Assembly: GCF_026210795.1 (NCBI RefSeq)
Contig: NC_089432.1
Location: 2,914,001-2,978,000 of the forward strand
Direction of reading: 5' to 3'
DNA: 64,000 nt
Source: Rhizophagus irregularis
Lineage: Eukaryota; Glomeromycota; Glomeromycetes; Glomerales; Glomeraceae
The notes under the pieces are model-generated. The model was not told the DNA's origin and did not search any database. It saw nothing but the letters and a program-made list of their open reading frames with translations. Made by a program: the position numbers and the translations under genes. How positions within the stretch are numbered: position 1 is the first letter of the stretch; each line of letters opens with the position of its first letter. Of the stretch, positions 1-64,000 are shown piece by piece.

Positions 1-9
1 CATTATTTT

Positions 10-2282
10 TTAAAAAAATTCTTGCATATCATTTAAATCATTTAATCTATACATAGCATCTTTATCTCCTTGTTCAGAAGATCTTTTATACCAATAAATT
101 GCTTGACTCATATCTCTTTTAGTCCCATTTCCACTTTCATACATCAAAGCAAGATTATATTGAGCTATACTATTTCCTAAATTTGCAGCTTTTTGATATA
201 ATTCAAAACCTTTTTCCATATCAATATCAGTACCAATTCCTTTATAATAACAATAACCTAATAAATTCATACCACCTGAATGACCACCTTCCGCTGATCT
301 TTTAGATAATTCGAAAGCTTTATCATCATCTTTATCAATAACTTCACCATCAATATACATATCAGCAAGATTACATTGAGCTCTAATATTTCCTTGATCA
401 GCAGCTTTTTGAAATAATTCAAATGCTTTTTGTACATCAACATCAGTTCCAATTCCATTATAATAATAATATCCTAAAAGATTTATTCCACTCAAATATT
501 CTTTTTCTGCTAATTTTTTAGATAATTCAAAAGCTTTATCATAATTTTTAATATCACCTTCACCATCTTCATATAAATAAGCAAGACTATATTGAGCCAA
601 ACAATTATCTAATTCTGCTGATTTTTGATATAATTCAACTGCTTTTTCTTTATAAACATTAATTATAATTCCATGATAATTAAAATATCCTAATAAATAA
701 ATAGAATTTGAATCATTTTGATTATTTAAAAGCCAATTATAAATTTCTTGTAAATTTATTTTAAAATTATTAATATAATTTAAAATATTTTTCTTTCTTG
801 TACTTTCTTCTTTTCCTTCATTTACTTCTTTAAAAGAAAAATTAATCAATTCATCAATCACAATACTTAAATTTTCTTCAAATATATTTTTATGAATATT
901 CTTTGTTGTAGGTTCTAATTCTTTTATATTTGTTTTATCAAAATTTTGAATAATTTGATATAAATCTTCATTTAATTGATTATTATCTGATGTTAGTGAT
1001 GTAGAATCAAGTTGATCTGATCGTTTTAATATCATTTTGTTTTTCGTAATAATTGTTTTTAATTTAGAAACCACTTGATTAATTTCGGGTCTATTATCTG
1101 GATCGTTATTCCAACATTCTAAAAATAATAATAATAATAATAATAGTAAATATAAGATTTTAATTTAAATAACATTAAAAATTAATTATATTTACCAATA
1201 TAGAGAATAGAATAATCAAGAGGAGTATTTGAAACAATTGATTCTCTATAACCTTTTAAAATTTTCATAATTAAATTATCATTATATGATTCATCTTTAA
1301 ATGGTGATTGACCACTTGATATCTCCCATAATATTACACCAATACTATAAACGTCACTCTTCTGATTTAATGAGTACGGATTTGATGAGTACGAATTTAA
1401 TAAGTACGGTTTTAACATTTTTGGTTCAATATAACATATCAAATCCGATTTTTGATTAGATAATTCCTTGGCCCTTTTCGATAATCCAAAAACGGTTAAT
1501 TTGATTGTATTTTGATGAATTAATATATTATTAGGGTTCTATTGTAAAAAAAATATATAATATGAATTTTATGAAAATCTTTTAAATTATTCAACATTAT
1601 AAAAATTAGTAAAATTACCAAGCCACAATAGGAAATCCCTTTATCATGTAAATGTGATACAGCACATGTTAACTGGTATGCAAATTCGTACTTGTCTTCC
1701 CAAGTTAGTTTATTAAAGTTTTCTTTCAAATAGTTTCGAAGGGAATTACCATTAGCGTACTCCATTACTAATAAATATTCCTTCGCTTGATTATTTCGAA
1801 CTTCTAATTCAAAAGTAGTTAATTAATATATTTTATAAAGTCGAATTAAAAATATATAATTCATAACTTTAAATATTGTAATACATATATTACCTTTACT
1901 CGTAATACCAAAAAATCTAATGATATTTACGTGTAAATTAACATCGTTACAAAATTCAAGCTAAATTACAAATATAACTGATTCGTAAATGATTAGACCA
2001 AAAATATATTTTATTAATAATTTTTATAAAATTTACCTCATGAATGATTTCTTTAACAGTAATATTATCAATGTTAAGGGATTTTAATACAAAATATTGT
2101 TCCGAATTCTTCCAATTTGCACGATAAACTTTTCCAAAATTATCATTATTAATTTTTTCAATATTATGAAAATGATAATATTCATAATATTTTATATTTT
2201 TATTTTTAGAAATATATTCTTCAATACAATTAATCCATTCATTTGAATATTTTGTTACTTGAACTTCGTTTTTATAGGACAT
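10..2282 (-). CDS. Kinase-Sel1 repeat protein, predicted pseudokinase
   Basis: Five exons: 2282..2037, 1960..1894, 1803..1619, 1538..1196 and 1118..10. All junctions are GT-AG and give an open 649-residue product. The N-terminal part (about residues 40-280) is a TKL-like kinase fold and the C-terminal part has about six Sel1-like repeats, each of the form KAFELxxKxAxxG. The kinase has lost its chemistry. The glycine loop reads INNDNFGKV. The HRDL motif of the paralogues is YCGL (catalytic Asp165 to Gly). The DFG motif is VFG (Asp182 to Val). The ATP lysine (about K67, VLKSL) remains. All exons stay open, so it may work as a scaffold or allosteric pseudokinase, or be at an early stage of decay. 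Sel1 repeats usually bind partner proteins. The SLR part is closest to the kinase-less gene at 3774..4685. Confidence 0.85.
1366..1410 (-). repeat. Three 15-bp tandem units inside exon 4
   Basis: Three imperfect 15-bp units (consensus TTTAATGAGTACGGA on the plus strand) lie in the activation-segment region of the pseudokinase. They add in-frame residues absent from the paralogues. Confidence 0.7.
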
Positions 2283-3773
2283 ATTAGGATTATTGAATGT
2301 AAAAAAGCGAAAAATCTAGGAATGTAAAAAAATGGTAGTGAAAATAAACCAATGAAACGTGATTATATATTACGTTATTTGGTTAGTCATTGATGTCATA
2401 GATGCAATATTATGTATAACATACATGAAGTTTATTGGTGGTACCATGAAAATGATCGACTGCTGCAAATTTTAATGATATACTTCTTGTTTGTCCAAGA
2501 TTTTTTACGATAATATTACAAAAGAGGGTTTCGTCAAAAATTACGACGACTTATTTCAAAAAAAAAAAATATTATAATTTATATAAATCACACTTTTGAA
2601 ACTATTAATGAAATTTGAATTACGATAATACGAATAATTGAACAATATCATTTTTTATAAATTACAATAAAAGTTAAGTTTATTAAATTTGATTTTACTT
2701 TGTAATGAAGTATTGATTATTTCAAAATTTATTAACGATATTTGTAGATGTCATTATTTAAGCTAATAGTATTTAATAGTTTCTTTGCGTTTAATTTTTG
2801 TAATACCGATATTTTTGTTTGATTTATATGATGAAATTTAAACGTTTCGCTCTTATGACGTCTTTCAAAATACGTGTTTTTTTTAATATATCTTTTTTTC
2901 AAAAAAGCTAAATTACCATACCGCACTGCACAAGATACATCGTACTCCCATGGGTATTTTGTAAGATACATGGCCAAAATTTAATTCCAGAATTAATATT
3001 TTTCAAGTCGTATATTGTATACTGGTCTTCTTTCCCAGCGGACTTCTTATGATTAATAGCTTAAAATATGTATCTACAGATTCAATATTCGTATAAAAGG
3101 TAAGCCACTGCGGCTATTATCAAAATATGAGAAACGATATTTGTAATAATTTTACGTTAAGATATCATATGTGCGTCACCGTATCATATTTTGAATAAAA
3201 TATTTATGATAAATTGATTTAATTAATATTTTAACAAATTAGAATGAACAAATCAATTACATTAAACGTTAGGTTCATTAAATTCTTTATAACTATACAT
3301 AATATATTCAATTCGACAAATTATTTTCTACGTTAATTTAAACGTCACGTCGTCACGTCGTCACAATGTCATGTCGTCACGTTGTTAAACAATATAGGGG
3401 GCAGTTACACAGTATTACGATGCACAAAAGTTATTTAAAATTGAACGTTCAAAATCATTAATACATAAAAATATTTTCCTCAATTAAAATTATTCAATAT
3501 TTTCACTAATAATTTGCGTTATTATGACATTTAAAATGATGAATTTAACCATATTAATATGTTTAGGAATTAAATACAATTTCGTATTATTACATTATTA
3601 TATCTCTTCTAATGGATCATCATAATTACGTCATAATGGTCCATTGGGTCTAAACCCGTATTGGATAATAAACAAATATGTTGTGATAATAATTCACAAC
3701 ATAAGTAAGTACTATTTAATACGACAAGAACAATAATAAAAGGATTTACAAATTTCTTTTTTTTTTTGATAAA
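2283..3773. other. Intergenic, divergent 5' flanks
   Basis: AT-rich spacer between the divergent pseudokinase gene and the SLR-only gene. No convincing exon seen. Part of it (about 2815-2900) resembles 15715-15800 upstream of a decayed SLR copy, so the duplicated block reaches upstream of the gene. Short ACGTCGTCACGTCGTCAC repeats occur at 3342-3382. Confidence 0.5.
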
Positions 3774-4685
3774 ATGAATACAAAAGAAATGGAACCAACC
3801 ACTCAAAAAAATATTCATAAAAATATATTTGAAGAAGATTTAAGTATTGTAGTTGATGAATTAGTTAATTTGAGTTTTAAACAAGTAAATGAAGGAAAAG
3901 AAGAATTTGTAAGAAAACAACATGTTTTAGATTATATTAAAAATCATAATATAAATTTACAAGAAATTTATAATTGGTTATTAAATAATCAAAATAATTC
4001 AAATTCTATTTATTTATTAGGATATTTTAATTATCATGGAATTTTAACAAATCTTGATAAAAAAAAAGCTTTTGAATTATATGATAAAGCAGCAAAATTA
4101 GAAAATAATTTGGCTCAATTTAGTCTTGCTTATATGTATGAAGATGGTGAAGGTGGTCATAAAGATTATAATAAAACTTTTAAAATATCTAAAAAATTGG
4201 CTGATAATGGACATTCTGGTGGAATAAATTTATTAGGTTATTGTTATTATAATGGAATAGGTACTGATATTGATATGCAAAAAGCATTTGATTTATATCA
4301 AAAAGCTGCTGATTTAGGTAATCCTAAATCTCAATATAATCTTGCTTTAATGTATGAAGTTGGAATTATTGAAAATGATGATAATAAAGCTTTTGAATTA
4401 TCTAAAAAATCTGCTGAAGGTGGTTATTCTGGTGGAATGAATTTATTAGGTTATTATTATAATTTTGGTGTAGGTACTGATGTTGATATGCAAAAATCTT
4501 TTGAATTATATCAAAAAGCTGCAAATTTTGGTAATCATGATGCTCAATATAATCTTGCTTTAGCTTATGAATATGGTAGTGGTGTTGAAAAAGATATAAA
4601 CAAAGCGATTTATTGGTATAAAAAATCTGCTAAACAAGGTTCTCAAAATGCGAAAAAAAAATTAGAAGTTTTTTCTGAAAATTGA
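3774..4685 (+). CDS. Sel1-like repeat protein without kinase domain
   Basis: Single-exon 303-residue protein. After an N-terminal stretch (about residues 1-75) come about six Sel1-like repeats of 36-38 residues, the last being KAIYWYKKSAKQG. The protein matches the last exon of the pseudokinase gene almost from its first residue (NTKE-EPTT, NIHKNIFEE, LSIVVDEL). That gene reads TTTTGATAAAACAAAT where this one reads TTTTGATAAAATGAAT, so the ATG appears to arise within former coding sequence. It looks like a duplicate that kept only the repeat exon. Sel1 repeats are adaptor surfaces; no enzymatic function is seen. Whether it is expressed is unknown. Confidence 0.8.
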   Translation: MNTKEMEPTTQKNIHKNIFEEDLSIVVDELVNLSFKQVNEGKEEFVRKQHVLDYIKNHNINLQEIYNWLLNNQNNSNSIYLLGYFNYHGILTNLDKKKAFELYDKAAKLENNLAQFSLAYMYEDGEGGHKDYNKTFKISKKLADNGHSGGINLLGYCYYNGIGTDIDMQKAFDLYQKAADLGNPKSQYNLALMYEVGIIENDDNKAFELSKKSAEGGYSGGMNLLGYYYNFGVGTDVDMQKSFELYQKAANFGNHDAQYNLALAYEYGSGVEKDINKAIYWYKKSAKQGSQNAKKKLEVFSEN

Positions 4686-5114
4686 ATTATAATTAAAATA
4701 GTTTAAATAATATTAGAACTTTTAAATCCAAAGGGTGATATTGTCGTAAAATATACGAAAGTCCGTGTAGAAAAAAAACTAATTTATTTTATGCTCTATA
4801 CTTTTTAATTGCTTGTAATCTCCATATATTATGAAATTATTATGAACGTTAGCTTTTAATGATTAAAAGAGTATGAAAGGAATGATATTTATCATTGATA
4901 TCAGTAAATGACGATAAAAAATAACAATTATACATATTTGGATCTAGATTATGTGATAGTTTAATGTGTACGTTCGAAATTTTCACTCATAATCGCTTGT
5001 TAGTATTGTGTCGTATAAAGTATCTAAAGCGTTATTCAAAAATTTTGACAAAAAATTACAAATTTTAATGGTCTTTTATAAATGCATGCATCAGTTGCAT
5101 CACCTTGATTATTT
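4686..5114. other. 3' flank shared with two SLR relics
   Basis: Non-coding. Segments such as the ATTATACATATTTGGATCTAG region and the following TTCGAAATTTTCACTC recur in order downstream of the relics at 8.55 kb and 16.15 kb, marking a segmental duplication. Confidence 0.55.
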
Positions 5115-5624
5115 TCACATGTTACATTTGAAGTTAATCCCATCTTCATTGGCTCTACAATTTTCTGACGTTGAATTAATTTCTGGAAATTTTATAATAA
5201 ATTTATCATAAAAACATTTCAAAATCAAACGCAAACTATATGCATTATTTGTCACGAGACTAACACATAAATATCCTTGTTGCTTTTTTTTCCTTTTAAC
5301 AACGATTTCTTGACTTTTTGGAAACCAATGTGAGTTTGTTTCTTTTGTTCTTTTTTTCATGTTATTATTTTCATTTTCTTTTCATTTAGAGAGTTATTGG
5401 CATTTCTTTTACTTATTTTTTTTCTTTAGTAACAGCTTCTTGGACTTTTTGTAGACCAAATGGTAAATTTATATTTTTCTTTTTGTTCATTTTTTCGGTT
5501 TCTTTTTGTTTGAGGATGTTATCGACGTTCATTTTACTGTTTTCCTTAGTAGCGACTTCTTTAGACTTTTTGGAGTTAAGTGTGAAGATTTTTTTCTTTT
5601 TTCCATTTTTTTCATCCTCTTTTC
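5115..5624 (-). pseudogene. Decayed lysine-rich repeat-protein gene
   Basis: On the minus strand three related units of about 120-130 bp encode KSKEVATKE, KVQEAVTKE and KSQEIVVKR, each followed by K/E-rich sequence. Two units share an open frame; the third (5115..5360) is in another frame and continues into a non-repeated tail ending FKCNM. Stops between the units suggest decay or introns that I cannot place. The hAT-type element at 5625 interrupts the locus and the sequence resumes at 6443. No function is recognised. Confidence 0.35.
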
Positions 5625-6434
5625 TAGAGGTTGGAACCGACCAAAAAAACCTTAACCGATTAATAATCGACTAATCAGTTACCATAACCGAATAATAATC
5701 GGTTAATTAATCGGTTAATTAATCGGTTAATTTGTGATGAGGTTAACCGATTAATTAATCGGTTAATATATAAATTTTGCACCCTATATGGATAATATAC
5801 ATGTATTATTTCAAAAAGTTATATCAAATTTTAATGGGAAACGAGAACTGACTTTAATTCAAGGTTTACTTAAATGGGAAATTAACAATATTAATGATAG
5901 TGGAATTGAATTGCAAGTTTTTAGGAATGTTTTTATTCCGCCGCCCATTTGAATATTTTGCGTAATATATATCACATGACATTTAGCTACGCCATAAATA
6001 ACTTAAAATAAAAACAAATACTTATAAAAGCATTTAAATATGTTACAAAAAAATATATAATAAATGACCAGATAGAGATTCATTTTCAATAGGTCTATAA
6101 TCAATATATTCTGAAAAAATGTCATTTGTTTCATTATTACCCATATTGTATAATTTTTTTTATAATAAATTAAAATTTCTCAAGTTTTTATAAAAAGTTT
6201 AAATGGGTTTATTTTTTTGACAAGTTTGTCAATACTGTATATTAAAAAAAACTTCTTATCGGAATTTCGGGATAAAAAATCATCATATTATTTTAACCGA
6301 CTAAATTAGTCGGTTAATTAATCGGTTAATTTAGTCGGTTAATTAGTCGATTAACCGATTTTTTGATACTTCTAACCGATTAACCGCCTTAACCGATTAA
6401 TTAATCGATTAACATTAATCGGTTCCAACCTCTA
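5625..6434. mobile_element. Non-autonomous hAT-type transposon
   Basis: The ends are inverted repeats TAGAGGTTGGAACCGA. Each end carries a cluster of TTAACCGATTAATTAATCGG subterminal motifs. The element is flanked by a perfect 8-bp duplication CTCTTTTC (5617..5624 and 6435..6442), the size expected for hAT elements. The interior (about 5780-6290) has only short frames, including a 33-codon minus-strand frame starting near 6153, and no recognisable transposase. Perfect duplications and well-matched ends suggest a fairly young insertion. Confidence 0.85.
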
Positions 6435-6442
6435 CTCTTTTC

Positions 6443-7048
6443 ATTTAGAGACATACAAGATTACAAGTGGTTAGGAAATCTAAGAGAAAAATTGTAGAAA
6501 AAGTTGATTACGGAATTCGTAGTGCCCTTCAGGTAAGGAATGGGAGTATAGGAAAAAATGCTTGAACGAAATTCAATGACCATTTTTATGTGGAAGGGAC
6601 AGAATAATGACTTACGGGGAGGAAGGTAGAACTATACAAGTTTCAACCGGTTATAATTATCACAATTTGGGATGCATGGAGTCTTCTTTGGACTTACGTC
6701 AATCGGCCTTCGAGACGTGCTGCGAAAAATATGACGTTAGAGTAACAAATAATTATATAATGAGAAACCTGAAACTGTTGGCGGAAAGGTTTAAAATCTG
6801 CGCCCAGCAACGGTCAACGTGACATGGTGGCGTTGATGTGTCGGATGTCATAACCAACAAAAAAACGAGGAAATTTGGGGAATTTTGCGGAGTTGGTACC
6901 CTTCGAGGTGATATGCCAACCTCTCAGAAAAACGTATCGAACCTGTCGTCTTGTACAACTATACCCTCGCCTTGTCTAGGAAGAAGAATCAGTTAGAATT
7001 GATAGCCAAAAACTATGTTGCAAGTGCGACCAGATTACCTTTTTGTAC
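6443..7048 (+). other. Higher-GC stretch with possible upstream exons
   Basis: Less AT-rich than its surroundings. A plus-strand open stretch ending DYGIRSALQ is followed at once by GTAAGG (about 6534), a good donor. A 71-codon frame at 6607..6822 is open but unrecognised. These may be upstream exons of the gene at 7049 or remains of another repeat. I could not link them. Confidence 0.25.
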
Positions 7049-7573
7049 ATGCGAGTGTACGTATGTAATGAAAAAGATGCTTCACAAAGGAGTTGCAATG
7101 TTACTTCCATATCAATATTAGTTGAAAAAATATTAGTTGATAAATTTAAGGACAAATCTCGCATTGCGAAATTTATTGATTTTGAGGTTCTTGATACTGA
7201 TCCAAAGGAACTAATATACTATATATCTTGTGTTGCTGAATATGGCTTTGATCACATAATTATTGTTGAAGAGACAGATTATGGAATGATATTTTTAGAT
7301 TGCTATGGCCGGGTTTTTCAGTTGGATGATGAGAGTCAATTTTTGTGGCCACTTGGGGATTCTCCCGAAGAAGCGCAAAAATATTCAACTGATAGAGGTG
7401 AGTTAGCATGGTTCGTAGAGAATGGAGTTATACACGAGTATATTAGGAAACCTCAATGTACGTACTGTATGCAAAGAAAATTATTATGGCAGTATTGTGT
7501 ATTGATTATGTTATTTTGACTAATTTATATATACTTTCTTTCAGATGTATATCCTGAAGTGAAATGGATGTAG
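7049..7573 (+). CDS. Hypothetical protein, two exons
   Basis: Exon 1 is 7049..7457 and exon 2 is 7545..7573. The intron begins GTACGT and ends CTTTCTTTCAG. Splicing replaces a cysteine-rich read-through tail with a charged end, RKPQYVYPEVKWM. The body is acidic and mixed (for example YGFDHIIIVEE, QLDDESQFLWPLGDS), without signal peptide or membrane segment. GC content is above that of the neighbouring SLR genes. I do not recognise the family. The first ATG is uncertain and more 5' exons are possible. Confidence 0.5.
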
Positions 7574-7601
7574 AGGAATAAGTAAAAAGACATCGATGAA
7601 T

Positions 7602-7773
7602 TAGTTTATATAATTTTTAATTTTAGCGTAATATTTTACATCCAAAAAAATTTATAACAATCTACTGAAATAATAATACATTTTAATGCTAGTTTATATA
7701 ATTTTAATTTTTTAACGTAATATTTTACTTACAAGAATTTATAACAATCTACTGTAAAAATACATTTTAATGC
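7602..7773. repeat. Tandem duplication of about 86 bp
   Basis: Copy 1 is 7602..7689 and copy 2 is 7690..7773. Both run from TAGTTTATATAATTTT to ACATTTTAATGC with a few differences. Non-coding, just downstream of the 7049 gene. Confidence 0.8.
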
Positions 7774-7990
7774 TTTTTCCTATATTTTTTGTTCACCTCT
7801 CTTCAATGTCATTTTTGTGATGTTTCTATATGCATCATTCGATATCAAGTTTGCAAACAACATCGATGACCAATCAGCAAAAACATTGGTGTACAACGAG
7901 ATCAAAAAAAGATTTTTTTTTCTTTCAAAAATTAAGAATTATAGAACACTAAGATTTTGATTTTTTTTTTTAAAAAAAAAATCGTCATAA

Positions 7991-8152
7991 GGCGGGCAAA
8001 AAAAATTTCTAGATTCTCGTGACATAAAATTTTGCCAAAAACTCAAAATCACGTGATGAAAATTTTTTTGACTATTAAAAAAAAATTTCCATTTTCCGAA
8101 AAACTGACCCGGCCGGGTCACGAGAATCTAAATTTTTCTTTTTTGCCCGGCC
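7991..8152. mobile_element. Short foldback MITE
   Basis: Inverted arms of about 33-36 bp (7991..8023 and 8117..8152) share GGCGGGCAAAAAA, TAGATTCTCGTGAC and their complements. TA lies just outside or at both ends. A perfect 14-bp palindrome GACCCGGCCGGGTC sits at 8106..8119. No coding capacity. Confidence 0.6.
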
Positions 8153-8553
8153 TAATTATATAAATTTCGTAATATTTCAATTATCTGTAATTTGATTTGA
8201 ATAATTTTTTGTATTAATATTGTTTCAAATGGTTTGTGAAATTTTCTAATTATTTTAAAGTTGTAAAAAGGGCATAATAATAAAATTTTTTCTTTTGAAC
8301 GTCTTATGTCGTTTAAAAAATAAGTAGTTAAGGGGAACGTAAATAAGAAATTACACGTACAGTCGTACAGTCGTACAATACTTTAATTATGGCATTATTA
8401 ATCGGAATGTTATATTTCAATGTAAAGTGATACAAAATGTCTTGTCGAATAATGATTGGTTTCCGCTATTGCACTTTAGTTTTCTCATATTGATTTAAAA
8501 TCATTGTTTCAGATTCGCGTAAAAAAGATTTTCTACACTATTCTACACATTAT
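8153..8553. other. Intergenic, nothing recognised
   Basis: AT-rich spacer. Only a short duplicated ACAGTCGTACAGTCGTAC at about 8359-8376 stands out. Confidence 0.4.
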
Positions 8554-9050
8554 ATCTGCTAAACAGCAGGGATCTCAAAATGCTAAAAAAATGGAATTTT
8601 TTTATAGGATTGAATTATACTTACACTGTATAATAATAGGTGAATATTATTAATTATGAATTTATTTAAAGCCAAAGGTCAACGTTAAAACAGGATTTTG
8701 AACCAAGCAATGACTTGAACGTAGTATGCGGGTAATATTGTCGGACAATTACAATAACTGAAAGAATATAGGAACCAGTCGACACAAAAAAAAACTAGAA
8801 AATTATGATAAAAAAACCTCGGCTTTTTGTAATCTTCTAAAGCATCGTAAGCTAAATTATATTTGAGTTAGATTTCGCTGTGAATCTCTCTATGTTATGA
8901 AATAACAATAAAATTATTAATAGGAAATTATCCTGGACGTGCTATCGTTGACAGAGGTAAATAATGATAATAATCATACATATTTGCGATCTAAGTTATG
9001 TGAGTATATATTCAAAATTTCACTCGAAATTGTTTGTTGAACAACATGAA
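8554..9050 (+). pseudogene. Relic of an SLR gene 3' end and its flank
   Basis: About 45 bp from TCTGCTAAACAGCAGGGATC match the last codons of the SLR gene at 3774..4685 (SAKQGSQNAKK). The following 400 bp follow the 3' flank of that gene and of the relic at 16.15 kb, for instance CCTCGGCT-TTTTGTAAT and ATTCAAAATTTCACTC. Only the tail of the copy survives. Confidence 0.6.
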
Positions 9051-9059
9051 AACCCGCTA

Positions 9060-9110
9060 AAAATTTCGATTTTGACAAAATTTGGGCTGGCATTATGAAT
9101 TTGGCCAGAG
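9060..9110. repeat. TGGCC-AATTA dispersed motif
   Basis: CTGGCATTATGAATTTGGCC followed by AGAGTTAAGAAAATTTT. The same vocabulary occurs at 10925-10985, 46570-46830 and 62815-62850, so this is a dispersed repeat or the end of an unrecognised element. Confidence 0.45.
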
Positions 9111-9311
9111 TTAAGAAAATTTTGGGTCAATTTTAACCATTTGTATCTTTATAAAAAGATACCTTATATTAATTTTTCTTGGTCAATGATCATTTTTACA
9201 TATTATTAAATCATTAGCCTTGCATCGATTTCTCATTTTTCCGAAGTCAAATTAGTTTTTACGAGTCTATATAATAATAGATTAATTTGTTTTGGTAATC
9301 ATAAAGATGAG

Positions 9312-9491
9312 ATGAATGTGCGACATGAGCAATTTTATAATAGACACGTTACACAAACTTTTTTAAAAAATCAAACAGAAGTTAGTATAACGATTAGTAC
9401 TACCGAATTTGTTAATAATCAAAAAATTTTTAAATTGAACGACATCACATTTACTACGTGTGTTGAGGCACATAGTTTAATTCACCTTTAA
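9312..9491 (+). CDS. Short hypothetical open frame
   Basis: A 59-residue frame (MNVRHEQFYNRHVTQ to VEAHSLIHL) with mixed, protein-like composition in otherwise AT-rich DNA; open codons also extend slightly upstream of the ATG. It may be the last exon of a gene or a relic. No family recognised. Confidence 0.25.
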   Translation: MNVRHEQFYNRHVTQTFLKNQTEVSITISTTEFVNNQKIFKLNDITFTTCVEAHSLIHL

Positions 9492-10050
9492 TTTTGTTAC
9501 GGTATTTGCAAATGCAAAAAACAGCTCTCTCATTTTTAATATCGAATTAATGTGTTTTAAAACAAATAACCCTCATATTTAAAATATGAAATTCTTAGCG
9601 AAAAAAGATTAGTAATCTCATTACAGTCACCGCGCATGTAACATGTAGATCAATTTTATAATAATAAAATTTTGTGTAACCATAATTGAATTACATCATT
9701 TAACAATTAATCATCAATTATAATATACAACACCATACCAAATAAAGTAATTTAATAGATTATCATGTGCTCTATCAGTTTCTTAAATTAGTTTTTCGTT
9801 TTACTAATAATTTTTTTTTCTTACATATACATGAAGTTTATTTTAAAAAACACACTTTTTTTGAGATCCTTTTAAAGGTAAGAAGAAAAATGTAGTTTTA
9901 ACAACAGAAATATATGTAATTTTGCGAGAAAAGAAAGTTTTTCTAAGCTTCCAATATTGGTTATTCAAACAGATTTTGCATAAACTTTAAAAAATCAAAA
10001 TTTTATATTATTTCTTAAGTACGCAAATTTTTTTAAAGTAGTAGTTTTAG
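9492..10050. other. Intergenic, nothing recognised
   Basis: AT-rich DNA without a convincing gene or element. Confidence 0.4.
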
Positions 10051-10660
10051 CAATTTTGACATAAACATATCACCTTTATATATTAAGTAAAAATTGTTCA
10101 GCGATATCAAAACTACTTGCAACTTAATTTTCATTAAATTTCATTTAATAGTTTGTTAAGTTATTTGTATTTTTATAACAATGCTAACTTTAAATTTGTT
10201 ATTTTTTCCGTTTAGTAATTTTAGAGCGTATTTAGGCACTTTATTCATAAGCAAATCGCCTTTGTTTATTAAGTGAAAATTGTTCAGCGAGGTCGAAACT
10301 ACTTGAATTTCAATTTATACGAAATGTTAGCCAATATTTATGAAGCTACTGATGTTATTCATAACACAATTAATTTCAATTTTTTGCACACAATCAGTTA
10401 CTTCAGAACGTAATTTAGACACTTTGGTCATAAGATAATCACCTTCGTGTATTAAGTGATAATTGTTCAATGAGGTCGATTCCATATGTATTTCAATTTT
10501 CATAAGTTTTTAATCAGTACTTATGGAAATATTAGCGTTCATTTATTATCTATTCATTTAATACATTCAGAGCGTAATTTAGGTACTTTGGTTATAAGAG
10601 AATCGCCTTTGTGTATTAAGTGAGAATTGTTCAGTGGGGTCGAAACTAATTGTATATTGA
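10050..10660. repeat. Degenerate tandem repeat, period about 165-185 bp
   Basis: Four units are anchored by a conserved core (ATCGCCTTTGTGTATTAAGTG, then AATTGTTCAGCGAGGTCGA) near 10070, 10252, 10438 and 10602. A second shared block, AGAGCGTAATTTAGGCACTTT, precedes units 2-4. Outside these blocks the units diverge strongly. Confidence 0.75.
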
Positions 10661-11328
10661 ATTTTGTTAATTTTCGTTTGATATTCGTGAAGCTATTGAT
10701 GTTTTACGTAATGGTATAGATTTTCGAAACTTTATTTTCTTTTATTTGTAATATAAAAAAACATTAATTTCAAATGAAGATCCAACTTGAAAACTCAGTT
10801 TGAGTAATGAATTTTTTTTTAATAAATCTGTAGAAATGATCAATAAGTTTATTTTGCTTTTTAAATTAAAGTGTTATATTATATAAATATAATGTTACAT
10901 TTGACATGTATTTTTCTAAATTTAATTAAATTTATGCCGGAATTATGGATTTGGCCAGAATTAAGAAAATTTTGGCCGGAATTACAATTTAAAAATCATC
11001 AATTTTAACCAATTAAAATTAATTTAACCGATTTTAATATATATATATATACTAAATATTCAATAAGTAAGCTGTGCCACAATTTTTATTATATCAATCA
11101 TAATAACAAAAATTAGGGTGTTACATGCGCACTGGTTGATTAGGTATGTTGTACCATGCATCTATCGTCATCATGCAGATTTTCAATAATGCAACTTTTT
11201 CGTATTGTTCGTATGATCGACATGGAAATTCAAGTATATAATGCGAATATACAGTATACCGATTGATCGTCTTATTTAAAGCACAAATTAAATAAAATCC
11301 TTTGTAAAAAAATTTCTACGATTTAACA
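10661..11328. other. Intergenic and promoter region of the 11329 gene
   Basis: AT-rich, with a TGGCC-AATTA motif cluster at 10925-10985 and an (AT)n run near 11038-11050. The last 60 bp before the ATG resemble those before the 17761 gene (A-rich, CCTTGTA, TTTAACA just before ATG), so proximal promoter or leader sequence is probably shared. Confidence 0.4.
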
Positions 11329-13603
11329 ATGTCTAATAACTCTGAAATTGAATTTACTGATAATTTAGATGAATATATTAATTGGATTGAAGAAGCTGTC
11401 ACGAGAAATTATTTTAAATATTACGATTATAAACACTTTATTAATATTCAAGAAATTGGTTTTGGAAATTCCGGAAAAGTATATCGCGCAAACTGGAAAA
11501 ATTCTCGTAATTATTTAGCATTGAAATCTTTTTATAATTACAATAGCGTCACAATTAAAGAAATTGTTAATGAAGTAATTATAATTTAATTTAATTATAT
11601 TTTTCCTATATATTACGTTCATAAATTAAAATTTTATTTATTTATAAGCTTAAACTTCAACGCGAAGTTGATTTTCATGAGAATATTATTCGATTTTGTG
11701 GCATTACAACAGGTATTATAAATATTTCAATGTATTATTCTCATAATAATTTTAAAAAAGTCTAAAAAAATTTTTTCTTAGAAGAGAACCAAAACGATTA
11801 TTCAAAAAATTTTTTGCTTGTGATGGAATATGCCAATAGTGGTACCCTTCGAAATTATTTATGTAAAAATTTTGAAAACCTCACTTGGAATGATAAATTA
11901 AACCTGGCATTTCAGTTATCTCATGCCGTATCATGCTTACATGATGAAGGGATAGTGCATCGTGATTTGGTACTGTAGGTTATTTGCTTATTTATGTTTA
12001 TTCATGTTGTATGTAAGATTCATTGTATTTAATTATTTATTTTATTTATTGTTTAATATTAGCACTCCAATAATATATTAGTTCACCAAAATACCATCAA
12101 ATTGGCAGATTTTGGATTATCCAAAAGAATCGAAGAATCAACCAATGTTCAATCAAAATTATTTGGAATGGTTGCTTACATTGATCCACAAATATTCAAT
12201 AGAAGAAGGGATAGTAATAACCAAATAAAAATATATGTATTAAATAAGAAGAGTGACATTTACAGTATTGGCATACTCTTATGGGAAATATCTAGTGGGC
12301 GCCCACCTTTTAGTAATGAACCATATGATGTTGGTTTAGCTATGGAAATATTACAAGGTCTTAGGGAAAACCCTATTCCCAATACACCTGAAGACTATGT
12401 GAAAATATATACCGGTAAATACATTTAAATTATAATTTTTATTTATAATAAAAATTTTAATTATTATTTGTTTTTGTTTTAGATTGCTGGAATAAAGAAC
12501 CAGATAATCGTCCAACTGCCGACCAGGTTGTCGCAAAATTAAATGAAATTATTCTATTAAATGAAAAGCAGAATATTGTTGAAATTCCTAAAAATGTTAT
12601 TGATAACTCATTGCATGGAGAAATGTCTCAAGTTATTAAAAACTTTTGTAATATGAATACAAAAGAAATAGAAACATCAATAACATCTGACAATAACTTT
12701 TATATAATGGTTAATGAAATAATTCTCCTTCTTGACAATGTAAATAAAGAAAGGAAAAAACATGAAATTGTTAATTATTTTAATAATCATAATATAACTT
12801 CACAGGAAATTTACAATTGGGTATTAAATAATCAGGATAATTCAAATTCTGTTTTTTTACTTGGAATATTTAATCATTTTGGAATTGAAGTTGATGTTGA
12901 TGAACAAAAGACATTTGAATTATATCAAAATACAGCTAATTCTGGAAATGTATATGGAATAACTAGTTTAGGATATTGTTATGAAAAGGGAATTGGAACC
13001 AGTGTTAATAAACAAAAAGCGTTTGAATTATATCAAAAGGCTGCAAATTTAGGTAATGCGCGCGGATTAAGTAACCTAGGAGTGTGTTATGAAAAAGGCA
13101 TTGGAACTAGAATTGATAAACCAAAGGCGTTTGAACATTTTCTGATAGCAGCGGATTTAGGAAATACACTTGCAATATACAATTTAGGAAGGTGTTATCA
13201 ATATGGTACTGGAATTAGTATTAATAAGAGAAAAGCGTTTGAACTATATCAAAAAGTAGCAAGTTTAGGAAATCCAAATGGAATATGTAATTTAGGATAT
13301 TTATATGAAAAAGGAATTGGAACTAGAATTGATAAGCAAAAAGCGTTTGAGCTATATCAAAAAGCAGCAAATTTAGAGAATGTTATTGGAATAAATAACT
13401 TAGGGTGGTGTTATCAAAGTGGTATTGGAACAAGTATTGATAAACAAAAGGCATTTGATCTATATCAAAAGGCAGCAAATTTAGGAAGTGATTTAGCCCA
13501 ATATAATCTTGCTTTAATGTATGAATTTGGAGAAGGAGTCGAAAGGGATATAAATCAAGCTAATTATTGGTATGAAAAATCTGTTAAGCAAAGATATCAG
13601 TAA
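11329..13603 (+). CDS. Protein kinase with C-terminal Sel1 repeats
   Basis: Five exons: 11329..11574, 11649..11712, 11782..11969, 12063..12414 and 12483..13603, giving 656 residues. Kinase core: glycine loop IGFGNSGKV (about 43-51), ATP lysine K66 (LALKSF), catalytic HRDL (163-166), metal-binding DFG (D182), then a DxYSIGILLWE segment and the CWNKEPDNRP end motif. All key residues are present, so it should be an active TKL-like Ser/Thr (possibly dual-specificity) kinase. About seven 36-residue Sel1 repeats follow (KAFELYQKAANLG), probably a docking surface. No signal peptide or membrane segment. It groups with the genes at 17761 and 35767. The ATG follows TTTAACA, as in the 17761 paralogue. 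Confidence 0.92.
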
Positions 13604-14810
13604 GCTCAAATTAATTAAAGGACCTTAGTAGGGCAGTTTTGTCGTGGGTATTAAAGAAGGTTCCTAGTATTCAAGCGTCGTGGTAGTGAGGGTGCGTTTG
13701 GTATATTGACCAAGTTTTTGGTTCATGATATGAGCGCGGTCGTGCGCTAGTGTGTTGAGTACTTTCTTGAAGTTGTTGTCGTTCCCTTTTAGCTACGTTT
13801 GCGCTGACAAGTTCTACAAGTAATAATTTTATGTATTATTTATTAGTAGGTAATGTAAGATATGTTAACATTTTATGTATTGTATTTTAGATCTTTAAAA
13901 TTAATAAAATTGGTATTTATTTTATGATTTTTTTTTAAAATAACAATTTTATCCGAAAAATCTTGACATTAATTCATTGGGTTATGGAATAAAAAATAAA
14001 ATTATTAAAAATTTGTAATTTCTGATAATGATTTAAACTACCCTATAAAAAAGTAAATACGTTTTTCATACAGAAATTATACTGAGGGGCATGTTTTTAT
14101 ACTGGGATACGGTTTTCAGTATAATTTCACATGAAAAACTGGGTACGCTGTCAAGTCTTATATAAAATTTTATTAATAAGATCATCATTAATAAGATCAA
14201 ATTCAGGAATTTTCTTTGTTTTTTATTAAAAAAACCCAAAGTTTTTAAAATTCGATAACTTTTGCATTTATAAAATTGGGATTCAATAAATATTAAAAAT
14301 TTAAAGAATACTCAATAACTTAAAGAATAACATAATATCTCGCTTTTTCGAAAAAATACTAAAGAAAAAAATTTTATCTTATGGAAATGAATTAAAGAGT
14401 AAATACTTATTATTGTCGAAACTTAAAAATAATTTTTTATTGGAAAAGCCTTCTATTATATGAAAAAATGAAAGATGTAATTGTTTGGGATAGTTATGCT
14501 GAATTTTGAAAAAAAAATGGTGAAAAGATTTGGAGTAATTTTACTACGTTAGTGTTATTAGACAAATCAACCAATATGCAATTCTATCATGGTACTGTAG
14601 TATTGGTTTTCGCAACTTTTAAAAAATAATTTTATAGCTTATAATTAATCAGTTATAGAACGTTACTATTCAAGTTATGTAGTTGCGTCATTTTTTTCAA
14701 CATCCCGTCAGTAGCGTCACATTGTCGTATGACGCCATAAATGACTTTTGCCATATGGATTTTTTTAGACTTTTAGACTTTACATAAACTTTTGGACGTA
14801 ATTACTTTTA
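13604..14810. other. Intergenic with 3' flank homology and a small hairpin
   Basis: 13640-13800 is unusually GC-rich for this window (GTCGTGG, GCGCGGTCGTGCGC) and is not obviously coding. 13830-14000 resembles the 3' flank of the 17761 gene (about 20490-20680), so the two genes duplicated with their flanks. The rest has no recognised gene. Confidence 0.4.
14062..14138. repeat. Small inverted repeat (MITE-like)
   Basis: Arms of about 23 bp (TTTTTCAT...AAATTATACTGA and complement) at 14062..14085 and 14116..14138 with about four mismatches. It is preceded by CTACCCTATAAAAAAG, an end-like motif also seen at 22244 and 32960. Confidence 0.5.
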
Positions 14811-15073
14811 TTTTTTTTTATTTTTTTTTTAAAAAAAACTTTATTAATAACATGATGATCGCTAAATGGTGCATCATGTTCTAGACGACGTGCATCTGCT
14901 AATAAAGTATCTATCTACTAAAACAAAAACGAAACATACAAACAAGAAAACTACTTCTAAACCTAACTTCAAAAAAAGAGAAAAAAAAAAATTTAACACT
15001 AGCTATTTATACGCCTGATTTAACAACTTTTTAACCAAGCATTAGTGCCAATGTTAAACTCCATTATAGATAC
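14811..15073 (-). mobile_element. SINE-like retroposon, minus orientation
   Basis: A 263-bp insert flanked by a perfect 15-bp duplication ACGTAATTACTTTTA (14796..14810 and 15074..15088). On the minus strand it ends in an A-rich tail preceded by ATTAATAAAG, as expected for target-primed insertion of a polyadenylated RNA. The start of the element (right side) has a weak TGGCAC...TTGG segment that could be a tRNA-like A box, but no clear B box. No coding frame. It may be a SINE or a short LINE 3' end. Confidence 0.65.
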
Positions 15074-15259
15074 ACGTAATTACTTTTAAATTTTTAGGCT
15101 TTATATAATAAACTTTTGGTGTAACTACTTTTAAACTTAATATACTTAAAAGCAGTTTTCAAATAAAATAAAAATTTATATTATTTATATTAAGTTTCGA
15201 AATTTAACATATCGCCATATTCTACTACTATAATTTTATCTACAAATCCAATCTTTCAG

Positions 15260-15385
15260 GATGGAGAAAATGGATTGCGTGAAGAACTAAATATACTTAA
15301 TACTAATAAAGAAGTTAATAATAGTATGGAATTTAATCCTATTGACATAGTTGATGATGTTTTAAATACTAGATTTATAGAGTGA
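15260..15385 (+). pseudogene. Orphan 3' exon fragment
   Basis: After an acceptor (CAATCTTTCAG) a 41-codon frame reads DGENGLREELNI to VLNTRFIE and stops. Composition is protein-like, but no upstream partner exon is visible, so it is probably a relic of a gene or transposase. Confidence 0.35.
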
Positions 15386-16154
15386 ATTGTTTACATGCTA
15401 TCATTATGATTTTATATCCTTCGATTATATACTAGTAATAGTAAAATTGCATATAGAAAAATGTTAAATAATGCTGTTAATTAAAAGAAGCAGTAATTGC
15501 TATTATTTTTAATTATATATAAATATGCTAATTTATTTAATATTTTATATGTTTTTTAAAATTATTTAATTATTTTTTTAATTACGTCATACTGTACGTC
15601 AAAACTGTATGAAGTTACGTCCATGATGTTACGTCACTTGAGACCGCTAATTCAAGTGAAATAAAAGTAACAAAAGGTAAGTCAAAACTTATTAACTAGT
15701 CTTAAAAAATTTTATTTCGATTTATTATACAATATGATAAAATTCAATCGTTTCGCTTTTACAGCAGTATTACAAACGTGTGTTTTTAATACCAATTTTA
15801 AATTAAATTTTCTTTATTGGTGGTAAACTTATAGCACGAATATTGTACATTATGGATTTATATTTTAACCATCATAATAGAATAAAATATCTCGAATTTA
15901 AATTTGAATATATCATCTACTTCGGAGTGTAATAAAGATTATATTTTCTAACTTAAAAGTACTAATACAAAATTTTCAAATGACTGCCTGCTTAATAATA
16001 AATAATTGGTTCGTCATCAATAACCATCATTTTTTTTAATTTGCCATATTAGTTTAATATCTTTCCTTTCAGATCAATAACGCGTTGCTATAAATAGTGA
16101 AATTAATAAAGATATTGACTATAAATAAATATGTCGTGGTGCAACATCATGAAA
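15386..16154. other. Intergenic and 5' flank of a decayed SLR copy
   Basis: AT-rich. About 15715-15800 resembles 2815-2900 upstream of the SLR-only gene (TTTCGCTTTTA, ACGTGTGTTTTTAA). Several ACGTCA repeats occur at 15582-15640. Confidence 0.45.
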
Positions 16155-16435
16155 TGTATTTAAGTATTGTAATTGATGAATTTGTTAATTTCAGTCTTAA
16201 AGAAATAAATGGATATTTAATCATCATGAAATTGTAATAAAGAAAAGCATTCGAATTATATAATAATAAAACAGCTCAATTTAGCCTTGCTTATATGTAT
16301 TTAGATGAAGAAAATGGTTATGAAGAACTTTTGAATTATCCAAAAAAAATTAGCTGAAGATGGATATTCAGGTGGAATAAATTTATTAGAACATTATTAT
16401 TCCAATGGAATAGGAGCTGATATTGATATATATGG
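16155..16435 (+). pseudogene. Decayed Sel1-repeat gene copy
   Basis: Recognisable blocks in the order of the 3774 gene: SIVIDEFVNFSLKEI near 16161, AQFSLAYMYLDEEN near 16272, LAEDGYSGGINLLE near 16350, then YYSNGIGADIDI. The blocks are joined by deletions and frame changes, so no product is expected. The 3' flank (to about 16860) is also shared but carries an extra, less AT-rich insert of about 100 bp near 16570-16670. Confidence 0.75.
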
Positions 16436-17760
16436 GAATAAAATTAAATATAAAAGCTAGAGGTCACCATTATAACAGAATTATAAAGAATGACTCAAAT
16501 GTTAGTATGCACAAGTGATATTGTTGAACCTCGGCTATTTTGTAATTTTTTAAACAATCGTAAATTATAGCTTTATCACAGGCAATACGGTTCGAGGAGC
16601 ATCGGTTTGGAAATCAAGACCTTCGGCATCGTTATCCATAACGAATGTTTACTTAAATATCATTACAAATATTAAGCTTCACTATTATTTAGTTATATGT
16701 TATGAAATTTATAATGAAAATATTAATATGAAATTGCTATGAACTAATAATGAAAAAATTGATTTGTTTCGTTGACAATCAACAAATATTTGCGTGATAT
16801 CTAGCAAATTTATGTTCGAAATTTTATTCACAATTGTTTGTTGGCATTATATATACGACAATACTACACTCTTATAAAAAGCTATTTTAGAATTAATTTC
16901 AGATATTTTTGATATTTTGAAATTGTGGCAAAGAATATCTGAACTCCGATAGAAAATTATATTTACAATATGATTATATTAGGATAATATAAATTATATA
17001 TACTGTACATATTAATTAAATTTTACAATTTTAATTAAATAGTTATAACTTTCCAATAATTTTTTATAAAAGAACTCTAATTCCTTATTAAAAAGAAAAA
17101 AATTCAAGCTAAAATACTCAATACCCTTATTGAAAAAAATATTATTTTCAATAAAATTTTCTATTAAAACACTTCTAAATGAAATTCTCCATTAAAAAAA
17201 AAAAGACACTGTTTAGTACGCTATAAAAAACTTTTCAACAAACAAAATTATCATAAAAAAAAAAACTCCTCTATTAAAGTAAAATTTTCTAAAGAAATTC
17301 TCAATCAAAAAAAAAAAAAAATATTCCCTATTTAAAGAAAAAATTTTCTAACGAAAATCTTCAATCAAAAAACATATTTTCCCTATTAATAAAAAAAAAT
17401 TCAAAAAAGATTTTTACCTATTAAAAAAAATCTCAAAAAAATTTAATTTCCCTCCTATTAAAAAAAATCTTTAACGAAATTATCTATCAAAACCTGTTAA
17501 TAAATTTGCTACCAAAAAAAAACTCCCTTATTAAAAAAATTCTCCCTAAAAAATTTTTTAACAATACTATTGTTAATTCTCTGTTATTTGCCGATCAAAC
17601 CATAAAGAGTTACGTGTAAAATTATTTATCTAAACGTCACTGTTACACAGGTGGATGCTAACCTTGATTGATCATAGCTTAGTATATTTTATATATTAAG
17701 CCAAAAATCAAAAAAAAAAATTCCTTGTAGAAAATTTTCTGCACTTTAAGCACTTTAACA
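16436..17760. other. Shared 3' flank, then poly(A)-rich degenerate repeats
   Basis: Up to about 16860 it follows the 3' flank of the 3774 gene. From about 17080 to 17560 the DNA is a degenerate low-complexity array built on CCCTATTAAAAAAAATTCTC-like words every 30-60 bp. The last 120 bp resemble the leader of the 11329 gene. Confidence 0.5.
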
Positions 17761-20399
17761 ATGTCTAATATTTCTGAAATTGAAGTTACTAGTAATTCAA
17801 ATGAATGGATTAATTGGATTGAAGAGGCTGTTGCAAAAAATTATTTTAAATATTACGATTATAAACATTTCAATAATATCCAAGAAGTTGGTTTCGGAAG
17901 TTGCGGAAAAGTATATCGCGCAAATTGGAAAAATTTTCGTAATTATTTAGTATTGAAATCTTTTTATAATTACAATAGCGTCACAATTAAAGAAATTGTT
18001 AATGAAGTAATTATTATAATATATAAATATTTTATCTTTAATCTTATATATATTACGTTCATGATTTTTAAAATTTTATTTATTTTAGTTTAAACTTCAA
18101 CGTGAAATGGATTTTCATGAGAATATTATTCGGTTTTATGGTGTTACAACAGGTATTAGAAATATTTCAAAGTATTATTTTAATAAGAATGAAAAATCTA
18201 AAATAATATTTTTCTCTCAAAAGAAAATCAAAATGATAATTCTAAAAAATATTTACTGGTGATGGAATATGCTAATAATGGTACCCTTCGAAATTATTTA
18301 AGTGAAAATTTTGAAAATCTTACTTGGAATGATAAATTAAGTCTGGCATTTCAGTTAGCTCATGTTGTAACATGCCTACATGACGAAGAGATTGTACATC
18401 GTGATTTGGTAGGTTATTCAATTTGCTTAGTTATATTTATTTATGGAATTATATACAATCATTTATTTTATTTATTACTTTATAATAGCATTCCAATAAT
18501 ATATTAGTTTACCAAAATACTATCAAATTGGCAGATTTTGGATTATCCAAGAGAATCGAAGAATCATTCAATGTTCAATCAAAATTATTTGGAATGGTTG
18601 CTTACATTGATCCACAAATATTTAATAGAAAAAGGGACGGCAAACAAATATATACATTAAATAAAAAGAGTGATATTTATAGTATTGGTATAATCTTATG
18701 GGAAATATCTAGTGGTCAACCACCTTTTAGTAATGAACCATATGACGTTACTTTGGCTATGGAAATATTACAGGGTCTGAGGGAGAAACCTATTTCTAAT
18801 ACACCTGGAGACTATATAAAAATATATACTGGTAAGAGAATTAAATTTAGTCATGATCTATAATTATAATATTGATTAATTAAAAGTTTAAATATTTTAG
18901 ATTGTTGGAATAATGAACCAGATAATCGTCCAACTGCCAACCAGGTGGTTGAGAAATTAAATGAAATTATTCTAAAAGAAAATATTAAAGTATCAAGCGA
19001 GCAACAGAATATTGCTGAAATTTCTGAAAACATTATTGATAATTCATTACATGGAGAAATGTCTCAAGTTATTAAAAATTTTTATAATATGAATACAGAA
19101 GAAATAGAAATTTCAATGTCATCGGATAACTTTGACATAATGGTTAGTGAAATAATTCTCTTTCTCGAAAACATAGAAATAGAAGGGAGGAAAAATGAAA
19201 TTATTAATTATCTTAATAATCATAATATAACTTTACAAAAAATTTATAATATGTTATTAAATAATCAAAATAATTCGAATTCTGTCTTTTTACTTGGAAT
19301 ATTTAATCAAATTGGAATTGAAATTAATGTTGACAAACAAATGGCATTTGAGCTATATCGGAATGCAGCAAATTCAGGAAATGTATTTGGAATAACTAGT
19401 TTAGGGTATTGTTATGAAAAGGGAATTGGAACCAGTGTTAATAAACAAAAAGCATTTGAATTATACCAAAAGGCTGCAAATTTAGGAAATTCACGTGGAA
19501 TAAACTACTTAGGATCTTGTTATAATAATAGAATTGGAACTAGTGTTAATGAACAGAAGGCATTTGAATTATATCAAGAGGCTGCAAATTTAGGTAATTC
19601 ATGCGGATTAAGAAATTTAGCAAGGTGTTATGAATATGGTATTGGAATTGGTATTGACAAACAGAAGGCATTTGAATTATATCAAAAAGCAGCAAATTTA
19701 GGAGATGCGTATGGAACATGTTATTTTGGAATTTGTTATGAATTTGGTATTGGAACTAGTATTGATAAACAAAAGGCCTTTGAACTATTTCAAAAAGTAG
19801 CAAATTTGGAAAATACAAGTGGAATGATCCATTTAGGAAGGTGTTATGATAGTGGTATTGGAACTAGTATTAATAAACAAAAGGCCTTTGAACTATTTCA
19901 AAAAGCCGCAAATTTAGGAGATGTGTATGGAATGAACTTCTTAGGAAGGTGTTATAAAAATGGTATTGGAACTAGTATTAATAAACAAAAGGCCTTTGAA
20001 CTATTTCAAAAAGCTGCAAATTTAGGAGTTGCGTATGGAGTAAACAACTTAGGAAGGTGTTATAAAAATGGTATTGGAACTAGTATTAATAAACAAAAGG
20101 CCTTTGAACTATTTCAAAAAGCTGCAAATTTGGGAAATGCAATTGGAATACACAACTTAGGAAGGTGTTACAAAAATGGTATTGGAACTAGTATTGATGA
20201 ACAAAAGGCATTTGAACTATATCAAAAAGCAGCAAATTTAGGAAATGATTTAGCTCAATATAATCTTGCTTTAATATATGAATATGGAAAGGGAGTTAAA
20301 AAGGATATAAATCAAGCTAATTATTGGTATAAAAAATCTGCTAAACAAGGAAATTTGGGTGCTCAAGATAAGTTAAATAAATTAAAAGAATCTTGTTGA
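17761..20399 (+). CDS. Protein kinase with ten Sel1 repeats
   Basis: Five exons: 17761..18006, 18089..18152, 18224..18408, 18489..18831 and 18901..20399, giving 778 residues, the longest of the family here. Kinase motifs are intact: glycine loop VGFGSCGKV, lysine in LVLKSF (K66), HRDL (162-165), DFG (D181), IYSIGIILWE, CWNNEPDNRP. About ten Sel1-like repeats follow. Units between about 19750 and 20230 are nearly identical at DNA level (108-bp period), showing recent in-frame growth of the repeat domain. The gene is close to 11329..13603 in sequence, exon layout and flanks, so the two arose by local duplication. Likely a soluble signalling kinase with an extended docking domain. Confidence 0.92.
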
Positions 20400-22245
20400 A
20401 AGTCTTTTTGTATTTGATTTGTTTATTATTTTTGATAAAATTGCAGTAATGGCTATATTGTGTGGATTAAAGTTGTGCTAGCATTATGCATTATAATTTG
20501 GATCTTGAAATTTATAAAATTGATATTTATTTTATTTGTTTATTTTATTTTATCTTATTTTATTTATTTATTATTTGTAAAATGGCAATTCTATCATTAA
20601 ATAATACCTTTGTAATGCAATAAATTTAAAAAATTTTAACATTAATTCATGTAGATTATAAGAATAGAAAATAAAAATTATTACAATTTTTAAAAAATGT
20701 AATTAACATACTATAATAAAAGGACAGTCAGATAAAAAATTGTGTTACCTTAAAAATGTATTTTTTCATATTGTTTACCAACCATTTGACTGAGAATGCT
20801 CCCATTTGAATGTACTGTAGAAATAAATTGTACAGTATATTAATGCGATTGATGCTATGTATTTGAAATTAACAAGAGCGCTTAGTTTGAGTAAAATAGT
20901 TGTTATGATAGCAAATATAAAATTCTTAAAATTTTTTAGAAACAAATGAAAAAGTTATTGATCAACTATATCATGATTACCGTGCAGTTTGTGCATATAT
21001 TAAAATCACTTTTATTCTAAAAAAGTAATACAAGAAATTGCAAATTAATGAAACAATCATTATCAAAAAATTATTAGTAAAAACCAAGGAGCACAGCAAA
21101 AAGAATAGAAAATAAAGTTTTGATAAAATATGAATTTTATTTGATTATAGGCAATTTTTTGAGATTTTTGTTTGACTACAGCACAATATTTGAGGCTCAT
21201 AATAGAATAATTACCAATTTCATGATGACCCATAATCCAATTATATTCATTATATTCCTTATTATTTTTCTATTGCATTTGGAGTTCTTTCCAGTTCTCA
21301 TAAAAGTATGTTATCTTATATTAAAAGTCATTGATTTATTCCATATGAAGACATGCTGAGCTTTTTGTTTATTAGCAAAATTTTTGATACTCTTCGAATT
21401 ATTCAGCTGTTAAATTAAAAAATTAGTGGAACGCCTATCTTGGTATGAGCCAGAGGAATTGAAGATTTGAGACATCAGATTTTGAAGTACTGTGTATATT
21501 ATCATGCTGTAGTAAACCTAAAGTAATCTAAGCAAGATAAAAAAAACATTAGTATGATTTGCACCATACTCCATAAAAAAAAGCTCCAGAAAAGTGTTAA
21601 TATCATGCTCCAGTGGTTCACCCTAGAACTAGTACAATATACTGTATAATCCTATGGCAAACCACTGAAATCATGACACCAACCATAAGAGCCAGATACA
21701 TAGACTAACTCTCCTCAGGGAAAGCCAGTTTCTTTTATATCTTACTCCTCAGCTTTTTTTATCCATAAACCAGTATCCTTAAAACTATGCAAGCAGGAAG
21801 CGCAAGCTTACCTTAATAAATAAAATTATTTTATTTATTTTCAACTTCAGTAACGCTAAACTTCCAAAGTTTCAGACTGTACTGTTAGGAAGTCTCACTT
21901 AAAAATAATTTTTTAAGAGTAAAATAATAAAATATGTAATATAATGTGTATTTTTAAAGAAGGAAAGAAGTGTGTAATTTTTAAAGAAAAAGAAGTGTAT
22001 ATTTTAAAAAAAAGAAAGAGAAGGTGTATTTGAAAGAAGGGTGTATTTTTTAAACTAGAAAGAAAGAAGGGTGTATTTTTTTTTAAAAAAAAAAGAAGTT
22101 TGAGATTTTGAGGGTATATATATACTTTTAAAAAACCCTTTTGGATACATAGTGACTAATAATCTTGTTATACTTCTTTAGGGAGTTTTGGTTACAATAT
22201 TACATCATTTTTTCCCATAAACTTTGTTTAACTGATTTTTGACTA
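20400..22245. other. Intergenic, no convincing gene
   Basis: 20490-20680 matches the 3' flank of the 11329 gene. A short frame near 20941-21029 (KVIDQLYHDYRAVCAY) may be a relic. A small hairpin pairs CCAGTGGTTCACC (about 21612) with GGCAAACCACTG (about 21656). 21950-22100 holds several GAAAGAAGGGTGTATTTTT-like tandem words. A 79-codon frame at 21120..21359 is hydrophobic and AT-driven; not called. Confidence 0.4.
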
Positions 22246-23237
22246 CCCTATGAAAAAATGTGTTTGGAAAATATTCTGAAATTGTCCAGAATATAATTGT
22301 ACAAATTCTGGACTAAATGAGTGTCCTGAAAACATACAAAAATGTGCAAGATTTGGAACATTTTCTGGACATTGATTTTTGTCCAAAATTTGTCCAGATT
22401 TGGAATTTGTCCGGAAAAAAAATTTTCTCTGAAATGATCAGCAAGTCATGATATCTATGGAAAGCCGTCCTTGACAAAAGGTTGATATCCAGACATCATG
22501 TTGGATAATGGTCTAGACATCATGTTTGATATATGTAGAATAATGTTTGTACATCATTCAACATGATGTTCAAGCATGATGTCTTAGACATCATGTTACC
22601 AAATATAGTAAATTTTATTTTGTGTAACTCATAAATATACTATATTTGGTAATTTGATCAGCATGATGTCTAGACATCATGTCGGTTGATGTCTTTCACA
22701 TCATGTTAAATAATGTACAAACATCATCCTACATATATCAAACATGATGTCTAGACATACCATCATGATGTCTAAATATTATATTTCATGATGTTTGGAC
22801 ATCAACCTTTTGTCAAGGACGGCTTTCCATAGATATCAATGATATATTCCTTATACAAATACCTAACTGATAACTGTTTATAGCAGTTCAAATTAACATC
22901 ATGGATAGTATTTTTGCTTGCTCTTTAAGTTTACTTAGTATACACACAAAGGTTTTGAATACCAATTTTTTGCTTTTTACATTTTTTGTCCAGAATTTGC
23001 CTGGAATTTTTTCTTGTCTAACTACCAGAATTTGTCCAGTTTTTTTTTGTCCAGTTTTGTCTATCCGAAATTTGTCCTGAATTTTTCATGTTTGGACAAA
23101 TTATGGACTTCAAAAAATTCTGGACACCATATTTTTTCATAATTCCGGACATTTTCCAGACATTTTATAGGTAGGTATACTGGACAATTTCTGAACAGTT
23201 TTGGTGACAAATTCCAAACATTCTTTTTTTGTAAGGC
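22246..23237. mobile_element. TA-flanked TIR transposon with nested insert
   Basis: Ends are imperfect inverted repeats, CCCTATGAAAAAATG...TGTTTGG on the left and the complement of GCCTTACAAAAAAAG...TGTTTGG on the right. Both are bordered by TA, as for Tc1/mariner-type elements. Subterminal regions contain many TTGTCCAGA/TCTGGACAA words. The interior is interrupted by the palindromic element at 22451..22836. No transposase frame. Confidence 0.6.
22451..22836. mobile_element. Long palindromic MITE, nested
   Basis: Almost the whole 386 bp folds back on itself. The ends read ATATCTATGGAAAGCCGTCC followed by TTGACAAAAGGTTGAT and the exact complement. The arms repeat the word ACATCATG/CATGATGT many times, and the centre pairs ACCAAATATAGTA with TACTATATTTGGT. 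The ends may include an ATAT duplication. It lies inside the 22246 element and so is the younger of the two. Confidence 0.8.
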
Positions 23238-26200
23238 TATTATCATAAAATCATTTTGTTGTCAGAGCTTATAATTTTATACTTGCATGATGATCAATAA
23301 AAATAGACTTCAAAATTGTATTATATTATTACGCAAGATACTATTGGCCAGCCTCTTTTTTTTATATATATTAATAAAGATATATTCTTAAACTTGTATA
23401 TGTCAGCGTGTTTTTTGCTGGAAAATGAAATAATATTCTCTTGTATTTTGAACTTATTTTAAAAGCAAAGTTCTGATTATCTGATAGCTTAATATCAACT
23501 GGCATCAGTAGCATCAGTAAGATTTATTACAATAATATTTTGCATAATACAATTGTTTGACAATATTAGTAATTTTTTTTTATGGAAAGATAACGTCATT
23601 TTGGCTTTTTTTTAGACCTAATAAAAAACAATAGATAACTTTATTGCCATAATACTTTATTACATAACAATATACGTATATTTAATAGTGAGTCATAATT
23701 ATAGAAAAAATAAGTGCTGCGGATTGAGATCAACTTTTTTTTAAATCATTCTATATTATTAAAAAGTGCGTTCTCACATAATTTTATTAATTCTTTCCAT
23801 AATAAAAAATTTTTTGTATGTCATATGAATAAAAAAAATCAATGAATAAAATTATTTGATAAAAAGATATACATTATAATATTAACACCTACTCCTAAAT
23901 TAAAAAAGTTACCAGTTTACGAGATTTTAATTTTATATTAAATTTACATGTATGACTACCTTTGAACTATCTAAAATGACCTCACTGTATTTATTGATGT
24001 GATGCCGGGTATTTTCTTTGGAAATTCATGTTTAAAGAATATGTTTCCAAAAGACAATTTTTAATTTCTTGTAGATTAGTAATTATCGCTTTAAGACAAG
24101 GCAAATGAAAGTTGGCAAGAAATTTAGTGGCATCATCTTCATTGGAAACTCATTTGATATAATATATACTTGCAATATTTTAAAGCAGAATGGGTTTTAA
24201 GAGCTTTTGCAAGTTCTTTAAATGTATTTATTTTTATTGGGGGATAGATATCAGAAGGTCAATATTTAATTTACATAATTTCAAAACTTGATATTATTAA
24301 TTAAACATATTGACTCATTCTTCAGGAATAACGGTCCCATTGTATCTTGAAATTGACTCGACATTGTACAACTAATTAATTGGTCATGGGCAGTTGCTGA
24401 GGTGCGGTAATTTAGCAAATTCATTCAAGTGTACTCAATTTCGAACGATAAATATTATTTATTGAGGGAAATAATAATTATAATGTACCCAGAGATCAAT
24501 ATCATCAGCAGTAAACATTCACCAAGATATTTAGAAAAGTTTTTTATATCTTTTTTTTCGTTCAGTTTATCGTGCCGGTTATCACTTTACTTTTAGTAGC
24601 TGGTGTGGAATGATAGTAAATATGCCATCATTTCTTTAATTTTCCTCCACTCAGATTTTTTTGGAACGGCCTCGCCTTTGAAGCACTTGGTATCATCTTG
24701 ATTATTCGCCACAACATGTACACAAGTAAACACAAATCACACATGTATACACCGTTTTCTCACACATTACGATGAAGATTTGTTTGGATGAATAACTTGG
24801 AATCTCTTGGTTTTAGTTACAACTTTTTTTTATACTAGTTTCTGTAATAAATAAGCTATTAAAACATTACTTACGAAAATTATATAAAATATAAAATGAA
24901 ATTTTTTAATTTCTTTTTTTTTAGTTATTTTTGAACTAAGATACAAATTTTTTAATAATACCTAAAGTTGCAGGAGTAAAATTCATGCAAGTGGAATGGC
25001 ATCTTAAGTATTCCTAACGGAATTTTTCATATCATATGCAAAGAACCTTTTTTATCATGGAATGAAAATACATTTTAACGCTATATACAGTATTACTGCC
25101 ATATCACTTGTCCACTTTTGATTTTCGGCTAAAGATTATAAAGACGCCTTATATGTATGCTCAATATACCAAAAGAAGATAAAAAAAGTGTCCGCTATGG
25201 AAAAGCACTAATTCTCCAAACAAATAATGTTTCCACTTTACAACGTAAATTGATCTATTTTTAATACAGTACTTTTCACAAAACGCTTGAAGAGTACTTT
25301 AGAGTTGTATACTATGTAGGTATGAGGGGATTGATCAATATGAGACGTCATCATCTTAAAGTCTGCATAGAGTAAAATAATCTCCAATGCGATTGTCCGC
25401 CGCTATTCTTGATGAATTAACGAAATTCTTGGGCAAACATAAAGTGATTATAACGTTCCAAAATTAGCCAGAACCTACAAAAGAGAAAACAAAAAATGCT
25501 AGTAAGTAGTAACGTTTCTTAAAAAGTAAAAACAAAGTTTTGAAGCAACCTTAGCTATAAACTTTAATGGGAATAACATCAACTTACACCCTTATTATGG
25601 TTACATATTTAATTCAGTGCAACCTTTAATTCCTTAAAAGCTTGTCACGATGACAATAATTGGATTTCGACAAGAATAGGCAGGTAGTTAAAATTATGAA
25701 CAATATTGAGAAAGTTCAATAATTAAGGTTTGTATATCATAATACCTAAATGCTTAAGAATAGAAAACGGGAGCATTTTGCAAATAAGAAAAAAAACTTT
25801 AAATCACACTTGTTGGTTCAGTTTGTAATTTGCAATTATATTCAATTATATTCTTTATTATGTTAATAATGTGCTTCAATTATTACGGTTAATATCAATA
25901 ATTAGTTTGCAAATTAATGATATTTATTTACAAATGTATTAAAAAAGGTTATAAATACCATTTTTGACATTTTTGACAATTTATGACTTGGGGGTGAGGA
26001 ATATCGTATCGAATCTCACCCAGGATAGGGTGAGGAATAAATTCACCCTTAAATAATTAATCTGCTTTTTAAATAAAGATGAAAAACAAAGTTCCTCCAA
26101 ACTTATAATTTATCTGGATAAATTTTTAAGATATATTTAACCATAAAAGATATAAGATAATAACTATAAGATAATATATAGGCAAATTTTATTGCTATTT

Positions 26201-27218
26201 AACCTTTGAATAAAATTATTATTACATATTGCGTTAGTCATTGATGCAATATTATACATATCGTTTATTGTTAATGTTCCGACGATAATTGATACTTCAA
26301 AAATTAAATAAAATAAAAGATATAAAAATTAAATTATTTCACATATCAAACATTCTTTTTTTACTTTCATTTCACTTTTTCGTGATCCATTTTCTTTAAC
26401 AACATTTTAAATATCAATCACTATTATTGTCTCTTTCTTGATTTTTTTTTAATCTTGTTGTTTCGGATTTTGCTAAAAATATTTAATAAATAATTTTTGA
26501 AAATTTTGAAAAATTTGAATTCTATAATTCTTTTTTTTTTTTTGTTACATCCTTTTCTACTTTTTCCATATTTCCAATTTCCCTTAAATTCCCTGGTCGA
26601 TCACTGCTTATGTTTTGTCTATCTTTTTCGTGAAACCAAAATTTTATTTCTTATTATTTAAGTGTTTTTCTAATAAAATGATGTTTCTAAAGATTTCATG
26701 TTTTTATATCATATTTTTTTTTAAAAAAAAAAGATTTGGTCAATTGATCATTTATGTAAAGAATTTTGAGTGAATTACAAAAAAATCTCATTTAACAAGC
26801 TTAAATATAAAAAGAATGCAAAGAATAGTCATTTATTTAATAATATCTGAACCAAATTTTTTTTTTCATTTTTATTTATTGTTAGTAATAAATAAAAAAA
26901 ACAATAATAGTAAAAATAATTTCAAAATAAGAAAAAAAATTCAACTTAAAAAAATTTAAAAAAAAAATATTTTGATTTAAAAAAAACCAAATTAAAATTA
27001 ATTTTATTTGGTTTGAAAAAAAAAGAAAAAATTTTTGATCTATAAGAACCAGAAGAAGAGAGGGATATTTTAAAAAAATAAATAAATTTCCAGTTTGTGA
27101 GAATCAAAAAAAAGGCACCTAATAAAATAAATTTCCCAGTTATAATAATCAAAAAAAGATACTTAATAAATTTCCGATTGAAAAAATAAAGTTCGTTATA
27201 TTATACGCCAAGTAAAAT
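23238..27218. other. Long gene-poor AT-rich stretch
   Basis: No supported gene. Noted: 25480-25560 reads on the minus strand as one intron-like unit (ACTTACTAGC, then T-rich CTTTTGTAG); a small hairpin near 25991-26019 pairs GGGTGAG with CTCACCC; 26420-27180 is dominated by poly(A)/poly(T) runs. Some parts (24240-24420, 24560-24700) have more balanced composition and may be very old coding relics, but no frame is convincing. Confidence 0.4.
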
Positions 27219-27437
27219 ATGATTTGGGACGGATGTACGGATGGTCGGATGGTCGGATGTCCATCATCCGATGTTAAAGATTATCCATTTGAGCCATTAA
27301 ATCCTGAATTTGAACAAATAAAATATGATAATGAATTGAAAAAATTAATAAATAAACCAATAAAATTTAGTTATTATTTTAATGGTCAGTTTTATTATTG
27401 TGGAGCTGAATATGTTAAAGGAATGAAAATTTATTAG
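27219..27437 (+). CDS. Short hypothetical protein
   Basis: A 72-codon frame. After a repetitive start made of GGATGGTC units it reads DYPFEPLNPEFEQIKYDNEL, KPIKFSYYFNGQFYYCGAEY and a short end. The second part looks protein-like. No family recognised; it may be the last exon of a larger gene. Confidence 0.3.
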   Translation: MIWDGCTDGRMVGCPSSDVKDYPFEPLNPEFEQIKYDNELKKLINKPIKFSYYFNGQFYYCGAEYVKGMKIY

Positions 27438-28567
27438 CTTATCTTCAAAGAATTTTTTTAATTTTATAATTTAACATTTAATTTTATAATTAGTAAGATA
27501 TTTTGTTGAAAACAATATTCGAAGTTGCACAAAAATACAAAAATGCAAAGTCGTACGATTGTACGAAAACTCAAATTAATACGAAAATTTTAAAACTTTC
27601 GTACGTACTAGTATTAAAAAATTGATTAGCTGTAACACACGTACGTACTAATTTGCGTTAGAACGTACACATGACCTCGGGCGCAGGCATGTCACGGGTT
27701 TCACATTACAGCACGGGTTTTCGTGTTTACACAATTCAAATTATTTATATGACTACTCAAAACGTCACACAAATTTTTTTTAACTATATATTTTACACCT
27801 ACCGATAGTAACAAGTTGGCCCATGATCAATTTGTCCATTGGAATTTTTTGTTCTTTGGATAGTTTTCTAAGAAAGTTTTTTGAGTCTTTCAACTTTCTT
27901 TTGGGTTTTAGCAACATTTTTTTTTTTGAGAAGGTGTCGTCGTGAAGATATTTTGATTGTTTAAAAAAATGATGCAACTAAGTAATTGGCAGACACTTGA
28001 TATTTTTAATTTCGCGGAAGTTCGCGCCGTAATTTCAACACTTATCGATTCAACATCTGTAGAAAAGTTGAGTGGTAGCAAAATTTTCTTTTGAAAAAAA
28101 TTTGAGAATTTTTTTTTTTTGGGATTTATTACAAAGCGCCAAGGTGAGATAGTAATAAAAATTGTATTGATAATTTAACTATTAACGCACATCCAAACAA
28201 ATTTGAAACCCTCATTGTAAACGCATAAACATTACCCTTTTTGATAGTAAACTTCTATGATATTGTCCTGTTGTCGTAACATGCTCGTATATTTCCTGTT
28301 ATGTCAAAAAAAACAAAAAATATATGGCGGAACACAGTTTTTTAGGAATTTTTATATTATAAATTTCTATACATATCAAATTTTTTTTTTTCGCGACTTA
28401 GCTAGATGATCACGTGATTTTAAGAAGAATTTCACTTTATTTTTTAAAAGAAAAAAAGTAATAATATAATTTTAAATAAAATAAATAAACAAACAAATAA
28501 AATAAATAAAAATAAAACGAGTATTAAAATATCCTATAAAAATTGGATATACAGTATAGTAAATTAA
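27438..28567. other. Intergenic, weak exon candidate
   Basis: A lysine-rich minus-strand frame (27780..27977) ends ...MGQLVTIG before GTAGGT and could be an isolated exon, but its content is mostly AT-driven. GTACGTAC-type words cluster at 27550-27665. 27660-27725 is less AT-rich. Nothing else seen. Confidence 0.35.
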
Positions 28568-30788
28568 TTAAAATATACTACATGGATAATTTACTTTTTC
28601 ATTAAGCTTATCTAATTGATTTTGAGCGTCTCGATTTCCTTGTTTAGCCAAATTTCCATACAATTTAATTGCTTGATTTACATCCTTTTTTACCCCCTTT
28701 CCTCTTTCATACATAAAAGCAAGATTATATTTAGCTATATTATGACCTAATTTTTCTGAATCTTGGTACAAATTAAATGCCTTTTGTAAATTAGGTTCAG
28801 TTCCAATTCCATAATAATAACAATAACCTAACATTACAATACCATCCCGATGATTTCCTTCAGCTGATTTTTTAAATAATTCAAAAGCTTTTTTTAGATA
28901 ATCTTTATCGTCACTATATTTATTTAAATATAAAAGGCCAAGATTACACATGGCAATCTCACTTCCATTATTCACGGCGCGTTCATACCAGCAAATGTTT
29001 AATGTTAAACCTATTTTAATATCTATATCGTGATATTGACCAACTTTCAATTGTCCTGTTGAATAAGTTTTATTAATAAAATTTTCAAAGTATTGAAAAG
29101 CTAAGTCTTCATTTTTTGTAGTTCCAATACCAGATTCGTAACATTTTCCGACGTAATATTTCGCTAATAGATGATCCTTATTTGCCGCATTAATAAACAA
29201 ATTAAACGCTTTTTCATAATTTTTTTTTGTTTCAACTCCTAAATAATTGAAATATCCAAGTAAAAAAATGGAATTTGGATCATTTTGATTATTTGATAAT
29301 CGATCAAGAATAATTTTTGTATTGACATCATAATTACTAATATAATTATGAAAACAAAATAGTTGACAATTTTCTACATTTTTTTTTCCGGTTATTTCAT
29401 CAATTTTTATTACCATATCATTAATCATTATTTTAAATAAATCCCTTTCGGTAACAGAAGAAATTGTTGTTGCTGGTATATTATTAATTTGTAGAGATGA
29501 TTCCCCATGTAAAGATTTTTCAGCACAAATATTCAATTTCGATATTTGAAAAGGTAAATCATTTTCGCTTTGTTTATCGATGATCGTCTTTAATCTTTTA
29601 ACAACTTCGTGCATAGATGGTCGTTTGTCTGGATCCCCACTCCAACACTCTAAAAATTTAAGATTTTATTTATATTTATACGAACAAAATTTAAACGTAA
29701 TTATATTTTTTTTATATTTACCAATATAAAGGTGTACGTAATCAATCGAAGTATCGGGGTTGACTTTTTCTCTAAGACCTTGTAAAATATGAACGGCTAA
29801 GCTGTCGTCAGGTTCTTCAAAAGGTGGTTTACCGCTCGAGATCTCCCATAAAAGAATTCCAACGCTGTAGACATCACTTTCTTTATTTAAAGAGTATGAT
29901 TGAATACTGAATTTTTTTGGATCAATATAAGGGATAACACCATATAATTTTGTTGAAATTATTGATACTTCATGAATTCCTTTTGATAAGCCAAAATCAG
30001 CCAATTTGATAGATTTCTGATGAACTAATATATTATAAGAATTCTACAATACATATAATCAGTTAAAATTTTATTAATGAATCGAGTTAAATTTATTTTT
30101 ATTTTACATTTACCAAGTCACGATGCAAAATGTTTTCTTCATGTAAACACGATACAGCATGAGCAAGTTGATATGCCAAATTATATTTATCCTTCCAAGT
30201 AAGAATGTCGGAATTATTCATCAAATACTCTCGAAGAGTACCGCCATCAGCGTACTCCATTACTAACAAATAATTTCTTGATTGGTCAATTACATTTTCT
30301 AACGAAAAAAAAAAATGTGCATATTAACTTTTTTATACAAAAATCAAATAATTTAATTAATTTAATTTTCAATTGATATTATCTTACCAATATTATTTTT
30401 TGTAATTCCATAGAAGCGAATAATATTTTCATGAAAGTCCACTTCTCGATGATGTTCAATCTGAATTTACGAATATAAATTTAAAATTTCAGAGTAAGTA
30501 TAATAAATAAGAAATAAAATTATAGAATAAACATATTACTATAAAATATTTTACTTCGCGAATGACTCTATTTACGGTAGCATTGTTAAGATTAAAAAAA
30601 CATTTTAACGCGAAATATTGTTCCGACGTTTTCCTATTGGCACGGAATACTTTTCCAAATGCTCCAACTCCAATTTCTTTTATGTTACTAAAATCTTTAA
30701 AATCATAATACTTAATATTTGTACTAGAGATAGCATTTTCAATCCAATTAATCCATTCATTTGCACTTTGAAAATTGTTATCAGACAT
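28568..30788 (-). CDS. Protein kinase with Sel1 repeats (second subfamily)
   Basis: Five exons: 30788..30555, 30460..30388, 30298..30114, 30043..29722 and 29649..28568, giving 631 residues. Kinase motifs are intact: glycine loop IGVGAFGKV, lysine in FALKCF, HRDL (about 161-164), DFG (D180), VYSVGILLWE, ECWSGDPDKRP. About six divergent Sel1-like repeats follow; the middle ones are degenerate (LAFQYFENFI, ICWYERAVNNG). It pairs with 43392..45810: both have a 73-nt second exon, a VKRL-T-II linker and ENxIDQSxNYLL at the exon 2/3 junction, unlike the 11329/17761/35767 group. Predicted active, soluble signalling kinase. Confidence 0.92.
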
Positions 30789-33600
30789 AATGAAATATGG
30801 TTAATTTGAAAAAAAAAATCAAAAATACGGTACGTGAGTACGTGAAATGAATTCCATGTTATAGAATTTCATGAAAAAGATTTTCATGAAAATGACTTCA
30901 GCACAAGGCTTTCTTGGTAATCTATGAAAACTATAAAAACTCAAATAGGCAATTAGATGAAAGTTCCACTTTGTGTAACATATATCAGAAGAATCAAAAA
31001 TTGTTCATTAACTGTTGATTGAATTTGAAAAAACCCGTTTTAAGTACTATGGCGTATATGATAAAGAAATTCATTATACAAAGACTCTAAAATCATATCT
31101 TTTTATGTGAATTTTGTGAGTTATTAAATTTCTAAAAAAAAATTTAGAATATGTAGAATTTGGAAAATTAATACAATTTGTTTAAACTTGATTTGACAAA
31201 TTTTAACTTAATTAATTTTTTTTTTTTCCTTTAACCCGGATCGACAGCCGTTTTGAAAATTAACGTTTGAAATCACTTTTTTTTTTTAAAAAAAAGGAGA
31301 GTATTATATAATCGGATTAGTATGTTTTTATGTCATCATCGTTTTTGAATTTATAGTGTGATTAAGTAATTGATTACAAATCATTTTTAAGGGATCGGGC
31401 AATTGTATTGTATGAATAATAAGATGGAAATATTAACATTTAAATAACAAATTATTTCATGATCTAAATCTTCTTTTCTAAATAAATCATAAATTCTCTT
31501 TTTAGATTTTTCTTTATTTTTTTTTCTTTGTAAATAAGTTTTTTACCTACCTATTAATGTATTAGGATAGGTAACTCAAACTTATGCTTGAATTAAACGG
31601 TATAGTAAGTTATACATGCTACGGTTAACAACCCTTTTAAAGTTAATAAAAGCGTTCGAATGCGATCGATATCTCGACAATCATTTTCTTGTCACATCCT
31701 TTGCCCGACAAATATTCTCGGTAATAACATATTTCCGAATAGACTTTTTATCGGCATGTCATTTTTCCTGATATATTATCTCCAGTATATTTGCCCGAAA
31801 ATGATTTACCAGTGATTTACAAAACCGCAACTTATATAAGGAATATTGATGCACTATAAATGATACAGCCAAATAGGGATAGGATCATGCAATTTTAGGC
31901 ATCATGATATTTTTAGACTAAGGTACAAATAAATTACTAATTACTATTGCAAAAATATCTCTGATGAATTACGTCATTTAGATTCAATATCTAAATTTTA
32001 TAGGAGTTGATAGCTTATTTAGTTTCTTTATATGAAGTAATTTAAGCATAATTTTGGATGCCTGCATATTAACTATTATATAAATCTTCCATGTACATTT
32101 ATAGCAATAATTTTCAAAAAAAAAAAGATAATCAAATTCGTAAACAAAAAAGAAATTTTAAAAAAAACACAAAACTAATAAGAGATCTCAACTATTTTAT
32201 TGAAGAATCTCTGAAATATTTAAATAAGAAAAAGAAATCATCACTATTATACAGATTTATCAGATGAAATAAGAGATAATCTCAATCTACCCATGAATTA
32301 TAAGAACCTTTCTTCATTTAATCATATTGAATATTATAAACATTTGCAATTATGCAATTTAGAAAATATTTGAGAATAAAAAAACAAACCATTTATAAAT
32401 AAAATATGTAATTTTTTTTTATTAATAAAATACAAGAATTGCGCATCTTTATATACTCACTGTTGCTGATTTAATTATTAGATGCATACATCTTCTTGTC
32501 CTTGGAGATAAAGTTCGTCTTTCGGTACTTTAACAACAGATAATGTTTAAATATAGTTAATAATTAAAAAAAAATTTTTTCATTAATTTTATTATTTTTT
32601 TTTGGTAAATCACTTTTTAAATCATTTTTGACAAATGTTGCCAAGAAAATGTCTGTCAGGATATATATATCATGTGGGTAAAAAGACCATTTAGAAACGT
32701 GACATGACATTTATGTCAGGCAATAGTTATCGGACAAAGAAAAGCGGTTGCCTGGTATAACCTCAAATGTGGAAATTAGATCAGCGTGGTAAATTTTATC
32801 ATACTCCTACATTTTTATAAGAACTCTCCTGAAACAATTTTCTCAAAATTTTTCAATCTGAAATATTTAAATTAATTCTTCAAGTGATTCCAAATGTTTT
32901 TCCATACTTATTATAAATGAATAATTATGTATAATGTAATATTTTGTCTTAATATATACACTACCCTACAAAAAGTATTCGGATTTTATAAATTTTACAT
33001 GGTACATAAAATTGTTGATTTTCAAGTTGCATGAAAATCTGCGAATTTTCAGCGATATAATCAGAAATATTTTATCTTTAAAATGCAAAAAAAATGTTAA
33101 TCTATAAAGTGATAGACAGAATAATTTTATATGTAAAAACGCAAAAAACATATAGAAAAATTGTTACCTATATTTTACAATGAGAATATTTTTTTATGCT
33201 AAAAAAAAAAACTTCTTTTACTTTAAAACGACAATTGTAGTAACAGAGGATATAAAAGTACATATCCAAAATCCAAAATGGAAAAGGAAAGATCTAAACT
33301 ATGGATATAAAAAATTATTTTTTTATACTATCATCCACCCTAAGGTTGACTCATCCTTCGTAGATAGAAAAGCGGGGCTATGACGTTGTTATAAATCTAT
33401 TTACAAATGATAAACAAGGAATTATGAAGAAAGAAAATTAACAGATAAGAAATGGAATCACGGACCACTGTGAAGAAAGCTATTTGATGTCCACCGGATC
33501 CAAAACTGATGCGCAAGAGGATTTGGTGGGTGATTCCGGAGAATAATCAATAAAATTTGTTGCGTTGTGATTCACGTGATTGATGCGAATGTCTAGTATT
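30789..33600. other. Intergenic with relics and one transposon-like end
   Basis: 30789-31000 is the likely promoter of the minus-strand kinase. Near 32180-32370 two plus-strand open pieces (DLNYFIEESLKYLNKK and LSDEIRDNLNLPMNYKN to NLEN) look like decayed exons of an unknown gene. At 32960 the sequence CACTACCCTACAAAAAGTATTCGG-like (24 nt region) resembles a Tc1/mariner-type end, but I found no partner end. A 67-codon plus frame at 33180..33383 is not convincing. 33320-33600 becomes GC-richer and probably belongs to the LINE remnant. Confidence 0.4.
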
Positions 33601-33618
33601 TGTAAAGTTTAGAATAAT

Positions 33619-34700
33619 TTATGAAATCCGTTTTGAAAGGTGATGTTCAACTCCATTGACAGTAAAGTTTCCAACTTTCTTGAATAAAAAGGGCAATATA
33701 AAAATCCTAACGAGGTTCCGGGATGAGGTTGTGACACAATAAATAGAGGTGACATTCATTGATTGGAAGATATTAGTACGCAACCAACTGAAGACGGGAT
33801 TACGTATAGCGGAATGTTTAATCAGAAGTATTAATTTGTCAGGTAGAATAGAAATCAAAAAATGTTTATGTGATTGTCACTAATGTGACGTAGTAAGAGA
33901 TCATTAATGACCATATTTAGATTTGACAATGCGGGTTATAAATATGTTCTGTGATGAGAGCTGGATAATTTTTTCGTAAAATTGTCATCCGTAGGCAGAG
34001 TTTCGATAAGTGATTTGGTTTGGTAACTGATTAATTTGGATAATTTTTGAAAGGTAGGACGCGAGACGGGATTATAATTTATCCACTCCTTGGTCTTAGT
34101 TGATGTCATCTTTTTCATGAGCATGCTTAATAAATCAAGGTTTGAGTGTTGTATGAATTTATTGAGTTTTGCGTATATCGCGATCGAAAGAAATTGAATT
34201 GTTCCAAATGATATTGGTAGTAATAATCGAGGTGTTCCTTGCATTAATAATTAGAGCGTCTCAAGATATATAATAGGCCCAATTTGGCTTGCTCATCGAC
34301 CGCTTCATTTAGACGGATTCTGGAGTGTGCTTTGACTTGTGTAAGGTAACTGTAGAGATTTAACAATATAAAAATAATCTTTTAAACAATAATTTTTAAA
34401 TATCGTCTTGGAGACATTTGTGGGGAGCTGAAGGAATTAAACTGACTAATACAGCATTGTGAAATGGTGAAATTTCGATCGTACTGTGTTTTGGACAATT
34501 TGCTAGCGCAGTGCATATCGCTAAAGTCTCTGCTTTAGTAGATAAGGGGAAATATCTGGAGGAAGCGTTAAAGGTGAGAGTTGGGATCGACGAATGTTCA
34601 ATAATCCAGTCAAAACCCATGAGAGTTGACCGAGATTCATTATTGTTGGCCATTGACCCGCTGTGAAAATTTAAATTTTGGTAAGTTGAGAAAGTGACAA
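33619..34700 (-). pseudogene. Degraded LINE 3' part (RNase H and C-terminus)
   Basis: Minus-strand pieces in the expected order. 34653..34396 encodes an RNase H-like segment (GFDWIIEHSSIPTL, then FPLSTKAETLAICTALANCP, matching the ST-AE-AI/AL pattern of LINE RNase H). 34244..33936 has the helical stretch ending KSLIETLPTDDNFTKKL, typical of LINE C-termini just before a zinc-binding knuckle. 33858..33619 continues the tail. Frames change between pieces and the reverse transcriptase is absent, so this is a 5'-truncated, inactive copy. Higher GC than its surroundings supports a foreign origin. Confidence 0.6.
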
Positions 34701-35766
34701 GGAGATGTTCGTCATTATCCTGATGTTTTTTTTTTTATTAAAAATATTTCTAAAAAAATCTATTTAGGGAAAGACATGATACTATGGGAGGCCATTCCGG
34801 AGAGGGATTTGTAAGTTTGTTATTGCGGATTAAATAATCATTGCATGCTGTATGTACATCTTGCAAAAATTTGGTAATGAGTCAAATCCATTTTTTGCTT
34901 AATATTTTAATTCTGTTGCTTTTTTCTAGTGATTACATGTTTGATGGCAGAATTAACAAAAACTAAAAAAATGATAATTTATTGCATTAATTGGATTTTT
35001 TCTTCCTGAAATTTTTGTCTGAAGCGTAGCGTAGGACCATTTACTTACAAGCATTTCAGATGCAATGTCGTTCTGTCCCGAATGCTTATCGACAAATTAG
35101 ATTTTGTATTTAGTTTACGTTTTTATGTACATGTTACGTGATGTAAATAAATTGATTATGCTTCGGACCTGAACGGTTTGCGCTCCCTAGTTTCATAAGG
35201 AATATATCTTTATTATAATGAACTTTTTATCTTCATTTTCATCTCGCTCAATAAATAAAAAAATCATTAAAACATAATTATGCGACTATTTTATTTAAAA
35301 AAATATTTAATGATGAGAAATTTAATGGTGCAGTAAATTTTTCTTTAAACACTTACACAATATATTAATATTACGCAATATTTATTTTCGAAAAGATATT
35401 TATACTAAAGAATTTTAGTAGGTACACGTGATCTCTGCATGATGCAATATGACAGTGCACGACTGCACGTACTGATCGTACTGTCATGGGCAGATCACAC
35501 AAAATTTTTTGTTTGTCCATGGTAGTACAGTCAGGTAGGTGATTGACTGTTGCGCCACATTATTGGCGTAACCTGTCACACATTTCACACATTTCGGCGT
35601 GCTAACTGCTAACACACATTCTGCACTACGTTACGTCGTTACTATGAACTTAAAATCATATTAAATTTTAAGTTCATAACTTTTTACCTTAAAAATTCAT
35701 TTTTTTATAATTTTCTTTTTATTATTAAACTTTAAGTACAAACTGAATCAACGTTTTGTATCAATC
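34701..35766. other. Intergenic and promoter of the 35767 gene
   Basis: 34750-34830 on the minus strand may continue the LINE remnant. 35420-35640 is less AT-rich and contains repeated short words (ACTGCACGTACTGATCGTAC, CACACATTT). No gene seen. Confidence 0.35.
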
Positions 35767-38700
35767 ATGTCTAATAGTACTGAATTTAATTCAAATGAGT
35801 GGATTGATTGGATTGAAGAAGCTATTGCAAAAAAGCACATTAAATATTACGATTACAAACATTTTAATAATATTCAAAGAAATTGGTTCTGGAGGTTTTG
35901 GAAAAGTATATCGTGCTAACTGGAAAAGTTTGCGTAATCATTTAGCATTAAAATCTTTCTTTAATTTCAATAACATTACAGTTAAAGAAATCGTTAATGA
36001 AGTAATTATAATAATTATATGTTAAAATTTTATCTTTTTTTTTTGTATTTCTATCTTTAATTATATATTACGTTCTTAACTTAAAATTTTATTTTCAATA
36101 TTAAGCTTAATCTTCAGCGCGAAGTAGATTTTCATGAAAACATTATTCGTTTTTGTGGTATTACAACAGGTATGATATATAATTTGAATCGTTATTATCT
36201 TTTTTTTTTGGAAAAAATAATCTAAATAATTTTTCTTTTTTTCTCAAAGCAAACCAAGATGATAATTCAAAAAAATATTTACTGGTTATGGAATATGCCG
36301 ATAGTGGTACTCTCCGAAATTATTTAAGTGAACATTTTGATAGTCTCACTTGGAAAAATAAATTGGATCTAGCATTTCAATTAGCTAATGCCATATCATG
36401 CTTATATGATGAAGGTATTGTTCATCGTGATTTGGTAGGTTATTTACTTCAGTTATTTACATGTTAATAAATTATACTGTATAATTTTATACTAATTTAG
36501 TCATTGCATTTAATAATAGCACTCAAATAATATATTAGTTCATAAGAATACCATTAAATTAGCAGATTTTGGTTTGTCAAAAAGGATTGAAGAATCATCC
36601 AATATTCAACAAAATTTATTTGGAAGGATTGCTTATATTGATCCACAAGCATTTAATAGAAAAAGGGATAGTAATAATAAAATACAAGTATATTCATTAA
36701 ATAAAAAGAGTGACATCTACAGTATCGGCATACTCTTGTGGGAAATTTCTAGTGGTCGGCCACCTTTTCATAATGACCCACATGATGTTGGTTTGGCTAT
36801 GGAAATTGTACGAGGTCTTAGAGAAAATCCTATACCTAATACACCTGCAGATTACATAAAAATATATACTGGTAAGTACAATTAAACTAATTAGATTAAT
36901 AATGACAATATTCTTTGCTAACAACCTAAAATTTTTTAAATGTATTGTAAAATTATTGTCACAATACATCATGTACTAACCATGATAAGATACTTGTTAT
37001 TGGGTTTGTAGGGACATCGTACAATATGCTTCTATTACAAATTTTGATATTAATTTATAGATATGTAGTAAGATTGATTACAAAAATATATAGTGGCAAA
37101 CCATTGTAAAATTAATTATAAATTGGAAATTGTAAATAGATCGTTGAAAATTTATTATAAAACGATTTGTTATACATGTATTGTAAATTTAAATAATAAA
37201 AATAAATTGTGTAATTAATTATAAGATATATATGTATGTAATGAATAGGCATAAGGCAATTTAAGAATCATAAACTCTCGTAGCCACGCTCAATTAAGGC
37301 AATGTATTACTAGACCTACGCTAAAGATGACTTTAGCAAGGCTTTCTTTGTGAATTAAAGAAATTTCATACACCTTGCCAGCTGGTGGGAAAGCCTATGA
37401 TTTTAACCCCAAATCCCAAATCCCAAATCCCCAAACATCTAGAGACCTGGATTATCTAAAAAAAAAAGGAAATTGGAATGTTGTAAAATATTTCATTGAA
37501 ATGCATAATTAGAACAGAGTTTCACCAAATTTTTCATGTGTTCAAACCAACCAACTGAAAAGGAAAGATGATGAATGTTAGTGACTATTCGCTAAAAAAA
37601 AAAATTTGAAGAAAAAAGTTAAATAACTTACAAAGTTCGCATCTAAAGGAGCCAATTCTAAAAAAAGAAAAAAGAAAGTTAGTATTTGTTTGTTAAAGTA
37701 AATAACTTAGTAAAAAAAAATATCTTACCAAAATTCTGCATCTAAACATTCAAAAAACCAAAGATCTATCTCATTAATAGGTTAGCATTTCATTAAAATT
37801 AAATACACCGTAATTTGCATCTCCAAAGATACCCAAAGAAAAAGCCATCTAAAAAAGAGAAAAAACAAAATGTTAGCAATCGTTTTATTAAAAAAATAAT
37901 TAAAAAATAACCATTTTCTACCAAATTTCCACATGTCCAAGAATTAAGCCATCTAAAAAAAGGAAATCGAAATGTCAGTATTATGTTTCAATAAGAATAA
38001 TTCAGTACTAAAAAAAAAATGGAATATTATTTTTTTCTTATAATTTCAATAAAAATACATACAAAACCGCAAAATAATATCTTGTTATCAATATTTTTAA
38101 CATACTCTAAATTTTTAAACACATGTTTAATTGCTAAACCTTTGTTAAGAAAGAAAAAGCTTGTAGGGAAAATATCAAGTCCTAAAGAAATCTACCTAAA
38201 AAAAGTAAAAATCGAAATGTTAGTAAATGTTTCGTTAAAAGAATAATTTAAAAGAAAAATAAAATTCCTACCGAAATCCTATGAACTAGCCCAAAGACCA
38301 AAGACTGCATACCTAGTTGTCTAAAAAAAAAGAAAAAAAGAACTAAGAAACTATTCAATAAAAACAATTGAAGAAAAAAAAAATATGAACTTACTGAAAT
38401 GTAGCATCAGGAAGATTGAGAGAACCACTTAAATATAAAGAATATTTAAATGGAAAGTACAGGAAAAAAGGACAGGAAGAGGGAAAGAAAGGACAAAGGA
38501 AAGGATAAGAGAAAAGAAAATGAAATAGGATAAAATGATAAAGGATTTGAAATTAAAGGTACAGTGGTAAAAGTTAAAAAAAAGTTGATCATCATATTTA
38601 TTAATTTTTAATCACATGAAACATGTGAAATATGGCCAATATTAACTTTTTTTATTTTTAAGCTGAAGCCGAAGTTCTTACAAGTTACTACAAAACAAAC

Positions 38701-41700
38701 CTAAAAAAAAGCAACCCATTAGTAAACATTTCATTATTTGATTTAAAGTAAGAAAAAAAATCCCCTCAGTTCTCCTTACTGAATTCTTACGCGTTCAGAT
38801 ACCAGAAGACTGGTCATCTACAAAAAGAAGGAAAAAGTAAAACGTTAGAATTATTTCGTTTGAAAGAGTTATTTATAACAATTCCCTCACTGACTTTTCC
38901 ATATATCCAAGTATTCCAAGGAACTGATCATCTACAAAATAAAATAAATGAAATATTATTGATCGTTTGTTAAAAAAATAAAAATAAAAATCTCCTCGCA
39001 GAATTTTTCATGCATCCAAGTACCTTAAAGAATTGATCATTTACAAAAATGAAAAAATGAAATGTTAGAAAAATTTCGTTAAAAGAATTATTTATTTAAA
39101 GAATAGAACTCTTCATATCAAATTTTCCACACGTTCAAATAACTTAAGAACCAGCTTCTACAAAATGAAAAAATTGAAATGTTAGAAATGTCTCATTTAA
39201 AGAAATAAATTTAAAATAAATAATTCTTGTAATCTCCTACCAAATGCTACGTGTCTAAAAAAAGAGTAAAATCAAAATGTTAAAAAAGAATATTTTCAGA
39301 TTTTACTACTATGCGTCCTGAAGATCTTGACTAAAAAAAAATTTGGAGTCCTCCTACTAAAATTTCACATGTCCAAAGGCCTGGCCGTCTAGAAAAAAAT
39401 AAAAATAGATGGAAGCATTTTGTATTGTAAAATAAATAATTATGAAAAAATCTTCCCACCATATTCCTATATGTTTAAGTATCTATAGAACCAAACCATC
39501 TAAAAAAATTAAGAAACAAGCCATTAAAAATCGTTCATTAAAATAAAACAAAGAAATAAATCTTGACAAACTTACCAAAATGTCGCATCAGGGACTGTAA
39601 AAAAAAATTGAAACATAGAAACATTTCATTATCTTGCATGATGTGCTTTCAACCTTTTTTTAAATCAAGTACAAGTGGGAGAAAAATAGGAAGTAATAAG
39701 GAAAATAGGAAATAATAAGGAAATAGAGAAATGGAAATAGGAGAAATGGAAAAAAAGAAAAGGAAAAATTTTTGCTGAAAAAATAAAATATAACCAATTA
39801 ACAGATAAGCTTCGTTAAAATAATAAAAAGAAGTTAAAAAAGCTTAAAAAAAAGATCCGCAAACTGAAAAAAATAGAAAATAATGTAGAAATAATAATTT
39901 ATTTTTTTTTTTACGAAATAAATAAATACAAATTAAAGTAACTAGTATTAGTTAGCATCATCTTACATAAATATATCATGTCACACAGATCTTTGCTAAA
40001 TTGACTGCGGTATAAAAATAGTCTAAATTAGTTTAATAATTTATTTATAAAGTCTATTAAAATTCATCTTGTTAAAAAATTATTTTATTTTTTTATTTTT
40101 TACTCCCTACTTTTACAACTTTGCAGTTGTTTTTCTAACAATGGTAAAAATAACTCATTCAAAATCATACAACATTAACAAAACAAACAATACTACAAGC
40201 AAAAATAAAACTATGTATAAACGTCAAAGAACATCAAACAGTACTATTAAGGAATCCAGTAAGATATTAATTTGTTAATTTTTTTCCATGATTTTATATG
40301 ATGATCTAACTTTAATAACCTGAGTAGGAAAAAAAAGGAAATTCATCCAACCCATCTGGTGAAAGTTTTGATGATGCACGCAATGATCTACTTGATGATC
40401 CAACTCTCGATGAATTTATTATGGATATTAATACTCCTCATAACAGTACCTCTTTTAATAATGAATCTCTTGAGGAATCGGATAAATCACCTATCAAAAA
40501 GTCAAATTCAAATGTAACTAAACGCCTTTTGCATTACAAACCTAATATTAACTTAAGAGATGGATTACTTCATTTACTGCATGTTGTGCATAAAAATTTG
40601 TATTTAATTATGAATCAAATTTGTATTAATAAATTTTATACTATTGGTGTGAAAAGTAAGAAAGAGTGCGTGAAAAGTTATTAGTAAAGAATATTTTAGT
40701 CTGACCGCCAGCGGATAAGTGAATGAAACACTAACATTATGTTAGGAACCTCCTTAACGAGCCAAATTAAGGAGAAGTAATTCATCGTCTTAAAGTGCGT
40801 GGTTAATCAGGTTAAAATACTTACTATTAGCTGTCAATGAAAAATAACAACGTAGTAGTTATATGGTTCGTTATATGTATGACAAACCATGTGTAATGTA
40901 TAAGTAAAAAAAATTGTTTAAAATCGTAAGATGACTTATTAAAATATAATTGTGGCTAAATAAATTACAAGTGCTTGTGTATTAATATATACTTGACAAT
41001 TTATAATCCAAAACTATTGTACAATTCATTATAGAATTTAAATATATTGTACAATACTTGTACAAGTATCGTACAATACATTACGTAAAATTTTAGTTGT
41101 TAGCAAAGTTGATTAATTATAAGCTTATGTATATCAGATTGCTGGAATTATGAACCAGATAATCGTCCAACTGTCAACCAGGTTATTGCAAAATTAGATG
41201 AAATTATTCAAAAAGAAAATGTTCAATTATCAAGTGAACAGAAGAATAATATTGAAGTTCCCAAAAATATTATTGATAATTCATTACATGGAGAAATGTC
41301 CCAATTTATTGAAAATTTTAATAATATGAGTACAGTCGAAATAGAACCTTTAATCTCATCAAATAATAAATTTAACATAATGGTTAATGAAATAATACTT
41401 CATCTTGAAAATACAGAAATGATAAGAAAAAAACATAAAGTCATTAATTATCTTAATAATCATAATAAAACTCCACAAGAATTTTATGCTTGGTTATTAA
41501 ATAATCAAAATGATTCAAATTCTACCTTTTTACTTGGAGTATTTAATCATTTTGGAATTGAAGTCAATGTTGACGAACAAAAAGCATTTGAGTTATATCA
41601 AAATGTGGCAAACTCTGGAAATGTATTTGGAATAACTAGTTTAGGATATTGTTATGTTGTAGGAATTGGAATCAGTGTTGACCAGCAAAAGGCATTTGAA

Positions 41701-42330
41701 CTATATCAAGAAGCTGCAAATTTAGGAAATCCACGTGGAATATTTAGTTTAGGATATTGTTATGATAATGGAATTGGAACTAATATTGATAAACAAAAAT
41801 CATTTGAATTATATCAAAAGGCTGCAAATTTAGGAGATTCATCTGGAATATTTAGTTTAGGACATTGTTATGATAATGGAATTGGAACTAATATTGATAA
41901 ACAAAAGGCATTTGAATTATATCAAAAGGCTGCAAATTTAGGAGATTCGTCTGGAATATTTAGGTTAGGATATTGTTATGATAATGGAATTGGAACTAAT
42001 ATTAATAAACAAAAGGCATTTGAATTATATCAAAAGGCTGCAAATTTAGGAAATTCAGGTGGAATATATAATTTAGGATGTTGTTATAAAAAAGGAATTG
42101 GAACTGATATTGATAAACAAAAAGCATTTGAATTATATCAAGAATCTGCAAATTTTGGTAATAGTTCAGCTCAATATAATCTTGCTTTAATGTATGAAAA
42201 TGGAGAAGGGATTAAGAAGGATATAAATCAAGCAACTTATTGGTATAATAAGTCTGCTGAGCAAGGAGATCAAGGTGCCCAAAACAAATTAAATAAATTA
42301 AATAAACGCAAATGGAAAATTTTTGTATAA
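35767..42330 (+). CDS. Kinase-Sel1 gene with frameshift and giant intron
   Basis: Exons: 35767..36001, 36106..36169, 36250..36434, 36520..36871 and 41138..42330. Motifs are intact (IGSGGFGKV, LALKSF, HRDL, DFG, IYSIGILLWE, CWNYEPDNRP), followed by about seven Sel1 repeats, three of them nearly identical 108-bp units at 41735-42060. Two oddities. Exon 1 has one extra A in 35876..35878 compared with all paralogues, shifting frame between the usual ATG (35767) and the glycine loop; an ATG at 35795 is in frame with the kinase and would give a different N-terminus. Intron 4, normally 60-80 bp, is 4266 bp because of the transposon at 36913..41108; splice sites on both sides are intact. It may be functional, a recent pseudogene, or carry a sequencing error. 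Confidence 0.75.
37430..39600 (-). repeat. Minus-strand micro-exon/intron array
   Basis: Degenerate tandem units of roughly 100-140 bp. Read on the minus strand, each has an acceptor (T-rich, TTTTTTAG), an exon-like piece of about 15-60 nt (for example ATGGCTTAATTCTTGG...), a GTA-starting donor and, about 20-30 nt before the next AG, a branch-like CTAAC (GATTGCTAACAT, CATTTACTAAC). Units are diverged but the order is kept. A purine-rich module at 38440-38600 divides it into two sub-arrays; a second such module follows at 39660-39870. Confidence 0.6.
40141..40684 (+). CDS. Candidate transposon-borne gene
   Basis: Starts at ATG 40141 (MVKITHSKSYNIN...) with a basic, Asn/Thr-rich N-terminus. 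A donor-like GTAAGATA occurs at about 40260 and an acceptor TAG at about 40329. The next open stretch reads GNSSNPSGESFDDARNDLLD, then PTLDEFIMDINTPHNS, and ends KECVKSY. The two pieces do not join in phase as I read them, so the splice model is wrong or the gene is broken. It could be a DNA-binding accessory protein of the element; no domain is recognised. Confidence 0.35.
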
Positions 42331-43391
42331 TTTATTATTAACTTTATTTGGTACTATATTCTGTTATGAGTTACTTTTTTTAATTATATTAGTATGGGTT
42401 TGAAATATATAACGTGAAACAATAATTTAAATTAATTATGTAAAGTAAATATTTTCAAGTCACACTAATGATAAAAAAAAAACTAATTAATTAATCTTAG
42501 AATTGTCATTTTTTTATATTTAGCCTTATACTATGTGATGATTCATTTTTTTGTAAAATCCATATTCCAATATTACATTATTTTCATATACTTTGTGTGA
42601 TTGTGGCAAATAGAAGTTATAATTTACACTTCCAAATTCTATTTCTTTTTTTACCACAAAATTGTTGCAAAAACTCTAAATAATATTTTAAAATATGGCA
42701 TAAATTGGGGTTGGTTTTTTAATATCATACTCAATGAAAAGCATATTAAATAATGATCAGGCCATATATCATTTACGAATGAGAAATATGAATCTATTAA
42801 AATTCAAAATTATCATATATAATATATTCCGATGATTGATAATATTAATGATATCCAAACTCTCACATTAGTTAATCTAGTTTGGTATTATACTTACGAA
42901 ATGTTCTGTAAGAATAAAGTAAATACAAAAACTGAATAGGACAACCAAGACAGCAACCAATTATTTTAATAGAAGAACTTACAATGTTGATGAATTGATA
43001 AGAAATTTATTTATTAAAAAATTTTATTATTTAGGTCATTAATTAAATTTAAAAAATACGGCAATTTCTAAAGATCAGTTATATAAGTTAAGAAGTAGTA
43101 TATTATTAATGACTTCAAAAAAATTTTTGTTATGACACCTTAAATAACACCCTTAAATACTATAAAATTTTGCGAGACTTCAAAAAAAAAAAATGTGAAA
43201 CATGCGTTTTGTTTAATGTAATAGTATGTTACTATGCTTACAGGATTTTTTTTATTTTATTTGTTTTTTTTCTTAAAATTACTTATTGCTATTACACTAC
43301 CATAATATTCGTGCTGAAAACTTTTTTTCTATGTGTAGGTTTTTTAAAACCCATTACATTCATATCGTTTTTGCTATTTCATAAATAAAAA
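42331..43391. other. Convergent intergenic region
   Basis: AT-rich 3' flanks of two convergent SLR-kinase genes. No gene or clear element. A hydrophobic frame at 43170..43388 is explained by poly(T) runs. Confidence 0.45.
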
Positions 43392-45810
43392 TTACAGCAG
43401 TACAGTAAAGTACTGTATATACTTTAAAATTATTTTCCATGAAGAATTTTCTTTTTTTTTCTTAATTTTCTCAAATTTATCTAATTGAAATTGAGCAATT
43501 AGATTACCTTGTTCAGCAGATTTTTCATACCAATATATTGCTTGATTTATATTCTTTTTAACTCCTTTTCCTATTTCATACATAAAAGCAAGATTACATT
43601 GAGCTATTTTATGTCCCAAATTTGCTGACTCTTTAAACAATTGAAATGCATTTTTGAAATTAACTTTAGTTCCAATTCCATAATAATAACAATATCCCAA
43701 CATTATAATTCCACCTAAATATTCTCCATCAGCTGATTTTCTAAATAATTCAAATGCTTTTTGATAATCTTTATCAATTCCATTTCCGTTTAAATACAAA
43801 AGGCCAAGATTACGCATAGCTATTACATTCCCATTACGTGCGGCCTCTTCGTACCAATGAAAAGCTATTCTAAAATCTTTTTTAATATCTGTTTCTTTAT
43901 CACAATATTGAATAATTTTTAATTGTCCCGTTGGATAATCTCTATTAATGAATTTTTCTAAATATTTAAATGCTAATTTTTCATCTTTTATGGTTCCAAT
44001 ACCAAATTCATAACATTTTCCAACATAATATTGTGCCAACAGATGATCTTGTTCGGATGCATTAATAAATAAATGAAATGCTTTCTTTTCATTTTTAATA
44101 GTTTCAATTCCTAAATAACTAAAATATCCAAGTAAAAAAATAAAATTTGGATTATTTTGATAATTTGGATTATTTTGATTACTTAATATCTTTTTACGAA
44201 TTTCTTCTACATTTATATCAAAATTATTAAGATAATCAAGAAAAAGGTAAGGTTGCTCTTTTCCTTCATTTGTTATTTCACATATTTTCATTAATATATC
44301 ATTAACTATTTCACATAAATCTTCATCAACATTTGAATTTGTTGATGTATGATTAATTAATGATTCTTCATTTAATTCATTTAATGAAGTTGAATTTTCA
44401 TTTGATATTTGGTAAGTTATATTATCAATACTTTCATTTTGTCGATAAATAATTGTTCTTAATCTTTTGACGACTTCATTCATTGACGGTCGATTGTCTG
44501 GTTCGTCATCCCAACACTCTAAGTATTTAATAAAATATATCAAAGTTGTATAATTTTATTAATAAATTTAGCCATTGAAATATTTTAAATTTTATCGTTA
44601 TACTTACCAGTATAAAGTTTCTCATAATCAATAGAAGTATTGGGAATAATTTTTTCTCTAAGACCTTTTAAAATTCGAACGGCTAAATTGACATCAGATT
44701 CGTCTTCAAAAGGTGGTTTACCACTTAATATCTCCCATAAGAGTACACCAACACTGTAGACATCGCTTTTTTTATTTAATGAATATGATTGTATGTTGAA
44801 TTTTTTTGGTTCAATGTAAGGAATCATATTAAATGATTTTGTATGTGATTTTGATACTATATCAATTTCTTTTGATAAGCCAAAATCTGCCAACTTTATA
44901 GAATTTTGATGTACCAATATATTACAGGAATGCTATCATAAATATTCAGTAAATATATGTCAATTAAATTAAATTCACGAATATGTAGTAATTATTTACC
45001 AAGTCACTATGCACAATATCATCATCATGTAAAAATGATATAGCACAGGTAAGCTGATATGCCAGATTGCATTTATCATTCCAAGTGAGAACATCAAAGT
45101 TTTTTTTTAAATAGTTACGAAGATTACCCCCGTTGGCATACTCCATTACTAACAAGTAATTTTTTGATTGATCAATTTCATTTTCTACGAATAAATAAAA
45201 AAATATGTATATTAGCTCTTTTTACAAAAAGTCAAATAATCTAACTAATTTAATTTAAATTAGTTTTATCTTACTCGAATTAAGTTTTGCAATTCCATAA
45301 AAGCGAATAACGTTATGATGAACATTCACGTCTCTTTGACGTTTGAGCTAATATAAAAATAAAACTATGAATAAAAAATTGTGATTTGCGTGTTTGAACG
45401 TGCATAATAAAATATATATGTTATGCGCCAGATGCCGATTTGCGTCAGATGACGCCGGCCTACATTATCAATATTTCCAAATATTATAATGCCTTAAGTA
45501 GGTTGGCCAGCATTACTAGCCAGCCGTCATCTGACGCACGTCAGCTGTCAGCTGACGTAACATAGTATATATATTAGATATAAATGAATACCTCACGAAC
45601 GATCTTTTCTAGAGTGAATTCGTTAAAATTAAAAAAGGATTTTAACGCTAAATAATGTTGTGAATTTTTATAATTAGCACGAAATACTCTTCCGAAATTT
45701 CCGATACCAATTTCTTCAATATTATTAAAATTATCATATTTGTAATATTTAATAATTTTTTTTGATATGGCCTCCTCGACACAATATTTTGTACTTATAG
45801 TATTATTCAT
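43392..45810 (-). CDS. Protein kinase with Sel1 repeats, HSD variant
   Basis: Five exons: 45810..45592, 45347..45275, 45184..45000, 44932..44608 and 44518..43392, giving 642 residues. Glycine loop IGIGNFGRV, lysine in LALKSF and DFG (D175) are intact. The catalytic-loop motif reads HSDL (about 156-159) instead of HRDL, so the Asp base remains but the Arg that normally contacts the activation segment is Ser, as in non-RD kinases. About six Sel1-like repeats follow, ending QAIYWYEKSAEQG. Closest to 28568..30788. Intron 1 (244 bp against about 75-105 bp in most paralogues) contains a small MITE. Likely active but regulated differently. Confidence 0.9.
45420..45561. mobile_element. MITE in intron 1 of the HSD kinase
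   Basis: 142 bp with inverted ends GTTA(T/C)G... and an inner GCGTCAGATGACG arm paired with CGTCATCTGACGC. GC-rich compared with the host intron, flanked by ATAT-like DNA. It explains the longer intron. Confidence 0.6.
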
Positions 45811-46565
45811 CTTGATGTTATCAGTTAGTATTATATGTTTTTGTTAGAAAAAAAAAAATTTAAAAAGACTTACAAAAATAAAATCCTTATTTATATAGAA
45901 ATTTTTTTCAACAAAACGATTCAAATCGTCAGATCGGCACAAATTATTAATCGCTAAATTCACCGGTAAATTAAGTTTATAAGGAAATTAATATAATGCA
46001 CTGCATTGTAAGAAGTATCAACAATTTATAATTAGAATGAATCAAAAAGCTTGAAGCGTTTCAAGTTAAAAAGCGAAATAAGCGCATATAATGGACTTTT
46101 AATTATTTCCTTTTTTGAAAATCAAGAACTAATTAAGAAAAAAAATTTTATCGTATAATCGGAGTTCGGCGCATTCACATGAGCATCACGCATGATTATC
46201 TCGATTATGAATGAATCAAAGATGAGGCTAATGATTATTTAACAATGAAACGAGTTGGTTGATCATCTAACCGTTTATGTTTGAACATGTCCAAAAAAGG
46301 TAAATAAAGAAAATCCTTCACCCCAGCCAAATGATCGGCATAGTTTCTAAGCTAAGTGGGCGTGCACTACATCCTAGCTTATAAACTGCCCATGGCCAGA
46401 TTAGCCCACGAGATCTGATTGGTCCAAACAACTTACCAACATTTAATTACAAATAAGGCAATTTTATAACTTTTGACCGGATATTTACTTATAAACTCAT
46501 GGTCAAGGATTGCATTAATGTACATTTTGTACCACCTTGTAACTATAAAAAAGGCAAAAATTTTT
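45811..46565. other. Intergenic, promoter of the HSD kinase
   Basis: No gene seen. 46320-46430 is less AT-rich (GGGCGTGCACTACATCC, GCCCATGGCCAG). Confidence 0.4.
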
Positions 46566-46830
46566 TTAAGGTTACACATTAATTTGGCCAGAATTAAGAT
46601 AATTTCGCCCAGCAAAATTTGGCCGGAATTATAAAACGGACATAAATGTCCGTTTGCAAATTTGGCAAGAATTATAAAAATGGACATAAATGTCCGTTTG
46701 CAAATTTGGCCAGAATTATAAAAACGGACATAAATTTGGCCGGAATTATAAAATAGATGGTTTTCTAATTTGGCCGGAATTATAAAAACGGACATTTATG
46801 TCCGTTTTTGTAAATTTGGCCAGCATTATG
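46566..46830. repeat. Tandem TTTGGCC(A/G)GAATTATAAAA units
   Basis: Seven or so copies of AATTTGGCC(A/G)GAATTATAA, several followed by the palindromic word ACGGACATAAATGTCCGT. Unit spacing varies (about 25-60 bp). The long minus-strand frame here is a by-product of the repeat. The final copy reads TTTGGCCAGCATTATGAATG, like 9088. Confidence 0.75.
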
Positions 46831-48074
46831 AATGTAAATATTTTAACTAATTATTCAGTAATCATAAATAAATAAATTATATTTTGTTGGCTTTGTCTCA
46901 TCAAAATATGCTAAATAGTGGTAATTTCATATTTCTATTATCAATAAATAAAAGTTATTAGCATTTATAAATATTTAAAAATATAAAAAATTATTTCAAG
47001 AAAATGTTAATATTTTATTACCGTAAAGTCCCGAATATAAGCAACCTTTTTTTGCCTATTTCAGCCAAAATCCTTATAAAAAAAACTATAATATCCCCTT
47101 AAAAAAAATATTACAAACTGTAGCTCCGCAATGGTCCTTTATAATGAAAAATGAATCTGACCAAAATCATTATCATTCAGGCCAGGGTGCTCATTTCCCG
47201 GAGTTGCTTATATTCGGGACTTTACGGTATTTATTTATTAATCCTAAAGGTATAAAACTGCTACCATTTAAAATATCTCAAAAAAACAATCCAACAAGCT
47301 ATATATATTTTATCTTTCTATTTGTAATTACTTGATTTCAAGCTAAAGCAGTTTAGCTTTTAGCAATTTAATGTAAATATTTAATCAGATAATAGACATT
47401 TGTTTTTTTTTTTAAATCAGAATACTAGATATTGTTTTATTATTTATTTAATATATAAAAGTTATATGAACATTGTGTTTTATAAATATTATACGAAAAT
47501 TTTGTAAAGAAAATTTACAAAAATTTATAATTGATATAATTAATTAATAATTTAATTTATTATTCTAATTGTTATAAAATAATACATCACATGCTATTTA
47601 TGGAAGTTTACTTTAATATAATATATATATATTACATTAAGAATATATAAATAAATTATTTAATTATCCAATTCATTATATACTATCTTTGTAGATAATG
47701 TTATATAAATATACTATTTATTTAATGCTATTTGGCATTTAAAAAATTGGGTTATTGAAAAAATATTGACTTTTTGGTTTTTTTATTTTTAAAATTGCCA
47801 AAAAATTAGATCTTTCAATTATTAGTATATTAAATATATGTGGAAGTTACATATATAAATATACCTAGTATTTAGTAGTAAATTAAATATATATATGTGA
47901 AAGTTACATAAACATATTGGTATTTAATATAATTTGGTATTTAAAATTATTTTATTAATTAAAATATTTTTTTTATTATTAGATGCAAATTATTTTAAAA
48001 ATTGTCAAAAAATTAGATTCTTTAATTATTAGTACATTACATATGCAATTTAGCAATTGAAAAATTATTTTATT
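46831..48074. other. Intergenic, very AT-rich
   Basis: Apart from the MITE at 47021 there is no gene. 47810-48060 contains diverged direct repeats around TTATTAGTATATTAAATATATGT-like words and GAAGTTACATA, also echoed at 48340-48390. Confidence 0.4.
47021..47227. mobile_element. Stowaway-like MITE with 25-bp perfect TIRs
   Basis: Arms 47021..47045 and 47203..47227 are perfect complements starting CCGTAAAGTCCCGAATATAA. TA on both sides (47019-47020, 47228-47229) is the duplication expected for Tc1/mariner-driven MITEs. Non-coding interior. The perfect arms imply youth. Confidence 0.85.
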
Positions 48075-48270
48075 AATAGGCCTATACATGCCACCCAAAT
48101 TATTTTGGGCTGCCGTAATTATAAGTAAAATCCCAAATTCAATTATGACATCCCAAATTATTTTGGCACTTTACATAGTAAATTATATATAAATTGAATG
48201 AATTACGACATCCCAAATTATAATTATGGCATCCCAAAATAATTTGGGCAGCATGTATAAATAGGCCATT
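48075..48270. mobile_element. MITE with CCCAAATTATTTTGGG arms
   Basis: Inverted ends AATAGGCCTATACATGCC... and the complement of ...GCATGTATAAATAGGCCATT. Each arm contains a CCCAAATTATTTTGGG-like palindrome, and ATGACATCCCAAATTAT words repeat internally. Non-coding. Confidence 0.6.
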
Positions 48271-48387
48271 GATTTTATTTTAGTTTTATTCTTTTTTTTA
48301 ATTAGATATAATTTATTTTAAATATTATTAGAAAATTAAATGATTTGATTCTTTTAATTATTAGTATATTATTATATCTATAGAAGT

Positions 48388-48785
48388 TGCACAGGTCGAA
48401 TAATGTCAAATCGGTCATCAATCCGTCATCAATCGGGTATCCGATTTGTGCCTGATTGGTAACTGATTTCTTCAATCAGATACCAATCGGGCTGCCTGAT
48501 TGGTATCCGATTTCCGCCAAAATCCGACACCAACCGGTCAGTCCGATTGATGACGGAATGATATACCGATTGGTGACAGATATGCACATGATTGTTAACA
48601 GATTATTGATAGGTTGTTAACTGATTTATGCCTGATTGGTAGCCGATTTTACTTGTTTCAATCTGACATCAATCTGACATTGACCCGATTGTTGACCGAT
48701 TGTTGACCGTCTGTTGACCGACTGTTAACCGACTGTTGACCGATTGTTGACCGATTGTTGACCGATTGTTGACCGATTGTTTGCT
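48388..48785. repeat. GATTGTTGACC short tandem repeats
   Basis: Starts near GGTCGAATAATGTC, then CGATTGGTATCC-like words in both orientations, and ends with about nine copies of an 11-bp unit (GATTGTTGACC with variants) at 48680-48780. It resembles a subterminal binding-site cluster of a CACTA-like element; the matching right end was not found. Confidence 0.6.
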
Positions 48786-49019
48786 AATTTAAATAGTTGA
48801 TTATAGCCGACATTATGTACATTTTATAGTGTAATTATTTATAAATTATGGCCTGTACTATTATACGTTTATAAAAAAATTTAAAATGATCACATTTGAA
48901 ATATATTTTATTATTCAGGTAGATTAATATTTACAATATAAATATATGATCATATTGTGTGATGTACAGTATATTCAATATCTACTACCACTTATTATAA
49001 TTTCATAAATGAAAAATTA

Positions 49020-50980
49020 GTATATTTTTGTTTCCAATCGCCGAAAGCAGAGACTGATTTGAAAAAATGAAAATATGCATCATATTAATCTCTTAAAAAG
49101 GTAGTGCTAGAAATAAAAATCGAATGAGACTTACACCATTAAGACTAATATTCCTCAAAAATTTATAAACATTTTTGTTCTGATCACTAAAAGTAGAAAC
49201 CGATTTGTTAAAAACGAAATTTGCATCATATTGATCTCTCTTAAAAAAAATAGTGCTAGAAAGGAATGGAACTTACATCATTAAGACCAAATAGCGCCTC
49301 AAAAGTTCATCAAAATAGGTACATTCTTGTTTCTGATCGCTACAAGTAGAAGCTGATTTAAAAAAAATGAGAATATGCATCATATTAATATTCTTAAAAA
49401 AGGTTGTACTAGTAATCAGAATGAGACTTACATCATTAAGACTAAATAGCCTCAAAGTCCATCGAAATAGATTCATCTTTGTTTCCGATCGCCAAAAGCA
49501 GAGGCTGATTTGAAAAATATATCATATTAATCTCTTAATAAAAGTTGTGCTAGAAATAAAATAGGAGTGAAACTTACATCATTAAAGCTAAGTAATACTT
49601 CAAAAAGTTCTTCATGTTTGTTTCCAATCACTAAAAGCAGGAGCCAATTTGAAAAAAAAATCGTTTTAATATCTTATAAAAATGATTATATCTGATGCTC
49701 CCTCAAACGCCAAAAAAGTTGTATTGGAATTAGGATCATATACTTCTCCGTGAATTAGATTCTTGGATTGCTATAACAGCCGTAATGCATTTCGAATTTT
49801 CGATAGCCGTAATGCATTATGACAGACATAATGCAATTTGGCAGAATTCCGTTATATCAGACATATTGCCAATTCGTCTGGCATCCTACAAAGAAATAAA
49901 GAAGAAACGTTAGTAACATTTCTCCAAAGAATATTACAGAACTCCCTCTCCTAATCCCCTTTTACCTTAACCCTAAAGTCCAGTTCATAAATTCATCCGG
50001 CAACCCTACAGAGAAATAAATAAAAAATCTAGTGATGTTTCTTAAAAAATTAAATATAACGAAAAACCCCTCTCTCAGTCCCCTTTTACCTTAATAATTC
50101 CAAAGTTCGGTCATATAACTCGTATTATTCATCCGGCAACACTACAAAAAAAGAAAAAGAGAAGCGTGAGAAATAGAACGTTTCTCTTAAAAAAATATAA
50201 ATATTAATTATCCCCCACTTACATAAATTCAAAGTCCAGTCGTATAACTTGTATTATTCGTTTGACAACTCTACAAAAAAGAAAAAGAGAAGCGTTAGAA
50301 ACGTTTCTCTTAAAAAAAAAAACAAAAGTATTATCCCTCTTCCTCCACTCACATACCGTAATTCAATAGTCTGGGTTGTATAAAAAATTAGTTTTTTTTA
50401 TAATGAAAATCGGTTTAACAGTTGAAAACCGAAAAAGAAAGTTTTTTTTAAAAAATAAATGAAATATGGTTTAAAAAAAACTGAAAAAGATGATTTTTTT
50501 TTAATAAATAATAAAAAAAAGATCTGATTCCAATCAAATCTGAACATCTGATCGCCAAACCTATTTTGGTATTTCGGCTAATTAAATCTGTAAAAATACA
50601 TAAAATTACGTCAAAAAGATGAAATTAATTGTTAATTAATTCACGCTGAAGTATATAGGATCAGGAGAAAACTTACGTCATTCAAGCTAAATAGTTTGGT
50701 TGCAGAATTGCATAAAATAAATAAAAAATATGTTTACCATTCAGATGAAAAATAAACATAAAAATTCACAGTATGAAACAAAGTAAAAAAAACTGAAAAT
50801 AAGCCTTATATGTTCGAAAGAAAAGAAAATTTAGTTAAAAAGAATATTAGCAAGTAGAATTAGAGTACAGAAGAAGCATCTTCACTGAAGTACCATAACC
50901 TTGAGTGTCCACTAGCAATGAAAGTTCATCAAAATCGGTATACACTTGATTCCGATCGTTGAAATGCAAGTCACTTTAGA
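49020..50980 (-). repeat. Micro-exon/intron array, two unit types
   Basis: Minus-strand reading. Type 1 (about 49020-49680 and 50640-50980) has a period near 170 bp: T-rich AAATCAG acceptor, an exon-like piece of about 70-80 nt (encoding for example SDQKQECTYFDELL or NDRNQVYTDFDELSL), donor AATGATGTAAGT. Type 2 (about 49850-50350) has a period near 140 bp: CTTTTTTGTAG, exon with TGTTGCCGGATGAAT, donor GTAAAAGGGG or similar, branch-like TTTCTAACGCTTC. Exon sizes are not multiples of three throughout, so one long protein is unlikely. Confidence 0.55.
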
Positions 50981-52000
50981 TTTCATTAGAAATGAAAAAT
51001 CGGAACCTCTTCATCTTAGCGTTATTTTTTGTAACTGGTTATATATAAATTTCCATAATGGTGAATTTTCAGGTGGTCATTAGTATTACAATTGGTCATG
51101 GAAACTTATATTTCATTATTAAGAACGGAATAACTATTGAATGAGCTATATTTTCTTACCGCCAAAAAATCTTAAATACTAATAGGCAATAATAAGAGCA
51201 TTTGTTATATTTGTTATGGATTTATCTGGTTTCCAATAAGTCAAGGTTATCTCGTGGTTTCTGATTAACTTTATTGGTAACGGCATTCGTGCAATTTCTT
51301 GGTTCATACAAGATAGTTTTGTCGGTATTATCAGACTTCTAATAGTTTAAATAATTCCTATTGTGAAATATTTGTAGCTCTTTGCTGTTGCGAAACTACA
51401 AAACTCAGAGTAAATTATTTATCAGAGAAAGTTTGGACGCAAATTTGTTTATATGGGAAAAAAAGATTTTGTTTTTGAGTAAATAAACAAACCGGCCAAT
51501 CTATTTTTATCAGTGATGATCGACATCATGTGATAATAATTATAGTTTTAATGCGACCAGAATTATTGCTTTCAATTCTCAAATTCAAGAAGTTGGATTA
51601 TTGCTGATACCCCATCAAAAAATTGAAACTTGCATATGATTCTTTTTTTCCACCGCACAACAAGAAAAGCTTTTAACTCCCATCTCTTATGCTTTTCAAT
51701 TAACTTATAATTCCCGATAATATAACCCAAATTTTGCGAACCAATCATAACGACCCGAGAAGCCTCATTTTCTTTAGCAAAGGAACCCATTATTATAATT
51801 TGGTACGATCATCATAGTAATATTTAATTCCAGTTTTTTTTGTCATAAGCTGTACATAATCGGTAAATGTCATCAAAATTTGGCATTCACATTTGATATT
51901 TATCGTATTTATTGGAATGGAAAAATGCAAATTTATGTTATTACAATGGTCTTATTGTTTTACATCAGAAAATGTAAACATTTATTTGTGAAGTTAAAAC
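50981..52000. other. Intergenic with one unrecognised frame
   Basis: A 72-codon minus-strand frame at 51572..51790 (MGSFAKENEASRVVM to IIQLLEFEN) has protein-like composition (GYIIGNYKLIEKHKRWELKA) but no recognised family; it may be a relic exon. No other feature seen. Confidence 0.35.
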
Positions 52001-53720
52001 TTATTCGTCACAAGCAATAGACACAGCCCTTTTAAGTTCACCATTATATCCCTTAAGTGTCCATTTTGGTGCCTCAACGGGTTTTCGTTCGTCTGCTATA
52101 TGGTCACCATATGTTCGAACTCGTTTTACTTCTTTTGCATCCTTGTCCAGATAGTTTCGTAGAAACTTGCGAAGCTTATTTATAAAAAGAATTAGCACAC
52201 TTGGTCTAAAATATTACATATTTTAACAAATTCACTTACAGTGTCCGAACGCCAGGGAAGGTCTTTCACGATAATATTATTATCTTCATCCGACTCTTCT
52301 GGACTGTGATAACAATTTTGTTTGGTAATAGGTTCCAATTCAGTAAAATTAAATTGGTCCAGCAAGCGATCATTACTCTTTTTTAGGTTGTTTATCACTT
52401 TCGTCCTCTTTCGCCTTTTCTATATAGATTATATAAATATAACAAAATTAAATAAATTAAATCTGGCGGCATACTAATTTACCTCTGATCGACGTGTATT
52501 TCTATGTTTTCTTTTTAATTCTTTTTTTTTCCCTTCTTCATCCTTGTTGTTGATTCAGTATGTATTCCGTTGGCTACGATGTCTCCTCTTGATAATTTGA
52601 TATATAACATTCTCGCTTATCGGGTAAATATTAGGATCTAAGAGTTGTTTGATCGTTGGAATTATTCTTTCAATTACTATCTTCTTTTGAGATTCGAACG
52701 TTTTACTTCTGTCTAATTGGCTTTCATCCGGCATTCTGGTAATATTCCAGAAAACATCTCGCTAGATAATTTATTGCAATTAATAAATTAAAGTATAACA
52801 AAAATAAACAATAATAACTGTAGAATTTATTTACACGTAAAGCTTCTTTCAAATCCTTTTCCATTTCGTTCAAATTATTGTACCGCTTGAATCCAACGGA
52901 TTCAGCATTAATCAACGGTCTATTGGAATGTCGGCGACTTCCTTTTTCAATACTTTCTTCTTCAGTTTCAAAACTACTATTTTCTTCTGCCCTTTTTCGT
53001 TTACCCTCATCGGAATTCAGTTGTCGATTTTTTGATCTTTTTCGGCTTGTTATCATTATCATGTCTTCGCTATCAGAAATTCGCTGATTTTTTCTTGAGT
53101 CCTTTCGTTTAACTTTATTATCCGCATCTTCAACCCACCGATTTTTTCTTGAATCCTTTCGTCTAACTTTATTATCTGCATCTTCGTTATCGGAAATCTG
53201 ACAATTTTTTCTTGAATCCCCTTGTTTGACATCATCATCTACATCTTCGCTATCGGAAATCTGCTGATTTTTTCTGGAGTCCTTTCGTTTAACTTTATTA
53301 TTCGCATCTTCAACCCACCAATTTTTTCTTGAATCCTTTCGTCTAATTTTATTATCTGCATCTTCGTTATCAGAAATCTGACAATTTTTTCTTAAATCCC
53401 CTTGTTTGACATCATCATCTGAATCTTCGCTATCAGAAACCCGCTGACTTTTCCTTAACTTTTTTCTGTTTTTTCTGGTAATGTTACTGCTAGGTTCGGC
53501 ACCTTTCGAAGAACTAACTTTGGTACTTTCCAGGCCTATAATGTTGTATGTGACAGACTGATTTATAAAAATTTCTTGGATATGCATTACAAATTCATTA
53601 TGCACCTTTTTTACGCCTATACCTTTATATTTCTCTCTTAACGAATCTGATATTGAGTCATCAGAATCGGTATAAGGTATCACTGACGTATCTGACTCAA
53701 CTTTTTGCTGACTTGCCCTG
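52001..53720 (-). pseudogene. Second gene of the CMC element, decayed
   Basis: Divergent from the transposase. Minus-strand exon-like pieces run in order: from about 53720 to 52835 (acidic/basic disordered protein), then from about 52768, then about 52432..52240, then 52174..52001 ending YNGELKRAVSIACDE. Introns are GT-AG (for example GTAAGTG to ATAAATAAG at 52239..52175). The first part holds two copies of a 63-residue repeat built from SDSEDxDDDVKQGD, RKNCQISDNEDADNK and RRKDSRKN. Near 52530-52570 the frame breaks, so this copy is probably non-functional. CMC elements often carry such an accessory DNA-binding gene; that role is inferred. Confidence 0.55.
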
Positions 53721-54505
53721 TTTAAAAAAAGTTAATAATAAATAATTGTAAATAAGTAACTGGTAGTAAACTAGTACAGAAATCACTTACATATCTGTCC
53801 GTTTCTATTAATAAAAAATAAAATAAAATAAAATAAAATAAATAATAAAAGTCAGCCAATAAGTATATCGATTTCATCTTTAATGCTTGGAGTTCAATAT
53901 AACAATTTCATTATACTGAGCTCTGTGTGAACGTATAAGCCCAGGGGCTATAAAAGCCCACGGATGTGCGGATAAAAGCCCGGGTGCGCAAAAAAGACCC
54001 GGGCTTCCGAAAAGACAAAAGATAAAGCCCAGTTTCATACACAAAAAAATAAGGGCTTTGAAAGTAAAAGCCTAGACGCATAACAATACCTAAAAAATAA
54101 AATGGATAAATATTTGGTTGCATAATAAGCTAATACTTTGAAAGTAAAAGCCAAGATACTTGAAATTTCTGAACGGGTAAGTGGATAAAAGTTCGGTTAC
54201 ATAAAAAAGCCTGGGCAAAAGCCCGGTATGTAACAAACTAAAGAAGTTTGATTACATAATAAAGCCAAGGCTTTGAAAGTAAAAGCCCAGGCGCGTAATA
54301 ACTAAAAGTTTCCGAACAGCTCTAGACAGACTAACTGGTAATAATATACTTACAAAAGTTGTATAAAAGAACGCGAAGTATTAAACGCAAAATAGGGGTA
54401 AATTTATTTATCTATTTAATCGATAAAACCACGTGACACATTGCTGGTTTTCACAAAAATATTATCAGTACAACCCTGGATTTTTAAAAATAGTTTATCC
54501 ATAAA
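53721..54505. other. Divergent spacer with AAGCCCGGGCTTT words
   Basis: A (TAAAA)n run at about 53815-53840. Between 53930 and 54300 many imperfect copies of AAAAGCCCGGGC and GGCTTTGAAAGTAAAAGCC occur in both orientations, a degenerate repeat between the two transposon genes that could hold promoter or protein-binding sites. Confidence 0.5.
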
Positions 54506-56994
54506 ATGTCCACGAAAATTAGAAATAAATTACCATGTTACTGTAAAACATGCAATGGGAAAATAGTGGATGAAAGGACAAAAAAGAGTCATGAAGAATT
54601 AGAAACTCAATTAGCTTTTAATGTTTCCGGATTTGTTCCCTCGGCAAATATGAATATGCTCTTGTCTAATCCTGAACCTAACATGACTCCTAGCCAGCAA
54701 CTTATCGCAATGGAAATTGATGAACCTATTATAGAAGGATCATCAAGAAAAGAAATTGGATCGGAACAAGAATCGTCTGGTGATGATAATTATGAAGCTG
54801 ATTTTGAACACTATGCTAGACGAAGACAAGATCGATTTCAAGAACCGGATGCAAATCAGTGTGATGAAAATTCAAATGATGATGAAAGTACAAAATCAAT
54901 TGTAAGTAGTGAAAACGACAGAGATAGTGACGATGAAATTCAATTTACTGCCCCCGATTTTGACGATGATACAGAATTTAAATATTCCGATACTACTATC
55001 GATTATGCAGATTCATGGATTTTAATATGGATTTTTAAATACCAATCAAGATTTCGTTTGTCAGACGTGTCTATCGACGTCTTGATCAAATTTTTTCGCC
55101 AAGTACTGGAGGATGCCAACAGGACAAGATTTGCTGACTTTCCATCCTCTTTATATGTCGCAAAAAAACTATTTAAATTCAATAAATGCTCAAAAATTTT
55201 TACGGCATGTACAAATTGCCATACATTATACAATACTGCTGAAATTGGTGATACAGAATTTAAATGTAAACATGTAGAATTTCCAAATCACACATTGCGA
55301 ACAAAAAGGGAACCCTGTGGAACAGTATTAACTGAGAAAATACCAATCAATAAAGGGTATAAAAGACGTCCCAAAATGTTGTTTCCTCTACCGAATTTAA
55401 AAATGCAAATAATTACCTTATACCAGCGACCAGAATTTGAACAACAACTTAGAAAATGGACCGATCGGCATATAGATAATGAGTTAATAACAGACATTTA
55501 TGATGGAGAAATTTGGAAATCGTTTCCAAATGATCAGACATCCCCATTTTTTTCACCTGAAAAAGCTGATTCCCACCTTGGAATCATGCTCAATCTCGAT
55601 TGGTTCCAACCTTTTGATTCGGCTGTATATAGTTCTGGTGCAATATATGGAGTTATTTGTAACCTCCCACGAGACCTTCGATTTAAGAAGGAGAATATGT
55701 TAACTCTTGGTCTTCTACCTGGACCAGAAGAAGCCAAATTACATCAAATTAATAATTATTTAGCTCCAATAGTAAATGAATTGCTAGAATTTTGGAATGG
55801 AGTTGATTTGCCATCCACTTATAATTATCCTAGTGGTAGGAACGTTAGAATGGCTGTAATTTGTTGCAGTAGCGATGTTCCAGCTACTAGAAAATTAGGT
55901 GGTCATATATCAGCACTTGTAGGATGCCATAGGTGTTATAAGAAAGCGAACAATGAAGGCGGCCAAAAATTAAATTTTGGAGGGTTTGAAGATATGAAAG
56001 ATTGGTTCATAATGAGAGATGCAGAAGTACATCGACATAATGCTGTAATTTGGAAAAAACAGCAGTCAGAAGAAAGTAGAAACAAATTTGTTAAGAGGAC
56101 ACATGTCAGGTGGTCTGAAATGCTCCGATTGCCCTATTACAACCCGATTAGACATTTAGTTGTTGATCCAATGCATAATTTATTTTTGGGCATTGCAAAA
56201 TGGATCGTTAAAAAACTATGGATTGATAGTGGAAAAATTACTCAATCTGACCTTGAGGCAATGGAAAAAAAGGCAGAAAAAATTAAATTACCTGCAAATA
56301 TGGGTCGAATTCCAAATAAAATTGCAACCGGAAATGGATTCTCTGGATTTACAGCAGATCAGTGGAAAACTTTCATATTAATTTATGCTATTCCACTTCT
56401 ATGGAATTTGCTAAGTAAATCTGATCAGAAAATTTTAGGAAATTTTGTCAGAGCTTGTTCTTTACTGGTCTCTAGAATTATCAATAATGATATGCTGAAT
56501 GAAGCTCATGAATGTTTGCTTAAAGTTGCCATATTAATTGAAAAAGATTATGGACCGGGAATGATCTCTCCAAATATTCATCTAAGCCCACTAGTCGAAA
56601 AAGGACAATTCGGCCTAAATTTGACCAGGTCGAATATAGGTCGAATAATGGTCTAACCTGTGTCAAATTGAGGTCGAATTTTCGGGCGCATTTAGGGTGC
56701 CAATCGTCCCAAATTCGGACTAATTATTCGACCATTATTTAGGTTTAAATTGACCAATATTCGACCTTAAAACTTTAAGCCGAATTATGGTCTAATAACA
56801 ACCCATTTATTTATAAATTTATTTTGATTTTTTTTATCAAATTTATTAAATAAATGTATTTATTAATGCTTAAATACTTTATAATTATATTATTATTATT
56901 GCATCTATCTAATTTACAAAAAATATTGCTAATTCTAATACAATTCCACAATTACATGATTCATGTATTCGTATATACGAATCTTTGATTGTTC

Positions 56995-58850
56995 TTTAGC
57001 AATCCATCCGAACCTATAAAAAAAGAGAAGAACAGTTAGTAACCGTTCATAATAATAAAAAAAAATAAGAAAAAAAACCAAGATTCGTACTTACGAATCT
57101 TTGGTTTTTTCCGTTCTTCAGAAGATACCCGAGACACCTGAGACCTAAAAAGAAAAGAAAAGAACGGTTATTAGTAACCGTTCATAATAATATTAAAAAA
57201 AAAATCAAAAAAAATAAACTCTTTTCCCGAAGGTCGGAAGCCCACTCCACCCGATCCTAAAAAAAAGAAAGAACGGTTATTAGTAACCGTTCATTAATAT
57301 TAAAAAAAAAAAATTAAAAAAATTAAACCAAGATTCGTACTTACGAATCTTGGTTTTTTCACACAAAAGCCCGCCCGAACCTATAAAAAAAAGAAAGGAA
57401 CGGTTAGTAAACCGTTCCAAAATGATAAAAAAATAAAAATAAAAAAATATATAAAGATTCGTACTGTACTTACGAATCTTTATCTTTGGGTTTTCGTTCT
57501 TCGGAAGCCCACCCGAACCTAAAAAAAAAAGAAAGAATGGTTAGTAAACCATTCATAATAATCAAAAATAAAAAAGATTAAAGATTCGTACTTACGAATC
57601 TTTGGGTTTTCGTTCTTCGGAAGCCCACCCGAACCTATAAAAAAAAAAGAAAGAATGGTTAGTAAACCATTCGTAATAATCAAAAATAAAAAAGATTGAA
57701 GATTCGTACTTACGAATCTTTGGGTTTTCGTTCTCCGGAAGCCCACCCGATCCTAAAAAAAAGAAAAGAACGGTTATTAGTAACCGTTCATATATTAAAA
57801 AAAAAACAAAAAAATTAAACCAAGATTCGTACTTACTTACGAATCTTGGTTTCTTGGTTTTCCGTTCTTCGGAAGCCCACCCGATCCTAAAAAAAGAAAA
57901 GAACGGTTATTAGTAACCGTTCATATATTAAAAAAAAAACAAAAAAATTAAACCAAGATTCGTACTTACTTACGAATCTTGGTTTCTTGGTTTTCCGTTC
58001 TTCGGAAGCCCACCCGATCCTAAAAAAAGAAAAGAACGGTTATTAGTAACCGTTCATATATTAAAAAAAAAAACAAAAAAAATTAAACCAAGATTCGTAC
58101 TTACTTACGAATCTTGGTTTCTTGGTTTTCCGTTCTTCGGAAGCCCACCCGATCCTAAAAAATAAAAAAGAACGGTTATTAGTAACCGTTCATATATTAA
58201 AAAAAAAAACAAAAAAAATTAAACCAAGATTCGTACTTACTTACGAATCTTGGTTTCTTGGTTTTCCGTTCTTCGGAAGCCCACCCGATCCTAAAAAAAA
58301 GAAAAGAACGGTTATTAGTAACCGTTCATATATTAAAAAAAAAAACAAAAAAAATTAAACCAAGATTCGTACTTACTTACGAATCTTGATTTCTTGGTTT
58401 TCCGTTCTTCGGAAGCCCACCCGATCCTAAAAAATAAAAAAGAACGGTTATTAGTAACCGTTCATATATTAAAAAAAAATCAAAAAAAATAAACCAAGAT
58501 TCGTACTTACGAATCTTGGTTTCTTGGTTTTCCGTTCTTCGGAAGCCCATCCGATCCTAAAAAATAGAAAAGAACGGTTATTAGTAACCGTTCATAATAT
58601 TTTTTTAAAAAAATAAAAAAAAAATCCAAGATTCTTACGAATCTTTGGAATTTTCCCGTTCTTCGGAACACGGAAGCCCACCCGAACGGCCGAATCTAAA
58701 AAAAAAAGTAATAAAAGAACGGTTAGTAACCGTTCATACTAAATTAAAAAAATAAATAAATAAACCAAGTTTCGTACTTACGAAACTTGGTTTTTCCATA
58801 CTTCGGAAGCCCACCCGAGCCTTTTAAATGGGCGTCTTGAATCTAAAAAA
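56995..58850 (-). repeat. Array of about 15 intron-like units with hairpins
   Basis: Period about 117-138 bp; the central units (57740-58500) are almost identical. On the minus strand a unit runs: TTTTTTTAG acceptor, exon-like piece of 39 or about 46 nt (GATCGGGTGGGCTTCCGAAG..., CCAAGATTC), donor GTAAGTAAG, A/T-rich spacer, GGTTACTAATAACC branch-like site and CTTTTCTTTTTTTAG. Intron-like length is about 75-90 nt. The donor lies in a hairpin with arms CCAAGATTCGTA/TACGAATCTTGG, the branch site in one with arms AACGGTTA/TAACCGTT. Long frames here only reflect the repeats. Confidence 0.85.
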
Positions 58851-58919
58851 GAAAAAAACGAAAATGTTAGTGAAACGTTTCGTTAAAAAAAGTAAAAATT
58901 CGAAGGTATATGTATACCT

Positions 58920-59121
58920 TCGAAAGAGATAAGTGACGAAAGGAAAGGGAAAAGGGTAAGGAAGGGAAAAGCGAAGGAAGGGAAAGGAGAACGAAGGGAG
59001 GGAAAGGGAAAGAAGAAAAACTGGGACGAAAGAAAAGGGGAACGAAGGAAGGGAAATGGCGAGGAGGGAAGGAAGAAAATTAAAAAAGTTTAAAAAAGGA
59101 TCATCCTTTTTTAAACTTTTA
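58920..59121. repeat. GGAAGG-rich tract and adjacent palindrome
   Basis: 58920-59075 is almost pure purine on the plus strand (GGAAGGGAAA words). It is followed by a perfect palindrome (59084..59121) with arms AAAAGTTTAAAAAAGGAT. On the array strand this is a CT-rich tract just upstream of the first unit, a position typical of fungal pyrimidine-rich promoter sequence. Promoter activity is inferred only. Confidence 0.55.
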
Positions 59122-60522
59122 TTTTAATACGCGTATCGCGTAATGCGTAACGTTTGATTAACATAATTCAACTAGGTTGAATATATGTCTAATCGTAGAT
59201 CTTTACTAATTGAAGTCGAATTTTATTAATTCTAGTCGAATATAGGCCAAATTGTATTAAGGCCGAATATTCCTTTTTCAACTAGTGGCCTTCATCTTGC
59301 AGAATGCTGTAAAGATTATGGCCCACTATATTCCTTTTGGTGCTATTCATTTGAAAGGATGAATGGAATTTTAGGTATTTTTTCCAAATAATGAGATTAT
59401 AGAGGTGTGATCTGCTTAGCGTTATCCAGTCAAAGTCACGTGATATGTCTGTTAATTTCCTTTTTGGGATTAAATGTTATACAAATTTCCAAAAGGAGGC
59501 GTTTCCATTTTTAGATTTTTTTTTTTTGAACGAATATCACCCAAAAAAAAAAATGATCAGCATACTCGTGTATAACCGGATCAGATAATTGGCTCATCGG
59601 CTGATCAGATCGAATTTCATTTAGATTTATTTGACTTATATTATTACTATCTTTAGGTTCCTTTCCGAATAGCCGTCGTCAAATTGAGCCGGAATTACTA
59701 CGAATTATTATGCAGAATTGGAGAATCGATAATCTTATATCCTTTCGATCAGATGATGTTAAACTTTCTGAAGGATTAAAATTATTAAGATCCCAGAGCA
59801 CTACTGGCACTCTTGCCGCTTACGATGAGCTAGATTTTGGTGAACTACTTCAATTTAGACAAATTTTTTGTCAAGAAATTGATGATACAATTAATGGTAG
59901 TGAGCCATTTCCTGGAGAAATGCTTAAACCAAGTAAAAATCGGGTTGCTTTGCCTAATGATGTTTATAAAATATTAACCGACTACTATAATAGTGCTTAT
60001 GATCACCAATTTTTAACAATTGCCGAGTCAACATCAACCAATTCAGGTGGCTCTATTGTTGTACCAAACATAGTTAATCAGTTTGCCCGTGTTAGAATTG
60101 CAGCAGAAATTTTTGGATCAGCAATGTCACCTCGGTACTTGAAAAATGCATATATTTTGGCGAAATTCGTCCAAGAAAACCAAGGAAATGAAACAACCGA
60201 TTTATATCCTGGTCAGGTGCAATATTATTTTGAGCATACAATCAGAATATCAGGTGAACCTACGACTCATCGGTTGGCATTTATCAGATGGTACGAACCA
60301 GCACCAAACCGGCATATACGATTTTATACAAGTATCGATGAAAATGAAAACAGCTCAAATATTGAACTCTGGCAAAATAATTTTTATGATTTACGCCGGG
60401 ATTGCTTAATCCCAATTCATTACATATATAGCCGATTTGTATCTTGTAATTTTGTAGTTGGTAAAAAGAAATTTGTTTCATATCAAGCTGTAATACCAAT
60501 CAATAGGCAATTTCACATATAA

Positions 60523-61781
60523 TAAAGTCTCGTTTATTATTTCTTCTGTCTGAAAAATTTCCCCACTTCTTTTTCTGATTTCTTATCAACTAATTTTAGT
60601 TTAATTTCTTGTTTTTCACCTATTAAGTTCCATCCAAAGAGATTGAGAGAATTACCTAACATAGGTAAAACGATGGTTAACCGGCATGATTGTCGGTTGG
60701 AGTATATCTTTAATATGTAAATTAGAGAGCAATCGGTATCAATTACAAATTGGATATAAATCAGAAGAGTATCAGAAGTATGCTGATTATTGTAGTTAAT
60801 AAAGAAATCTTCCGACTTGTAACTATTTATATATTTGAATATTATCAAGTTGGACAAGTAAATTGTATTTTCCGATTTATATTTTCGTCACATACAAATA
60901 AAAGGATGTTTAAATAATCATTTCAGTTGGTATATTTATTGGTCAATTCTGAAGGGCAACTAGTTGTTGCCAATAATTAACTACAATCGGAAACCACATT
61001 TTTATTAACAGGTAAAATAAATACTAGAGGTGCCAGTGAGTATGCATATTTTATCCGTGTTATCAATATGTGGTGCAACAAATAAATTCAGCAATAAGAA
61101 AATCAATTGCGCAATATAGTATAGCATGATACATAGCAAAAAAAAGGCAAATTTATTCGCTCTCATCCTGTCACGTAATCATATAATAAATGTTTTCATA
61201 TTTAATAAATAATAAATTATAAAGTTATTTTTTATAAATTAAAAAAAAAATATCAAATGAAAAATCAAAGTCGTTTAACAAAAAAAAAGTCATATGAAAA
61301 TCTTGTATAAACATATTGGACGGATATTCCAAAATCTGGATAATTCCCAACTCTCTTTTTTCAATAAATTAAAAATATTCATTTGGTAATAAAGATTTTA
61401 TATAAAATAGCATACCATCATGACTACTACAACCACGACCATGACCTCCTTCTCTCCATTCCCTAAAATTATTTAAAAAAGTCTAAATAATAAAAAAAAC
61501 TTGCTAAATTTAAAATTCTTGCTTCTCGATCATTGGTATTGTGTACCATATAATAAAATTAGAAAGAATGCAGGATCAGTTGAGATGGGGAAAATTATAA
61601 TTTCTGAAAATTAAATTAGAATTTTACATTTTTTTTATGTAGAAAAAAATTAGAATTCCCATTTTATATATGATACAATATATACTAATAGACATACAAC
61701 TAATATTTTTATGTGATTATGTAATCAATTTTATTCAAATAACAAAAAATTTTAAAAATAAAAAAAAACAAATACAATACT
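60523..61781. other. Intergenic after the transposase
   Basis: A 106-codon minus-strand frame (60857..60537) contains GNSLNLFGWNLIGEKQEIKL and looks partly protein-like, convergent with the transposase; it may be a decayed exon of the element. A GGCAACTAGTTGTTGCC palindrome lies at 60955-60971. The far ends of the CMC element were not found. The rest is AT-rich without a gene. Confidence 0.35.
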
Positions 61782-63250
61782 TTAAATGTTATTGTTATTT
61801 CTTTCAATTGCTTTTGCCGTTTTTTCAGATAAAGTAATTGCAGCAGTATACCTGGTTCCACCATCACTTAAGTCAAGTTTAGATGTACCATGTACCGCTT
61901 TAGTCAACCAGCACCAAATGGAATTTGACGACATTTCAATTGCAATACCATATTCTGGGTAAAAAAAAAATCCATCTTTAACTATTCCTTCCTCATAAAC
62001 ATATCCCACAGCATATTCTGACCGGTCATTGTCTATATGTCCAATTGCTTCATAATTTTCAGTACAAAATACTGCACCTATAATTTCATTATCATCTAAT
62101 TCTGATTGATTTTTAAATTTTTCATAAGAATCGACAGACCAGTGCAAATGTTGTTTTCCAAATTCAAACAACCATTTAGCCAAAGTAATTCCATTCTCAC
62201 AAAGTATTTTTTGTTCCTCAGGGTTAGAAGTTTTATAAACATATTTGTCATAACCAGAATTTAAACGATTGGGACGAAATCCGTCACCAACCATTTTTCC
62301 AAAAGATGCATGTGCCTTTCCACGTTTAATGATAGGATGACCTTCAATTATCGATTTAATTTTTATTCCAAAATGATTTGATAATTTTTTTATTGCTGCA
62401 TCACGTATGACCGCACCTACAGCTTTACCATTATATTTTAAAATAACTGACTTATTTTTACCAATTATTTTAATTTCTAAATCTTTTAGCAAATTAATAT
62501 GATCACCACTGTCAAAACAAGAAACCCTTTTTCCTAGATATTTATTTGCTAAGTCAGGACAGTAGTCAACTTCTACATCTAACATCGATGTTTCCATATC
62601 ACCTTTGTGTTTTAAATCTTTTGGAGTAATCTTAACTCTCTCTTTCCAAATATCTAATAAATATTCATTTTTTGTATTGATTAAATGTCGAGAAAATGTT
62701 GATAAAGGATCCTATAAAATAAAAATTTTTTTTTTTAACGTTAATATTGTTAAAAAAAAAATACCATTAATTTCCAAAAATAAGCAACTCATACATACAT
62801 GCATTACAATCATTTTGGCTGAAATTATAAAATTTTAGCCAGAATTACAAGTAAAAAAAAAGTGCTTATTTTTGGAAAATAACATTGACATAAATAAAGT
62901 ATTCCTCCCATCCTTCTTTTATAAATAAGAAAGAATTAATTCTTTTCTCACGTAAAATTTGGTTAGGAGGTATATTTATATTAATACCCTTTCTATCCTC
63001 CTTCCACAGGTCTTTAAAAAGAATTAAAACTTTAATATATTATAAAATTTGTTTAGGAGCATACTTAAATATATCTATGCCATTTATAATTTTAAAAAAA
63101 AAGATGAATAATAAAAATACATTTATCTAATATTACCTTATTCTTAATTCCTTTTTCCTTTAACCATTCTTCAAATCTTTCTGATTCTCCAAATAAAACT
63201 TTACAATGTAATTTGCTTAATCCACAAAGTACATTTACAACCTCATCCAT
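61782..63250 (-). CDS. Putative 2OG-Fe(II) dioxygenase-like protein
   Basis: Two exons, 63250..63137 and 62711..61782; both boundaries are in phase 0 (AATAAG|GTAATA, TTTTATAG|GATCC) and give 347 residues. The C-terminal half has the facial-triad spacing of double-stranded beta-helix 2-oxoglutarate/Fe(II) dioxygenases: H-x-D (GHIDND), a second His 47 residues on (KAVHGTS) and Arg 13 residues later (GGTRYTAAITLS), suited to bind iron and 2-oxoglutarate. N-terminal to it is RPNRLNSGYDKYVYKTSNPE. No signal peptide, so probably nuclear or cytosolic; substrate unknown. The intron is long (424 bp) because it holds a MITE. Further 5' exons are possible, since intron-like units continue upstream to the window edge. 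Confidence 0.65.
62770..62879. mobile_element. MITE inside the intron of the dioxygenase-like gene
   Basis: Inverted ends TTTCCAAAAATAAGCA (62771..62786) and its complement (62863..62878), about 110 bp apart, with an inner TGGCTGAAATTATAAAATTTTAGCCA palindrome-like core (26 nt region). The core uses the TGGCC-AATTA vocabulary seen elsewhere. Small and non-coding. Confidence 0.6.
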
Positions 63251-63359
63251 ACTAATAGTAGTAGAAGATATCTTAAAGAAATAAAACTTCGTTAAAAATC
63301 TAATTTTCACTTTATTTATTTGAAGAAGGATAAATAAAACGCTACATACTTTTTTTTAG

Positions 63360-64000
63360 AAGATTCAAAAAATTTTTAGACCGTAAAAAAAAAAGCAAAA
63401 AACACCTTAAAAAAAAAAAGATTGATAATCAGATAATCTAGTTTGGGTATACAAGCCATCAGCAAGTCACGGGAAAAATGTTCATTCCTAAAATGTTCAT
63501 CATAAAAATATGTTGAACATCTATATTAAAATCTATAATAATATAATCAAAATTGATTCTCTACACGCGCGTAAGAAATATCCTTCACAATTAAAATTGC
63601 ATTGCATTCATCTTTACATTTTTTAATCTGAAGCAGGTATCTACAAATAAAAGTAGACACCATTAATATTTCTATCAAAAACGAAAAAAAACTTACAATT
63701 TTTAAACATTAATCATACTTTTCGAACCTACAAAAAAACAAAGAAAAGAAAATTTAGAGTTTCTGCTAAAGAAAATAAAAAAAAAAGATGGTAGGTTTAC
63801 GCAACGAAACTTACCATTTTAAATTCTTAACTCAATACCCCAGACAATCTACAAAAAAAAAGATTATGGTAAATTTCTTAAAGATAATCTATTAATTTAT
63901 TGCTTACTTAGTAAACTAATATAAAACATTATATTTAAAAGATAAAGAAGATTGAAATGTAAAGGTAAATAACAATAAAATCGAAGTGTAATCATGCCCA
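63360..64000 (-). repeat. Edge units of another intron-like series
   Basis: On the minus strand: TTTTTTTTTGTAG, exon-like ATTGTCTGGGG..., donor ATGGTAAGTTTCG (near 63818); then CTTTGTTTTTTTGTAG, GTTCGAAAAGTATG..., donor ATTGTAAGTTTT (near 63697); then ATTTGTAG before 63642. Stops fill all frames. These may be 5' untranslated exons of the dioxygenase-like gene or the end of an array running out of the window. Confidence 0.4.

What the first reader, a model, noticed from the sequence alone, without database searches (positions are those of the whole stretch)
56995..58850. Tandem array whose units carry donor and branch sites in covarying hairpins
About 15 units read on the minus strand as complete introns (GTAAGT, TACTAAT, T-tract, AG) separated by 39-46-nt exon-like pieces. 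The donor and the branch site each lie in a hairpin, and arm changes are paired between units. The donor stem is CCAAGATTC/GAATCTTGG in most units but CCAAGTTTC/GAAACTTGG near 58765. The branch stem is AACGG/CCGTT in most but AATGG/CCATT near 57537 and 57656. This suggests that structure is kept and that the array is a spliced or splice-regulated RNA, or a transposon signal that imitates introns. I know of no described element with this design. Palindrome-based gene conversion is the main alternative.
Basis: partly seen in the sequence, partly recalled or inferred. Interest (0 to 1): 0.86.

Follow-up and report, generated by a model that had tools for sequence, protein, structure and literature searches.

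The report
Jumping gene carrying a palindromic intron array
The repeat array is the inside of a small jumping gene that landed in another jumping gene's transposase; it carries fourteen near-copies of one intron-bearing unit whose splice signals sit in DNA palindromes, which may be kept by DNA copying as much as by a need for folded RNA.

Summary
On the minus strand lie 14 units plus an upstream intron and a degenerate terminal unit, with GTAAGT, TACTAA and T-tract-AG in order. Of 14 donors, 13 sit in perfect palindromes (arms 10 bp or more), and of 14 branch sites 11 (9 bp or more). Some arm changes are paired.

It is a CACTA-like non-autonomous transposon carrying a gene-like, tandemly amplified exon-intron cassette.

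Coding is not supported. Splicing is likely but untested. Covariation rests on few events: the donor stem beats most shuffles, the branch stem does not. Three of five two-sided pairs are double transversions; the branch A is exposed in 9 units and buried in 5; one 18-bp-arm palindrome is not at an intron. I favour palindromes made and mended at DNA level (template switching), with selection on splice signals, over a conserved regulatory RNA fold, which is not excluded.

The parts
56589..59287 (.). CACTA-like non-autonomous element, 2,699 bp, that contains the whole array
   Evidence: TIRs, target duplication and empty site; no open frame of 120 aa or more within it
56589..56615 (+). left terminal inverted repeat
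   Evidence: 27 bp, 24 equal to the other end
59261..59287 (-). right terminal inverted repeat
56586..56588 (.). target-site duplication GCC, left
59288..59290 (.). target-site duplication GCC, right
54494..56588 (+). left part of the interrupted tnp2-type transposase gene
   Evidence: PF02992, 6e-14, in the translated piece 54497-56585
59288..60522 (+). right part of the interrupted gene; the frame runs on as LHLAECCKDYGPLYSFW and resumes after a likely ordinary intron
   Evidence: no Pfam match to 59635-60522
58918..59080 (-). pyrimidine-rich leader upstream of the first donor (possible promoter or first exon)
   Evidence: sequence; role inferred
59084..59120 (.). perfect palindrome, 18-bp arms, not at an intron
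58843..58917 (-). intron 0; donor GTATAC in a 12-bp-arm palindrome (58899-58924), CACTAAC in a hairpin
   Evidence: its use is inferred
57014..58842 (-). array of 14 exon-intron units u01-u14
58762..58793 (-). donor hairpin of u01, variant arms CCAAGTTTC/GAAACTTGG
57841..58426 (-). u04-u08 exons and introns: young block with doubled donor GTAAGTAAGT
57519..57752 (-). u09 and u10, branch stem AATGG/CCATT
57145..57256 (-). u13, donor and both arms of its hairpin lost
56935..57013 (-). terminal exon-like piece with degenerate donor palindrome and a stop
56806..56864 (-). four AATAAA motifs downstream of the terminal piece

Best explanation
It is the interior of a non-autonomous CACTA-like DNA transposon that jumped into the open frame of a tnp2-type transposase gene (shown by sequence). 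The element carries, on its minus strand, a gene-like unit: pyrimidine-rich leader, intron 0, an exon-intron cassette present as 14 tandem copies, and a terminal piece with a stop and AATAAA motifs (anatomy shown; transcription inferred). By their signals the introns are ordinary spliceosomal introns and are probably spliced, perhaps with skipping, because the donor G is predicted to be paired in 13 of 14 introns (inferred). Splice signals are kept; exon frame is not visibly kept, so a protein is doubtful. The palindromes around donor and branch are most likely made and re-perfected at DNA level: short self-complementary cores, above all GTA-AG-TAC at the donor, let a strand fold or switch template so that one arm is copied onto the other, and duplication of units spreads the result (inferred). 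This gives paired arm changes without selection for an RNA fold.
For: Transposon: two 27-bp TIRs, 24 matches, no other copy in the window; GCC/GCC and an empty site that reads on in one open frame; tnp2 domain in the left part of the gene; AT[TA]CG[AG]C motifs at 17 and 8 per kb at the two ends against 0.25 in window 1-56588, like the subterminal repeats described for CACTA elements (PMC8978399, passages read). Splicing: 13 strand-specific complete motifs; among 8 diverged units the donor hexamer is 96% and the branch hexamer 100% identical, exon bodies 61% and spacers 66% with gaps counted (the units were delimited by these motifs, which inflates the first two). DNA-level palindromes: 3 of 5 two-sided pairs are double transversions and only 2 of 242 cells are G-U; the branch A is unpaired in 9 and paired in 5 of 14 units, so its place in the fold is not kept; an 18-bp-arm palindrome outside any intron; u13 lost the donor hairpin as a block; template switching is published as a source of compensatory changes (PMC8794818, abstract and passages).
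Against: No RNA was available, so neither transcription nor splicing is shown. GTA-NN-TAC cores elsewhere in the window do not extend (19 sites, at most 1 bp; TTA-N-TAA 139 sites, at most 4 bp), so palindrome growth is not general and needs a special reason in this element. In most units the branch palindrome is not centred on TTA-C-TAA, so the seeding idea fits the donor better than the branch. The two one-sided changes that keep pairing are G-U, as RNA selection predicts. Intron 0 has unlike arms but the same layout (homology with the array introns neither shown nor excluded), which looks like a kept feature. One copy of the element was seen, so changes cannot be polarised.
Confidence: 0.55

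Rival explanations
1. Selected RNA structure: each donor and branch hairpin gates splicing of its unit (slow, optional or alternative-donor splicing), and the stems are kept by compensatory mutation.
For: Donor-stem covariation reached by 83 (raw) or 8 (bulge-corrected) of 5000 shuffles; folds better than shuffles in 5 of 5 units tested; donor G paired in 13 of 14 introns; intron 0 has the same layout with unlike arms; in five units the first GT is in the stem and the second GT in the loop.
Against: Few events; three of five two-sided pairs would need a mismatched intermediate; branch stem not significant; branch A not held in one place; shuffles ignore relatedness; no Rfam match in the window.
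Confidence: 0.25
2. A protein-coding repeat gene (13-16 residue repeats such as FGWASEERKPKDS) captured by the transposon, with exon-intron units duplicated to lengthen the protein.
For: Exons 44-54% GC in a 20-24% GC intron background; from the ATG at 58799 the fully spliced model is open for 155 codons; four of the five diverged units u09-u12 and u14, and also u02, have exons: 57, 39, 39, 45 and 36 nt are multiples of three.
Against: Openness is reached by 120 or 175 of 1000 shuffles and the low stop count by 73 of 1000; the six 46-nt exons and the 50-nt exon break the frame; exon bodies and spacers are equally alike without gaps, 0.87 and 0.89; the 155-codon frame ends inside u11.
Confidence: 0.12
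3. The palindromes are binding sites or cis signals of the transposition machinery and the splice signals are left from a captured fragment.
For: Palindromes are far denser inside the element than outside; CACTA elements have repeated cis sites near their ends (PMC8978399).
Against: The array is central, while a different motif (AT[TA]CG[AG]C) crowds the ends; 24 of 25 palindromes sit exactly on donor or branch.
Confidence: 0.08

Closest known systems
Gene-fragment-carrying CACTA elements, e.g. Tgm-Express1 of soybean (PMC1947982, abstract read)
   Same: CACTA element carrying exon-intron pieces whose splice sites are used by the spliceosome
   Different: There five unrelated captured gene fragments; here one cassette in tandem, palindromic splice sites, no known source gene and no RNA evidence
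CACTA/CMC/Plavaka elements of Rhizophagus irregularis (PMC11075540 and PMC8647823, passages read)
   Same: Superfamily with tnp2-type transposase (recalled), reported as prevalent and expressed in that fungus
   Different: The passages read mention no intron array; that the window comes from such a fungus is inferred, not shown
Internally symmetrical stwintrons and fungal introner-like elements (PMC8469720, passages read)
   Same: Introns with inverted-repeat symmetry in fungi
   Different: There the repeats span the intron ends and copies are dispersed without target duplications; here two local palindromes per intron, one with an arm in the exon, copies in tandem
Introners (PMC9860276, one passage read)
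   Same: Transposon-related intron signals, TIRs and target duplications
   Different: No single introns seen inserted in genes of this window; the TIRs lie far from the splice sites
RNA hairpins made and maintained by template switching (PMC8794818, abstract and passages read)
   Same: Paired stem changes and whole stems from DNA copying
   Different: Described for RNA genes, not for splice-site palindromes in a transposon

Membership tests
CACTA (EnSpm/CMC) DNA transposon | Inverted termini starting with CACTA/G | tested here: met
   CACTAGT at both ends, 24 of 27 TIR positions equal
CACTA (EnSpm/CMC) DNA transposon | 3-bp target-site duplication | tested here: met
   GCC/GCC; the empty site keeps one frame open
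CACTA (EnSpm/CMC) DNA transposon | Subterminal direct and inverted short repeats | tested here: met
   AT[TA]CG[AG]C: 7 at the left end on both strands, 3 at the right end on one strand
CACTA (EnSpm/CMC) DNA transposon | Own tnp2-type transposase (autonomous members only) | tested here: not met
   No frame of 120 aa or more in the element, hence non-autonomous; the tnp2 gene around it is the target
CACTA (EnSpm/CMC) DNA transposon | Several copies in the genome | not testable with these tools
   Own genome not held; no match in the prokaryote and viral collections
Introner | The same intron at new positions in many genes | tested here: inconclusive
   None in the other 61.3 kb (best E 0.19); genome not available
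Internally symmetrical stwintron | Inverted repeat made of the intron's two ends | tested here: not met
   In the five folded units the intron ends do not pair with each other; two local hairpins instead
Gene-capturing CACTA element | Source gene elsewhere in the genome | not testable with these tools
   Own genome not held
Conserved structured RNA | Covariation beyond phylogeny and mutation bias | tested here: inconclusive
   Donor stem 83 or 8 of 5000 shuffles, branch 1701 of 5000, relatedness not modelled

The most novel reading that the evidence does not exclude
A transposon that carries a serial array of self-folding introns: each donor and branch is a hairpin switch, so that the element's transcript is spliced slowly or in many combinations, which serves the element (for instance in evading silencing or in making variable RNAs), with the stems kept by selection across unlike arm sequences.
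Probability: 0.22. Interest if true: 0.78.

Novelty: new variant of a known kind. Interest (0 to 1): 0.52.

Why it matters
Compensatory changes are widely taken as proof of a functional RNA stem. Here such changes occur in tandem copies inside a transposon, around signals whose core (GTA-AG-TAC) is self-complementary. The array is thus a natural test of whether DNA template switching alone can write covariation around splice sites. If the stems are instead functional, it is a transposon with a serial, structure-gated intron array. I found neither described in my paper searches (an open-access library only, listings and some passages read).

Tried and rejected
SP7-like repeat effectors of arbuscular mycorrhizal fungi: considered because of repeats and introns. 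The passages read describe a signal peptide and 6-11 imperfect hydrophilic protein repeats and mention no intron per repeat; the exons here do not keep a frame. I did not test for a signal peptide. Set aside. AGL surface-protein genes (passages): one or two introns; set aside.

Coding by exon frame: tested against shuffles, not supported.

The element as an intron of its host gene: rejected, since the array's splice signals are on the strand opposite to the host gene and the element's ends on the host strand are CACTAG...CTAGTG.

Palindrome growth at self-complementary cores as a general habit: not seen in the rest of the window. This is a result against my own reading.

Ends of the host transposon: a 16-bp CAC/GTG pairing over 46.0-54.5 and 60.6-64.0 kb gave three pairs of 12 matches, none convincing. 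Ordinary introns as a control: only a few could be placed by motif in the kinase genes, so the GTAAGW sites serve instead; not all of those are introns. Relatives: patterns in GTDB and IMG/VR and the transposase in IMG/VR gave nothing; those collections are not fungal. Alignment A1 misplaces parts of the branch stem, so arms were paired by hand and the count of structure pairs was not used.

Full report
WHAT IS THERE. Read on the minus strand, the interval holds 14 units (u01-u14, 58842 down to 57014). In 13 of 14, an exon-like piece of 36-61 nt is followed by an intron of 77-93 nt with GTAAGT (GTAAGA in u02), TACTAA, a T-tract and AG. Upstream lies a further intron (58917-58843, 75 nt, GTATAC and CACTAAC); downstream a terminal piece with a degenerate copy of the donor palindrome. 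u13 lacks the donor and both its arms. Complete intron motifs number 13 on the minus strand of the element and none on its plus strand; elsewhere in the window there are none on plus and 2 on minus; 198 of 200 shuffles have none. Exons are 44-54% GC, introns 20-24%.

CONTEXT. The array is the interior of a transposon. At 56589 and 59287 two 27-bp inverted repeats face each other (CACTAGTCGAAAAAGGACAATTCGGCC and CACTAGTTGAAAAAGGAATATTCGGCC). GCC stands on both sides, and the joined short flanks give one open frame...GPGMISPNIHLS-LHLAECCKDYGPLYSFW.... The left part of the interrupted gene has the tnp2 transposase domain (PF02992, 6e-14). AT[TA]CG[AG]C motifs crowd both ends. Likeness to Plavaka-type transposases is recalled; Pfam named only tnp2. 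The source is probably an arbuscular mycorrhizal fungus (one Sel1 and one kinase frame confirmed by Pfam; more such frames; 23-34% GC); this association is recalled and untested. In R. irregularis, Plavaka and CMC-EnSpm elements are reported as prevalent and expressed (PMC11075540 and PMC8647823, passages read).

HAIRPINS. A scan for perfect palindromes found 25 in the element and 14 in the other 61.3 kb. Of the 25, 13 are at donors (12 in the array, one at intron 0), 11 at branch sites and one (59084-59120, 18-bp arms) at no intron. u09 and u10 have 8-bp branch arms and u14 a wobble, below the threshold; u02's donor stem has a bulge. Donor hairpins fold at -9 to -21 kcal/mol in the 10 units computed, and 5 of 5 units folded whole beat their shuffles (z -3.2 to -6.8; one shuffle of 200 folds as well in one of them). 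In a local fold of the model pre-mRNA the donor G is paired in 13 of 14 introns; the last A of TACTAA is free in 9 and paired in 5 of 14 units (that this A is the branch base is recalled from yeast). GTAAGW sites elsewhere reach at most a 7-bp arm (67 sites).

PAIRED CHANGES. Donor stem, 13 units, 10 pairs: two-sided changes at pair 4 (u01, A-T/T-A), pair 8 (u10, u11, C-G/A-T), pair 9 (u11, C-G/T-A), and pair 10 (u02, A-T/T-A, only with a bulged A set aside). One G-U (u04). Unpaired cells: 9 of 130 raw; 5 of 130 corrected, all in u09 and u10. Branch stem, 14 units, 8 pairs: one two-sided pair (u09, u10), one G-U (u14), none unpaired. Shuffles reaching the score: 83 of 5000 raw, 8 of 5000 corrected, branch 1701 of 5000. 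The shuffles ignore relatedness; identical rows were counted once, leaving 8, 7 and 3 rows.

READING. The paired changes are real but few, and two processes can give them. Selection for an RNA stem predicts G-U steps and a constant position of the functional bases. Copying of one DNA arm onto the other predicts one-step changes of any kind. Three of five two-sided pairs are double transversions; the branch A moves between stem and loop; a palindrome without splice signals sits in the same element; one hairpin was lost as a block. I therefore favour DNA-level making and mending of palindromes, seeded at the donor by the self-complementary GTA-AG-TAC. Against this, such cores do not grow elsewhere in the window, the branch palindrome is differently centred in different units, the one-sided paired changes are G-U, and intron 0 shares the layout with unlike arms. 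The template-switch route is published for RNA genes (PMC8794818, abstract and passages read).

FUNCTION. The anatomy (pyrimidine-rich leader, introns, terminal piece, four AATAAA motifs) is that of a transcribed gene on the minus strand; transcription is inferred. A protein is not supported: openness from the first ATG is reached by 120 (random isoforms) or 175 (full inclusion) of 1000 shuffles, and the low stop count by 73 of 1000. For a protein speak five exons in multiples of three (57, 39, 39, 45, 36 nt); against it the six of 46 nt and the one of 50 nt. Exon bodies and spacers are equally alike (0.87 and 0.89 without gaps). Most likely the element carries an intron-bearing fragment, possibly captured as in Tgm-Express1 (PMC1947982, abstract read), multiplied by tandem duplication, with working splice signals. 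What the transcript does for the element is open.

COMPARISON. It meets the tested structural features of CACTA elements and is non-autonomous. It is not shown to be an introner and is not a symmetrical stwintron. The combination of CACTA element, tandem introns and palindromic splice sites was not found in ten paper searches, of which I read the listings and the named passages or abstracts.

Noticed in passing
54494-60522 (+): tnp2-type transposase gene interrupted in its open frame by the array-bearing element; the right part seems to hold an ordinary intron of roughly 270 nt (by eye).
   Followed up: partly
57840-58380 (-): Five units (u04-u08) carry a doubled donor GTAAGTAAGT; the fold puts the first GT in the stem and the second in the loop, a possible donor 4 nt downstream.
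   Followed up: partly
52724-53731 (-): 335-aa open frame with a tandem repeat (DSRKNQQISDSEDVDD-like; periods 63 and 180), beside the transposase; no Pfam match.
   Followed up: no
48083-48259: Inverted repeat with 42-nt arms, 90% complementary, 93 nt apart; looks like a small MITE.
   Followed up: no
46615-46809: 44-bp tandem repeats with palindromes (AAACGGACAT) outside the element.
   Followed up: no
5696-6358: Short TTAACCGATTAA-like palindromic repeats, among the 14 palindromes outside the element.
   Followed up: no
1-45000: Series of Sel1-like repeat and protein-kinase frames with 108-nt repeat units (one of each confirmed by Pfam).
   Followed up: partly
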